Part shown: positions 1 through 44,124 of the stretch, piece after piece | Position numbering within the stretch: position 1 is the stretch's first letter | How the letters are laid out: each line of letters begins with the position of its first letter | Origin: Spirochaetota bacterium | GTDB taxonomy: Bacteria > Spirochaetota > UBA4802 > JAFGJZ01 | Assembly: GCA_029554345.1 (NCBI GenBank) | Contig: JAKPJF010000073.1 | Location: forward strand, 1 to 44,124 | Direction of reading: 5' to 3' | Length of the DNA: 44,124 bases | Position numbers and translations under genes: made by a program | Notes under the pieces: model-generated | Databases searched by the model: none | What the model was told of the DNA's origin: nothing | The model's input: the letters and a program-made list of their open reading frames with translations, nothing else

Positions 1-102
1 ATTAAGAAAATAAATGACTATATAGATTACTATAACAATGTAAGGATTAAGAAGAAATTAGGTTGGCTTTCTCCCGTTAAATTCAGGGAGTCAATTTCAT
101 AA
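1..102 (+). CDS. IS3-family transposase, C-terminal fragment (5' end outside window)
   Basis: Frame 1 is open from the window edge to a TAA at 100-102, giving 33 residues. They contain YIDYYNNVRIKKKLGWLSPV, the highly characteristic tail of IS3-family OrfB (DDE integrase core), in which the final helix carries a Y-N-x-x-R/K-x-x-x-x-L-G-W-x-S-P-x-x-x-R-E pattern. The catalytic DDE residues would lie upstream of the window. The protein would catalyse cut-and-paste/copy-out transposition of its element. The ending matches family norms, so the 3' end looks intact. Only the tail is visible, hence no statement about activity. Confidence 0.85.
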   Translation: MKKINDYIDYYNNVRIKKKLGWLSPVKFRESIS

Positions 103-140
103 GCAAAAATATTTTTGTCCAACAAACAGGGGTCAATCCA
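1..140 (+). mobile_element. 3' end of an IS3-family insertion sequence (left part outside the window)
   Basis: The first 102 bases encode the C-terminus of an IS3-type transposase. The element appears to end a little downstream, at about 140, where bases 113-140 read like a right terminal inverted repeat: read on the minus strand it begins TGGATTGACCCCTGTTTG and runs into GGACAAAAA, the pattern of IS150/IS3-group ends. The left end lies outside the window, so completeness and target duplication cannot be judged. The junction with the host sequence after 140 carries no gene until 280. Confidence 0.75.
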
Positions 141-279
141 CCTTTGATAAAGGAGAGAGAGGTAAGACGGGAAACTGTTCATTAGAAATATTCTATTGAC
201 TCAATTGCGAAAGCTCTTCTCTATTGAAGAGGGGGTTGAGGTGATTCGAAATTTATAACTTACCAAACTGAGGCTTATC
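141..279. other. Short non-coding stretch with two small hairpins
   Basis: Between the IS end and the first complete gene I see a 5-bp stem with a three-base loop (CCTTT-GAT-AAAGG, 141-153) and a 6-bp stem (CTCTTC-TCTATT-GAAGAG, 214-231). No open frame or convincing promoter was seen. The Shine-Dalgarno GAGG for the next gene starts at 270. The GAT three-base loop recalls the larger hairpin repeats elsewhere in the window, but the sequence is not otherwise shared. Confidence 0.4.
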
Positions 280-1242
280 ATGAATAACAAAATCAAAATT
301 CACAAAATGAATGAATGCGATATCAACCAGGCGGCCGATATTTGGCAAAACTGTTATAATAAATACTCTTCAACCAATAATTTCTTTCCTTCATACTGGA
401 AAACAAATACAAGCGAAATAAAGGATTTTCTTGAACAGAAAGTCAAAGATGGAGCTGCTTTCGCTGCAGAAGCCGACGGAATACTAATCGGCTATCTTGC
501 ATTCGACGCATTTAATTTTAACGGAGAGGAATCCGTTTTCTGTCCATCTATCGGTCATGCTGTAATCGATGATTACGCGGATAAAGTCTACCTGCTTTTA
601 TATCAGGCGGCAGCCAAAGACTGGGTGAGCAAAAATATATTCAATCACATGTGGACAATTAACTATAACGATACCCGGCTGAAAAATACTCTTTATGATC
701 TTGGTTTCGGTTCATATCTAGTAGATGCGTTCGCACGCACTGATGCAAAGCTTGATGCGGTTTCATCTTATGAAATCAGAAAAGCCGCATCAAATGACGC
801 AGATATTTTATGTTCATTAGTCGAAGAATCGAGAGAATATTATGCCTCGTCTCCCCTATTTTTAAAACGCGATCCGTATTTAATTGATGATATTTCAAAA
901 ATTCTTACTAATGGAAACGTATTCATCGCTTATAACAATAACATTCCTGTCGGTTTCATAAACTTAAGCGTCTCGCATGAAAATAATTGCATCGATCTGT
1001 CTGTCAAAAACTGCGGAATGATTGATGAGATCGGCGCCTACATTAAGCCGGAACACCGCGGAAATAATCTCGGCAAAGATCTTTTAAAAAATGTTTTTAA
1101 TTACTGCACTTCAAACAACATCGAACTCATTCATGTCGATTTTGAAACGGCAAATCTTTTTGCCAATAAATTCTGGAAGAAATATTTCAGCCCGGTTCTT
1201 TTATCGGTCAGAAGAACTATCAATAAGAATATTAATGATTAA
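280..1242 (+). CDS. Tandem-GNAT acetyltransferase-like protein
   Basis: A 320-residue protein made of two GNAT-fold halves, roughly residues 8-155 and 165-315. The second half has the better acetyl-CoA motif A: EIGAYIKPEHRGNNLGKDLL, an R-G-x-x-x-G/A-type pyrophosphate loop after a beta-strand. The first half keeps the fold pattern (FAAEADGILIGYLAFDAF strand pair) but has no clear R/Q-x-x-G-x-G/A loop, so it is probably a degenerate domain that shapes the substrate site. Such two-domain GNATs acetylate small molecules or aminoglycoside-like compounds; the substrate here is unknown. The start is supported by GAGG six bases upstream. Another GNAT gene follows after 18 bases, so the two are likely co-transcribed. 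It lies beside an insertion sequence and may be accessory. Confidence 0.75.
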   Translation: MNNKIKIHKMNECDINQAADIWQNCYNKYSSTNNFFPSYWKTNTSEIKDFLEQKVKDGAAFAAEADGILIGYLAFDAFNFNGEESVFCPSIGHAVIDDYADKVYLLLYQAAAKDWVSKNIFNHMWTINYNDTRLKNTLYDLGFGSYLVDAFARTDAKLDAVSSYEIRKAASNDADILCSLVEESREYYASSPLFLKRDPYLIDDISKILTNGNVFIAYNNNIPVGFINLSVSHENNCIDLSVKNCGMIDEIGAYIKPEHRGNNLGKDLLKNVFNYCTSNNIELIHVDFETANLFANKFWKKYFSPVLLSVRRTINKNIND

Positions 1243-1260
1243 ATCAATTTAAGGTATTTC

Positions 1261-1866
1261 ATGTTCAGAAAACCCGAAAGATTAATTCTTGAGAATGAAT
1301 TTGTTAAATTGACTCCAATGACAATCGGAGATGCTGATGCTTTATTTGAAGCTGCATCAGATAATGGTGATTATATATTTCATCATATGTTTTTTGGTCC
1401 GTTTAATAATGCCCGAGAAGTTAAATCCTATATCGAAAATCAAACGTCTAATGCTGACAATATAGTATTCACTGTTTTTTCAAAGCGGCTCGGCAAAACT
1501 GTGGGAAGTTGTTCGATAATCAATATCGATTCGATGTCAGGCAATGCTGAAATCGGTAGCGTTTGGTACTCGAATGAAGCCCGCAATACAGAAATCAATT
1601 CAGCGGCAGTTTTGTTAATTCTCACATACTTATTTGAAAATTTGCATTACCGAAGAATCGCATGGAAGTGCGACAATGACAATACATCAAGCAAACATGC
1701 CGCGGAGTCTCTCGGCTTCGAATATGAAGGCACATTCAAAAAGCATTTGATGATCAAAGGTAGAAACCGCGACACAGTCTGGTTTTCAATTATTGATGAT
1801 TCATGGTCTCAAAAAAAGATTTCAATAGAAAAGCGAATTCATATAAAAACAACAGCTTCTAAATGA
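1261..1866 (+). CDS. RimJ/RimL-type GNAT acetyltransferase
   Basis: This 201-residue protein has the layout of the RimJ/RimL/YdaF branch of GNAT enzymes. It opens with RLILENEFVKLTPMTIGDAD, has a central strand GKTVGSCSIINID followed by EIGSVWYS, and ends with the family signature NTSSKHAAESLGFEYEGTFK followed by K-G-R-N-R-D-T-V-W-F-S. The acetyl-CoA loop is atypical: after the EIG-x-x-W strand it reads ARNTEINSAA instead of the usual R-G-x-G-x-A, so activity cannot be assumed. Relatives acetylate N-terminal residues of ribosomal proteins, or other amines. AAGG lies six bases before the ATG. It follows the tandem GNAT gene by 18 bases. Confidence 0.75.
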   Translation: MFRKPERLILENEFVKLTPMTIGDADALFEAASDNGDYIFHHMFFGPFNNAREVKSYIENQTSNADNIVFTVFSKRLGKTVGSCSIINIDSMSGNAEIGSVWYSNEARNTEINSAAVLLILTYLFENLHYRRIAWKCDNDNTSSKHAAESLGFEYEGTFKKHLMIKGRNRDTVWFSIIDDSWSQKKISIEKRIHIKTTASK

Positions 1867-1970
1867 CAAACCCTGCACAGCCGCTATCCGCATAAGTATA
1901 ATACCCTTAAGCTTTTCTGTTGACTTTGATTGATAATCATATATTTAAATACCCATTTTGGAGATCAAGT

Positions 1971-2549
1971 ATGACCAATCTGGAACTTGCAAAACTATAT
2001 TCATTTGATGCGTTAGACTTCGAATATAAGCAAAGACCATTCGGTTTTTTTGAAGCTAATTTCAAATATGCGGTTTTACGATTTATATATCATTACAATA
2101 ATTTCCAAAAAGAATACTCTGTAATACATGAATACTGCAAGAAAAACTTCAATAAACCAGATAATGGTGATTGGGTTGCATTTAACTGGAATAACAATCT
2201 AATGTTTGAATTTGATGCAATTTATTACAGCGCCCAGGCAATTATCAATATAAACCTGCTTAATGATGCAGTAAAAGAACTCTCGCCAAAAGAATTTAAT
2301 CTATATGAATCTTTTTGCAAAAAAGTTTTAGAAAATCATAAGAAACTACACAAAAGAATACGAGATGATGTTGTGCATTTAAATAAAACAAATCACAATT
2401 CTACAACTTACGGAACAAGCTCCAGAATATCCACAAATTCCACTCATATGATTGTTTATTACTATTTCAGCACAGATTCAATTAAAATAATAACAAGCCG
2501 AGACTCAAACAATTCAATGATAAACTTCTTTGAATCTGTTATCATTTAA
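1971..2549 (+). CDS. Hypothetical protein with a possible HEPN-type RX4H motif
   Basis: I chose the ATG at 1971 over an upstream in-frame TTG at 1920 because GGAG sits seven bases before it. The 192-residue product is mostly helical in its first 140 residues and has no signal peptide or membrane span. Residues 131-136 read R-D-D-V-V-H within a predicted helix. This matches the R-X4-6-H motif of HEPN nucleases, preceded by helices that carry many aromatic and acidic residues. Some HEPN proteins are RNases in toxin-antitoxin or abortive infection systems. The motif is short and could be fortuitous, and no antitoxin-like partner is visible next to it. The last 50 residues look like a beta-rich tail. 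Low-GC codon use resembles its neighbours. Confidence 0.55.
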   Translation: MTNLELAKLYSFDALDFEYKQRPFGFFEANFKYAVLRFIYHYNNFQKEYSVIHEYCKKNFNKPDNGDWVAFNWNNNLMFEFDAIYYSAQAIININLLNDAVKELSPKEFNLYESFCKKVLENHKKLHKRIRDDVVHLNKTNHNSTTYGTSSRISTNSTHMIVYYYFSTDSIKIITSRDSNNSMINFFESVII

Positions 2550-2837
2550 TATTGAGCTATTTCGATATAGATCATATTCAATCATCTAAAACAATAATTG
2601 ATTCTGGATTCGGAACAATAAGACTTAAAGATTACTTATATGATATCACAAATAATCTATAAATATATTTTTAACCTGACAAATATCTGTTCATTCTCCC
2701 TTTTGGTTTCAATTATTCACGAAAAGATTCAAATTCGATTGCTTTAGACTGAAAAAGCTACGTGAAAGGTACAAGCTCGAATGAAAAAGATGCAGAGAGG
2801 TATTTGAAGAGCGCAAATAGAATGAGAGAAAAAATCT
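2550..2837. other. Gene-free stretch with a possible decayed coding remnant
   Basis: No complete gene is visible. One plus-strand frame from about 2534 to 2662 is open and ends at TAA. It reads like a plausible protein tail (SYFDIDHIQSSKTIIDSG, then RLKDYLYDITNNL), but it has no start codon with a ribosome site and follows a stop at 2531. It may be a remnant of a deleted gene. The rest is AT-rich up to the repeat cluster. Confidence 0.3.
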
Positions 2838-3130
2838 TTAAAACGTCCGACGTAGTCGGACACAACTCGCGCGTCCGCAGCATCCGGCAAAGCCGGTGCG
2901 AGGAATACGCGCGACAAAAGCCAGGAGCGGGATCTCAAAGGGATGAGGGGCGGCGACTGAGCCCCTCGTCCCTTTGAATATTCTCGCATGATCCATGCGA
3001 AACTCGGATACATAAGGCGAAGCCTTATATTGTCGTCCGACACTCGGACAAATGGATATCAAAGGCGAAGCCTTTGAAGTCTGCCCGCCTCGCGGGCATC
3101 TTTGATCTTTTGCATGAGACCATGCGAAAA
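2838..3130. repeat. Composite multi-hairpin repeat, copy A (most complete)
   Basis: This is a GC-rich stretch in AT-rich surroundings, packed with perfect inverted repeats. Stems and loops seen: GTCCGAC-GTA-GTCGGAC (2845-2861); outer CGCGCGT/ACGCGCG (2868-2874/2907-2913) around GCA-(t)-CCGGC-AAA-GCCGGTGC (2880-2899, one bulged T); a 16-bp stem with loop GGCGACTGA (2936-2976); TCGCATG-ATC-CATGCGA (2984-3000); ATAAGGC-GAA-GCCTTAT (3012-3028); GTCCGA-CAC-TCGGAC (3035-3049); TCAAAGGC-GAA-GCCTTTGA (3059-3077); TGCCCGC-CTC-GCGGGCA (3082-3098); and GCATG-AGAC-CATGC (3112-3125). Bases 2873-2917 match 33738-33782 at 43 of 45 positions. Open frames across it are by-products of the palindromes. Confidence 0.85.
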
Positions 3131-3143
3131 TATGATTTTTTTA

Positions 3144-3172
3144 TTGAAAAGAAATCCTTATCATTTTAGTAT
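3144..3172 (+). promoter_or_regulatory. Candidate sigma-70 promoter for the DUF1566 gene
   Basis: TTGAAA (3144-3149) is followed after 17 bases by TAGTAT (3167-3172), about 35 bases before the ATG at 3207. It lies just after repeat copy A, so the repeat is upstream of transcription from this site. The assignment rests on pattern and spacing only. Confidence 0.45.
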
Positions 3173-3206
3173 TAAGGTGATTCGTGTATAAAACTCCGGA
3201 GGCGTC

Positions 3207-4088
3207 ATGCGTTTCAAATTTTTGATATTATTAATGTCATTTCTAATTTTTCAACCGTCGTCATCCCAGCAAAAACGCTTTATTGACAATAAGGACGACT
3301 CAATTACCGATACAAAAACAGGACTGATCTGGCTGAAAAACGCCGACTTTGCACAAAAAAGACTTTATCCGCAGGATGTTGCTCCGGTTTATTCCAAACT
3401 CAGATCTGTATCTAAAAGTCAAAATTGGAGAGTCCCTACGGCAGCCGAGTTTAATGCACTTTTGGAGGATATAGATCCCAAAAACAGAATTCAAGTACTT
3501 AGCAACGCCGGTTTTCAGAATGTGAGAGATCTTTATATTTTTGCAAACGGCGAAGCATGGAATATCACGGCAAACAGACCTCATAAATCCGAAGGAATCG
3601 GCCAAAATCTTTATTATCTCTGGCCTGTTAGGGATAATCAAGCAAATCAATCCGGTATTTCTACCGATAAAACAAAAGTTCTTCCCGACATTGGAAACAG
3701 ATTCAAATCAGAAAATGAAGGAATAATTACAGATACTCAGACAGGACTTTCATGGATAAAAGATACTTCTCATGGCGGAGAAAAAACATGGGAAGATGCA
3801 GTCGATTATGCAAATAATTTTAAAAAGTACGGCCACAATGACTGGCGTCTTCCGACCCGCAAAGATTTCCAGATGCTGTTTCAGGGAATGGACAATTCAA
3901 ACGACTGGTCAGAATTTCTTAAAAAAGCCGGGTTTGTAAATATTGGTAAATGGTATTGGACATCTACACCGTCGCTTGACTGGCCCAGCACAGCCTGCTA
4001 TTATGCCAATGTCAATTACGGCTTTATAAACGTCAATGCGAAGAAAAACAAAAACAGTGTCTGGCTGGTCAGAGGTAAATCAAAATAA
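3207..4088 (+). CDS. Exported protein with two DUF1566 (Lcl C-terminal-like) domains
   Basis: A 293-residue protein with a cleavable signal peptide (basic start, then LILLMSFLIFQ; cut probably near residue 20). Two copies of the DUF1566 fold follow, at about residues 25-145 and 170-290. Each opens with ITDT(K/Q)TGLIWLK or ITDTQTGLSWIK, continues with a W-R-(V/L)-P-T motif (NWRVPTAAEF; DWRLPTRKDF) and ends with a tryptophan-rich strand and a W-L/P-V-R close. This fold relates to C-type-lectin/FGE-like folds and is common in secreted or surface proteins, where it probably binds ligands; a catalytic role is not known. GGAGG four bases before the ATG supports the start. A second exported protein gene follows 81 bases later. 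Confidence 0.8.
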   Translation: MRFKFLILLMSFLIFQPSSSQQKRFIDNKDDSITDTKTGLIWLKNADFAQKRLYPQDVAPVYSKLRSVSKSQNWRVPTAAEFNALLEDIDPKNRIQVLSNAGFQNVRDLYIFANGEAWNITANRPHKSEGIGQNLYYLWPVRDNQANQSGISTDKTKVLPDIGNRFKSENEGIITDTQTGLSWIKDTSHGGEKTWEDAVDYANNFKKYGHNDWRLPTRKDFQMLFQGMDNSNDWSEFLKKAGFVNIGKWYWTSTPSLDWPSTACYYANVNYGFINVNAKKNKNSVWLVRGKSK

Positions 4089-4169
4089 AAGCTTTTGTTT
4101 ATTGTTAAAAAATATTTGTCTTTTTCGGCATACTGAATCACTATTGGAGAACATTGAGGCAGAGGTATT

Positions 4170-4913
4170 ATGAAAAAAATAATTGTTTTTACAGCATTCA
4201 TCGCTATAAGCTTTTCTCTAGGCGCCGTATTTAAAAACCGCGCTGATCAGTCCGGAACAAAATCCGGAAAGTATGTTCCTTCAGATTTAATAACAAAGTC
4301 GAAACTAAAAGACATGCCCGTACCACATGCACTTGAAGATTACGCTCTTTTTCAATCAATCGGGAAAGTAACAAACATTGTAATCGGAGACTTCAAATCC
4401 GGCGAAAATAAAATCACTTTGATTACCGATAATAACGCTGATGGCGTAGTTGATGCAGTAAGTACTTGGGATTACGAACAGAAAAAATTCAGTGAAATCC
4501 CGAAACCTTCAGAGCATATTTCAAAAGAAAAATTTCTACAGATGAAAAAGGACATTTTCGCAGGCGCTTCAGACTCAGGTCTTAGATCCAATCCTGAAGG
4601 AATTCATTTTCTCAAGAAAGTAATGGAAGAGCGCGCGACACGCATGGTGAAAGTATCAAAACACAACAGAGGATACAGAATAGCAGTTACGGATGCCGAT
4701 GACACTCGCAAAAACCGCCTCGTATTTTCGTATTCAGATAACGGAATACTCGGCAAAGATGCGGCATTTGAAGTTCACTACAGAATTGTCGGAGAATATA
4801 ATCTAATTCCGGTTATTAAAACCGGTGTCTTCTGCAAAAACAGTGTTGATCCATACGTAATAGAAGTAATAGAAGAAATTAAAAAAATCATATCCGACAA
4901 TTACAAAGAATAA
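4170..4913 (+). CDS. Exported protein of unknown function with a DxNxDGxxD calcium-type loop
   Basis: I do not recognise the family. The 247-residue product has an N-terminal signal peptide or anchor (MKKIIVFTAFIAISFSLGAV). Around residues 90-100 it has D-N-N-A-D-G-V-V-D-A-V-S, the shape of an EF-hand/dockerin-like calcium loop, here between beta-strands as in bacterial VCBS- or FG-GAP-like repeats. A basic, charged middle (about residues 115-165) follows, and the C-terminal half is soluble. AGAGG precedes the ATG by four bases. Its position after the DUF1566 gene suggests a shared transcript or shared location in the periplasm or at the surface. It converges with the MYG1 gene on the other strand, with three bases between the stops. 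Confidence 0.6.
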   Translation: MKKIIVFTAFIAISFSLGAVFKNRADQSGTKSGKYVPSDLITKSKLKDMPVPHALEDYALFQSIGKVTNIVIGDFKSGENKITLITDNNADGVVDAVSTWDYEQKKFSEIPKPSEHISKEKFLQMKKDIFAGASDSGLRSNPEGIHFLKKVMEERATRMVKVSKHNRGYRIAVTDADDTRKNRLVFSYSDNGILGKDAAFEVHYRIVGEYNLIPVIKTGVFCKNSVDPYVIEVIEEIKKIISDNYKE

Positions 4914-4916
4914 AAC

Positions 4917-5774
4917 TCATTCCATGGCGGATTTTTCCGCCATGGCTACAGCTCCTTCAAGGGTTAGAGCTCCTGCTATAAATAAAGCCGGATGACAGAA
5001 AAGTGCATCAGAAATTCCGCATACTGAAGCAAGTTCGGATTCTCTTAGGCCTGCCCATTTTTCCGGAAACTTCTTCTTTACATCAAACGATTCATCCTCT
5101 ACCGGAACCGCTCTTACACGGTACGACGGATTATTTTTATCCGGGAAAATCACATATAAAAAATCAGTTTCTTCTGAAACTATTTTCTGCCATGGACAGA
5201 AAACCGGAAGCACTAGATATTTTCTGCCGGCATATTCTTTAACTGCACTACGGACAATTTCTTCAGCTTCAAGAACCGATTTAGCCTTAGCTATTTCATT
5301 CTTTATTACCTGACCGGCAAAATCAATTATAGATAAAAATTTCTCATCTGTCTCTTCTTCATTCCACGGTGAATTAAACGAGTCAAAAACATCTGCTGCC
5401 GAATATATTTTTCTCGCTTCCGGTGAAACAACACCGCAGTCCAGTGCATCTATAGTCTGAATCAGTTTCTGGTCGACATAGTTCCATACAAAATCATTTC
5501 CGGCGATTTGTTTTCCGAAATGTTTCCACATCAGTCCGCACGCGGCATATGGAACTCCGTTTGCTCTTTCCCCCGCTCCGCCTGTCATGTGATGATCGAA
5601 ATCATTCGTCGCCGGATCATTCTTTCCTCCGACATCAACACGCATATCGGCATTAGAAAGTTCAAGCCCGTCTCTTGTCCTTATTATACTGCAAGAAGGA
5701 TATATCATACGCGCTATAGCGCAGGCAAAAACATCATCCGCATGAAATTTCCCATTGTGAACGGCAATCTTCAT
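4917..5774 (-). CDS. MYG1-family (UPF0160) metal-dependent hydrolase
   Basis: The ATG at 5774 is chosen because GAGG lies five bases upstream and the family normally starts M-K-I-A-V-H-N-G-K-F-H-A-D-D. The longer frame to 5816 would overlap rsmE. The 285-residue protein has the family's N-terminal metal site: H-A-D-D at residues 11-14, D47 in the RVDVGG strand, and N-D-F-D-H-H at 57-62. MYG1 proteins resemble DHH phosphoesterases and are described as 3'-5' exonucleases in eukaryotes. The bacterial role is not established. It starts 8 bases after the rsmE stop, in the glgP-rsmE-MYG1 set. Length and motifs look complete, with an Ala-rich C-terminus partly encoded by a palindrome. Confidence 0.85.
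   Translation of the reverse strand: MKIAVHNGKFHADDVFACAIARMIYPSCSIIRTRDGLELSNADMRVDVGGKNDPATNDFDHHMTGGAGERANGVPYAACGLMWKHFGKQIAGNDFVWNYVDQKLIQTIDALDCGVVSPEARKIYSAADVFDSFNSPWNEEETDEKFLSIIDFAGQVIKNEIAKAKSVLEAEEIVRSAVKEYAGRKYLVLPVFCPWQKIVSEETDFLYVIFPDKNNPSYRVRAVPVEDESFDVKKKFPEKWAGLRESELASVCGISDALFCHPALFIAGALTLEGAVAMAEKSAME
4922..4945. terminator. 10-bp perfect palindrome between convergent genes
   Basis: CCATGGCGGA-TTTT-TCCGCCATGG forms a 10-bp stem with a four-base loop. It lies just inside the 3' end of the minus-strand MYG1 gene and directly after the plus-strand gene ending at 4913. On the minus strand it is followed by AATGAGTTTTATTC, a weak U-tract. It could terminate transcripts from either side. 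The palindrome also encodes the last residues of the MYG1 protein (MAEKSAME). Confidence 0.5.
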
Positions 5775-5781
5775 TAGTACC

Positions 5782-6489
5782 TCAGCTGAATTTTGACAGA
5801 ACTGCTGCAACGGCATTTTCTGTTCGGAGAATTCTCTCTCCCATCGAATAACAATCGAAACCGATACCTTTCAACAGGTCAATTTCATATTGAATGAAAC
5901 CGCCGTCAGGACCTATAATAATTACACTTTTTCCGCATACGGATTTCGGGAAAGGAAGGGCTGAATACGGATGACAAAGAATCTTATTTTTATCTGCAGA
6001 AATTAAAGGAAGTATATCCTCCGCGAAAGGTTTGAAAAGCTTATGGACTTTTACTTCAGGAAAAACAGTATCGCGGCACTGCTCAAGTGCAAGAAGCGAT
6101 GTTTCAAAAATACCTTCATCTGATATTACAGGAGAATGAAAATAACTTTTATCAACTCTGTAACTGCGGATTATATGAATTTCTTTGACTCCCATGGATA
6201 CGGCGTAATACAAAGCTCTTTTCATAGACTTCGGCCTGCAAAGAGCAAGAACCAGAGTAATATCAAGAGAAGGCGGAGGATCATCATTCAGGCAAAAAGA
6301 AATCTCTGCAAAATTATCACCCATTGAAAGCACTTCAGCAATCCCGCTCTTTCCATTTCTTAAGCCGACCTTAAGAGAATCTCCCTCGCCGTTTTTCAGT
6401 ATTTCTTTCATATGCAGAAAACGCCGCCCTTTTATCAGCGCGGCGTTTTCGGAAACAAGATCGTCTTCAAACAAAAGAAGCTGGTTCAT
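5782..6489 (-). CDS. rsmE: 16S rRNA (uracil1498-N3)-methyltransferase RsmE
   Basis: A 235-residue SPOUT-class methyltransferase that would methylate N3 of U1498 in 16S rRNA using S-adenosylmethionine. The C-terminal knot signature is clear: IIGPDGGFIQYEIDLLK, then MGERILRTENAVAAVLSKF. The middle has LVLALCRPKSMKRALYYAVS and the conserved (I/V)HIIRS strand, and the N-terminus has the PUA-like RRFLHMKEILKNGEGD segment. Length is normal for the family. It begins three bases after the glgP stop and is followed by MYG1, so it is probably co-transcribed. No strong ribosome site precedes it, suggesting translation coupled to glgP. Confidence 0.92.
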   Translation of the reverse strand: MNQLLLFEDDLVSENAALIKGRRFLHMKEILKNGEGDSLKVGLRNGKSGIAEVLSMGDNFAEISFCLNDDPPPSLDITLVLALCRPKSMKRALYYAVSMGVKEIHIIRSYRVDKSYFHSPVISDEGIFETSLLALEQCRDTVFPEVKVHKLFKPFAEDILPLISADKNKILCHPYSALPFPKSVCGKSVIIIGPDGGFIQYEIDLLKGIGFDCYSMGERILRTENAVAAVLSKFS

Positions 6490-6492
6490 CGA

Positions 6493-8991
6493 TTACTTGA
6501 TTTTTATCTCCAGAGGCTTGATGTGCCAGATGTCCTCGGCATATTCCTTTATTGTTCTGTCAGTCGAGAATTTACCCATGCGGGCTACATTATAAATAGC
6601 CATAGTCAGCCATTTTTCAGAATCAAGAAAAGTCGAAGCAACTTCAAACTGCTTCGCGATATAGGCTTCGTAATCCGCCATAAGCATATATTGATCGCCG
6701 AAATTGAGAAGAGAATCAACAATCGGCTTGAACAGGGTCGGAAGCGATGGAGAAAAGAATCCGCTTTCAATCATATCAAGCACTCTTCTGAGTTCACCGT
6801 TCTTATGATAATATTCGCGCGGATTATATCCGGAATATTTGAGATTCGTAACCTCATCGTCTTTCAGTCCGAAAATGAAAATATTTTCGTCACCGACCTC
6901 TTCCTTAATTTCAACATTCGCTCCGTCAAGAGTTCCTATTGTGAGAGCTCCGTTCAAAGCAAATTTCATATTTCCTGTACCGGAAGCCTCCATTCCGGCG
7001 GTTGAAATCTGTTCGGACAGATCTGCCGCAGGAATCAGTTTCTCAGCAATAGAAACTGAATAGTTTGCAATAAAAACAACCTTTAGATACTTATTAACTT
7101 CAGGATCATTATTCACCACGTCAGCCACTGAATTGATAAGCTTAATGATAAGTTTAGCCTGATGATAACCCGGAGCGGATTTTCCTGAAAAAATAACAGT
7201 TCTCGGAACAAATTTCTTACCCGGATTATCCTTTATTCTGTTATAATATGTGATCACATGAAGCACGTTGAGTAACTGACGTTTATATTCGTGAATTCTT
7301 TTTACCTGACAGTCGAAAATCGAATCAACATCAACATCAATCCCGTTATTTTCTTTAATATAATCAGCAAAACGCTTCTTATTATTCAGCTTAATCTGTC
7401 TGAATTTCTCACGGAAATTTTTATCATTAATAAAGTTTTCAAGCTTTTTCAGTTCAAAAAGATTCGTTACCCACTTATCGCCGATTGTTTCTGTGATAAG
7501 CTGGGAAAGTTCCCAGTTTGCAAGTCTCAGCCAACGTCTCTGAGTTATTCCGTTCGTCTTGTTGTTGAATTTTTCCGGCCACAGTTCATAGAAATATTTG
7601 AAACAGCTGTTTCTGAGAATTTCCGAATGAAGCGCGGCAACTCCGTTTACGGAATGACTTCCGACGATACAAAGATTCGCCATGCGCACATATTTTTTCT
7701 CGCCTTCTTCTACGATTGACATATTTCCCATGCGTTTAAAATCTTCAGGATACTTCGCAGTAAGAATATCAATAAAACGGTGATTGATTTCAAAAATAAT
7801 TTCAAGATGACGCGGCAGAACACGCTGAAGAAGATCAACCGGCCATTTCTCCAAAGCTTCGGGCAAAACTGTGTGATTAGTATAACCGAATGTTTTAGTT
7901 GTAATATCCCATGCTTCATCCCAACTCATTCTTTCATCATCTATCAAAATACGCATAAGCTCAGGAATAGCAAGAGCCGGGTGAGTATCATTAAGCTGAA
8001 TCGCAACTCTTTCAGAAAACATCTTAAAGTCAGGAAATCCTTTTTTATAGCGGCGTATAATATCCTGTAAGGATGCTGCAACAAGAAGATATTCCTGCTT
8101 TAAACGAAGTTCCTTTCCCTGCTGAATATTGTCATTAGGATAAAGAACCTTTGATATAGTTTCGGATTCAGCCTTATGGGAAACGCTCTTATGATAATCA
8201 CCGTCGTTAAATTCGTGAAAATCGAATTCGCGTGTAGCCTTTGCACTCCAGAGGCGCATAGTATTTACGGTATTATTCATATACCCAGGCACAGGAGTAT
8301 CATATGCCATTGCAATTATCTGAGAAGGATTAGACCATCTCTTACGCGGTTTTCCGTTCTCATCACGGTATTCTTCAACATGTCCGTAAAAATTTACCGG
8401 AAACAAAAATTCGGGACGTGCGATCTCCCACGGATTACCGTAACGCAGCCAGCTGTCAGGAAGCTCAACCTGATAACCGTCCTTAATTACCTGATGAAAT
8501 ATTCCGAATTCATACCGGAGTCCGTAACCGTACGCCGGATAGGCAAGAGTTGCCATCGAATCAAGAAAACATGCGGCAAGTCTCCCGAGACCGCCGTTTC
8601 CGAGACCGGCATCCCATTCCGCTTCACGCAAATCTTCCAATTTATAACCCAACTCTCTCAGTGCCTGCTGAGAGTTCTCATAAAGCCCGAGATTAACTAG
8701 AGAATTTCCGAGTGTACGTCCGACGAGGTATTCCATCGAAAAATAATATACGCGCTTAACGTCATTGTCATAATAACTCTGCTGTGTTTTTATCCATCTG
8801 TCGACAAGACGGTCTCTTGTAGTAAGCGCGATTGATTCATATAAATCACGCTGTGTCGCAGTATATTCATCTTTGGCTAGAGAATATTCCAGATGAGTTG
8901 TTATTGATTTTTTTATGGATTCCGGATCAGTTTTCTGAAATTCATTTACTTCCTGAGTAAGACTTTTTTTCAACCCTTCATTGTTCTGCAT
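6493..8991 (-). CDS. glgP: Glycogen/maltodextrin phosphorylase
   Basis: An 832-residue GT35 phosphorylase, which removes glucose from alpha-1,4-glucan ends as glucose-1-phosphate using pyridoxal phosphate. The PLP-lysine motif EASGTGNMKFALNGALTIG is intact, with K676 as the likely cofactor lysine, followed by LDGANVEI and (E/D)NIFIFG. Also present are the N-terminal YYFSMEYLVGRTLGNSL, AGLGNGGLGRLAACFLDS, the YGYGLRYEFGIF strand, RVAIQLNDTHPALAIPELMR and KRIHEYKRQLLNVL. Length equals the family norm. No other glycogen genes are in the window, so the energy-storage role rests on the family. Large reading frames on the opposite strand are shadows. AGAGAG precedes the ATG by about seven bases. 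Confidence 0.97.
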   Translation of the reverse strand: MQNNEGLKKSLTQEVNEFQKTDPESIKKSITTHLEYSLAKDEYTATQRDLYESIALTTRDRLVDRWIKTQQSYYDNDVKRVYYFSMEYLVGRTLGNSLVNLGLYENSQQALRELGYKLEDLREAEWDAGLGNGGLGRLAACFLDSMATLAYPAYGYGLRYEFGIFHQVIKDGYQVELPDSWLRYGNPWEIARPEFLFPVNFYGHVEEYRDENGKPRKRWSNPSQIIAMAYDTPVPGYMNNTVNTMRLWSAKATREFDFHEFNDGDYHKSVSHKAESETISKVLYPNDNIQQGKELRLKQEYLLVAASLQDIIRRYKKGFPDFKMFSERVAIQLNDTHPALAIPELMRILIDDERMSWDEAWDITTKTFGYTNHTVLPEALEKWPVDLLQRVLPRHLEIIFEINHRFIDILTAKYPEDFKRMGNMSIVEEGEKKYVRMANLCIVGSHSVNGVAALHSEILRNSCFKYFYELWPEKFNNKTNGITQRRWLRLANWELSQLITETIGDKWVTNLFELKKLENFINDKNFREKFRQIKLNNKKRFADYIKENNGIDVDVDSIFDCQVKRIHEYKRQLLNVLHVITYYNRIKDNPGKKFVPRTVIFSGKSAPGYHQAKLIIKLINSVADVVNNDPEVNKYLKVVFIANYSVSIAEKLIPAADLSEQISTAGMEASGTGNMKFALNGALTIGTLDGANVEIKEEVGDENIFIFGLKDDEVTNLKYSGYNPREYYHKNGELRRVLDMIESGFFSPSLPTLFKPIVDSLLNFGDQYMLMADYEAYIAKQFEVASTFLDSEKWLTMAIYNVARMGKFSTDRTIKEYAEDIWHIKPLEIKIK

Positions 8992-9060
8992 ATTACACTC
9001 TCTTTATAGTCTGATGATTTTTACTTTGTAATATTTTCACGCTTTTTCTAATTTTTCAAG

Positions 9061-9993
9061 CTAAATATACTTGTCCGGATCAAGCGCCTTGGAACCTTTA
9101 CGTACTTCAAAATGGAGATGAGGTCCAGTTGCTGTTCCTGTAGAACCGATATTTCCGATATAATCCCCTTTTTTTATTTTCCTGCCTTTACGAACTGAAA
9201 TTTTAGAAAGATGGCCGTAATAAGTTGCAAGATCATCAGCATGAGCAATTATAATCAGGTTTCCATAACCGTTTTTTTTAAACTCGGCAGTTCTAATTTC
9301 TCCATCGGCTGCAGCATAAACCGGAGTTCCGGCTTTAGCCGCTATATCAATTCCGGAATGAAATGTGCCGCTCTTTTTTGTGACAGGATGAACCCTGTAT
9401 CCGAAATTGCTTGTACGGATTCCCGCAGCCGGAACGGAAAACTTTTTCGTATCAGGTTTTTCAGCAATCAGCTTTTTGGGATCCTTTTTTGAAGCAGGCT
9501 TTGATGTAGAAAAATAACGTGAATCAATCCAACCCTCATCGCCGTTTTCCCTTCTCACAAAAATCCATTCAGATATTTCACCATCCGAAACAGTTTCGGT
9601 TTTTATCAGAACCTCGCATTGTTCAGCAAATGAAAGAGTACCCGTTTTCTCCGATGAATCCGGTTCGGAATAAATCGGGAGTGAATCAGAAAGGGAATAA
9701 CCATATACAGTATCCATTGTTCCGTTTATATAATGAACATGTGATGATTTGCTGATTCCTGAAACAGATTCAGCTTTTACGGGTTCAGATAAAATAATGT
9801 TGCTGTCATCAATTCTTCCATTGATTTCGCCGATAAACACTTTCATTTTCTGTATTATTTCCCGGCGGTTGTTTTCATTAGTTTTCTTGATTTTAGCAAT
9901 ATTCTTTTTATCAGAAGAACTCTGCTTATCAGCAACTGAAGCAGAAAAACCAAAAGAGAAAACAGTAATAAACAAAAGCAGAAAATATTTCAT
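9061..9993 (-). CDS. M23 family metallopeptidase with SH3b domain
   Basis: A 310-residue exported peptidase with an N-terminal signal peptide (LLLFITVFSFGFSASVA), a basic helix, an SH3b-like domain (about 105-165, ending DEGWIDSRYF) and a C-terminal LytM/M23 domain (about 185-305). The zinc-site residues are present: H and D in FHSGIDIA, and the HLH in GPHLHFEV. The H in YYGHLSK is the usual additional catalytic histidine. This domain cleaves peptide cross-links of peptidoglycan, so a role in cell-wall remodelling or cell separation is expected. Its ATG overlaps the stop of the penicillin-acylase-like gene by four bases, so translation is coupled. Some M23 proteins act as regulators, but here the metal ligands look intact. 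Confidence 0.9.
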   Translation of the reverse strand: MKYFLLLFITVFSFGFSASVADKQSSSDKKNIAKIKKTNENNRREIIQKMKVFIGEINGRIDDSNIILSEPVKAESVSGISKSSHVHYINGTMDTVYGYSLSDSLPIYSEPDSSEKTGTLSFAEQCEVLIKTETVSDGEISEWIFVRRENGDEGWIDSRYFSTSKPASKKDPKKLIAEKPDTKKFSVPAAGIRTSNFGYRVHPVTKKSGTFHSGIDIAAKAGTPVYAAADGEIRTAEFKKNGYGNLIIIAHADDLATYYGHLSKISVRKGRKIKKGDYIGNIGSTGTATGPHLHFEVRKGSKALDPDKYI

Positions 9994-12233
9994 TTTATCT
10001 CCGGATTAATCACAAGTCTGTTAGCTTCCGTAAATGCTTTTACTTCGGAAAAGTCCCCGGGACGCGGTCTTGCGAATTTTCGAAAATATCCGATTGAAAC
10101 AGGAAAATTTGCAGAAACCATAAAATCTTTAGAGAATACAGAGCTTAACGAAGTAAAATAAGAGACATTGAACAACGAATCATTTTTATTATATTTATAA
10201 TAACTAGCATTGACTGAACTTTGGTCGCCGGAAACATAAAGTCTTTTAAGTGAAGGTGCATAATTGCCGCTGTAAGGACTTGCTGATGAAAATTTTCCGA
10301 GTGTCCAGTTTTCCATTTTAGGACCGAATCTTCTGTGCATAAGACGGATTGTTTTAAGAAAAGCTTTATCGAATATTTTATCGCGATCCTCTCTTGTTTC
10401 AGGAGTTGAAATATCGTCAAAAAACGGAGATATGCCTTTATCAACTATATCTCCCAGTAATTCTGCAGAAAGATATCCTTTTTCAAACGCTGAAAAAAAA
10501 ACTTCTCCGAATTCATCTGAAAATGTTTCATTTAAAAAATTAAGATACACTCCCTCATAGATAGACGGAACAACGGAATTAGAATCAAAAGAAGCGTTCC
10601 ATCCGGAAAAATAAATTCTGGCGAGTTTTCCTGATGTTATCTGAACGTTATCAAGTTTTTTCATAAAAAGCGGAAGGAAGTATTCCATGGAGACTGACTT
10701 ATCAATTACCGAGAATTCAAGAATGTTATCTCTTGTCATTCCTTCTCTAATAATATTTGAAATATTTTGATAACGCAGTGAATTTATTGCAGAATAATTT
10801 CTTTTAAACGGATCATAAAAAATATCACCTGATGCAAAGCCTGATCCGGACATGATTCTTTCTGAGAAACAATTAACAGGTTGAACATTTTTTTTCTTTA
10901 AAAGAGTTTTCTCAGAATAATCAGCAAAAGAAAATCCGCAATTGTATTCTTTAACCTCATCGTCTTTTGATACAAGAATAACCGATGGATAAGTATCTGC
11001 CGAAGAAAGATATCCCTTAAAATCAATCTCTTTATCTCCGCCCGTAAGATCAAAAAGAAAATCTATATAGGTATTTTTCGGAAAACTATTTCTTATAAAA
11101 TAATACTCTTTTGCAGAATCGCCGGAGGTATCACCGGATTTTTCGGGAGGATAAGAATTGCCGTCTATTCCAAAATCATCCGCAAAGGCAATAAATCCCT
11201 GGTCGGAAACAGCTGCATAAGGCGCACCGGTCGGTTTTCTGATTTTATTAAAAAGATATTTCTTATCTGGGGAAATATACGATTCTTCTGTTTCAGTAAG
11301 CATAATTCTGCTTACTGAAAAATAATCCGTACGCGCCGGAAAAACTGAATGGAATCCGTTTCCGGATAAATGGAAAGCAAAAGGTAGAGATGCTGCAGTT
11401 ACAGCATCATAATATTTACCGTTCATTTCGAAACGAACAGGGTACCAAAGCGGGTATATCGACGAAGAACTCATGAGTTTTAAGCCGTAATTTATCTCTG
11501 AATTTATAGATGAAAAATAGACAAAACCCTCGCCGTAATATCCGATCGCGTTTTCAAGTCTTTCAGATATTTTCCTGAATCCGTTTACAAAATTGGAATC
11601 AGTTTGGGCATAGAAAACAGAATTGTCTTTACCGAAAAGTTCATCTGCCCAGGCTTTCTTTTCCTCCGGCATGGCAACTGATAATTCCCTATAATTAATA
11701 AATCTTCCTGAAAATTCAAGAAGATAGAATAAAGCAATTACATCTTCTTTAGTCCAATCTTTTTCCGAGTAATCATTTGACGCCGTTTTTTTATAACTGA
11801 ATTTATTCTTATAATTATTTATTCCTTTGATGTATGAATCTAATAATAATTTTGATGTATCAGAAATATTTTCAGAACAAATAATCGCGTAATGCTTGAG
11901 TCCGGTTCTTCTGATAATTTTTTTCAGTTCAGAAATTTTCTCATCATCATCGAAGGAAATGGAATCATCCGCTAGCATTCTCAAGTATTCCATTAAAGGA
12001 AGACGATCCTGCGCATGAAGAAAACCCAGCGCATAAAACATATCTTCACGGTTATCAACATGAACAAGCGGACATCCGAATTCGGATCGTTCAATAATTA
12101 TCTGCGAAGAAGAATTGCCTTCTATCACACCGGAATACTTCGTTTGAAATCTAATGTTTATTATAAAATATGCCATAAATGCAGAAAGCACGGCAAAAAC
12201 GGCAATAATAATGTATCTTCTGCGGATTCTCAT
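9990..12233 (-). CDS. Penicillin acylase (S45)-like protein, probably degenerate active site
   Basis: The 747-residue product starts with a basic end and one membrane span (YIIIAVFAVLSAFMAYFIIN), then the S45 opening: a strand EFGCPLVHVDN and F-Y-A-L-G-F-L-H-A-Q-D-R-L-P-L-M-E, as in Ntn hydrolase acylases. These enzymes cut themselves to expose a serine, normally in G/A-S-N-x-W. Here the matching region (about residues 238-266, before PLWYPVRFEM) reads F-S-S-I-N-S-E-I-N-Y, without the G-S-N-x-W pattern, and the HNExIAWG(F/L)TN segment is not recognisable. The fold seems kept, but activity is doubtful. It sits between a lipoprotein and an M23 peptidase with ATGA overlaps on both sides, suggesting an envelope role. 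The usual substrates of S45 enzymes are acylated amines such as homoserine lactones or beta-lactams. Confidence 0.75.
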   Translation of the reverse strand: MRIRRRYIIIAVFAVLSAFMAYFIINIRFQTKYSGVIEGNSSSQIIIERSEFGCPLVHVDNREDMFYALGFLHAQDRLPLMEYLRMLADDSISFDDDEKISELKKIIRRTGLKHYAIICSENISDTSKLLLDSYIKGINNYKNKFSYKKTASNDYSEKDWTKEDVIALFYLLEFSGRFINYRELSVAMPEEKKAWADELFGKDNSVFYAQTDSNFVNGFRKISERLENAIGYYGEGFVYFSSINSEINYGLKLMSSSSIYPLWYPVRFEMNGKYYDAVTAASLPFAFHLSGNGFHSVFPARTDYFSVSRIMLTETEESYISPDKKYLFNKIRKPTGAPYAAVSDQGFIAFADDFGIDGNSYPPEKSGDTSGDSAKEYYFIRNSFPKNTYIDFLFDLTGGDKEIDFKGYLSSADTYPSVILVSKDDEVKEYNCGFSFADYSEKTLLKKKNVQPVNCFSERIMSGSGFASGDIFYDPFKRNYSAINSLRYQNISNIIREGMTRDNILEFSVIDKSVSMEYFLPLFMKKLDNVQITSGKLARIYFSGWNASFDSNSVVPSIYEGVYLNFLNETFSDEFGEVFFSAFEKGYLSAELLGDIVDKGISPFFDDISTPETREDRDKIFDKAFLKTIRLMHRRFGPKMENWTLGKFSSASPYSGNYAPSLKRLYVSGDQSSVNASYYKYNKNDSLFNVSYFTSLSSVFSKDFMVSANFPVSIGYFRKFARPRPGDFSEVKAFTEANRLVINPEIK

Positions 12234-12694
12234 TGCAATATGCTGATATTTGAATTAGTCATTTCAATTTTCAGAAAAGCATCCTCCACACTTGTAAAAA
12301 ACTTGCTGAAATCTCCGACACAGTTTATTGAAGTTAAACCTGCTTCAATCTCGGCGATTGTAGAAACTTCTCTACTGTATATATAGCATTCCACCTGTCC
12401 CTTTTCATACTCGGCTTCGACAACAACACAAAACTCATAGTCAATATTCGATGAATTTATAACTCTCTTGACTTTTACATTATCAATCTTAATCATTTTT
12501 TTCTTTAATGCAGCTAAAAGTTCAGATTTTTTTGCCGGATTAACCGCCATGTCAATATCATCTTTAATCTTCATGGCATCAGCAACAGTAATTTTCGATT
12601 TGAACATCTGTATGACAAAATATGTATCCAGACTGCACCCCTGGCAAAAAAGCATTAAAGAAAGCAACATAACAGATAATTTTTTCATCTTCAA
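12230..12694 (-). CDS. Small lipoprotein of unknown function
   Basis: A 154-residue protein with a lipoprotein signal: basic start, hydrophobic core LSVMLLSLMLF, and C-Q-G-C-S around residue 20. The lipobox is relaxed (F-C-Q-G-C), which spirochaete-type lipoproteins tolerate. The mature part has two alpha/beta segments with VKRVINSSNIDYEFCVVVEA and VECYIYSREVSTIAEIEAG and no enzyme motif that I recognise. GGAG lies six bases before the ATG. The stop overlaps the acylase-like gene by four bases, so it leads a three-gene operon with an acylase homologue and an M23 peptidase, and may be an outer-membrane partner of them. Confidence 0.7.
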   Translation of the reverse strand: MKMKKLSVMLLSLMLFCQGCSLDTYFVIQMFKSKITVADAMKIKDDIDMAVNPAKKSELLAALKKKMIKIDNVKVKRVINSSNIDYEFCVVVEAEYEKGQVECYIYSREVSTIAEIEAGLTSINCVGDFSKFFTSVEDAFLKIEMTNSNISILQ

Positions 12695-12774
12695 CTCCGG
12701 ACAATATTAAACTAAATCATATATCTCAAATCTAAATCAAGTAAAGAAACTTAAAACAAGCTGTAAAGAAAAAA

Positions 12775-13488
12775 TCATGAAAGCATTTTTGAAATAAAAT
12801 CATATATGTGCCGCCTGACCGGGCGCAATACAGGTACAGATCTTAAGACAAGTGAATATATGAATTTTTCATTACTTGCGGAAGATGACAAGGACAACTT
12901 CTTTTCATCACGTTTCTTTTTTAAAGTTATTACTCCCATCTGAAAATCCCCGGAAATACCTTCGATAACATATTCTTCACCTTTTGAAGAATATTCAGAA
13001 CGAAGCTTTAATGCCTTGGAGATAATTCTTCTCCGGTTTCCGAAAATCAATGCTCCGGTAGGACAGTTTAATACACAATGGGGTTTAGAATCGGCTTCTA
13101 TCACGCAAGCATGACACTTATGCGCCTTTTTTTTAGATTCACCAGGGAGATTGCCTACCATAACGCATGCAAATGGACAAACTGTCTCGCATTTGCCGCA
13201 GGCAATACACTTATCCTTGTTAATCACTACAAATCCATCCTGATAAAATAGCGCGTTCTCAGGGCATGAAGCAACGCACTTTGCATCATAACAATGACGG
13301 CATTTTTCGTGATATGCCGAACCGTCCTCGAAATAATTCACCCTGCTCCACAGTGAAATTGTAAATTTATGGGGTTGGTCAGGTTCTGCTTCTTTCGGAA
13401 GATTATTCCAAAGCTTGCAGGCAGTTCTGCAGGAACCGCATGCAATACAAAGTTTCTCATTTATAAAAAAAGCCTTTTCTCCCATCAT
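12775..13488 (-). CDS. Four-cluster ferredoxin subunit (DmsB/NrfC type)
   Basis: A 237-residue electron-transfer subunit with the cysteine arrangement for four [4Fe-4S] clusters: C-I-A-C-G-S-C-R-T-A-C; C-R-H-C-Y-D-A-K-C-V-A-S-C-P; C-I-A-C-G-K-C-E-T-V-C-P; and C-H-A-C-...-C-V-L-N-C-P-T-G-A-L. It would pass electrons between the molybdopterin subunit encoded just upstream and a further partner. The gene overlaps the molybdoenzyme stop by four bases, so the two are one complex. Unlike typical DmsB it has about 60 extra residues after the last cluster, rich in basic residues, and no NrfD/DmsC membrane gene follows. The absence of its own Tat signal fits piggy-back export with the catalytic subunit. 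Confidence 0.92.
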   Translation of the reverse strand: MMGEKAFFINEKLCIACGSCRTACKLWNNLPKEAEPDQPHKFTISLWSRVNYFEDGSAYHEKCRHCYDAKCVASCPENALFYQDGFVVINKDKCIACGKCETVCPFACVMVGNLPGESKKKAHKCHACVIEADSKPHCVLNCPTGALIFGNRRRIISKALKLRSEYSSKGEEYVIEGISGDFQMGVITLKKKRDEKKLSLSSSASNEKFIYSLVLRSVPVLRPVRRHIYDFISKMLS

Positions 13489-16019
13489 ACACCTTTTACA
13501 ATTTCCGCATAAAAAATACGGTAGTCCGGTCTTGGATTAAATCCCCCGTAAGCATATACTTTAACCGGATAAAGAGTACGGTCTCCGGCTTTAATTTCCT
13601 TTGAATTATTTTTCTTCAAAACGAGACATGCAATCTGCTTGTCTCCGCTTTTAAGAATTATTCTTGAATAGTTCGGTATATCAGAAAAGTAAGCCGGAAT
13701 CTCTGCAACAGGCAATCCGAACATTTCGGAACACAATGCCTCGGTAGGCATTGATGAAATTTTATCTCCTGCTGGAATAACAATAATTCCAGAATTGTTC
13801 TTAACAGAATAGAATGAATCTAAATTATTATTGAACTTCAAAAAACTGCTGACAATCGAAGCAAACGGGACTGTTTTGAGATCAAAAACTGCCTTTGAAT
13901 TGTTTTTTTCATAATTCTTATAACGAACAGAATCCGACGGAATATATTCCGATGAAAAAAATACAGCCCGGCGGTTTTGCGGCCAGAAAAAATCTTTATG
14001 AAAATCAGAACTTTCAGCGTATCCTGCATAAAATCTATTTGCGCAGATTAGTTTTTTATCTGATCCGCCGGCAAAACTTTTAATATTCTTCCCTTCGGAA
14101 ATTCCGGATATTTCACTGCGCATAGATTCAATAAAATCAGACTGTATCCTCAATCTGCTTTTCATCAATGGATCAGGAAAACGTCCGTCTTTTGATTCAT
14201 AAAGCTTTATAGTTCTATCCGCTAATGCGGTAAAAAAATCCGATTCAGACGGCTCATCACCGAAACCCCGGATACTTTTTATTCTACGGAAGGAATCCGT
14301 AAAAGAACCCTTTTTCGCACTTCTGTTTTTAGCCGTAAAAAGAATAATATCCGCTCCGGAAGTTTCGAACGAATCAATAATTTTATCAGAATCCGGAGAA
14401 TCCGAACTGATAAAAACAAAATCCGACTTCAATGCATTCTTCATCAAATCATTAAAAACCGAAGAAGAAACATCTATCCCCGATAAAAAGTAAGCGGAAA
14501 AAAAACCGGAACCTGATTTCAAATTAAAATCATCCGTAGAGATTCTCCCGAACCTTTTCGGAAGATATTCGAAGGAATCACGCATAATATCATTTCCCGA
14601 TGTGTAAAACGCGCGCATAAGAGCAGATACTGAATTCGAAAAATCCGCACGGATAGAAGTATCATATTGGGATGTATTATTCCTTTCATAAGTCTTGGCA
14701 TCAGACTCAGGATTCCTTGACGAAAGATCAGGAAGAGGTATCATTCCGGGGTATTCCGCCCATCCTGGAGCAAAATCAAAAACGCCTTGTTCGTTTCCTC
14801 CGCTTTTCAGCCATGCGATTCCTGCGTTCGGCAAAGAAACATTTCCCCCTAGGATATGAAGAACGGAAAGAAGCCAGGCTGAGGAGAATCCTCTCGAATT
14901 ATCACAAAAAGATCCCCCGAAAACCGATGACAAAAACTTTGTTTTTCCGTTGCACATCGATACTTTTTCCGAAACAGCAAGGAAAACCCCTGCATCAATT
15001 CCGCATGCCGAAACGGCAGCTTCCGGAGTGTATGATGCTAATTCCTTAGAAAGAAGACTCAACACGGAATTTTCTCTGCGCATAGAATCATCAGATTCAG
15101 GATAGCCGCGTTCATCCATTCTGTACGCGCCGCCCATAACAGAATCAGTCAGAAAAGATGCATCCGTATGATTTAAAAGAAATTCTTTGTTTTCGAATGA
15201 ATTTTTCAGAAGATAATTAATCAAAGCACCTAGCAAAAAATAATCTGTGCCCGGAACTATTCTAACATGAATATCCGCAAGAGACGAAGTATGCGTGGAA
15301 ACCGGATCAACACATATAATAAAAGTTCCTTTCTTTTTCGCTTTCAGTATTTGCGGTACAAGCGACGGATTGTTCATAGCAATATCCGCACCGAATATAA
15401 GCATAACACATGAATCATTCATTGACTCTATATCAGTATGCGATGCGGATAATCCGAATGCATCTTTCAGGCATTCGGAAGCAGAATCATGAGACAGAAG
15501 AGTCTCGCTCCCATGATAAAGAATACCCAATGTTCTCATAAACTTGGTGATATAATATGCTTCTTCATTTGAAAGCGAAGAACCCATGACAGATGCAATT
15601 GTTTTCAGATTATTTACTATAAATCCGTTTTCGGTACTTTGGAAATCACGGTCGCGGATTTCTTTGATTTTCACGGCAGAAAATTCAACAGCTTTATTGA
15701 TGTCTATGTTATCCCATGTTGTTGAATTTTTTCTTTTAATCCTGAAAACGGATTTTGCTGAATTTAATAAACCTGGGATTGAAAGCCCTCGTGGACATAA
15801 TGCTGAAGAGTTTTCACCCTTAATAGAAATAAATTGACCGTTCTTTCTGTAATTATTCACACGGCACTGGGCCGAACAATAAAGACAAAGAGACGGAATC
15901 TTCTCTGCGAAACGCAATTTTTTTGACGGTGAAATTCTATTAAAAACATAAGGCACTCCGCCCGCGGCAAAAGCCGCTCCGAAGGCCGCTGATAACTTTA
16001 AAAAATCTCTGCGGTTCAT
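13485..16019 (-). CDS. Tat-exported molybdopterin oxidoreductase, catalytic subunit (divergent)
   Basis: An 844-residue member of the DMSO reductase/formate dehydrogenase superfamily. It opens with a Tat signal (N-R-R-D-F-L-K) and a [4Fe-4S] site with C45, C48, C52 and C75 (CLYCSAQC, then ALCPRG). Typical core segments follow, for example LIFGADIAMNNPSLVP and FIICVDPVSTHTSSLADIHV, then PGTDYFLLGALINYLL. At the position where these enzymes bind Mo through Cys, Sec or Ser, my alignment puts S176 in LLSHDSASECL, which would fit a serine-type (DMSO-reductase-like) site. The C-terminal third (about 640-844) does not show the usual molybdopterin dinucleotide-binding beta-barrel motifs. The substrate cannot be told. 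The coupled ferredoxin gene follows, but no membrane anchor is encoded nearby. Confidence 0.85.
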   Translation of the reverse strand: MNRRDFLKLSAAFGAAFAAGGVPYVFNRISPSKKLRFAEKIPSLCLYCSAQCRVNNYRKNGQFISIKGENSSALCPRGLSIPGLLNSAKSVFRIKRKNSTTWDNIDINKAVEFSAVKIKEIRDRDFQSTENGFIVNNLKTIASVMGSSLSNEEAYYITKFMRTLGILYHGSETLLSHDSASECLKDAFGLSASHTDIESMNDSCVMLIFGADIAMNNPSLVPQILKAKKKGTFIICVDPVSTHTSSLADIHVRIVPGTDYFLLGALINYLLKNSFENKEFLLNHTDASFLTDSVMGGAYRMDERGYPESDDSMRRENSVLSLLSKELASYTPEAAVSACGIDAGVFLAVSEKVSMCNGKTKFLSSVFGGSFCDNSRGFSSAWLLSVLHILGGNVSLPNAGIAWLKSGGNEQGVFDFAPGWAEYPGMIPLPDLSSRNPESDAKTYERNNTSQYDTSIRADFSNSVSALMRAFYTSGNDIMRDSFEYLPKRFGRISTDDFNLKSGSGFFSAYFLSGIDVSSSVFNDLMKNALKSDFVFISSDSPDSDKIIDSFETSGADIILFTAKNRSAKKGSFTDSFRRIKSIRGFGDEPSESDFFTALADRTIKLYESKDGRFPDPLMKSRLRIQSDFIESMRSEISGISEGKNIKSFAGGSDKKLICANRFYAGYAESSDFHKDFFWPQNRRAVFFSSEYIPSDSVRYKNYEKNNSKAVFDLKTVPFASIVSSFLKFNNNLDSFYSVKNNSGIIVIPAGDKISSMPTEALCSEMFGLPVAEIPAYFSDIPNYSRIILKSGDKQIACLVLKKNNSKEIKAGDRTLYPVKVYAYGGFNPRPDYRIFYAEIVKGV

Positions 16020-16164
16020 CTAACATCCCGTTAGCCGTCTCAATTACGGCATCTCCCATAAAAAAAGGTCTGGGTGCATATCTGTCAATTCTTTATTCGT
16101 ACACGGCTCTTTCAGCCCATTAACATTTAAAAATAATATTTTTAATATTTATTGTTATATTTAC
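16020..16164. other. Intergenic leader of the molybdoenzyme operon with a 5-bp hairpin
   Basis: No gene is visible. On the minus strand, just upstream of the molybdoenzyme ATG, there is a GCCGT-7-base loop-ACGGC hairpin (16034-16050). GGGA lies six bases before the ATG. The lower part of the stretch could hold the operon promoter, for example TTGACA read on the minus strand, but no clear -10 was found. I could not match it to a known molybdenum-cofactor riboswitch by eye. Confidence 0.3.
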
Positions 16165-16194
16165 TTGACAAACTTTTCATGAAATGTGTAATGT
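16165..16194 (+). promoter_or_regulatory. Candidate promoter for the RRM gene leader
   Basis: A perfect -35 hexamer TTGACA (16165-16170) is followed after 18 bases by TAATGT (16189-16194), preceded by TGTG, as in extended -10 promoters. Transcription would start near 16200, about 150 bases before the RRM start codon. Confidence 0.45.
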
Positions 16195-16199
16195 CTTAT

Positions 16200-16350
16200 T
16201 ATTATTTTTTTCTGTTACTCGCTTATATCGGCTACTTTGCTCTCCTTTCTGTTTGCTCTGTAATCTCTGAATTTGCTCGTTAAGAAAAGAATATGACAGC
16301 AGTAATGCTGTATTTTTTAATATCCGGAAAATCCGGAAGGAAAGGTATTT
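16200..16350 (+). promoter_or_regulatory. Long leader or small RNA upstream of the RRM gene
   Basis: From the predicted start near 16200 the transcript is strongly pyrimidine-rich to about 16280 (many CTCT/TTTCT runs). It then has the hairpin ACAGCA-GTAA-TGCTGT (16296-16311) followed by ATTTTTT (16312-16318), and next TCCGGA-AAA-TCCGGA (16323-16337) directly before the ribosome site AAGGAAAGG. A 34-codon frame at 16179-16283 begins upstream of the predicted transcript start and is not counted. The layout fits either attenuation of the RRM gene or a roughly 115-base small RNA ending at 16318. Confidence 0.45.
16296..16318 (+). terminator. Terminator-like hairpin inside the RRM leader
   Basis: A 6-bp stem ACAGCA/TGCTGT with loop GTAA is followed immediately by ATTTTTT. 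It is the shape of a weak intrinsic terminator and lies 33 bases before the start codon of the RRM gene, so it may cause premature termination. Confidence 0.45.
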
Positions 16351-16623
16351 ATGGGAAAGAAAATCTATGTTGGAAACCTCAGCTACGGGACATACGAAGA
16401 TGGTCTTGCTGATTATTTCAAAGAACATGGAGAAGTCGCTTCAGTAAAAATTATTACAGATCGCGATACCGGAAGATCAAAAGGTTTCGCATTTGTTGAA
16501 ATGGGTACTGATGCAGAAGCCCAGGCCGCAATAACAGCTCTTAACGGCGCTGAAATTGACGGACGCCGTCTCAAAGTTAACGAAGCAATGGACAAGCCCC
16601 GCACTAATTACGGTCGCTACTAA
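16351..16623 (+). CDS. RRM-domain RNA-binding protein
   Basis: A 90-residue single-RRM protein of the kind seen in cyanobacteria, spirochaetes and other bacteria. RNP2 is K-I-Y-V-G-N-L-S-Y (residues 4-12) and RNP1 is S-K-G-F-A-F-V-E-M (about 43-51), with the usual D-R-D-T-G-R between them and D-G-R-R-L-K-V-N-E-A at the end. The aromatic residues that stack on RNA are present. It ends with a short basic tail (PRTNYGRY). Such proteins bind single-stranded RNA and are often cold-induced. That would fit the long leader here, but induction is inference. AAGGAAAGG precedes the ATG and a strong terminator follows the stop, so it is monocistronic. Confidence 0.95.
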   Translation: MGKKIYVGNLSYGTYEDGLADYFKEHGEVASVKIITDRDTGRSKGFAFVEMGTDAEAQAAITALNGAEIDGRRLKVNEAMDKPRTNYGRY

Positions 16624-16647
16624 GTTTTGATTTCTTGAAGATAAAAA

Positions 16648-16675
16648 AAAACCGGCTTTATGCCGGTTTTTTTTT
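16648..16675. terminator. Intrinsic terminator between convergent genes
   Basis: A run of A, the stem ACCGGC-TTTAT-GCCGGT (16651-16667) and a run of nine T form a symmetric terminator. It would end the RRM transcript, and with the A-run read as U on the minus strand also the convergent AI-2E-type permease transcript. Confidence 0.9.
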
Positions 16676-17774
16676 ATCTTTTTTTCATTCCGATTGTTTT
16701 ATTATTATCTGAATTGTACAAATCGAGAAACTTATATATTTCCCAAAGAGAGAAAAAAATAGTAAGTAAAACCGGTCCGATTATTACACCGGGAAGATTA
16801 AAAGTCATAACACTGCCGATTAGAAGAAAGAAAAAAAGTATCGGATGAAAATTCAGTTTTTTACCGAAAACCTGCGGCTTAACAACATTCTCAAGAAATA
16901 AATACCAGAAAAGCGACCAGACGGCAAGTAAAACAGCTTCTTTATTTTTTCCTAAATATGCAAGATGAGCTACAGCCGGAACCCATACGATCGAGGTCCC
17001 TATTCCGGGAATCAATGAAAAAACAGCAGCGGCGGCAGCTCCCACCATCCACACACTGACACCGAAAATCAGAAAACCAACTCCGACCATAGCACCCTGA
17101 AGAACCATGATGAGTATATTTCCAAAAATCAGAACTTTTACCACATTCTTAATTCTTCCGAATATATCTACATCAACATCCCTCGGAAAAGGAATGACTT
17201 TATATGCAAGAGGAGTAAGTTTATGCGCCTCGCTGAATAGAAAAACAAGAAACATAACCGTAAAAAGAATATTTATGAGAAAAGTGACTGAAAAACCGAC
17301 TGCTTTCATTATACCGGAAAAAATATCGAATGAATAGACCTTTATGAATTCCATTACTTTTTCATAAACGAGTTTTTCTCGGATACCTAGATAAGCCAGA
17401 ATCTTTTTGAGAGTCGCGTTTTTATAAATATATATTTGAATATCAGCAGGTTTGATATTATTGGTTACATTATGGTAAATTTCAAGCGACTGATTCGCCA
17501 GAAGAAGCATCAGTACAACTGACGGAAGAATAACCATAAGACAAAAAGCCGATACAACAATAAAGGTACTTATCCGCTGTGACTTCAGCCTAGCAGCAAA
17601 AAAATTATGTATAGGTTTAAGCGCGATATAGCTGATCACGGCAAAAAAAAGCGGCCAGATATAATATCTGAATATTACGGCAATTGACACAGCAACTGCA
17701 CCGAACAGAACCAGAAACACGATTTTTTGTGCACGGTTGTTTTTTATTTCGGAATACGAATTTGGATTTCCCAT
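16674..17774 (-). CDS. AI-2E/PerM-family membrane transporter
   Basis: A 366-residue polytopic protein of the AI-2E transporter family, with about eight predicted spans: pairs near the N-terminus (IVFLVLFGAVAVSIAVIF; FFAVISYIALKPIHNFF), a soluble loop with YEKVMEFIKVYSFDIFSG, then VTFLINILFTVMFLVFLF and the family core GAAAAAVFSLIPGIGTSIVW, ending FPG-type LPGVIIGPVLLTIFF. Members export small molecules or act in ion homeostasis; the substrate is not predictable. I use the ATG at 17774 because a 10-bp palindrome lies just upstream, inside the longer frame to 17825, whose first 17 residues are not family-like. The ribosome site is weak (GGGGA). The gene ends in the shared terminator. Confidence 0.85.
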   Translation of the reverse strand: MGNPNSYSEIKNNRAQKIVFLVLFGAVAVSIAVIFRYYIWPLFFAVISYIALKPIHNFFAARLKSQRISTFIVVSAFCLMVILPSVVLMLLLANQSLEIYHNVTNNIKPADIQIYIYKNATLKKILAYLGIREKLVYEKVMEFIKVYSFDIFSGIMKAVGFSVTFLINILFTVMFLVFLFSEAHKLTPLAYKVIPFPRDVDVDIFGRIKNVVKVLIFGNILIMVLQGAMVGVGFLIFGVSVWMVGAAAAAVFSLIPGIGTSIVWVPAVAHLAYLGKNKEAVLLAVWSLFWYLFLENVVKPQVFGKKLNFHPILFFFLLIGSVMTFNLPGVIIGPVLLTIFFSLWEIYKFLDLYNSDNNKTIGMKKR

Positions 17775-17795
17775 TACTATTTTTTCCCCATGGGA

Positions 17796-17820
17796 GGGCG
17801 GTGCATTATTTGCACCGCCC
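17796..17820. repeat. Perfect 10-bp palindrome upstream of the AI-2E-type gene
   Basis: GGGCGGTGCA-TTATT-TGCACCGCCC is a fully paired GC-rich stem in an AT-rich context. It has no T-run on either side. It lies between the 54-residue small gene and the permease gene on the same strand, so it may end the first transcript, protect an RNA end or act in the permease leader. Confidence 0.6.
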
Positions 17821-17843
17821 GTCATGATTGCACAGAAACGCCA

Positions 17844-18008
17844 TCATTTAGTGAGATAATGAGACAGATCGGATGCGATTTTTCTTATCGCATGATCCAG
17901 ATAATTGTCATCAGATATTCTTTTGCGATACTCATCGAGAGATAAGTTAAGTCTGCCTGATGTTTTGACCTCAATCTCACGCCCCTCCTTGTTCATGAGA
18001 CTCTTCAT
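17844..18008 (-). CDS. Small 54-residue protein, hypothetical
   Basis: A short gene with a good ribosome site: AGGAG seven bases before the ATG at 18008. The product is charged and helical (begins MKSLMNKEGREIEVKTSG, then LNLSLDEYRKRISDDNYLDH, ending DLSHYLTK). The phrase L-N-L-S-L-D-E-Y-R-x-R-I-S-D-D-x-Y-L-D-x-A resembles a small regulatory or anti-sigma FlgM-like helix pair, but I would not assign it. There are no cysteines and no signal. It lies between yraN and the permease gene on the same strand. Conservation in relatives would decide whether it is real. Confidence 0.6.
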   Translation of the reverse strand: MKSLMNKEGREIEVKTSGRLNLSLDEYRKRISDDNYLDHAIRKIASDLSHYLTK

Positions 18009-18152
18009 GACATTTCTCCTTTTTGACCCGGCTCCTCCTTGAGCTGGCGATCATACCTGTTTTCAAATTCGACCTGTTATTGAATTTACATTAGAACTAA
18101 TTAAATAAATTAAGTATTAATTTACAGGGAAAATGCCGATATTATGTCTCAT

Positions 18153-18494
18153 TTATCTTACAATATCTTCTATGTGGGAAATCTTTTGTCCGTCTACCGA
18201 AAGTAAATCAAACCGGAAAATTCCATATTGCGGATTCTCTCTGACAAATCCCGCAGCAGCCTTTCTCATTCTTGCTATTTTTTTTGAATTCACAGAGGAA
18301 ACAGCCCCGCCGAAAGAGTCTTTTGAACGGTAACGAACTTCAGCAAAAACAACTATTCCGTTTTTAGAACAAATTATATCAATTTCTCCGAACCTTCCGA
18401 AATGATAATTTCGTTTCAAAATTGAATATCCTGTGGATTCAAGAAATGACGAGACCAGATCTTCTGCCGAATTTCCGGTCTCACGTGAATTCAT
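18153..18494 (-). CDS. YraN/UPF0102 endonuclease-like protein
   Basis: A 113-residue member of UPF0102 with the Holliday-resolvase-like endonuclease fold: G-N-x-A-E-D-L-V at the N-terminus, L-K-R-N-Y-H-F-G-R-F-G-E-I-D-I-I in the middle, then V-F-A-E-V-R-Y-R, where E, D and E-x-R are the predicted metal/catalytic residues (normally E-V-K). The final strand is RFDLLSVDG. The biological role of the family is unknown, possibly DNA repair. The ATG overlaps the HD-GYP stop (ATGA), so it is the last gene of the rpsP operon. Length is normal. Confidence 0.9.
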   Translation of the reverse strand: MNSRETGNSAEDLVSSFLESTGYSILKRNYHFGRFGEIDIICSKNGIVVFAEVRYRSKDSFGGAVSSVNSKKIARMRKAAAGFVRENPQYGIFRFDLLSVDGQKISHIEDIVR

Positions 18495-19654
18495 ATAAGA
18501 TCATCCATTTTAAGTCCTGCTTCTTTTTCGTCGAGGGTTTTTACGATATAAAGAGACTGATCTTCAATCAGATTTACTATAGTAAGATCGGAATACTTTG
18601 TTCCGTTTTCATCCAGTATAAGCTTTACAATCGGACGGAGAGGCTTGCTTGGAACCGAACCTATAACAATTCCTGTTCCCTTTTTATTTAGCTGAACGAT
18701 AGAACCCACTGGATAAACGCTCAATACGGCAATGAAGAGCCTAATCAGCACAGGGTCGAATTTCTTTGCACCGTCGGAAACCAAATCCTTCATTGCATGG
18801 TAAAAAAACTTTTTATCACGGTAACTTCTACTTTCAATCAAAGCTTCGTAACTGTCTGCAATTGAAGCAATTCTTCCCTGCTCGGAAATTTCAGCACCTT
18901 TTAATCCCTTCGGATAACCTTTGCCGTCAAACTGTTCGTGATGCTGAAGACTCATCATAGCAGAATAATCTTTAATATTTCCAAGTTCCCGTAAAACCTT
19001 ATAACCGAGCAAAGGATGCGACTTAATTTGATTTATTTCCCTGTCCGTAAGATCAGACTGTTTATGCATAATGTAATTCGGAATCTGAGCCATTCCGGAA
19101 TTTATAAGGAGCATTCCTATACCGAGATCGACAAGCTTATTTTTCGGATACTTGATAGCCATACCGATAAGAAGCGCATAGAAAGTCGCATTAACAGCAT
19201 GCGTGGTCAATATGTCATTATCTGATTTAATCGCGTGAATGAAAAGAAACACATTCCGGTTTTCTCCCAGAATCTTCAGAATATTCTCAACAGAAGCTTC
19301 AAGTTCTGTTGTTGTGAAGACACGGCTGTTTCTGATTGCCGTATGCGTTTTCATTACCGCAGAACACGCCTGTTCATGCACCTCGACAAGCCGGGTTTTC
19401 ATATCGAGCATCTTGTTATAATTATCAAGTATTATATCGAATTCACGCGCATTTACCTTAATCGATTCCGCCGCTTCTGCAGAAACGACATCTCCATCAC
19501 ATTCAACTTCGGTAATATTCCATTTCTGGAGACGTTTTATATCACTGTCCTTAATAGGAACATTTGCTCCAACAAGAATAGTGGATTCATCAATATGCAC
19601 CGGTTTTGTAAAACGCATTCCCGGTTTTAAATCTGTAACCATAATTTTTTTCAT
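18491..19654 (-). CDS. HD-GYP-type protein lacking the HD metal dyad
   Basis: A 387-residue protein with an N-terminal DUF3391-like segment (KKIMVTDLKPGMRFTKPVHI), a helical linker and an HD-GYP domain (about residues 145-300). The GYP half is clear: QHHEQFDGKGYPKGLKGAEI and RIASIADSYEALIESRSYR. Where active enzymes have L-L-H-D-I-G-K this protein has L-L-I-N-S-G-M (182-188), so both HD metal ligands are replaced (I184, N185). H152, H213, H238 and H239 remain. HD-GYP domains cut cyclic di-GMP. Without the dyad it may be a binding protein rather than a hydrolase. A tail after residue 310 (VYPVGSIVQLNKKGTGIVIG) is a typical C-terminal beta domain. It lies between flhX and yraN in the rpsP operon. 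Confidence 0.88.
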   Translation of the reverse strand: MKKIMVTDLKPGMRFTKPVHIDESTILVGANVPIKDSDIKRLQKWNITEVECDGDVVSAEAAESIKVNAREFDIILDNYNKMLDMKTRLVEVHEQACSAVMKTHTAIRNSRVFTTTELEASVENILKILGENRNVFLFIHAIKSDNDILTTHAVNATFYALLIGMAIKYPKNKLVDLGIGMLLINSGMAQIPNYIMHKQSDLTDREINQIKSHPLLGYKVLRELGNIKDYSAMMSLQHHEQFDGKGYPKGLKGAEISEQGRIASIADSYEALIESRSYRDKKFFYHAMKDLVSDGAKKFDPVLIRLFIAVLSVYPVGSIVQLNKKGTGIVIGSVPSKPLRPIVKLILDENGTKYSDLTIVNLIEDQSLYIVKTLDEKEAGLKMDDLI

Positions 19655-19665
19655 ACATCTTAATC

Positions 19666-19926
19666 CTATTCTATGGTTCCGTTAACCTTCCAGCAATAAG
19701 CGATAACTTCTGATACTGCTGAATACAGTTCAAAAGGAATCTCCTTGCCTTCTCTTATATGAAAGAGAACTTCAGCTAAATCAGAATCTTTATAAACAAT
19801 AACGCCGTTTTCACGGGCAAGTTTTATCATTTTCTCAAAAAGTATATCTTTTGCCTTGGCAACTACTACCGGAGCCTGATCTCCTTTTTTGTAGCTTAGC
19901 GCGACTGCTTTGCTGCTTTTTTTCAT
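19666..19926 (-). CDS. FlhB C-terminal-domain-only protein (FlhX type)
   Basis: An 86-residue stand-alone homologue of the cytoplasmic FlhB tail. It shows the segment after the NPTH cleavage site: AVALSYKKGDQAPVVVAKAK, then a helix K-L-A-R-E-N-G-V, then D-L-A-E-V-L and I-P-F-E-L-Y-S-A-V-S-E-V-I-A-Y. No membrane part and no N-P-T-H are present, so it is like the post-cleavage half of FlhB. In other bacteria such FlhX proteins take part in the export-specificity switch of the flagellar type III apparatus. The ATG overlaps the fliK-like stop by four bases (ATGA), which supports a functional pair. Confidence 0.9.
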   Translation of the reverse strand: MKKSSKAVALSYKKGDQAPVVVAKAKDILFEKMIKLARENGVIVYKDSDLAEVLFHIREGKEIPFELYSAVSEVIAYCWKVNGTIE

Positions 19927-20810
19927 GCCTTAGTATCCAAAAAAGCCCCGGAACAGTTATTTTCAATTTCTGAAACAAATTCTTCATAATTAAATAACCG
20001 TATAATCAAACCCTTTTCAATCTTTTTTTGAATGTTTTCGTAAATTTCCGGCAAAAGAGCCTTTATACCCGAAAGAAAAGGTTTATTTACGGCAATAAGA
20101 CATATCTCAATTCTTTCTGCAGATAATTTCGCGATAAGATCTATTTTTCCGGAACGGCTGAGCTCGAATTCTGCGAAATAAAAGCCCCGGTCAGAAAATG
20201 AATCATATTCAAAAAGCTTTCCTTCGTCTTCAATATAAAAGAAATCATCATCTGACGATTTACTGTCAAGTTCATATTTGGCATATTGCTCTAATATTTC
20301 ATCAGCCGCATCCCGAATGGTTTCTTCAGCCGGAAGTGATGAATTCTCAAAAAAAATGTCAAACATTGCAGAACGTTCGTCAGAAAGAAATATTCGGGAT
20401 ATAAAAGAAACTTCAGAAGGAGTAAAATTTTTTGCAACAAGAGATCCGGCGCATGAACGTAAAAAATCTTTTTTTGCAGAAGAATAATCAATGCGATCTT
20501 TTGCACGCATTGCCGACATAAACACACTCATACCCGCACGGATTGAGCGTAGAAAAACAGATGCGTTGGACGAATCAGAAAATAATTCTTTAAAAAAGGC
20601 TCCGTCGGCAATTCTGAAAACCGGGCGTTTATTTTCGTTTCCAACATATTCAAGTGATAATTTACCCGGTTTTATTTCACCCGAAATTTTAGCTTCGACG
20701 ACATCTTTGCCGACTTGAATGAGAACAGATTCTTTTGAACGGGATAAAATACGTCCGGTAATTTTTTGACCTGGAATATAGCCGTTAGCAGATGAAAAAA
20801 CCGGATTCAT
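19923..20810 (-). CDS. FliK-like flagellar hook-length control protein (putative)
   Basis: A 295-residue protein that starts at the ATG at 20810, one base after the rnhB stop, with AGGAAG before it. An earlier in-frame start would overlap rnhB. Its N-terminus has a beta-rich region (GQKITGRILSRSKESVLIQV, GEIKPGKLSLEYVG) as seen in short FliK-type proteins adjacent to flhX. The C-terminus holds the substrate-switch-like part: YFAEFELSRSGKIDLIAKLS, then helices, ending in KALLPEIYENIQKKIEKGL. The role is inferred from position beside flhX and from this domain order, not from strong motifs. It would set hook length by telling the export gate to switch substrates. Confidence 0.6.
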   Translation of the reverse strand: MNPVFSSANGYIPGQKITGRILSRSKESVLIQVGKDVVEAKISGEIKPGKLSLEYVGNENKRPVFRIADGAFFKELFSDSSNASVFLRSIRAGMSVFMSAMRAKDRIDYSSAKKDFLRSCAGSLVAKNFTPSEVSFISRIFLSDERSAMFDIFFENSSLPAEETIRDAADEILEQYAKYELDSKSSDDDFFYIEDEGKLFEYDSFSDRGFYFAEFELSRSGKIDLIAKLSAERIEICLIAVNKPFLSGIKALLPEIYENIQKKIEKGLIIRLFNYEEFVSEIENNCSGAFLDTKA

Positions 20811-20811
20811 T

Positions 20812-21426
20812 TTACTTCCTGCATGGAGCATAACTTATACGGTGAACCGGACTTGCTCCATGCACGCGTAATGCTTCCATGTGCTCTTTTGTTCCGTAAC
20901 CCATATTTCTGTCAAATCCGTAAGAAGAATAAGAGGAAGATAATTCCATCATCTCCCTATCCCTAATAACTTTGGCTATTATAGAAGCTGCCGCAATTGA
21001 AAATGATTTCGAATCACCTTTTTTTACAGAAAGAGAAGGAATTTCAAACTTAAAAGAAAAATTTCCGTCTATCAGAAGATAATCAGGCTTCAAATCAGAT
21101 TTAGTGATCAGTTTCTGAATGGCAAGACGGGTTGCCTGATTCACATTAATTGAATCAATTATTTGATGATCTATAAAAACATGCCCGCAGGAAACAGCGT
21201 GTGCTTTTATGAAATCAAATACTTCTTCACGGCAAGCAGATGTCAGCTTCTTGGAATCATTAATACATTTGAAATCATGTGGGGGATCAAGTATAACATT
21301 TACAGGAAAAACTACCATTGAAACAGAAAGAGGCCCCGCAAGGGAGCCTCTACCGGCTTCGTCAATTCCGGCAACATATTTGCAGCCGTTTAACAGAAGT
21401 CCTTTTTCAATATCAAAATCCGGCAT
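20812..21426 (-). CDS. rnhB: Ribonuclease HII
   Basis: A 204-residue RNase HII, which removes ribonucleotides from RNA:DNA hybrids. The active-site start GIDEAGRGSLAGPLSVSMVV is present; D-E-A-G-R-G gives the D and E metal ligands. DSKKLTSACREEVFDFI, then LLIDGNFSF with the third acid, and KGDSKSFSIAAASIIAKVIR with R-D-x-x-M-M-E follow. The C-terminal GYGTKEHMEALRVHGASPVHR is typical. Length is normal. It lies 17 bases after the rplS stop, in the rpsP operon, and one base before the fliK-like gene. Confidence 0.96.
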   Translation of the reverse strand: MPDFDIEKGLLLNGCKYVAGIDEAGRGSLAGPLSVSMVVFPVNVILDPPHDFKCINDSKKLTSACREEVFDFIKAHAVSCGHVFIDHQIIDSINVNQATRLAIQKLITKSDLKPDYLLIDGNFSFKFEIPSLSVKKGDSKSFSIAAASIIAKVIRDREMMELSSSYSSYGFDRNMGYGTKEHMEALRVHGASPVHRISYAPCRK

Positions 21427-21443
21427 AAATCTGCCGCACTTGA

Positions 21444-21845
21444 TTATTCCTGAACCGCAGCAGGAGCTTCGGTAGTAGCAGGAATAGATTTAAGAGAAAC
21501 ACGGCCTTTGCGCTCTTTAAGTTTGGAAGCCTTACCTTTAAGACCTCTAAGAAAATAAAGTTTGCTTCTGCGCACAGCTGATTTCTTAGTAATTTCAATT
21601 TTAGCAATTCTAGGCGAATTGATCGGGAATACTCTCTCAACACCTACATCATAAGAAATTCTTCTTACAGTAAACGTTCTTGCAACGCCTCTGTTATTAA
21701 TTGCAATAACAGTTCCTTCATAAACCTGGATTCTTTCTCTTGTTCCCTCAACTATCTTGTAATGAACTTTGATAGTATCACCGATTTCAAAATCCACCTT
21801 CTTTTCCTGAGCGAGCTCAAGACCAAGCTGTTCAGCTTTGTTCAT
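21444..21845 (-). CDS. rplS: 50S ribosomal protein L19
   Basis: A 133-residue L19, a protein at the interface between the 30S and 50S subunits. It has the expected [40 protein letters not shown] and [17 protein letters not shown], followed by [21 protein letters not shown] short Ala/Thr-rich extension after about residue 120 is additional. The ATG overlaps the trmD stop (ATGA). Bacterial rplS is normally in an operon with rpsP, rimM and trmD, as here. Confidence 0.98.
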
Positions 21846-22546
21846 TTCTGTTCTCCTTCTTTCATATTCAGATACTTCCGATAGAGATCCGGTCTGACAC
21901 TAGAAGTTTTCTCTTCACTCATCATCAAACGCCATTTTCGTATCTTAGCATGATCGCCGCTTAAAAGGATTTCAGGAACTTTCATTCCGTCAATCTCGGA
22001 CGGCCGCGTGTAATGAGGATATTCCAAAAGATCGTTCTCGAAACTTTCTTCGAGAAGCGAGTCACTGTTGGACATAAATCCCTTTTCAAGCCTTGCCGCC
22101 GCGTCCATAATTATCAAAGCGGCATATTCACCGCCTGAAAGGACATAGTCGCCTACCGAAACTTCGATATCGACATAACGGTCGATTACCCGCTGGTCAA
22201 CGCCTTCATAATGACCGCAGATGATGATCAGCTCTTCTTCGGCGGATAATTCCTTGACCATATTCTGAGTCAAGGGTGTTCCGCCTGCTGATGCAAGAAT
22301 AACTTTAGCATTCTGCGATTTAATATTTTCCATACAGTTAAAAAGAGGACCCGGCATTAATACCATTCCGCTTCCTCCGCCGTACGGAGCATCATCACAG
22401 CGCTTAAATTTGTCTTCCGAATAATTTCTAAGATCGTATATATCCGTTTTTATTACACCTGAGTTTATCGCCTTGCCCAGAAGTGAAGACTTCAAAGGCG
22501 AATCAAAAAACGCAGGAAATAATGTCACAATTTTAAAATGCTTCAC
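21842..22546 (-). CDS. trmD: tRNA (guanine37-N1)-methyltransferase TrmD
   Basis: A 234-residue SPOUT methyltransferase that makes m1G37 in tRNA and so prevents +1 frameshifting. Motifs include [40 protein letters not shown], the knot region [18 protein letters not shown] and [20 protein letters not shown], then [11 protein letters not shown]. The start is a GTG at 22546, three bases after the rimM stop. It overlaps rplS by four bases. Length and motifs are normal. Confidence 0.98.
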
Positions 22547-22549
22547 TGA

Positions 22550-23074
22550 CTACTCTTCAAATAATCCGTCAACAGGGGAAATATCAATCCGCCCTTCTTT
22601 CAAACGTGAAACATCAACCATCGAATCAACAAACGGGAGAAGAAACTGTTTTGATGATGAATTTTCAATCACCAGAATATCGCCTGCTCCCTCAATAATA
22701 TCGACTACTTTTCCGAAACAAACACCGTCACGGTAAGCCGAAGCACCTATCAAATCGCTGTAATAAAATTCATCTTCAGACAGAATGTCGCGGGTCCTTT
22801 CGGCATGTTCTTTTGAAATTGCCAGAGTAAATCCTTTAAGTTTTTCTGCTGAAGTTCTGTCAGTCAAACCTTCAAATGAAACAACCGCATGATTGCCTTT
22901 CAATAAAGAAAAAGAATCAACAGTATATTCCTGAACGGCAGAACCTTTTACTGCAAAAACGGCACTTCCGCGCTCAAAACGTTCGGGAATATCAGTAATA
23001 ACGAATATCTTAAGTGCGCCTTTCAGCGAATGTGCGGAAAGAACTTTTGCTATTCTTATAAATTCGTGATCCAA
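22550..23074 (-). CDS. rimM: Ribosome maturation factor RimM
   Basis: A 174-residue RimM, a 30S head assembly factor that binds S19. It has the N-terminal RimM domain (IRIAKVLSAHSLKGALKIFV, with ITDIPERFERGSAVF) and a C-terminal PRC barrel (EDEFYYSDLIGASAYRDGV, VVDIIEGAGDILVIENSS, FLLPFVDSMVDVSRLKEGRI). The start is TTG at 23074, three bases after the khpA stop, and no strong ribosome site was seen, so translation is probably coupled. The order khpA-rimM-trmD-rplS is conserved widely. Confidence 0.95.
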   Translation of the reverse strand: MDHEFIRIAKVLSAHSLKGALKIFVITDIPERFERGSAVFAVKGSAVQEYTVDSFSLLKGNHAVVSFEGLTDRTSAEKLKGFTLAISKEHAERTRDILSEDEFYYSDLIGASAYRDGVCFGKVVDIIEGAGDILVIENSSSKQFLLPFVDSMVDVSRLKEGRIDISPVDGLFEE

Positions 23075-23077
23075 ACG

Positions 23078-23311
23078 TCAGTCCAGAATCTCCAGGACGA
23101 CACGCTTGCCCGACTTAACGGAAGCAGCCGTCATGACAGTACGGATTGCACGGGCTATTCTGCCGTGCTTTCCGATGACTTTGCCCATATCATCTTTTGG
23201 AACTCTAAGTTCAAGAATGGTGGACTTATCGCCTTCTATTTCCCTTAGTTCGACCTGATCAGGTCTGTCAACCAGGGATTTTACTATGTATTCAACAACT
23301 TCTTTGCACAT
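23078..23311 (-). CDS. khpA: KH-domain RNA-binding protein KhpA
   Basis: A 77-residue single-KH protein that begins MCKEVVEYIVKSLVDRPDQV and has the KH GXXG loop in VPKDDMGKVIGKHGRIARAI (I-G-K-H-G-R, with G-K-H-G). In other bacteria the homologue pairs with KhpB and affects cell division and RNA metabolism. It lies 21 bases after rpsP and three bases before rimM, the standard position between the two. Length is normal. The start codon is ATG at 23311. Confidence 0.95.
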   Translation of the reverse strand: MCKEVVEYIVKSLVDRPDQVELREIEGDKSTILELRVPKDDMGKVIGKHGRIARAIRTVMTAASVKSGKRVVLEILD

Positions 23312-23332
23312 AAATTCTTTCCGATAAAGGAA

Positions 23333-23572
23333 TTAAACAAGACCTTTTCTTTTAAGGATGCCTTTTACAGTAGCTGAAGGCTGAGCGCCTTTTGCAAGCC
23401 ATGCTTTTACCTTGTCATCTTCAAGACCAACCTGATTGTCTTTTGCAACCGGATTGTAAAAACCAAGGCTTTCAAGAATAGAACCGTCTCTGCGGGTTCT
23501 TTCATCAATTGCAACTATCTTATAATAAGGTCTTTTTTTTGCACCTGCTCTCTGTAAACGAATTTTTACCAC
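23333..23572 (-). CDS. rpsP: 30S ribosomal protein S16
   Basis: A 79-residue S16 with the family start VKIRLQRAGAKKRPYYKIVA, then DERTRRDGSILESLGFYNPV and the C-terminal DKVKAWLAKGAQPSATVKGI. It is a GTG start at 23572 with AGGAGG five bases before, which is a strong site. It opens the operon rpsP-khpA-rimM-trmD-rplS-rnhB-fliK-flhX-HD-GYP-yraN. The PASTA protein gene ends upstream on the same strand with 74 bases between, so that gene may feed in or an independent promoter may exist. Confidence 0.98.
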   Translation of the reverse strand: MVKIRLQRAGAKKRPYYKIVAIDERTRRDGSILESLGFYNPVAKDNQVGLEDDKVKAWLAKGAQPSATVKGILKRKGLV

Positions 23573-23646
23573 TAAATCCTCCTAAATCCACTAATGGATG
23601 ATTATTTTGCCGTACGTTTTTTTGTCAATAATATTAAACACACCCG

Positions 23647-24648
23647 TTAGAACTGTGTCATTCGAACGCTCATCACTGTAACAAGTTTTTTATTCCGCAA
23701 AATAGATACTCTCGCATTGCCGTGACGGGCGAAAATAAAAGCAATTTCCTTTCCGCCGTCAGTATTGGCAGAATAACAAAGCCTGTTTCCGAAATCATCC
23801 TCAACATAAGCTTCTACAAGCGACATATCGCTCTTTTTCATTTCATATTTTACAAGCTCATATGAGTTATAAAGATGCTCCTTTATAGGGAAATAAGCAA
23901 CTTTGAGCTTAACTGTCATACCTGAAGATATTGAAGTGCCCGCACTTACAGACTGCTCAAGAATTTGACCGCTTAAATCAGGCGAGTCCGTATTGACGAT
24001 TTCCTGCTCTACCACGCATCCTTTTGAAACAAGAAGATCATAAACAAGATCAATCGACTGACCCTTGATGTCAGGCATCAATGCGTCAGAAGCGCTTCCC
24101 GACGAAACCAGAATATTTACACGCAGACTGTGCGGCACTTTTTCGCCGGCGGCAGGACTCTGCTGAAGAACAATACCTTCGGGCTTATCGGAAGGCATAT
24201 AAGTCACAACACCAGTCAAAAGAGAAACGGTTCTCTGACCTGTATGAAGATTGAGAAGCTTGGTTTTCGCGCTTGAAAGCGGAGAACCTATCAGAGACGG
24301 AACTTCAACCTCAAGCTCATTTCGGCTCACAACAAGAGTAATGCGGCTGTTTTTAGAAACCACTTCACCGCTCTGGGGATCCTGACGGAGAATAACACCG
24401 TCTTCTATATCAAAAACATCTTCATATTTAATTTCCGGCTTCAGAGAATTTCTTTCGAGAATATTATAAACAAAAGTAAATTTCTCACCGGTTAAAGAAG
24501 GTACAGTAACCTTTCCTGCCGGACGGGTTCTGATTATTATCATTATAGTTGAAGCGAATATAAACAGGTTGAAATATAGAAACAAAAGAAGAAATATTCT
24601 TTTATGCCTTACCAAAAATCTTTTTATCTTTTCGATAAAATTACTCAT
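23647..24648 (-). CDS. Membrane-anchored protein with three PASTA domains, no kinase domain
   Basis: A 333-residue protein with a basic cytoplasmic start, one span (FLLLFLYFNLFIFASTIMII) and three PASTA-like repeats: about 43-112 (KVTVPSLTGEKFTFVYNILE), 113-182 (EVEVPSLIGSPLSSAKTKLL) and 188-255 (DALMPDIKGQSIDLVYDLLV). Each ends with a P-x-(S/A)-G-x-x-V/I-x-x-x-S pattern. Residues 256-333 form an unassigned tail. PASTA domains bind peptidoglycan fragments. In Ser/Thr kinases they sit after a kinase domain and in PBPs after a transpeptidase. Here neither is present, so it is a cell-wall sensor or scaffold of unknown partner. AGAGG lies six bases before the ATG. It stands between the GNAT/ATP-grasp genes and rpsP. 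Confidence 0.88.
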   Translation of the reverse strand: MSNFIEKIKRFLVRHKRIFLLLFLYFNLFIFASTIMIIIRTRPAGKVTVPSLTGEKFTFVYNILERNSLKPEIKYEDVFDIEDGVILRQDPQSGEVVSKNSRITLVVSRNELEVEVPSLIGSPLSSAKTKLLNLHTGQRTVSLLTGVVTYMPSDKPEGIVLQQSPAAGEKVPHSLRVNILVSSGSASDALMPDIKGQSIDLVYDLLVSKGCVVEQEIVNTDSPDLSGQILEQSVSAGTSISSGMTVKLKVAYFPIKEHLYNSYELVKYEMKKSDMSLVEAYVEDDFGNRLCYSANTDGGKEIAFIFARHGNARVSILRNKKLVTVMSVRMTQF

Positions 24649-24730
24649 TACGAACCTCTGGGATTATCTTTACAGGAAATGCCGCAAAAAGGGCGGACGC
24701 TTGGATTAATGCTGAAACGGTGCGGTAGCG

Positions 24731-25222
24731 TCAAGCATTAATTCCGGCAACAATGCGGGTATAAATAAGCTTTCCATCCCCCGGAGCATAAAAATTCTCA
24801 ATAAAAGCTTCCTGATAGAAACCATTTGAAAGATAAAAGCGCCTCGTAGGAGCGTATTGATCTTTCGATGATGTTTCCGCATAGATTCTTCCGCCGCCGG
24901 TCTTACTAACCTCAGAAACGGTTTCCTCCAGCAGTTTTTTCCCGATTCCTTTTCCCCGGAGAGACTCATCAACCGCTATCCAGTACAAGTCGTAGCTTGA
25001 TTCCGTTCCGCCGATATGACCGAAACATGAATACCCTGAAGTAAAATCCCCTTCATCGGCAAAAATGAATTTATAATCGGATTTTTCCTTTTTTTCGAAA
25101 TTATCTGATACCAGTTCAACTGCAATCTCTATTTCATCAGCATTAAAGAATGAACTGGATGAAACTATACGTCTCACATTTTCTATGTCAGCTTGATTTG
25201 CCCTGTAACGGAAATTAATCAT
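24731..25222 (-). CDS. GNAT acetyltransferase linked to two ATP-grasp genes
   Basis: A 163-residue single-domain GNAT. The acetyl-CoA loop is clear: DLYWIAVDESLRGKGIGKKL, a classic R-G-K-G-I-G, and the family end is RRFYLSNGFYQEAFIENFYA. The ATG overlaps the stop of the ATP-grasp gene before it by four bases, and that gene overlaps the next in the same way, so the three proteins are made in a coupled way. The likely logic is that two ligases make an amide or peptide and this enzyme acetylates an amine of it or of a precursor. No substrate can be read from the sequence. The PASTA gene follows 82 bases later. Confidence 0.88.
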   Translation of the reverse strand: MINFRYRANQADIENVRRIVSSSSFFNADEIEIAVELVSDNFEKKEKSDYKFIFADEGDFTSGYSCFGHIGGTESSYDLYWIAVDESLRGKGIGKKLLEETVSEVSKTGGGRIYAETSSKDQYAPTRRFYLSNGFYQEAFIENFYAPGDGKLIYTRIVAGINA

Positions 25223-26202
25223 CTCAATATCCTGTTTTTCACAATTAAATCAACTAGTCCGGTATAAGAAATTCCTTCGTTCAGGCTTGCCGCCGCTATT
25301 CCGCTATCCGGTGAAAGACATGGATTTGCATTTATCTCAAGAACGTAAATATTTCCGTTATCATCGACACGGAAATCAACTCTCGCATAACCGTTCAGCG
25401 AAAAGAGTTTCGCCGTATCAAGCGTAATTTTTTTCAGCCTTTCAATCAAAGCTGAATCGCCGGGAGAAAAATCGAATGTTCTGCACGAAGTAGAATATTC
25501 TTCAGTGTCATCAACCCACTTGGATTTATAGCTCATAATGTTATCGCCGGCTTTTGCTGCATTCCACGTCATCTCAGCAGGGTGAAGCACTTTCAGGTTT
25601 CCATCCAAATCCGTGATAACTGAGATATTAAATTCTCTGCCCGAAATGAATTTTTCCGCGAAAATATCATTACCGAGAACTGCTCGTTTCTTTTCAAATA
25701 ATTCAACCGCCGTTTCATGGGAGTCAAAAACAAATACCGACTCGTCATCTATTCCGATTGAAGCATGTTCCCAATATGATTTAATTATATAACGGCATCC
25801 GTCAGGAAGAGCTTTTTTAATTGCCGAATAGTCCATCCACTCAGCAGTAGGTATTCCTGCCGAACGCATAATTTTCTTGGACGCGAGCTTATTTGATGTA
25901 ATAAATAATGTCTCAGATGAATTTCCGGTATAGGAAATCTTCATCGAATCAAAAAGAACAGGCGCATAATGAATAAAAATACCCCTTCCCTCAATGGATT
26001 CCACAAGATTGAAAATGAAATCGAACCGCTCACGCATAAGATTTTCTCTTACTGAAGGGATATCGAGAGAAAAAGGAAGAACCGAACTTTCAATTGAAAG
26101 AGAAGCAAGAGCGGCTGAAACACTTTCTATCTGCTCAAAGGTATCAGCTACATCAGGATTGTCGAAAGAATCGGCCGAATCGTGAACTATCAAAGCTTTC
26201 AT
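25219..26202 (-). CDS. ATP-grasp ligase of the D-Ala-D-Ala ligase type (second of a pair)
   Basis: A 327-residue ATP-grasp protein related to Ddl/carboxylate-amine ligases. Recognisable parts are the N-terminal FDFIFNLVESIEGRGIFIHY, the ATP-binding strand YIIKSYWEHASIGIDDESVF, FAEKFISGREFNISVITDLD, and the C-terminal metal-site region ARVDFRVDDNGNIYVLEINA followed by N-P-x-L (D and E/N ligands). True Ddl enzymes have G-x-x-E-D-G-x-x-Q/A and A-G-(I/V)-P-x-x motifs; some of these are absent, so another amino acid or peptide is a likely substrate. It is coupled by four-base overlaps both to a second such ligase and to a GNAT. The two ligases differ enough to be separate steps. Confidence 0.85.
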   Translation of the reverse strand: MKALIVHDSADSFDNPDVADTFEQIESVSAALASLSIESSVLPFSLDIPSVRENLMRERFDFIFNLVESIEGRGIFIHYAPVLFDSMKISYTGNSSETLFITSNKLASKKIMRSAGIPTAEWMDYSAIKKALPDGCRYIIKSYWEHASIGIDDESVFVFDSHETAVELFEKKRAVLGNDIFAEKFISGREFNISVITDLDGNLKVLHPAEMTWNAAKAGDNIMSYKSKWVDDTEEYSTSCRTFDFSPGDSALIERLKKITLDTAKLFSLNGYARVDFRVDDNGNIYVLEINANPCLSPDSGIAAASLNEGISYTGLVDLIVKNRILR

Positions 26203-27176
26203 CGGTTCACCTTTCTTGAAATAGCCGAATTAATAATTTTCGATATAAGTTCATTATACGAAATGCCGTTCATACGGCAAATTATAGGAAGATCAGAATC
26301 ATCAGGATTCAATCCGGCAAGCGGATTCACTTCAATAAAATTCGGTCTGCCCGACGCGTCGCATCTGATGTCGATGCGTCCTCCGTCGCGGCATTCAAGA
26401 GCGCGCCATGCGTCAAGAGCAAGCGAATAGACTTTCTGCTCAATGGGATCTTTTATAAGAGAATATCTTATATTGCTTTTATAATTAGCCTTGTTCTCAT
26501 AGGAATATGATTCTTCCACACCTTTTTCAAAAAGAATTTCCATTCCGCCGATAACTTCGGCATTTTTACCGGTGCCGGTTATACCTACGGTAAATTCCCT
26601 TCCCGGAAGATATTCTTCAACAAGTACCGGCTGATTAAACTTTTCTAGAAGAAACGCAACCGCCCTTTCAAGCTGTTCCCTGTCTTCAATGAAAGAAGCC
26701 GATCCAATCCCTTTGCCGGTACCTTCCGCAACAGGTTTTGCAAACAGCGGATAATGAAGGTGCATTTTTTCAAGATCTGTTATATCATAAACGCAGATAA
26801 AATCTGCTGTCGGAATACGCGAATCACGTATAACTTTTTTGGTAAGCGCTTTATGAAGCGTTAAAGCCAGAATAACCGTATCCGAAAATACATAATCCAC
26901 GCGGTAAGCATCGAGAAGAGCCGGAATCTGCGCTTCACGTCCAGCGCCGTACATTCCTTCAGCTATATTAAAAACCATATCGGCAGTTTTTCCGGCTGAG
27001 AGAAATTCAACCAGTGCGAACAAATTTCCAATGCGCTCGGTTTTAAAACCTGCTTCTTTAATAGCCGATTCTATCGCATATATAGTATCCTCTTTATCAA
27101 ACTCGGCTGTCTCTTCATCGCTGTAGCCAAGCTTGCGGTAATCATCTCTGAGGTCATAAGTTAATCCGAATTTCAT
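26199..27176 (-). CDS. ATP-grasp ligase of the D-Ala-D-Ala ligase type (first of a pair)
   Basis: A 325-residue protein read from the ATG at 27176, chosen because GGAG lies five bases upstream; a TTG five codons earlier is also in frame. It begins MKFGLTYDLRDDYRKLGYSD. Segments include DMVFNIAEGMYGAGREAQIP (Ddl-like second strand), PLFAKPVAEGTGKGIGSASF (ATP-lysine and glycine loop), LVEEYLPGREFTVGITGTGK and the metal-site end GGRIDIRCDASGRPNFIEVN followed by P-L-A-G-L-N-P. The glycine loop and E-V-N-P-L-A-G-L are kept well. It leads the three-gene set ligase-ligase-GNAT. It is too different from housekeeping Ddl to take a murein role for granted, and no mur genes are near. Confidence 0.85.
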   Translation of the reverse strand: MKFGLTYDLRDDYRKLGYSDEETAEFDKEDTIYAIESAIKEAGFKTERIGNLFALVEFLSAGKTADMVFNIAEGMYGAGREAQIPALLDAYRVDYVFSDTVILALTLHKALTKKVIRDSRIPTADFICVYDITDLEKMHLHYPLFAKPVAEGTGKGIGSASFIEDREQLERAVAFLLEKFNQPVLVEEYLPGREFTVGITGTGKNAEVIGGMEILFEKGVEESYSYENKANYKSNIRYSLIKDPIEQKVYSLALDAWRALECRDGGRIDIRCDASGRPNFIEVNPLAGLNPDDSDLPIICRMNGISYNELISKIINSAISRKVNR

Positions 27177-27248
27177 CACAACTCCAATCAATAAGTATTA
27201 CGATACTTCAAGCGCGTATTAATTCTTCAAGCTAATTTTAAAACTATC

Positions 27249-27276
27249 TTGACTTTTATCTTTATCCGGATATTTA
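27249..27276 (+). promoter_or_regulatory. Candidate promoter for the YkgJ-type gene
   Basis: TTGACT (27249-27254) and, after 16 bases, TATTTA (27271-27276) lie 19 bases before the ATG at 27295. A second possible -10, TATAAA at 27275-27280, is at 20 bases. The match is moderate. Confidence 0.35.
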
Positions 27277-27294
27277 TAAAACAGGGTTAACCAA

Positions 27295-27807
27295 ATGCTT
27301 GAAAATCTGCTCTCACCCGAAGACTGCAGCAAATGCCCCGACAAATGCTGCAAATTTACCGATCCGTCGCACCTGCCTATTCTCACAGAGACAGAATTTA
27401 AAAATATACATAAAGACGGAATCGCATATAATCAATTAGGGAATCTCTTTCAATTAAAATCTTCTGAAATAAATTCTGAAGGTAAAACAGTATGTCCGTT
27501 TCTTGTTGAAAACAAAGGATGCGAACTTAAACATCATCCGTTTGAATGCGAGATCTGGCCGTTTTACGTAATGCGTTTTTCCGGCAATGTAGTCATTGCC
27601 GTTTCGCCCAACTGTCCGGCAGTCAACGGAAAACGTTTTGAAGATATACAAAAAACCGTTAACGACGGACTTTCCGACTGCATACTCGGAATGATTAAAG
27701 AATATCCCGGATTGATTGAAGATTATTATGACAACGCAGTTATAATAAAAGTAATCGGTGAAGAAACCGTAACTGAAGGAAAGAAAATATTTCTTCCTAA
27801 AGAATAA
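27295..27807 (+). CDS. YkgJ-family cysteine-cluster protein
   Basis: A 170-residue soluble protein of the Fe-S/zinc chelating CxxCxxCC family. Cysteines occur as C-S-K-C-P-D-K-C-C at residues 11-19, later V-C-P-F-L-V-E-N-K-G-C, then H-P-F-E-C-E-I-W-P, and C in SPNCPAVNG: the expected eight-cysteine arrangement. Metal binding is likely, and the family has been linked to Fe-S radical or protein demethylation functions, but no function is firm. It is alone on the plus strand between the ATP-grasp operon and the next minus-strand gene. AGGG lies about eight bases before the ATG. Confidence 0.85.
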   Translation: MLENLLSPEDCSKCPDKCCKFTDPSHLPILTETEFKNIHKDGIAYNQLGNLFQLKSSEINSEGKTVCPFLVENKGCELKHHPFECEIWPFYVMRFSGNVVIAVSPNCPAVNGKRFEDIQKTVNDGLSDCILGMIKEYPGLIEDYYDNAVIIKVIGEETVTEGKKIFLPKE

Positions 27808-27827
27808 AATAATTCCATCATCAACTT

Positions 27828-28268
27828 TTACTTTTTCACAATACCGATGTTATCAATATCATTATCATCAATTTCATCAGAATAAACATCAAGAAACGGC
27901 TGCTCTTTTTTAATTCTTTCTTCAATGCTCATTCTGCCAACAGCATCCTCTCCGTATTTATTGAGAAAATCTCTCCGGCCTAATTGATGAATCAATTCAT
28001 CAATAAAACACATATCATCATAATTAGAAATGTAATCAGTCAATTCATCTTCAAAAGCTTTAGTTGCATAATAACATCCGTCTTCTTTAAATTTTTCAAT
28101 ACAGTTTTCAAGCTGAAAATCCTTATAAAATGAATATAAATACTGCTCAATTTCATCAAACTCTTTTACTCTTTCGTCATAATTTCGCGGTCCGTTGACC
28201 ATAAACTCGCCTAAAAAAACAAGCTTCAAAAGACTCCGGTATTGCTTATTCGTCAGATTAATTTTCAT
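27828..28268 (-). CDS. Conserved acidic protein of unknown function
   Basis: The 146-residue product is best read from the ATG at 28268 (MKINLTNKQYRSLLKLVFLG); a GTG four codons earlier is in frame, and the nearest GGAG is about 11 bases before the ATG. It is strongly acidic, helical and soluble: YDERVKEFDEIEQYLYSF, FEDELTDYISNYDDMCFIDE, and a C-terminal acidic end with DDNDIDNIG. The opening L-T-x-K-Q-Y-R-x-L-L-x-L-V-x-L-G-E and the R-Y/M-S-x-E-E-R-I segment recall a family of hypothetical proteins that I have seen in spirochaetes, but I have no function. It is convergent with the YkgJ gene, with 20 bases between the stops. Confidence 0.7.
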   Translation of the reverse strand: MKINLTNKQYRSLLKLVFLGEFMVNGPRNYDERVKEFDEIEQYLYSFYKDFQLENCIEKFKEDGCYYATKAFEDELTDYISNYDDMCFIDELIHQLGRRDFLNKYGEDAVGRMSIEERIKKEQPFLDVYSDEIDDNDIDNIGIVKK

Positions 28269-28397
28269 AAAATTCTTCACTCCAAAATCATAAGGTTACA
28301 TAGAACAATATTGTTTTTCAATATCAAATTTTTTTTTAATAAAGTTAGCACAAACATCACAATACTGCAAATATAAAAGACAATAGATATATTATTA

Positions 28398-28425
28398 TTG
28401 ATTTGTCCATTAGTTTTGATATAAT
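28398..28425 (+). promoter_or_regulatory. Strong sigma-70-like promoter for the hybrid sensor kinase
   Basis: TTGATT (28398-28403) and a perfect TATAAT (28420-28425) are separated by 16 bases, and the -10 is preceded by TGA, as in extended -10 promoters. It is 33 bases before the start codon at 28459. Confidence 0.7.
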
Positions 28426-28458
28426 CATAAAGCATAAATCTCATTAAAAGGATAGATT

Positions 28459-30960
28459 ATGTCAGAGCGGATTAATCAGAAGCCGGCAAAGTTTTTTTCA
28501 AAGATATCGCTCCAGAACAGCATAATTATCAGCAGCACAATTTCTGTCCTGATTCCCTTTGCATTTGCAGCAGTTTTTCTATACAATAAACTTTCGAATG
28601 ATCTCGTAAACCAGAGCAAAGAAAAATCAGCACTCATCGCAAACGATCTGGCGACATTGGTCGACAACACACTCTCAAGCGAACTAAAAATAATATCCGC
28701 AATTGCCGCCGACAAACATATCGTCAATGAACTTTATTCAGGAGAATATGCCGAACTTGAAGAGAATCTTTCATCAATGTTTAAAGAAATGGGGCATGAT
28801 TATATTTCTTTTTTCATTACCGACGAAAACGGAGTTATAAAAGTCGATTTACCCGAAGGAGTGCGTATCGGACTTAACCTTTCAGATAGAAATTATTTTA
28901 CAGCCTCAAAACAGGGTAAGGCGAATGTAAGCGATCCGATATTTATACGCGGTCCTTCGAGCTCGAAATGGACTGGTATTCCGATGCTGATTACCGCCGC
29001 TCCCATAAAACGCAACAATCAATTTATAGGCATGATTGCGATAACACATGAACTGAGTGCCATCAGCTCAAAAATGAACAATATCAAACTGGGAAAAACC
29101 GGATATCCTTTCATTATCAATGCTGAAGGCATGGCCATAATTCATCCGAATCAGGAATTGGTTATGTCCGTTAATATAAATAGCGAACCTGGCATGAATC
29201 ATATTTCCACCTGGCTGAAAGAAAAGAAACCGCTTGCCGGAAATTATACATTCCGCGGAACCGAGAAAATTGCAGGATTCGCACCGCTAAAAACAAAAAA
29301 CTGGTTTATCATTTTCACTCAAAACCGCGATGAAATAATGAAGCCCGTAAACGAAATGCTGATGAGCATTATGTTTATCGCTGTTATTTTTGCAGGTATT
29401 GCAGTTATTTTAATAGTATTCTTTTCAAAGAGAATAAGTTCACCCATAGAAAGCTTTGTTGATTTGCTAAGACAATTTACAACATACACAGATGAGTTTG
29501 TGATCGGAATAAATGCTGATAAAAAAATAATATTCGCGAATCCGTCCGCCGCTAATTTTTTCGGAAAAACAATCGATGAACTTATAGGCACCAATCCGAT
29601 TTTCAACATCACTAATAAAGCATCAGATCAGAAGATATGGCAGAAACTTGACAGCGGTCTGCCGTGGACGGGAAGGATAAGTTCCGGCATCAACACACCG
29701 AATGAAATGATATTCGAGATAACAGTCATTCAGGTAAAAGACAATAAAGGAACTGCCTCCGGCTACCTCGAATTCGGCAGAGATATTTCTAATGAAATAG
29801 TTCAGGAGAAACGGATACTGCAGGCACAGAAGATGGAAGCAATAGGAACTCTCGCCGGAGGTATCGCGCACGATTTCAACAACATACTGACCGGCATATA
29901 CGGATACATAGACCTTTCACTTCTTTCTCTTGATAAACCGGATGAAACTTCTAAATACCTCAAGGAACTGGAGAAGGCTGCCAAACGGGCCGGAGATTTA
30001 GTGAATCAAATACTCACTTTCAGCCGTCACTCAAAACCCGAATTGCAAACAGTTGTTCCAAAAGAGATAGCAAAAGAAGTAATCAAACTTATCCGCGCTA
30101 CAACTCCCGCAGAGATAGGCATTGAATCAAAACTCGAAACCGATACGCCGATATTTGCCGACCCCACGCAAATACATCAGGTTATACTAAATCTTTGCAC
30201 CAATGCCATCCACGCGATCGGAAACAATCATGGAGATATCAAGATCGCCGTTGAAGACATTATCATAGATCATGTGTTTGCGGAAAATCATCCGGGATTA
30301 AACCAGGGCAAACATGTTCTGATAAGCATTTCCGACAGCGGATGCGGAATATCTCAGGATGCAATTGATCACATTTTCGACCCGTTTTTTACAACAAAAC
30401 TGAATGGAAAAGGAACAGGTCTCGGTCTCTCTGTCGCGCATGGGATTATACACAGCATTGACGGTATAATAACCGTTTACAGTGAATTAAAAAAAGGCAC
30501 CGTTTTCAATGTCATTATTCCGGCAACCGACAGAGCTCATTCCGAATCCGAACCTCATGGAAACGCATTGATGTCCGGCAGTGAAAGCATAATGCTGGTT
30601 GATGACGAACAACCGATTGCAAATTCACTTGCTAGCATTTTAAGAAGCGCGGGATATATAGTTACAGAATTTACGGACAGTCAAAAAGCACTTGAAAACT
30701 TTAAGAACAATTACAATAACTATGATTTGGTCATTACCGACTATTCAATGCCGAAGCTGACCGGAACGGATTTAGCAAAAGAAATTAAGCACTATAATGC
30801 TTCTACGCCGGTTATTCTTATGTCCGGCTTTGTAAACAAAAACATGGAAAACAGTTCAAAAGAACTTGGCGTTGATGTGATAGTAAACAAACCGGTCAGC
30901 GCAGTCAAACTTACTGAACTGATGAGAAAGATTTTGGATAAGAATGAAACTAAAAGATAA
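28459..30960 (+). CDS. Hybrid sensor histidine kinase (dCACHE-PAS-HisKA-HATPase-REC)
   Basis: An 833-residue hybrid kinase. Order: span 1 (about 22-45), an extracytoplasmic double-CACHE-like sensor (about 50-290, with FFITDENGVIKVDLPEGVRI, GTEKIAGFAPLKTKNWFI), span 2 (about 295-322), a PAS domain (about 340-445), HisKA with phospho-acceptor H471 in GGIAHDFNNIL, HATPase (N-box NLCTNAIHAI; D-S-G-C-G-I; GKGTGLGLSVAHGI), and a C-terminal receiver with phospho-acceptor D761 in DLVITDYSMPKLTG and K in the N-K-P-V-S end. It would sense a small extracellular ligand and pass phosphate to a partner regulator, which is not next door. AAGGA lies before the ATG. It is monocistronic with its own promoter. 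Confidence 0.93.
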   Translation: MSERINQKPAKFFSKISLQNSIIISSTISVLIPFAFAAVFLYNKLSNDLVNQSKEKSALIANDLATLVDNTLSSELKIISAIAADKHIVNELYSGEYAELEENLSSMFKEMGHDYISFFITDENGVIKVDLPEGVRIGLNLSDRNYFTASKQGKANVSDPIFIRGPSSSKWTGIPMLITAAPIKRNNQFIGMIAITHELSAISSKMNNIKLGKTGYPFIINAEGMAIIHPNQELVMSVNINSEPGMNHISTWLKEKKPLAGNYTFRGTEKIAGFAPLKTKNWFIIFTQNRDEIMKPVNEMLMSIMFIAVIFAGIAVILIVFFSKRISSPIESFVDLLRQFTTYTDEFVIGINADKKIIFANPSAANFFGKTIDELIGTNPIFNITNKASDQKIWQKLDSGLPWTGRISSGINTPNEMIFEITVIQVKDNKGTASGYLEFGRDISNEIVQEKRILQAQKMEAIGTLAGGIAHDFNNILTGIYGYIDLSLLSLDKPDETSKYLKELEKAAKRAGDLVNQILTFSRHSKPELQTVVPKEIAKEVIKLIRATTPAEIGIESKLETDTPIFADPTQIHQVILNLCTNAIHAIGNNHGDIKIAVEDIIIDHVFAENHPGLNQGKHVLISISDSGCGISQDAIDHIFDPFFTTKLNGKGTGLGLSVAHGIIHSIDGIITVYSELKKGTVFNVIIPATDRAHSESEPHGNALMSGSESIMLVDDEQPIANSLASILRSAGYIVTEFTDSQKALENFKNNYNNYDLVITDYSMPKLTGTDLAKEIKHYNASTPVILMSGFVNKNMENSSKELGVDVIVNKPVSAVKLTELMRKILDKNETKR

Positions 30961-31075
30961 AAAGTTCTTTCCGGCTTTGATTGACTAAATAGAAATTGAT
31001 TACGGCAATTTAAAGCAGATACTTATTTTTTTAATTTTCAGAGAAATGTATCAGGTGAATACCATCATTATACAT

Positions 31076-31678
31076 TTAATCTAAATCTAATCTATTGCAA
31101 TAGTCCAATTCAATATCAATAAGAGAATGCCTTTTAATCTTTCTTTTTAGCAATAAACGGTCTTTATATTTTATTATTTGTCCATTTATTTCATAAGTCA
31201 TTTCAATATTCATCCATATCTCATTATCAAACAATATGTGATGATCTATTTTTGGATAATAAAAATGTCCTATCATTTCACCAGATATTAAGGGAGTTTC
31301 AATAATATTGTCAACAGAGATGTTCCATTGATCGTAACTGCAAAGATCGGTATTATAATGTATCTTTTTATTATCTTTCTCGATTTCACAACTAAATTGC
31401 TTTAACTTAAATTGATATCGATTTGTTTCATTAGTTATATACAAACCCGATGTTAGGGAGTATGCTAAATTTGTCTCACCTTTCAAATATGAGTAATAAT
31501 TTGTGCGGGGATAAGCTAACTCTACTTTTATTCCATTATGATTGAATATAACCAATTTAACCATACTGTTACTGTCAACATACCATTTTTCAGGATATCC
31601 GAAAAAGACATTTATACAACATATTGTTATCAATGATATTACTATAAGAGAAATTAATATATATCTTTTCTTTATCAT
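31076..31678 (-). CDS. Membrane-anchored protein of unknown function
   Basis: A 200-residue protein with a basic N-terminus and one membrane segment (ILISLIVISLITICCINVFF), so it is an exported or inner-membrane-anchored protein. The rest is beta-rich, with many aromatic residues (YPEKWYVDSNSMVKLVIFNH; FHYPKIDHHILFDNE is similar to the middle). It ends KRHSLIDIELDYCNRLDLD. I do not recognise a family. AAGG lies eight bases before the ATG. The gene is in a minus-strand run of small, AT-rich genes (31076-33553) with short gaps, which may be a recently acquired or fast-evolving group. Confidence 0.6.
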   Translation of the reverse strand: MIKKRYILISLIVISLITICCINVFFGYPEKWYVDSNSMVKLVIFNHNGIKVELAYPRTNYYSYLKGETNLAYSLTSGLYITNETNRYQFKLKQFSCEIEKDNKKIHYNTDLCSYDQWNISVDNIIETPLISGEMIGHFYYPKIDHHILFDNEIWMNIEMTYEINGQIIKYKDRLLLKRKIKRHSLIDIELDYCNRLDLD

Positions 31679-31736
31679 TTTATTAACCTTAAATCATATT
31701 GATAGATTAATATGAAAATAATCAATCATGTAAATA

Positions 31737-32399
31737 TTATCTTAGAAATAGAATTTCAAATATTCCGACTTCTTCAATGACATTATTTAAAAGCCATTTA
31801 TTTCCTGATCGTTTATAAAAGTATAATTCACGATGTTTAATATCATCAAAACTTCCTCTCAAAAGATTACCATCTGAATTAGAATAATATTTTCTGCCCT
31901 TATAGCAGACACACACAGCAAAACAATCCTTGTTATTATCAATTGAATCATTTATCCTGACAAATTCAATTTCTATATCGTGGGCAGAAAATTTATAAAT
32001 TACTTCACAGCCCATGCTTTCAATTATATCCACAATCTTCTGATGAAACTCCCGGCTTAACGAATTTTTATATCTGCCCAGTTTACGTTTTTTAACTATA
32101 TTATGATAACCCAAAAATAATTCTTCAGCATATTTTTTAATTTTTGATGTATCCCATGCCTTATCAAGTTTTCTGGCTTTATTAATTGCAATTTTCGACG
32201 AAAGGAAACGCACTATATAAATAACAGAAAATATGATAGAATAAAGCCCCACCAATACCCAGATAATTAATAAAACTTTATCTTTAGGTCTTTTCATGGA
32301 GAAGTTATACAACTGCATACAATATTCAAAGATAAAACCAAGAAATACAAAAATAAAAAACAAAATCACATTAAACTTTTTTTGATTCAGTATAATCAC
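31737..32399 (-). CDS. Two-span membrane protein with a possible Tim44-like domain
   Basis: A 220-residue protein from a GTG start at 32399. Two spans lie in the first 70 residues (VILFFIFVFLGFIFEYCMQL; VLLIIWVLVGLYSIIFSVIY). The rest fits the Tim44-like/putative lipid-binding fold: a helix EELFLGYHNIVKKRKLGRYK, the beta-strands CEVIYKFSAHDIEIEFVRIN and CFAVCVCYKGRKYYSNSDGN, and an end with E-L-Y-F-Y-K-R-S-G-N-K-W-L-L-N-N-V, similar to the E-x-W-x-F-x-R-x-x-x-x-W-x-L-x-x-I ending of that family. The function is unknown. It is one of a run of four minus-strand genes. Confidence 0.55.
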   Translation of the reverse strand: MIILNQKKFNVILFFIFVFLGFIFEYCMQLYNFSMKRPKDKVLLIIWVLVGLYSIIFSVIYIVRFLSSKIAINKARKLDKAWDTSKIKKYAEELFLGYHNIVKKRKLGRYKNSLSREFHQKIVDIIESMGCEVIYKFSAHDIEIEFVRINDSIDNNKDCFAVCVCYKGRKYYSNSDGNLLRGSFDDIKHRELYFYKRSGNKWLLNNVIEEVGIFEILFLR

Positions 32400-32539
32400 C
32401 CGTTAGAATATTACTCAATTCAGATTAAAACTGCAAAACATATTATGTCAAGCATCTCGACGACCCGGATACACTTCATAAACATTGATCAACAGTACGC
32501 ATAAATTATATTATATTCATACAAATAAATAAAAATTGC

Positions 32540-33064
32540 TTATTTCATGATTTTATTCAGAAACATTTGCTCTAAGTCATTTAATTCTATTTCATTCAAG
32601 TTTGTTTTTTTAATTGGAATTATGATCGCTGACACCGAAGTATTGAAAAGATAATAATAATCGTTTGATTTAACATATTTCACAATCCCCTTCCATGTAA
32701 ATATACTTTTTGATGCTGGATCAATATGAGTAATGCTGTTTTCGTCAAATTCTATTTCATGAATACCAAGTATTGATCTATTATCACCTTCGTTGAGAAG
32801 CGCTTCTATTCTTTTTAGTGACCTATTTTTAAATCTTTTTGGATAAAATAGTATCCACAGTAATGAAATTATAGAAAATACTGTTATAATTAAAAAATCT
32901 AATTTATTAGTTAAAGAATACTTATAATAAATAATAAGAATTGAAATTAAAGGCATTGTCGCTGTGGCCAAAAGAAGAGTCTTTTTAAATTGCCTTGAGT
33001 GAAACAAAAAGTATTTCTGAAACTCCATCCAGTCATTCATATCGAAATTAAATTTAATTTTCAT
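32540..33064 (-). CDS. YcxB-like membrane protein
   Basis: A 174-residue protein from the ATG at 33064, where GGGAG is five bases upstream (a start at 33079 is in frame but has no such site). Two spans lie between residues 25 and 75, and a C-terminal YcxB-type segment follows: GIHEIEFDENSITHIDPASK, then S-I-F-T-W-K-G-I-V-K-Y-V-K, and YYYLFNTSVSAIIIPIKK. The YcxB C-terminal domain occurs in small membrane proteins of many bacteria, with no certain role. It lies between a Tim44-like and a DUF2007-like gene in the same direction. Confidence 0.75.
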   Translation of the reverse strand: MKIKFNFDMNDWMEFQKYFLFHSRQFKKTLLLATATMPLISILIIYYKYSLTNKLDFLIITVFSIISLLWILFYPKRFKNRSLKRIEALLNEGDNRSILGIHEIEFDENSITHIDPASKSIFTWKGIVKYVKSNDYYYLFNTSVSAIIIPIKKTNLNEIELNDLEQMFLNKIMK

Positions 33065-33139
33065 CCAAACTCCCGTCACTTCAATTTGAAATTATAATTT
33101 CAGAAAATAAACAATTATCACTTCATTACATGGAGACAA

Positions 33140-33553
33140 TTATTTAATATTCCAAAAAGAATTACATTCATTGCATTGATAATACTTTCTATTTAATGGT
33201 ATTGGCAAGAAAAATAATAAGGATACCAATAATGATAATACTGGTTTTGGTTTTTTTACAGTTTCAACATTTAAACTTCCGCACTTCGGGCATTTCTTTT
33301 CTTTGCTTTTTGTATAAACCTGACTATTAGTTGCTTGTTGATTTTTAAGAAATTCTTCTGTTATAATTTTTATCGCTAAATCAAAATCATTATCATCAAC
33401 GCTAATTTTAGTTCCGCCAAGAGCAATAGCATAATGAGGCAAAATATTCGACATGCATTCATCAGAAATAAAATATTCGATATTGTTATTTTCCAAAAGA
33501 CCCTGAACAACAAACAGCTCATCAAAATCGGATGACGAAAATACAACTTTCAT
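33140..33553 (-). CDS. DUF2007-like protein with zinc ribbon and a membrane segment
   Basis: A 137-residue protein. Residues 1-70 fit the DUF2007 'putative signal transducing protein' fold: MKVVFSSSDFDELFVVQGLL, then NNIEYFISDECMSNILPHYA and KISVDDNDFDLAIKIITEEF. A zinc-ribbon follows, C-P-K-C-G-S-L-N-V at about 88-96 paired with Y-Q-C-N-E-C near 128-132, split by one hydrophobic segment (VLSLLVSLLFFLPIPL). GAGG lies four bases before the ATG. The combination suggests a small regulator at the membrane, but nothing more can be said. It is the first gene of the minus-strand run. Confidence 0.75.
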   Translation of the reverse strand: MKVVFSSSDFDELFVVQGLLENNNIEYFISDECMSNILPHYAIALGGTKISVDDNDFDLAIKIITEEFLKNQQATNSQVYTKSKEKKCPKCGSLNVETVKKPKPVLSLLVSLLFFLPIPLNRKYYQCNECNSFWNIK

Positions 33554-33713
33554 TTTTCCTCTTTAATGTTATTAATTTCACAATGAGCAATAAAGCATAT
33601 TTACATTACGTAAATGATTATAATTATGACAGATGCAAACTCTCAAACCAAATGATTTAATACATCGATTCATTCAAAAACTTGTACTGCAATAAATCTT
33701 AATGTCAAGACTA
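33554..33713. other. AT-rich upstream region of the DUF2007-like gene
   Basis: No gene or clear promoter is visible. The stretch is AT-rich and passes into repeat copy C at about 33714. Confidence 0.3.
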
Positions 33714-33954
33714 AAATAAAAGCGCCTAGCAACAGACGTCCGCAGCATCCGGCATAGCCGGTGCGAGGAATTCGCGCGACAAGCCCCGCGCAGCGGTGCC
33801 CTTTTCTTTCGCCGAATTTCTTTTGGGCACGCAAAAGAAATCGGCAAAAGGATTTAAAAGGGGCGGAGCACCTTTTGGTTATTGCATGATCCATGCAAAA
33901 AATGAATCTATAAGGCGAAGCCTTATATGGTTGCCCAACTCATGGGCGCTCGGA
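33714..33954. repeat. Composite multi-hairpin repeat, copy C
   Basis: This shares with copy A (2838-3130) a 45-base block (33738-33782), a stem with loop GGCGGAGCA and flanks AAAAGG/CCTTTT (about 33858-33877), the TTGCATG-ATC-CATGCAA hairpin (33882-33898, a paired change from TCGCATG/CATGCGA), TATAAGGC-GAA-GCCTTATA (33909-33927) and a GCCC-AACTCAT-GGGC-type hairpin (33931-33945). It adds a 14-bp stem with one bulged A, GCCG-A-ATTTCTTTTG with loop GGCACG (33811-33845), a motif I recall from intergenic repeats in many Gram-negatives. At its left edge it shares AAAAGCGCCT with copy D (37938-37945). The order of modules is the same as in copy A. Confidence 0.8.
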
Positions 33955-34010
33955 TAACTTCCATTATTTTAATATTTGACATTGACAGTTTGCTATTTCT
34001 TCTATCCGGT

Positions 34011-35126
34011 ATGACTGCTCTATACATAATAGCTTCAATGCAGGGAATTTTTCTCGCATGTGCACTTTTCTTAAAAAAAGGAGTGCCCGGAAAGGTATTT
34101 GCTTCAATAGTTTTGCTGTTATCCTATGAACTTTTCTGTGAATATATTTACATTCGTTACGGTTGGAAAATTTACTGGCCGCTGTTTTCGATCAAGGAAG
34201 CGTTGGGATTCCTGTACGGACCTCTTATCTTCATTTACGTAACCACCCTCACCGATTCTGACATAAAATTCACAAAAAGATTATTACATTTTATTCCTTT
34301 TACACTTTATGCTGCTGTCGATATAAATACATTCTTTCCGCTTTTCATTGACCAGCATTATATCATAGGCGATCTCGACGATAGAGGTATATGCGCTTAC
34401 AGAATAACAACCAACATAATTAAAATTTTCATTACAATCTCTTATCTTATTTACTGCTATTTCAAGATAAGAAATTACCGTATTAGAATAAAAGAATATT
34501 ATTCTAATATCCAAAAAATAAATCTTAACTGGCTGTATTTCTTCATCATTACGGCATTTTTTCTTGGGTTTGTCGGTTTCGGTGCAGTAATAGTTTATTT
34601 ATTCTCTCCTGATCATGTCATTCATTATACTCAAATATTCTTCTTAATGCTTGCCCTCACGATTTACGTTGCGGGATATTTTGCATTAACCCAGTCTGAA
34701 ATGTTTTCAATAGTTCACGGCAGCAAAAACAGCACTGACAAGAACATAAAATATGCCAAGAGCAGCATCTCCAAAGAATCAATGGACTTATACATAAAAG
34801 CAATTACTACCTGCTTCGAAGAAGAGAAAATATATCTTGATCCGGATATAACGATTTCTTCGCTTTCCGAAAAAACAGGAATTCCGGGACATAAAATTTC
34901 ACAGGCAATAAATGAAACTTTCAAGATGAACTTTTATTCTCTGGTAAACAAATACCGCATACTATATGCCGTAGATATTCTATCAAAAGAAACAGATCAA
35001 ATTTCAATAATATCAGTATGCTTTCAATCCGGCTTCAACTCAAAATCCGTATTTAATAAAATTTTCAAGTCATACACAGGTAAAACTCCTTCTCTTTTCA
35101 GAAAAGAAATTTTAGAGAAAAACTGA
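34011..35126 (+). CDS. Membrane-bound AraC-family regulator
   Basis: The product has about seven N-terminal spans (from MTALYIIASMQGIFLACALF to about residue 230) and a C-terminal AraC DNA-binding domain (about 280-370). The latter has helix-turn-helix 1 in ISSLSEKTGIPGHKISQAIN and helix-turn-helix 2 with QISIISVCFQSGFNSKSVFN, then the family end FKSYTGKTPSLFRKE. An ATG at 33927 is in frame, but it lies in the GAA palindrome of repeat copy C and gives 28 unlikely residues. I prefer 34011, although no good ribosome site precedes either. A TTG between them is also possible. The ligand is unknown. It may control the PD40 and DUF362 genes that follow. Confidence 0.82.
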   Translation: MTALYIIASMQGIFLACALFLKKGVPGKVFASIVLLLSYELFCEYIYIRYGWKIYWPLFSIKEALGFLYGPLIFIYVTTLTDSDIKFTKRLLHFIPFTLYAAVDINTFFPLFIDQHYIIGDLDDRGICAYRITTNIIKIFITISYLIYCYFKIRNYRIRIKEYYSNIQKINLNWLYFFIITAFFLGFVGFGAVIVYLFSPDHVIHYTQIFFLMLALTIYVAGYFALTQSEMFSIVHGSKNSTDKNIKYAKSSISKESMDLYIKAITTCFEEEKIYLDPDITISSLSEKTGIPGHKISQAINETFKMNFYSLVNKYRILYAVDILSKETDQISIISVCFQSGFNSKSVFNKIFKSYTGKTPSLFRKEILEKN

Positions 35127-35228
35127 AACTTAGAATAATATTTATTTTAAGTATTCGCCAATCGGCAAAGACGACAAACGGATTAGTTTGCCTTATAATT
35201 ATTTAAAAGATAACATTGTGAGGGCTTG

Positions 35229-36266
35229 ATGAAAATATTATCAGCAATTATTCTCTCTTCATTTTTAACAGGAATAATCCCATTATTTCCGCAATCATTT
35301 TCCAATCTGGAAAATGATAATGCCGCTTCTATAAAAAACGTATCCGGAGCATTTACAATCGATGATGAAATTTACACCGGAAATCCATTTCTCTCATCTA
35401 AACTCCGTATCACACAGAATTATCCCGACTATAAACCTTCTTGGTCTCCGGACGGAAAATGGATAGTGTTTTTCAGAATCATAAACAGCAAAAATCTTCC
35501 GATTCCCAAATGGAAAACAAAGATATGCATAGTTAAACCGGACGGAAGCGGACTGCGGGAACTAACAAGCGGACAGTATGCCGATTACAATCCGACATGG
35601 ACGCGTGACGGCAAAAATAACATAATAATAAACAGATATGATCCTGATAAAAACAGGGGATATATTTATCTTTCAAATATCGACTCAAAACCCGGTGAAG
35701 AAAAACTCATCAGCAATCCGGAGTATTCGGAATTCGGGCATTGCGGTCTCAAAGACGGAAGAATAATAGTGGCTACAAGTCAGGGATCGGTATTGAAATA
35801 TGTTTTTTCATCATCCGATAACGGCGTTTATTTCCCGCCGTTCATACGCATTCTTTCTCCTTCACCCGGAAATACCGGAAGCTACGAACTGGTTCATTTT
35901 GATGACAAAGTTTTAATGCTGCCGAACCGCGTGACTCTGTCTCCGGACGAGAAACACATTACTTTTGAACTCGATAACTCAGCAGGACGCTTCGGCTATG
36001 AAGGTCATCCTTTGGTAGTCGCCGATTTTAACGGAAAAACACCCGCTATAACAAACATGAAAAGATTTTACAATACTCCTGCTGATGAATATGCCCTTTA
36101 TCCGTCATGGACATCAGATTCTAACGGAATTATATTTTTTGCGGGATCCGGAAAATTAAAATTCAGATTCTATCTCTATAATATAACAACAATGAAAATC
36201 GAAAGAATAACCGAAGAAAACTCAAGAGAATATAAATATTTCTGCGGAGAATCTTCTCCTAAATAA
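35229..36266 (+). CDS. Exported PD40/TolB-type beta-propeller protein
   Basis: A 345-residue protein from the ATG at 35229 (AGGG five bases before; the TTG directly before is ignored). It has a signal peptide (MKILSAIILSSFLTGIIPLF) and several TolB-like PD40 blades: DYKPSWSPDGKWIVFFRI, DYNPTWTRDGKNNIIINR, VTLSPDEKHITFELDN and ALYPSWTSDSNGIIFFAGS. Each has the W/L-S-P-D-G/E-K-x-I-x-F motif. Such propellers bind proteins or sugars in the periplasm. It precedes a DUF362 lipoprotein gene with four bases between the stop and the next ATG, so the two are co-transcribed and probably act together. It comes after the AraC-type regulator. Confidence 0.85.
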   Translation: MKILSAIILSSFLTGIIPLFPQSFSNLENDNAASIKNVSGAFTIDDEIYTGNPFLSSKLRITQNYPDYKPSWSPDGKWIVFFRIINSKNLPIPKWKTKICIVKPDGSGLRELTSGQYADYNPTWTRDGKNNIIINRYDPDKNRGYIYLSNIDSKPGEEKLISNPEYSEFGHCGLKDGRIIVATSQGSVLKYVFSSSDNGVYFPPFIRILSPSPGNTGSYELVHFDDKVLMLPNRVTLSPDEKHITFELDNSAGRFGYEGHPLVVADFNGKTPAITNMKRFYNTPADEYALYPSWTSDSNGIIFFAGSGKLKFRFYLYNITTMKIERITEENSREYKYFCGESSPK

Positions 36267-36270
36267 TATT

Positions 36271-37809
36271 ATGAAAAAAACACTAACAATAATATTTTCC
36301 ATTTCAGTTTGCGCAATTATTAGCGGATGTACCGCACGCGGAATAGGGAGCAATGCAAAAGAAGCTGTTTACGGCAAATCTTTTAAAATTTCCGAACTAA
36401 ATGACAACTCCCCTCTTTCCGAAGTCGGATTCGCATGCACTGAAACAGAGCCTTCGGATGAAGAAGTAAGAAAAATGACAGATGAAGTCATTGAACAGAT
36501 CCTGGGAAAGAAAGGTCTTTCAGCGATAATTAAGCGCGGAGATAAAGTAGTAATAAAAGTCAACATGGTCGGACCGGGATATGGAAGCGTAAACGAAAAA
36601 GGACGCGGAATAATTTCCGATCCCAGAATTGTGAAACATGTTGCCGAAAAAGTAAGAGAAATTATCGGATTTGAAAACGGTGCTGATCTAAAAATAATTG
36701 ATGCTCTTTTTTATTCGGAGAAAAATCCTTCAAGCAAATCAGAAAAAACAAGTTTCTATTATGCCAAGCTTGAAAGAAAAAATAATACCGTACATTATGA
36801 CTCCGATGGAGACGGTTTTCTCGACGGTTCATCAAAAGCAGAACTGGTGAACCTTGATTCCATTGATGAAAAAAACCGTTTCTTCACAACTGTAAACGAA
36901 CCATTAACCGGAGATACAAAAGTATATCTTCCGAAATTTCTGCGTACAAAAGAACAGGCCGGAGGAGACCACAATTACTGCGACGTCTACATCGGAATAC
37001 CAATTCTAAAGTCACATGCTTTTACCGGCATTACCGGTGCACTGAAACTTCATTATGGATTATCTCCGGGATTAATTAAGCGCACAAGACATCATGGTTA
37101 CGGTTGGGGAACCGGAGATATACGCCTGCTGATAAATTATCTTTGCGCTATGAACAGAAGCAGAAAATTTGACCTGGTTATAATGGACGCACTCACCGGC
37201 AACAGAAAAGGCCCGCTTAACACTTCAATGAATTTAGGCGGATACGACATGCCAACCGACTATATTTTAACAAATGCCGTATTATGCTCAAAAGATTCTG
37301 TTGCCATCGATACAGTAGAAACTCTTTTAGCAGGATATAATCCTGATTCAGTTCCCCTTCTCGAGTCAGCCTTCAGAGACGGAATAGGAATAAACAAACC
37401 TTCTCATATAGACCTGAAGGGTTATGACAAGTTCCATTCACACAAAATTCGGCTTTCCGAATTTAATCGGAACAAATATCCTTTTGAAAACGGATGGGGA
37501 AACGCCCGGACTCATAAAGATTTTTCAAAACCGCAGAAAGTTAATTTAAAAATTAAATCTGCCGGAGGCAGCATATATTTAATCGACTACTCAGCAGAAG
37601 AAAAAGAAACCGGAGATTCAGGACTTTCAAGAATAGAACTTCTCATAAACGGTGAAAGATATTCCCATACCGCACAAAAGTGCGAATCGGGAACATTCAC
37701 CTTAAACTTGAAAAAATTCAGCGGACGCGAAATAAGACTAAGAATTGCAGCATGGGATAATGTGCTTAACTGTTCTTTATCGGAGGAAATAAAAATCAGG
37801 GTCAAATGA
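36271..37809 (+). CDS. DUF362-family lipoprotein
   Basis: A 512-residue protein with a lipoprotein signal (LTIIFSISVCAIISGC, lipobox I-S-G-C) and a DUF362 domain (about residues 60-370). Signatures: I-K-R-G-D-K-V-V-I-K-V-N-M-V, the core VYIGIPILKSHAFTGITGAL followed by K-L-H-Y-G, and the D-L-V-I-M-D-A-L-T-G and V-A-I-D-T-V segments. Proteins of this family occur with ferredoxin domains in anaerobes. This one has no Fe-S cysteines and an additional C-terminal beta domain (about 415-512, Ig-like: LIDYSAEEKETGDSGLSRIE). The function is unknown. It is four bases after the PD40 gene. There is no good terminator; repeat copy D follows 50 bases after the stop. Confidence 0.85.
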   Translation: MKKTLTIIFSISVCAIISGCTARGIGSNAKEAVYGKSFKISELNDNSPLSEVGFACTETEPSDEEVRKMTDEVIEQILGKKGLSAIIKRGDKVVIKVNMVGPGYGSVNEKGRGIISDPRIVKHVAEKVREIIGFENGADLKIIDALFYSEKNPSSKSEKTSFYYAKLERKNNTVHYDSDGDGFLDGSSKAELVNLDSIDEKNRFFTTVNEPLTGDTKVYLPKFLRTKEQAGGDHNYCDVYIGIPILKSHAFTGITGALKLHYGLSPGLIKRTRHHGYGWGTGDIRLLINYLCAMNRSRKFDLVIMDALTGNRKGPLNTSMNLGGYDMPTDYILTNAVLCSKDSVAIDTVETLLAGYNPDSVPLLESAFRDGIGINKPSHIDLKGYDKFHSHKIRLSEFNRNKYPFENGWGNARTHKDFSKPQKVNLKIKSAGGSIYLIDYSAEEKETGDSGLSRIELLINGERYSHTAQKCESGTFTLNLKKFSGREIRLRIAAWDNVLNCSLSEEIKIRVK

Positions 37810-37858
37810 AAGCGGTTTTTACAATGCCGTAAGATGAATGAGAGCAATAATACCTAAA

Positions 37859-37990
37859 ACATCTGCCGAAGGCAGATACTAAGATGGTAGGAGAACCGGC
37901 ATCAAGGCGCTTCAATATCCGACAGGAAGTCGGATAAAAGCGCCTCGTAACGCGCGCCCGAAGCATCGTACAGGACGTGAGTAGCCAATT
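37859..37990. repeat. Composite multi-hairpin repeat, copy D
   Basis: A short relative of copies A-C. It shows ATCTGCC-GAA-GGCAGAT (37861-37877) and a two-part stem AGGCGCTT-(CAA)-TATCCGAC with loop AGGAA and GTCGGATA-(A)-AAGCGCCT (37905-37945). It then has CGCGCG followed by CCGAAGCATCG (about 37951-37968), resembling the CGCGCGTCCGCAGCATCC module of copy A, and ends near ACGTGAGTAG. It follows the DUF362 gene and lies upstream of the convergent small membrane gene. The frame over it on the minus strand is not a gene. Confidence 0.75.
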
Positions 37991-38003
37991 GAAATTTATA
38001 ATC

Positions 38004-38345
38004 TTATTCCTCAGAACCCCAATCACCATATCGTTTAATTAGATTATTTTTATCAAAAAAAATAGTTGTTCGATACAAAAGTAAATGATCCCCTTTCATA
38101 TTGTTCTCTAATGAGATATCTTCACTACTGGCTTTGAGCGATCTTATAATATCTTCGCGTTTAACTTTCCCAATACTAGCGTTTTTAAAGATAATCAAAT
38201 CTTTTTCCGTAGCATAATAACCTTCTCTTTGATGAGAATTAGAAATACCCATTGAAATAGTAAAATAGGTCAGAATAGCCATAGTTACAAGAAATATAAC
38301 CAACAATACAAAAAATGAGTTTTTCCAATAATTCTTTACTTTCAT
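38004..38345 (-). CDS. Small membrane-anchored protein, hypothetical
   Basis: A 113-residue protein read from the ATG at 38345 because AGAGG is four bases upstream; a start at 38369 is in frame but lacks a site. One span (FFVLLVIFLVTMAILTYFTI) follows a basic N-terminus, and then comes a soluble, charged part with KREDIIRSLKASSEDISLEN and a beta-strand LLLYRTTIFFDKNNLIK, ending DWGSEE. I recognise no family. It is flanked by repeat copies D and B. Confidence 0.6.
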   Translation of the reverse strand: MKVKNYWKNSFFVLLVIFLVTMAILTYFTISMGISNSHQREGYYATEKDLIIFKNASIGKVKREDIIRSLKASSEDISLENNMKGDHLLLYRTTIFFDKNNLIKRYGDWGSEE

Positions 38346-38559
38346 AAAACCTCTAAAAAATCTAATCATATATATTCTGCATTAAAGATAGAAAGCAATT
38401 TCAGCTAACTTCATATAAATGATAAATTAAATACAAAGCATCATTTTTTTAAATAACAATATTCCACTAGTTTCAATTATCAAATAGTCAATTTACCTGA
38501 TAGGTATCATAAAAGAACACAAAGAACTTATGTACTAGATATGTGAGAGAACAAAAATC
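38346..38559. other. AT-rich gap between the small membrane gene and repeat copy B
   Basis: No gene is visible. The sequence is AT-rich with no clear promoter. It includes the upstream region of the 38004-38345 gene. Confidence 0.3.
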
Positions 38560-38730
38560 AAAATTTGCCGAAGGCAAATTTATCTCTGATCGGAGCGCAG
38601 GAGTTCTGTCTGAGCCGAATCCGCCGTGTTTACAAAGGCGGTTCGGCGAGTTCTGCGCGACAAAGAGCGGGAGGGGGTTGCAAAGGGGCGAGGGTCGGCG
38701 AGTGAGACCTTCGCCCCTTTGATCTTTTTT
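38560..38730. repeat. Composite multi-hairpin repeat, copy B
   Basis: It begins with a 9-bp stem AAATTTGCC-GAA-GGCAAATTT (38561-38581). A three-part hairpin follows: outer GCGCAG/CTGCGC (38595-38600/38653-38658) and inner GCCGAA-(t)-CCGCC/GGCGG-TTCGGC (38614-38625/38637-38647), with one bulged T as in copy A. Then GACAAA, and a 16-bp stem CAAAGGGGCGAGGGTC with loop GGCGAGTGA (38681-38721) and a tract GATCTTTTTT on the plus strand. The 3' end touches the stop of the QmcA-type gene. Against copy A the stem has paired changes and the loop GGCGA(C/G)TGA is kept. Confidence 0.8.
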
Positions 38731-39610
38731 ATTTCTTCCCGAAAATTCCCTTAACTGTCTCAAGAATGTCAGGCGGAATCATTATAAACTTAGCATTCTG
38801 CGATTCGCTTATCTTTGTGAGACCTTTTACATATTCCTGACCGATGAGATAAACAAGAGGATCTCCGCCTGTAGATTTCAGCGATTCAGAAACCATTCTG
38901 ACAGCATTGGCTTCGGCTTCAGCAAGTCTCTCACGCGCCTCAGCATCTCTCATTGCCGATTCCTTTCTCGCTTCTGCTTCAAGAATCTGTGCGAGTTTGA
39001 CACCCTGCGCTTCTTTCTCTGCGGCTTCTTTCTTAGCTTCCGCCTCAAGAACACGCGCGCGTCTTTCGCGTTCTGCCTTAAGCTGAAGTGCCATCGCTTT
39101 CGCGAGCTCTGCCGGAGGCGCGATATCTTTAAGTTCAACACGCGTGATTTTAGTGCCCCACGAATCGGTCGCGTCATCGAGAACAACAAGAAGCTCTTTG
39201 TTTATTTTTTCACGGAGTGATAGTGATTCGTCCAGAGTCATTTTACCCATAATAGAACGCAGAGTGGTCTGAGCAAGATTCATAATCGCCCATTCAAGAT
39301 TCTGAATTCCGTAAAAAGATTTATACGGATCCATAACTTTGAAATAAACTACTCCGTCCACTTCAAGTATCGCATTATCAGATGTGATTATTCCCTGACG
39401 CGGCATATCAAGTACGCGTTCACGTATATCAACCTTCTTGGATATTTTAGAAAGAAGCGGGTTTATGAGATTCAGCCCCGGATTTAAAGTTGCCACGTAT
39501 TTTCCGAGTCTTTCTACAACCCAGTTTTCCGCCTGAGGCACAACACGAACACATTTAAAGAAAATGACAATAGCAAAAAAAGCCAATGCAACAATAAGAA
39601 TCTTTTCCAT
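38729..39610 (-). CDS. qmcA: SPFH/band 7 membrane protein (QmcA-like, paraslipin)
   Basis: A 293-residue stomatin/paraslipin-like protein with one N-terminal span (ILIVALAFFAIVIFFKCVRV) and an SPFH domain (about 25-190: VPQAENWVVERLGKYVATLN, then RERVLDMPRQGIITSDNAIL and the LRSIMGKMTLDESLSLREKI segment). A long Ala/Glu/Arg-rich coiled coil (about 190-240: EAEAKKEAAEKEAQG) precedes a C-terminal helix. Such proteins form membrane microdomains, often with an NfeD partner. The ATG overlaps the nfeD stop and GGGGG lies six bases upstream, a normal nfeD-qmcA pair. Its 3' end abuts repeat copy B. Confidence 0.92.
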   Translation of the reverse strand: MEKILIVALAFFAIVIFFKCVRVVPQAENWVVERLGKYVATLNPGLNLINPLLSKISKKVDIRERVLDMPRQGIITSDNAILEVDGVVYFKVMDPYKSFYGIQNLEWAIMNLAQTTLRSIMGKMTLDESLSLREKINKELLVVLDDATDSWGTKITRVELKDIAPPAELAKAMALQLKAERERRARVLEAEAKKEAAEKEAQGVKLAQILEAEARKESAMRDAEARERLAEAEANAVRMVSESLKSTGGDPLVYLIGQEYVKGLTKISESQNAKFIMIPPDILETVKGIFGKK

Positions 39611-40068
39611 TATTTACCCCCATTTATTTTTTTCACAAGAAGCTTAATTCCGCGCGATTCAATAACTTCAATCTCAGAACCTTCAGGGATAGATTCTTCA
39701 GATTCAGCCTTCCATTCTTTGAGACTGTGATAGACTGAATACAATTCGACTTCCCCCGAGCGGTGAGGTTCTATAGCAGTTTTAGCTATACCCCGCAGAT
39801 TCAATAAAGTCGGATCACGGGATTCTTCAGTTAAATTCTTTCCGAAATGTTTTTTGAAGTACAAATGCCACAGAAGCAGAAAAAGAAGCGACGAGCAAAG
39901 AAATATTATCCATGGGAATGTTTCGTCTGACGGCACACCCGCGAACACGCAGATTGAAGTGATCACTGCGCCAAGACCGAACCAGAAGATAACAAAACCC
40001 GGAACCAGAATTTCTAGTGCGATAATGATAAACCCGGCAGCAAGCCAGAGTAAAGCTGGAGAAGGCAT
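39610..40068 (-). CDS. NfeD-like membrane protein
   Basis: A 152-residue NfeD of the short type, without the N-terminal ClpP-like protease. I use the ATG at 40068 (GGAG six bases upstream); another ATG at 40080 is in frame. Three or four spans occur: LLWLAAGFIIIALEILVPGF, IFWFGLGAVITSICVFAGVP, and FPWIIFLCSSLLFLLLWHLY. The soluble OB-fold end has GIAKTAIEPHRSGEVELYSV and SEIEVIESRGIKLLVKKI. NfeD proteins partner SPFH proteins such as QmcA, whose gene overlaps the stop here. Confidence 0.9.
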   Translation of the reverse strand: MPSPALLWLAAGFIIIALEILVPGFVIFWFGLGAVITSICVFAGVPSDETFPWIIFLCSSLLFLLLWHLYFKKHFGKNLTEESRDPTLLNLRGIAKTAIEPHRSGEVELYSVYHSLKEWKAESEESIPEGSEIEVIESRGIKLLVKKINGGK

Positions 40069-40339
40069 AACACGCTCCATTTATAAGATTCTTTATTTTA
40101 ATAAAGCCTGCGGATTTATCAAGAAAAAAAAGATAAGAATAAAAAAACTCACCGTAAATTTTCAGGCAATAAAGAGATATTATATGCATATGACATCATT
40201 TTCTAATTCAAACAGCATTAACATATTGGGCGACTTTATATTATTTCCGGAAAAAATATTTTTTTTCATCTCTACGTATTTTCCACGATGCGCGTTTCTT
40301 GCCTTTCCCGTATTATAAAAAATCATAAGGAGGATTATA

Positions 40340-40729
40340 ATGAAAATTCAGAAAACGATTATGCTGATGCTAGCGGCAGTTATTCCATTTCTCCTGTCTT
40401 GTAATGCGGAAGACAGCGAAGAAAGCAGAATTTATGTCACAGACTCTACTCCGCTTGACTCATACAGCATTACAGCACTTTATGTTGTAGAATCACCTAA
40501 CGGGTATTCAGGAGACTGGGGATCGAACATTCTTGACGGAAACACAGACGGACCTTTCGGCTGGCAGCAATACACCTTCGATCCGGGTGAATACGACTAC
40601 CGGATAGAATATTATGACGGAGCAAATAAGTACATTGAAAAACTTGGGATGAGCGCAAGTGATAAGCATGGACTAAAATTTGACATGGACGGAAGCAATT
40701 TGTTTACCACATATTTTACGTTTGAATAA
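40340..40729 (+). CDS. Small lipoprotein, hypothetical
   Basis: A 129-residue protein with a lipoprotein signal (KTIMLMLAAVIPFLLSC). AAGGAGG lies before the ATG, one of the strongest ribosome sites in the window. The mature part is acidic and Tyr-rich (FGWQQYTFDPGEYDYRIEYY, then DGANKYIEKLGMSASDK), with beta-strand character like a small carbohydrate-binding or peptidase-propeptide type domain. I do not recognise a family. A long hairpin follows the stop. The 271 bases upstream (40069-40339) have no gene. Confidence 0.75.
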   Translation: MKIQKTIMLMLAAVIPFLLSCNAEDSEESRIYVTDSTPLDSYSITALYVVESPNGYSGDWGSNILDGNTDGPFGWQQYTFDPGEYDYRIEYYDGANKYIEKLGMSASDKHGLKFDMDGSNLFTTYFTFE

Positions 40730-40734
40730 AGCAG

Positions 40735-40767
40735 AATACCGCTGCATTTGATAATTGCAGCGGTATT
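40735..40767. terminator. 12-bp stem-loop after the lipoprotein gene
   Basis: AATACCGCTGCA-TTTGATAAT-TGCAGCGGTATT is a perfect 12-bp stem with a nine-base loop directly after the lipoprotein stop. On the plus strand it is followed by TCGC, so it is not a canonical U-tract terminator, yet its position between convergent genes suggests a 3' end for one or both. Confidence 0.6.
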
Positions 40768-40779
40768 TCGCAAAAGCAG

Positions 40780-41529
40780 TCATATTTTAGAAAAAAGAGC
40801 CGATGAAGCAGACTCAAAACATTTAATCAGCTCTTTGTCAAGCGCTTCATGATCATATCCTTCATAAGTTTTTTCAACTAATGTTTCAGACTTCGAGATT
40901 TCAACGGTTTTCAAAATGAGTTTAGAGTTTCTACTGTATACAGAACAGGTTAGAACTACAACCGCGGAAATTGGGCGGGGATGTTTCAACCCGGCACTTT
41001 TTTGTTCTTTCAGGAACTGAATATCGATTACAACAAATCCTGAAACATCAAGTTCATGACACAAAGAAGTCATAAGAGCTGAATTCCCATAGCTTATTCT
41101 TCCGAAACCGTCGGGATAATAGATGTTATTTTCTTCTGATGATTCATTTTTTACAACAGACATATATTTTTTGTTTTTTAAAACTTTTTCAAACGGTATA
41201 AGTTTAATTTTTGATGATGCGAAATCACGTTCAATGGCAGGAAGAACACCTTTCATTAAAACAGAAACAGGATGAGGCGAAAGCCTTTCATCTGAACGCG
41301 TCATTTCAACAGGACTCTCTCCGCCATGAGTTTTGCCCGGCATTTTAAATGTTCCGATCGCGTTATCTTCCTCATCACGGCTTGAAAAATCATAATAACT
41401 TACATGATGATTAGAAGAAATTGAAACAAGAGCGAATTTATCGTCTTCATTTATCTGAATATTTTTTGTGCCGAAGACACATGCGGAAATAAAAACACAG
41501 AGCGATAAAGCAAATATTTTTTGTACCAT
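40780..41529 (-). CDS. Lipoprotein of unknown function
   Basis: A 249-residue lipoprotein from the ATG at 41529 (GAGG six bases upstream; an in-frame start at 41556 is less likely). The signal is MVQKIFALSLCVFISAC with lipobox I-S-A-C. The mature part resembles a periplasmic protein of mixed alpha/beta type with SGFVVIDIQFLKEQKSAGLK and SAVVVLTCSVYSRNSKLILK, recalling TolB-N/GNA1162-like domains in outer-membrane assembly lipoproteins. That resemblance is a weak inference. It lies 33 bases after a short hypothetical gene. Confidence 0.65.
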   Translation of the reverse strand: MVQKIFALSLCVFISACVFGTKNIQINEDDKFALVSISSNHHVSYYDFSSRDEEDNAIGTFKMPGKTHGGESPVEMTRSDERLSPHPVSVLMKGVLPAIERDFASSKIKLIPFEKVLKNKKYMSVVKNESSEENNIYYPDGFGRISYGNSALMTSLCHELDVSGFVVIDIQFLKEQKSAGLKHPRPISAVVVLTCSVYSRNSKLILKTVEISKSETLVEKTYEGYDHEALDKELIKCFESASSALFSKI

Positions 41530-41561
41530 TGCATACCTCAATGAAAAGTAATTCATCTTTT

Positions 41562-41927
41562 TCAGTCAACATCACTTTCAAGAACAATCAAATCAATTTT
41601 TTTATCAAGGTTTAAATCGAATGTCAGCCTAGAATAAGAATTAATATTATAAATCATTTTATCAATACTTACTTCATCAGGATAACCGAACTTTTCCAAA
41701 ACCGTATCAAATGACATTCCAACTGACAAGTCATTTTTCAATTTATATTGCGGTGATGAAATTTCAATACGTGTCAAAATCTCTTTATCTAAATCAGTAC
41801 AATGATAAATATCAAAAAGAAGCCCATTATATTTTAAAATTACAACCTTATCTATAATTTCAGACTTATAAGAATTAGGTGACTCCTGAGTTTCAATATA
41901 AGAAGGTGTACCGAATTGAAATAGCAT
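41562..41927 (-). CDS. Hypothetical protein resembling OmlA/SmpA-type repeats
   Basis: A 121-residue soluble product with two similar halves: L-F-Q-F-G-T-P-S-Y-I-E... and G-M-S-F-D-T-V-L-E-K-F-G-Y-P-D-E-V, the 'G-x-s-x-x-x-V-x-x-x-(L/F)-G-x-P' pattern of SmpA/OmlA-like BamE-type folds. A ribosome site AAGGA precedes the ATG by five bases. There is no signal peptide, which is unusual for this fold; the first half starts inside the pattern, so the gene may be 5'-truncated (the frame stays open upstream to a stop but has no other start). Confidence 0.6.
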   Translation of the reverse strand: MLFQFGTPSYIETQESPNSYKSEIIDKVVILKYNGLLFDIYHCTDLDKEILTRIEISSPQYKLKNDLSVGMSFDTVLEKFGYPDEVSIDKMIYNINSYSRLTFDLNLDKKIDLIVLESDVD

Positions 41928-42008
41928 CTGATCCTTTATATCATGTCCGTTTTTTTGAAACTATTTTTTTATTTTAAAAAGGATTGTTATAATACTCATT
42001 AATTGCAG

Positions 42009-42032
42009 CTGGATCTCGTGAAAGAGATCCAG
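42009..42032. terminator. 9-bp hairpin after the small broken gene
   Basis: CTGGATCTC-GTGAAA-GAGATCCAG is a perfect 9-bp stem that lies just downstream of the broken gene at 42042-42265, read on the minus strand. There is no T-run on the minus strand side, but AAATTTTATTT lies on the plus strand side. It is a candidate transcript end. Confidence 0.5.
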
Positions 42033-42041
42033 AAATTTTAT

Positions 42042-42265
42042 TTAACAGTATCCATCCGGTACATACTTCTTTTTGTCCCGATTCAACCACCCCAAAAAAA
42101 ACCACACCCGATTCTATCCAGTATCAGGATTATTCACTTCCGCAATCTTCGAAATCCAAACAGAGTCACAGTAATTTAAATGAAGAATTGAATAATTATC
42201 AGCCCTATACCCGCAACAAGAAATAAGATTATTGATAATATTATTTTATATTTCTTTCTCAGCAT
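42042..42265 (-). pseudogene. Small membrane-anchored protein gene, broken by a frameshift and a stop
   Basis: The ATG at 42265 starts MLRKKYKIILSIILFLVAG, one membrane segment, and meets TAA after 29 codons (42176-42178). One base out of frame the reading continues LNYCDSVWISKIAEVNNPDT, meets an in-frame TAG (42114-42116) and then goes on NRVWFFLGWLNRDKKKYVPD to a TAA at 42042-42044. The coherent composition of the three parts (tryptophans, charged stretches) suggests a former gene of about 75 codons that lost one base near 42180 and gained a stop. A hairpin follows its end. No family is recognised. Confidence 0.5.
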
Positions 42266-42269
42266 ATTA

Positions 42270-43175
42270 TTACTGATACAAAATCAATCCCGGCTGAGGC
42301 GATAATGCAAGAACTTCTTCCGGTTTCATTATCGGACGGTCAAAATGAACTCCGCGTTTATTGGAATAATGCATCCAAAGCTTAAAAGCCTTGTACGGTA
42401 TATTAACGACTTTTGCATTACGCTCATGTGTCGCAATCTTGATGCCGGGCTTTCCCCAGCCTGATGTTGAATGAACCAGCATCACAGGATCATAGTCTGA
42501 TTTTACCTTTGTAATGTTACGAACCATTTTTTTATGAAACTGATGAAATACAAGCTGACGTTTTCCTTTTATATTATTTAAAAGCATATAATCCTGCATT
42601 GTTTTCTGAGCAGCGTTTAGCTCATCTGCGGTAATAGAACCGATTTCCTTCATCGGACGGCGGGTACGCCATTCTACATCAATAGCAAGATGAACATTAG
42701 AATGTTTTAAAAAAGGGAGAATTCTCTCAACCGCTTCTGTAACTTTATACTTTCCTATCTGATGATCTATATAAACAAGAAATCCGTTCTCATAAGCGAA
42801 CTTAATGTATGACTCAATAACTTCATCTTTAACAAAATTAATTTCACCCAGAGGCTGACATGTCCCGTAAACTATATATATAGCCGGAATAACACCTTTA
42901 TCGCCGTTTACTTTATCATATTCAGCAGCTTTTTCTCTCAGCATTTCCGCGAGTTTTTCTTTCGAGAAACGTCCGAGAACTCCCATAACTTTTGAGTTGG
43001 GATTTCCGTAAAAACCAACTACATGATTTTTTTCAAAAAGATCAGAAGCTGTAAACTGCTCATCAGCTGAAGGAGACTCTATTTCTGCAGCTGATTTTTC
43101 CGGTATAACATCAGATTCACCATTAACTGTGACAGCCGCTATTATCAAAACAAATGTTATCAATATTTTCTTCAT
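42270..43175 (-). CDS. Exported conserved protein, TIM-barrel-like
   Basis: A 301-residue protein with a signal peptide (KKILITFVLIIAAVTVNG). The mature part follows a pattern known to me from actinobacterial and spirochaetal hypothetical proteins: VVGFYGNPNSKVMGVLGRFS, AIYIVYGTCQPLGEINFVKD, FLVYIDHQIGKYKVTEAVER, NVHLAIDVEWRTRRPMKEIG, A-A-Q-K-T-M, RQLVFHQFHKKMVRNITKVK, and an end with S-P-Q-P-G-L-I-L-Y-Q. The D-x-E-W, H-Q-F and D-H-Q elements are candidates for a sugar-processing or binding barrel. No function is proven. AGGA lies before the ATG. It follows an exported protein of unknown type on the same strand. Confidence 0.75.
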   Translation of the reverse strand: MKKILITFVLIIAAVTVNGESDVIPEKSAAEIESPSADEQFTASDLFEKNHVVGFYGNPNSKVMGVLGRFSKEKLAEMLREKAAEYDKVNGDKGVIPAIYIVYGTCQPLGEINFVKDEVIESYIKFAYENGFLVYIDHQIGKYKVTEAVERILPFLKHSNVHLAIDVEWRTRRPMKEIGSITADELNAAQKTMQDYMLLNNIKGKRQLVFHQFHKKMVRNITKVKSDYDPVMLVHSTSGWGKPGIKIATHERNAKVVNIPYKAFKLWMHYSNKRGVHFDRPIMKPEEVLALSPQPGLILYQ

Positions 43176-43266
43176 TTTCTCATCCTGACATTATTAACGG
43201 ATGATTAAAGTATAAGATACAGGAAAATTTTTAATTTTTTACAAAACAATTCCTGATACAGAAATA

Positions 43267-44058
43267 TCAATCTATCAATTTTTCAAATACAGATTTATCA
43301 GCATTCCATTTCAGCTTAACACTTTTCCGCTTTAAATTTTTCAGAAAAATTCCGACTTCTTTCACAACTTGTTTATCATTTCTATATTTTTCAACAGAAT
43401 AATCATAATCAATAGAATCCTGTGGTACAGGATTTTTTGATACAATTTCATTAAGAAATATCTCATTAATGTAAACATTAACAATTGTTCCAGTGCGGGG
43501 GACTTCATAAGAAAATTTAACGATATTTTCAACAACATCACTTACGGGAACATTTGAGTCTGCAAGAAAATCACTGCAGCTAATTAAAGGAAAACAATTT
43601 TCTCTAACATTAACCCATCCATACAAACGAGTGGGAAACAAAAATTCAAAACTTCTCCCCTTATATTTTGTGCCGCCGACCATAACAAACGGCCGTTTTG
43701 ATGAATCAAAAAAACAAGTTATCAATTCGTAAGTTCCATGACACTGACATCCATCTAAAATACTAATGAAAGCATTTTTTCTATCAACTTCAGCATACCC
43801 TGGATATTTTTCTTTATCTGCTTTTGAAATCGGAGCTAAGATTTCAGGTTCATCGCCGGATTTCCGAATAATTCTAAAAAGACTTTTTTTTGACTGAAGA
43901 ATACTATTATAATAAAATACTATATCTTTCGATTTATATTCTTCATCCACCGTCATTTGCAATATTTCATCTGAATCAGCGGCATTTGTTAATTCAAAAA
44001 AAATACTGAATATAGAAAGGCTGAAAATAATCAAAATACCAATATTTTTTTTATTCAA
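43267..44058 (-). CDS. Exported protein of unknown function
   Basis: A 263-residue protein from a TTG start at 44058 with GGGAG five bases upstream. The signal peptide or anchor is NIGILIIFSLSIFSIFFELT. The mature part is beta-rich with a C-Q-C pair (ISILDGCQCHGTYELITCFF) and the segment YKGRSFEFLFPTRLYGWVNV, followed by IYINEIFLNEI-like strands, and has a charged end with VGIFLKNLKRKSVKLKWNAD. SH3-like character near Y-G-W-V-N-V is possible. I recognise no family. The frame is complete within the window. Confidence 0.65.
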   Translation of the reverse strand: MNKKNIGILIIFSLSIFSIFFELTNAADSDEILQMTVDEEYKSKDIVFYYNSILQSKKSLFRIIRKSGDEPEILAPISKADKEKYPGYAEVDRKNAFISILDGCQCHGTYELITCFFDSSKRPFVMVGGTKYKGRSFEFLFPTRLYGWVNVRENCFPLISCSDFLADSNVPVSDVVENIVKFSYEVPRTGTIVNVYINEIFLNEIVSKNPVPQDSIDYDYSVEKYRNDKQVVKEVGIFLKNLKRKSVKLKWNADKSVFEKLID

Positions 44059-44124
44059 AATTACTCCCTTAAAAGATTCTTTTAAAACAAAAAATAATTT
44101 TTTTATCTATCTGAGGTATTTACG

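Follow-up and report, generated by a model that had tools for sequence, protein, structure and literature searches.

Among the small repeats described so far, the closest kind, by analogy, is the composite BOX element of Streptococcus (boxA-boxB-boxC), which is built from three types of module, or seven in S. suis, and shows terminal repeats and target duplications (PMC3049150). The spirochaete repeat presented here resembles it in being a modular, intergenic and foldable composite of small repeats, with fixed terminal modules and variable length, clustered with and inserted into other repeats (PMC3049150). It has, however, many more slots, alternative modules with wholesale stem differences and a core found across six families, and neither terminal repeats nor duplications were identified in it. 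REP, BIME and REPIN sequences with their RAYT transposases are likewise palindromic and extragenic, form mosaic arrays and show stem variation within families (PMC3733652, PMC3116915, PMC2817692), whereas the spirochaete copies carry no common GTAG or CGTC tag, are not 20-40 bp long, and reach their highest numbers in two genomes that lack the Y1 gene. CGTC-tagged palindromes, which have no dedicated transposase, are reported also in Spirochaetes (PMC3733652), and many copies of the first hairpin of our repeat (H1) start with CGTC, but other H1 versions do not, and the element is far longer and multi-part. Finally, the hairpin elements of mitochondria (double-hairpin elements, RHE and yeast GC clusters) share the GC-rich hairpins in AT-rich intergenic DNA, the apparent mobility and the merging and shuffling of palindromes (PMC2800124, PMC4478555), and our N module is itself a double hairpin; they are organellar, and homology is not claimed. 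Sponge RHE and yeast GC42 conserve their stems and vary in their loops (PMC2800124, PMC4478555), the opposite of the spirochaete repeat, in which loops and linkers are conserved and stems vary. Small palindromic repeats usually have one or few fixed sequences; here architecture, loops and order persist while stems and whole modules are replaced from copy to copy and, at a given locus, from one species to the other.

The window, i.e. the whole stretch of 44,124 bp that was analysed, is one (C70) of the 214 contigs of a 3.03-Mb spirochaete MAG (G000, 96% complete). An earlier note on it had proposed an intergenic repeat family with shared modules, represented by four copies (A to D); the family proves larger than described, as copy A used as BLAST query gives 69 matches in the source genome, with constant order and orientation. 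Mapping, which covered about 1.12 Mb of this genome and 159 kb of its congener (G001, Spirochaetes bacterium UR.bin167, JAKJGA), gave 41 stretches of 150 bp or longer in the former and 23 in the latter, within the DNA read, and units of about 160-665 bp. The congener, 66% complete, is the only one among the 38 relatives searched and, in the one collection scanned for exact core matches, the only other public genome with such a match. It should be noted that the data are draft assemblies, with one incomplete congener, that model E-values are rough, and that unit boundaries are uncertain, especially at the 3' end. On contigs longer than 40 kb, 12 of the 23 copies mapped are no more than 5 kb away from a contig end, as compared with 3.9 expected; hence, the genome copy count is a lower bound. 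The element probably breaks assemblies, so that short-read genomes will undercount its copies. No catalogue searched contains the repeat, which thus seems to be a mobile or structured repeat family without previous description, of unassigned function.

Concerning its surroundings, the repeat is intergenic, nearly all mapped copies reaching into called genes by no more than a few tens of bases, and its 3' end typically adjoins a stop codon or falls shortly 5' of a start codon. The strand-bias check that had been suggested yields 34 downstream genes on the element strand and 28 on the opposite one. The 105 neighbouring proteins surveyed belong to many unrelated families, none seen more than 2 times, and include core functions such as pyruvate kinase, homoserine dehydrogenase and S-adenosylmethionine synthetase. 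A gene-cassette array, considered on account of nearby toxin-antitoxin genes, was discarded after this survey had given mixed core genes.

The repeat is a non-coding element of up to several hundred bp, in which hairpin modules occupy fixed slots around a folded core that is conserved within a single order of Spirochaetota. In both species the slots follow one order and one orientation: an AT-rich leader that frequently holds a GTGC..GCAC hairpin, then H1, the two-tier core, the long hairpin or its substitute, and small trailing hairpins of the GCATG-x-CATGC and AAGGC-GAA-GCCTT types. Modules swap within slots, and stems vary on both arms together. The core comes in four sequence types, T1-T4, interchangeable in a single slot, T4 being the closest to copies in other families. 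The long-hairpin slot holds either a hairpin with loop GGCGACTGA or a TTTCTTTTG-GGCGACG-CAAAAGAAA hairpin, and N may cap other hairpins (at their apex, between C and GAAG), separate H1 from the core or occupy a leader slot. H1 also varies, with ATTCGGC, ATCAGCC and AAATTTGCC versions devoid of a GTAG or CGTC tag. Its common C-GNA-G and C-GNNA-G loops are of a kind unusually stable in single-stranded DNA. Four contigs of the source genome (C112, C78, C25 and C5) show extra hairpin repeats in or near leaders (CCCTCTCCC..GGGAGAGGG, TTTCCGC..GCGGAAA and CCCGC..GCGGG), which resemble either further slots or a separate, second family of repeats.

A covariance model of H1 and core (R1), for which the training set comprised copies from the source genus only, gives exactly four matches in the window, at 2841, 33718, 37857 and 38559, corresponding to the four copies described; all features given below lie on the forward strand. 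Copy A had been taken to start at 2838, but the repeat extends upstream into the AT-rich leader common to the copies, whose end (AATGAGAGAAAAAATCTTTAAAAC, 2820-2844) is supported by leader comparison and by congener matches that begin at 2815-2831. It is followed by H1 (GTCCGAC-GTA-GTCGGAC, 2845-2861; helix 1 of alignment A2, with 99.5% of cells paired and double changes at 5 of 7 pairs) and by a T1 core (2867-2914; helices 2 and 3 of A2, with cross-family homologues) consisting of an 8-bp outer stem, an internal loop and an inner stem with a bulged T and an AAA apex. The 16-bp long hairpin with loop GGCGACTGA occupies 2936-2976 (alignment A1). Six small hairpins complete the copy: one with GCATG-ATC-CATGC (2984-3001), a motif present at 28 places in the first set of stretches compared; ATAAGGC-GAA-GCCTTAT (3012-3028) and CAAAGGC-GAA-GCCTTTG (3060-3076), assigned by module comparison; GTCCGA-CAC-TCGGAC (3035-3049), read from the sequence and with equivalents in other copies; TGCCCGC-CTC-GCGGGCA (3082-3098), from the hairpin/terminator scan; and one with GCATG-AGAC-CATGC (3108-3129), supported by both module comparison and scan.

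Copies A and C share the 45-base block that had been reported (96% match, 2872-2917 against 33737-33782). Their modules do follow the same order, but their content is not fully co-linear: a remnant of the N double hairpin (AAAAGCGCCTAG, 33718-33732), recognised by comparing leaders with the N family, takes the place of H1 in C, and the long stem thought to be as in A is a TTTCTTTTG-type hairpin instead. In C the T1 core (33733-33782; R1 match 33718-33787, E 2e-10) is followed by CCGC-GCA-GCGG and TTTCTTTTG-GGCACG-CAAAAGAAA hairpins (33786-33844), in the slot of the long hairpin elsewhere and with a similar hairpin in G029, a genome of another family, and by trailing hairpins of the GGA, ATC and GAA types (33856-33926, module comparison). 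The AraC-type ORF called at 33927-35126 begins within copy C, and the gene probably starts further downstream than called. Copies B and D are distinct elements with a small ORF between them, and each has an H1 of its own. Copy B (37861-37967; R1 match 37857-37920) contains H1, an N double hairpin with AGGAGA and AGGAA loops, and the start of a decayed T1 core. Copy D has H1 (AAATTTGCC-GAA-GGCAAATTT) and a T4 core (38561-38660; R1 match 38559-38668 and cross-family comparison), and a long hairpin with loop GGCGAGTGA (38681-38722, A1) that ends beside the stop codon, at 38729, of a convergent SPFH-type gene.

Orthologous loci of the two species, whose flanks align at about 83-92% in most places, allow for a direct view of these replacements. 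At C191/C217 (source genome/congener) leader, H1 and T4 core are kept, the long hairpin version differs and the congener has a two-hairpin insertion. C44/C206 has a T2 core in one species and T3 in the other, with one more module present or absent. The H1 stem is replaced at C153/C158, where the outer core stem differs on both arms, while nearly everything is kept at C168/C203, except for one hairpin altered on both arms (GGCGAAGCC to GACGAAGTC). Finally, at C95/C317 the leader is kept and the hairpin part is wholly different. Loci persist, then, while modules turn over. A joinable empty site, sought in the congener and around purF, was not found, only module swaps and presence/absence differences, and no shared termini or target-site duplication were recognised in the compared copies. 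As a separate observation, a 2.3-kb stretch with an IstB/IS21 gene (L067, G001:C147:1-2270), ending at an element start, is 98.9% identical to G000:C72, the two species being otherwise about 87% alike, which is probably due to a recent IS transfer.

Outside the genus BLAST gave no matches. The covariance model from the copies, suggested in the earlier note and built as R1, locates the core in further families of the same order, with 9 copies in G026, 6 in G013 and 1-2 matches in four more genomes; these copies repeat the arrangement H1, two-tier core, trailing hairpins, in very different letters. A second model (R2) was trained with the R1-found copies added, on a model-fitted alignment, since automatic multi-family alignment misplaced H1 and the outer stem; pair counts are not drawn from this alignment. 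Over 393 genomes of the phylum, R2 is positive in 12, from 7 of 168 genera and 6 families, all of one order, and the copies are often multiple and patchy; as scoring stopped at 11 candidates per genome, copy numbers are minima and absences mean none detected. Matches in G010, G016, G022 and G033 are outside the training set. R2 detected none in g2, a genus of the same family, and within genus g11 copy number goes from none detected (G031) to at least 9-11 per genome (at least 11 in G026), a range that the chromosome element considered in the earlier note fits poorly. The 30 cross-family copies all carry GAGTT-like and TGTYTGA-like motifs, and in 20 a GGC[A/G]NNTGA loop, outside both models, comes next; their H1 is Watson-Crick in 203 of 210 cells. 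One G013 copy lies next to purF, and the 8 relatives compared at that end of purF have nothing equivalent there. Records of phages, viral contigs and plasmids gave nothing beyond short chance pieces, and an origin from any of these was rejected, each set of records being devoid of a real match. Likewise, the TTTCTTTTG module was considered as widespread in other bacteria and given up, with only a 24-base chance match in plasmids.

Taken as a whole, we read the family as a composite mosaic palindromic repeat that most likely is, or descends from, a non-autonomous mobile element, with a probability of roughly 0.55. It is backed by the dispersed intergenic copies, the constant slot order, the stem changes on both arms with covariation above that of controls, the turnover of single modules at orthologous loci and the homologous core with its patchy spread over six families. 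Multiple copies, patchy distribution and gain and loss of modules at orthologous sites point to mobile-element-like dynamics, and order-preserving swaps bounded by conserved linkers are what recombination between dispersed copies would be expected to produce. Qualitatively, modules would be exchanged between copies by recombination (gene conversion) across the conserved linkers, arm complementarity would be upheld by selection on the fold or by template switching between hairpin arms, and dispersal of the copies would be due to a putative enzyme able to recognise the folded core with its unpaired GAGTT/TGTYTGA motifs. The leader end of 12 copies shows the motif TTTTGGATTTGACA-N17-CATAAAG (variable; TTGACA-N17-CATAAA), in each of the 12 nearby cases on the opposite strand and mostly facing a divergent gene (e.g. 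G000:C183:1581, C34:6089, C54:47643, C3:3962 and C168:4242); this sequence resembles an outward promoter and may favour retention of the copies. Against mobility, neither a candidate enzyme nor a duplicated target site nor a clean empty site was found, the outer limits of the unit are not sharp, especially at the 3' end, and unpaired motifs kept across families would equally suit a functional RNA. More tentatively, the family could be an order-wide, undescribed mobile structured nucleic acid with its own putative recombinase and cassette-like module exchange, for which the core with its unpaired GAGTT/TGTYTGA motifs and GGCGNNTGA loop would be the recognition site. The repeat offers a natural setting in which to study how a palindrome can change and yet keep its arms complementary, by fold selection or by template switching between them, and what enzyme, if one exists, recognises the core fold common to six bacterial families.

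The fold itself could suggest a structured RNA, i.e. transcribed elements whose core would act as a functional RNA with many copies per genome; we regard this reading as rather unlikely. Copy A folds far better than its shuffles (z -10.2 as DNA, and -9.9 on the + strand and -8.3 on the - strand as RNA), its strong + strand folding and the unpaired motifs conserved across six families being as expected for an RNA, and stem changes are double-sided. Thus, the long stem (A1; 35 copies, 14 distinct) has 98.7% of cells paired and double changes at 8 of 16 pairs, with a covariation score of 0.532 against 0.229 when shuffled and at most 0.124 when slid, while H1 and T1 core (A2; 28 distinct copies) have 97.5% of cells paired, double changes at 9 of 23 pairs and a score of 0.221 against 0.068 shuffled. 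The impression that differences are mostly paired holds, then, in both alignments. In the 20 copies of N, 380 of 388 cells are Watson-Crick, 3 G-T and 5 mismatched, although whole stems differ. Such covarying pairs on a defined structure are compatible with RNA and folded DNA alike, but the changes are often of the G-C to C-G kind, and G-T pairs make up 10 of 1342 pooled cells in the H1, core, N and GGCG stems, as compared with 7 of 192 in tRNA stems of the same genome; in the long stem, by contrast, their share (10 of 224) is close to that of tRNA. This rarity leans towards pairing at the DNA level without proving it, cells not being independent events. Further points against an RNA are the neighbouring genes on either strand, the wholesale module change at orthologous loci, and Rfam, which has no match to the window at gathering threshold and gives for copy A and seven other-family copies, at permissive thresholds, weak, implausible matches (e.g. 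animal microRNAs) far below gathering scores.

That element 3' ends abut genes, and that the copy A region has 3 terminator-like hairpins against 0.5 expected, could indicate an intergenic insulator or bidirectional terminator array kept to block read-through. We consider this improbable, as long hairpin and core lack T tracts, the hairpins are far more numerous than termination needs, the distribution is patchy, with many copies in some genomes and none detected in others of a single genus, and the internal-loop motifs are conserved though termination needs none.

A REP/BIME-type element moved by a Y1 (RAYT) transposase, the candidate put forward in the earlier note, shares the palindromic, intergenic and mosaic character, and Y1_Tnp genes are common in the order. 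However, neither G000 nor G001, which together represent the copy-rich genus, has Y1_Tnp (PF01797), and all 20 of the further genomes tested have it, whether they harbour the element or not, which argues against Y1 as current mover; together with the lack of a constant GTAG or CGTC end tag and a length of hundreds of bp rather than 20-40, this makes the idea very improbable. Integron attC-like sites of a cassette array, suggested by the two-tier hairpin with its bulged base and by some toxin-antitoxin genes nearby, are the least credible of all, since many copies lie beside core genes and GTTRRRY pairing was not seen by eye.

A final point concerns the company that elements keep. Single copies adjoin IS3, IS110, IS256 and IS21 transposases and one group II intron (L077:1-1850, G000:C114; RT/maturase, domain V at 1721-1795), which lies just upstream of an element leader and N module, a position that may reflect hairpin-targeted insertion. 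A type II-B Cas9/Csx12 of 1,453 aa (TIGR03031, 469 bits; L049:10289-14650, G000:C161) directly adjoins another copy. In the congener, three near-identical partial elements (L086:7800-13100, G001:C217:19.8-25.2 kb) each stand 5' of an Rhs/YD-repeat-like gene fragment, as if they had been duplicated together. Similarly, two near-identical DUF3467 genes (L046:6712-6972 and L056:8265-8525) are each followed by a terminator-like hairpin and then by an element, which suggests a larger duplicated unit.
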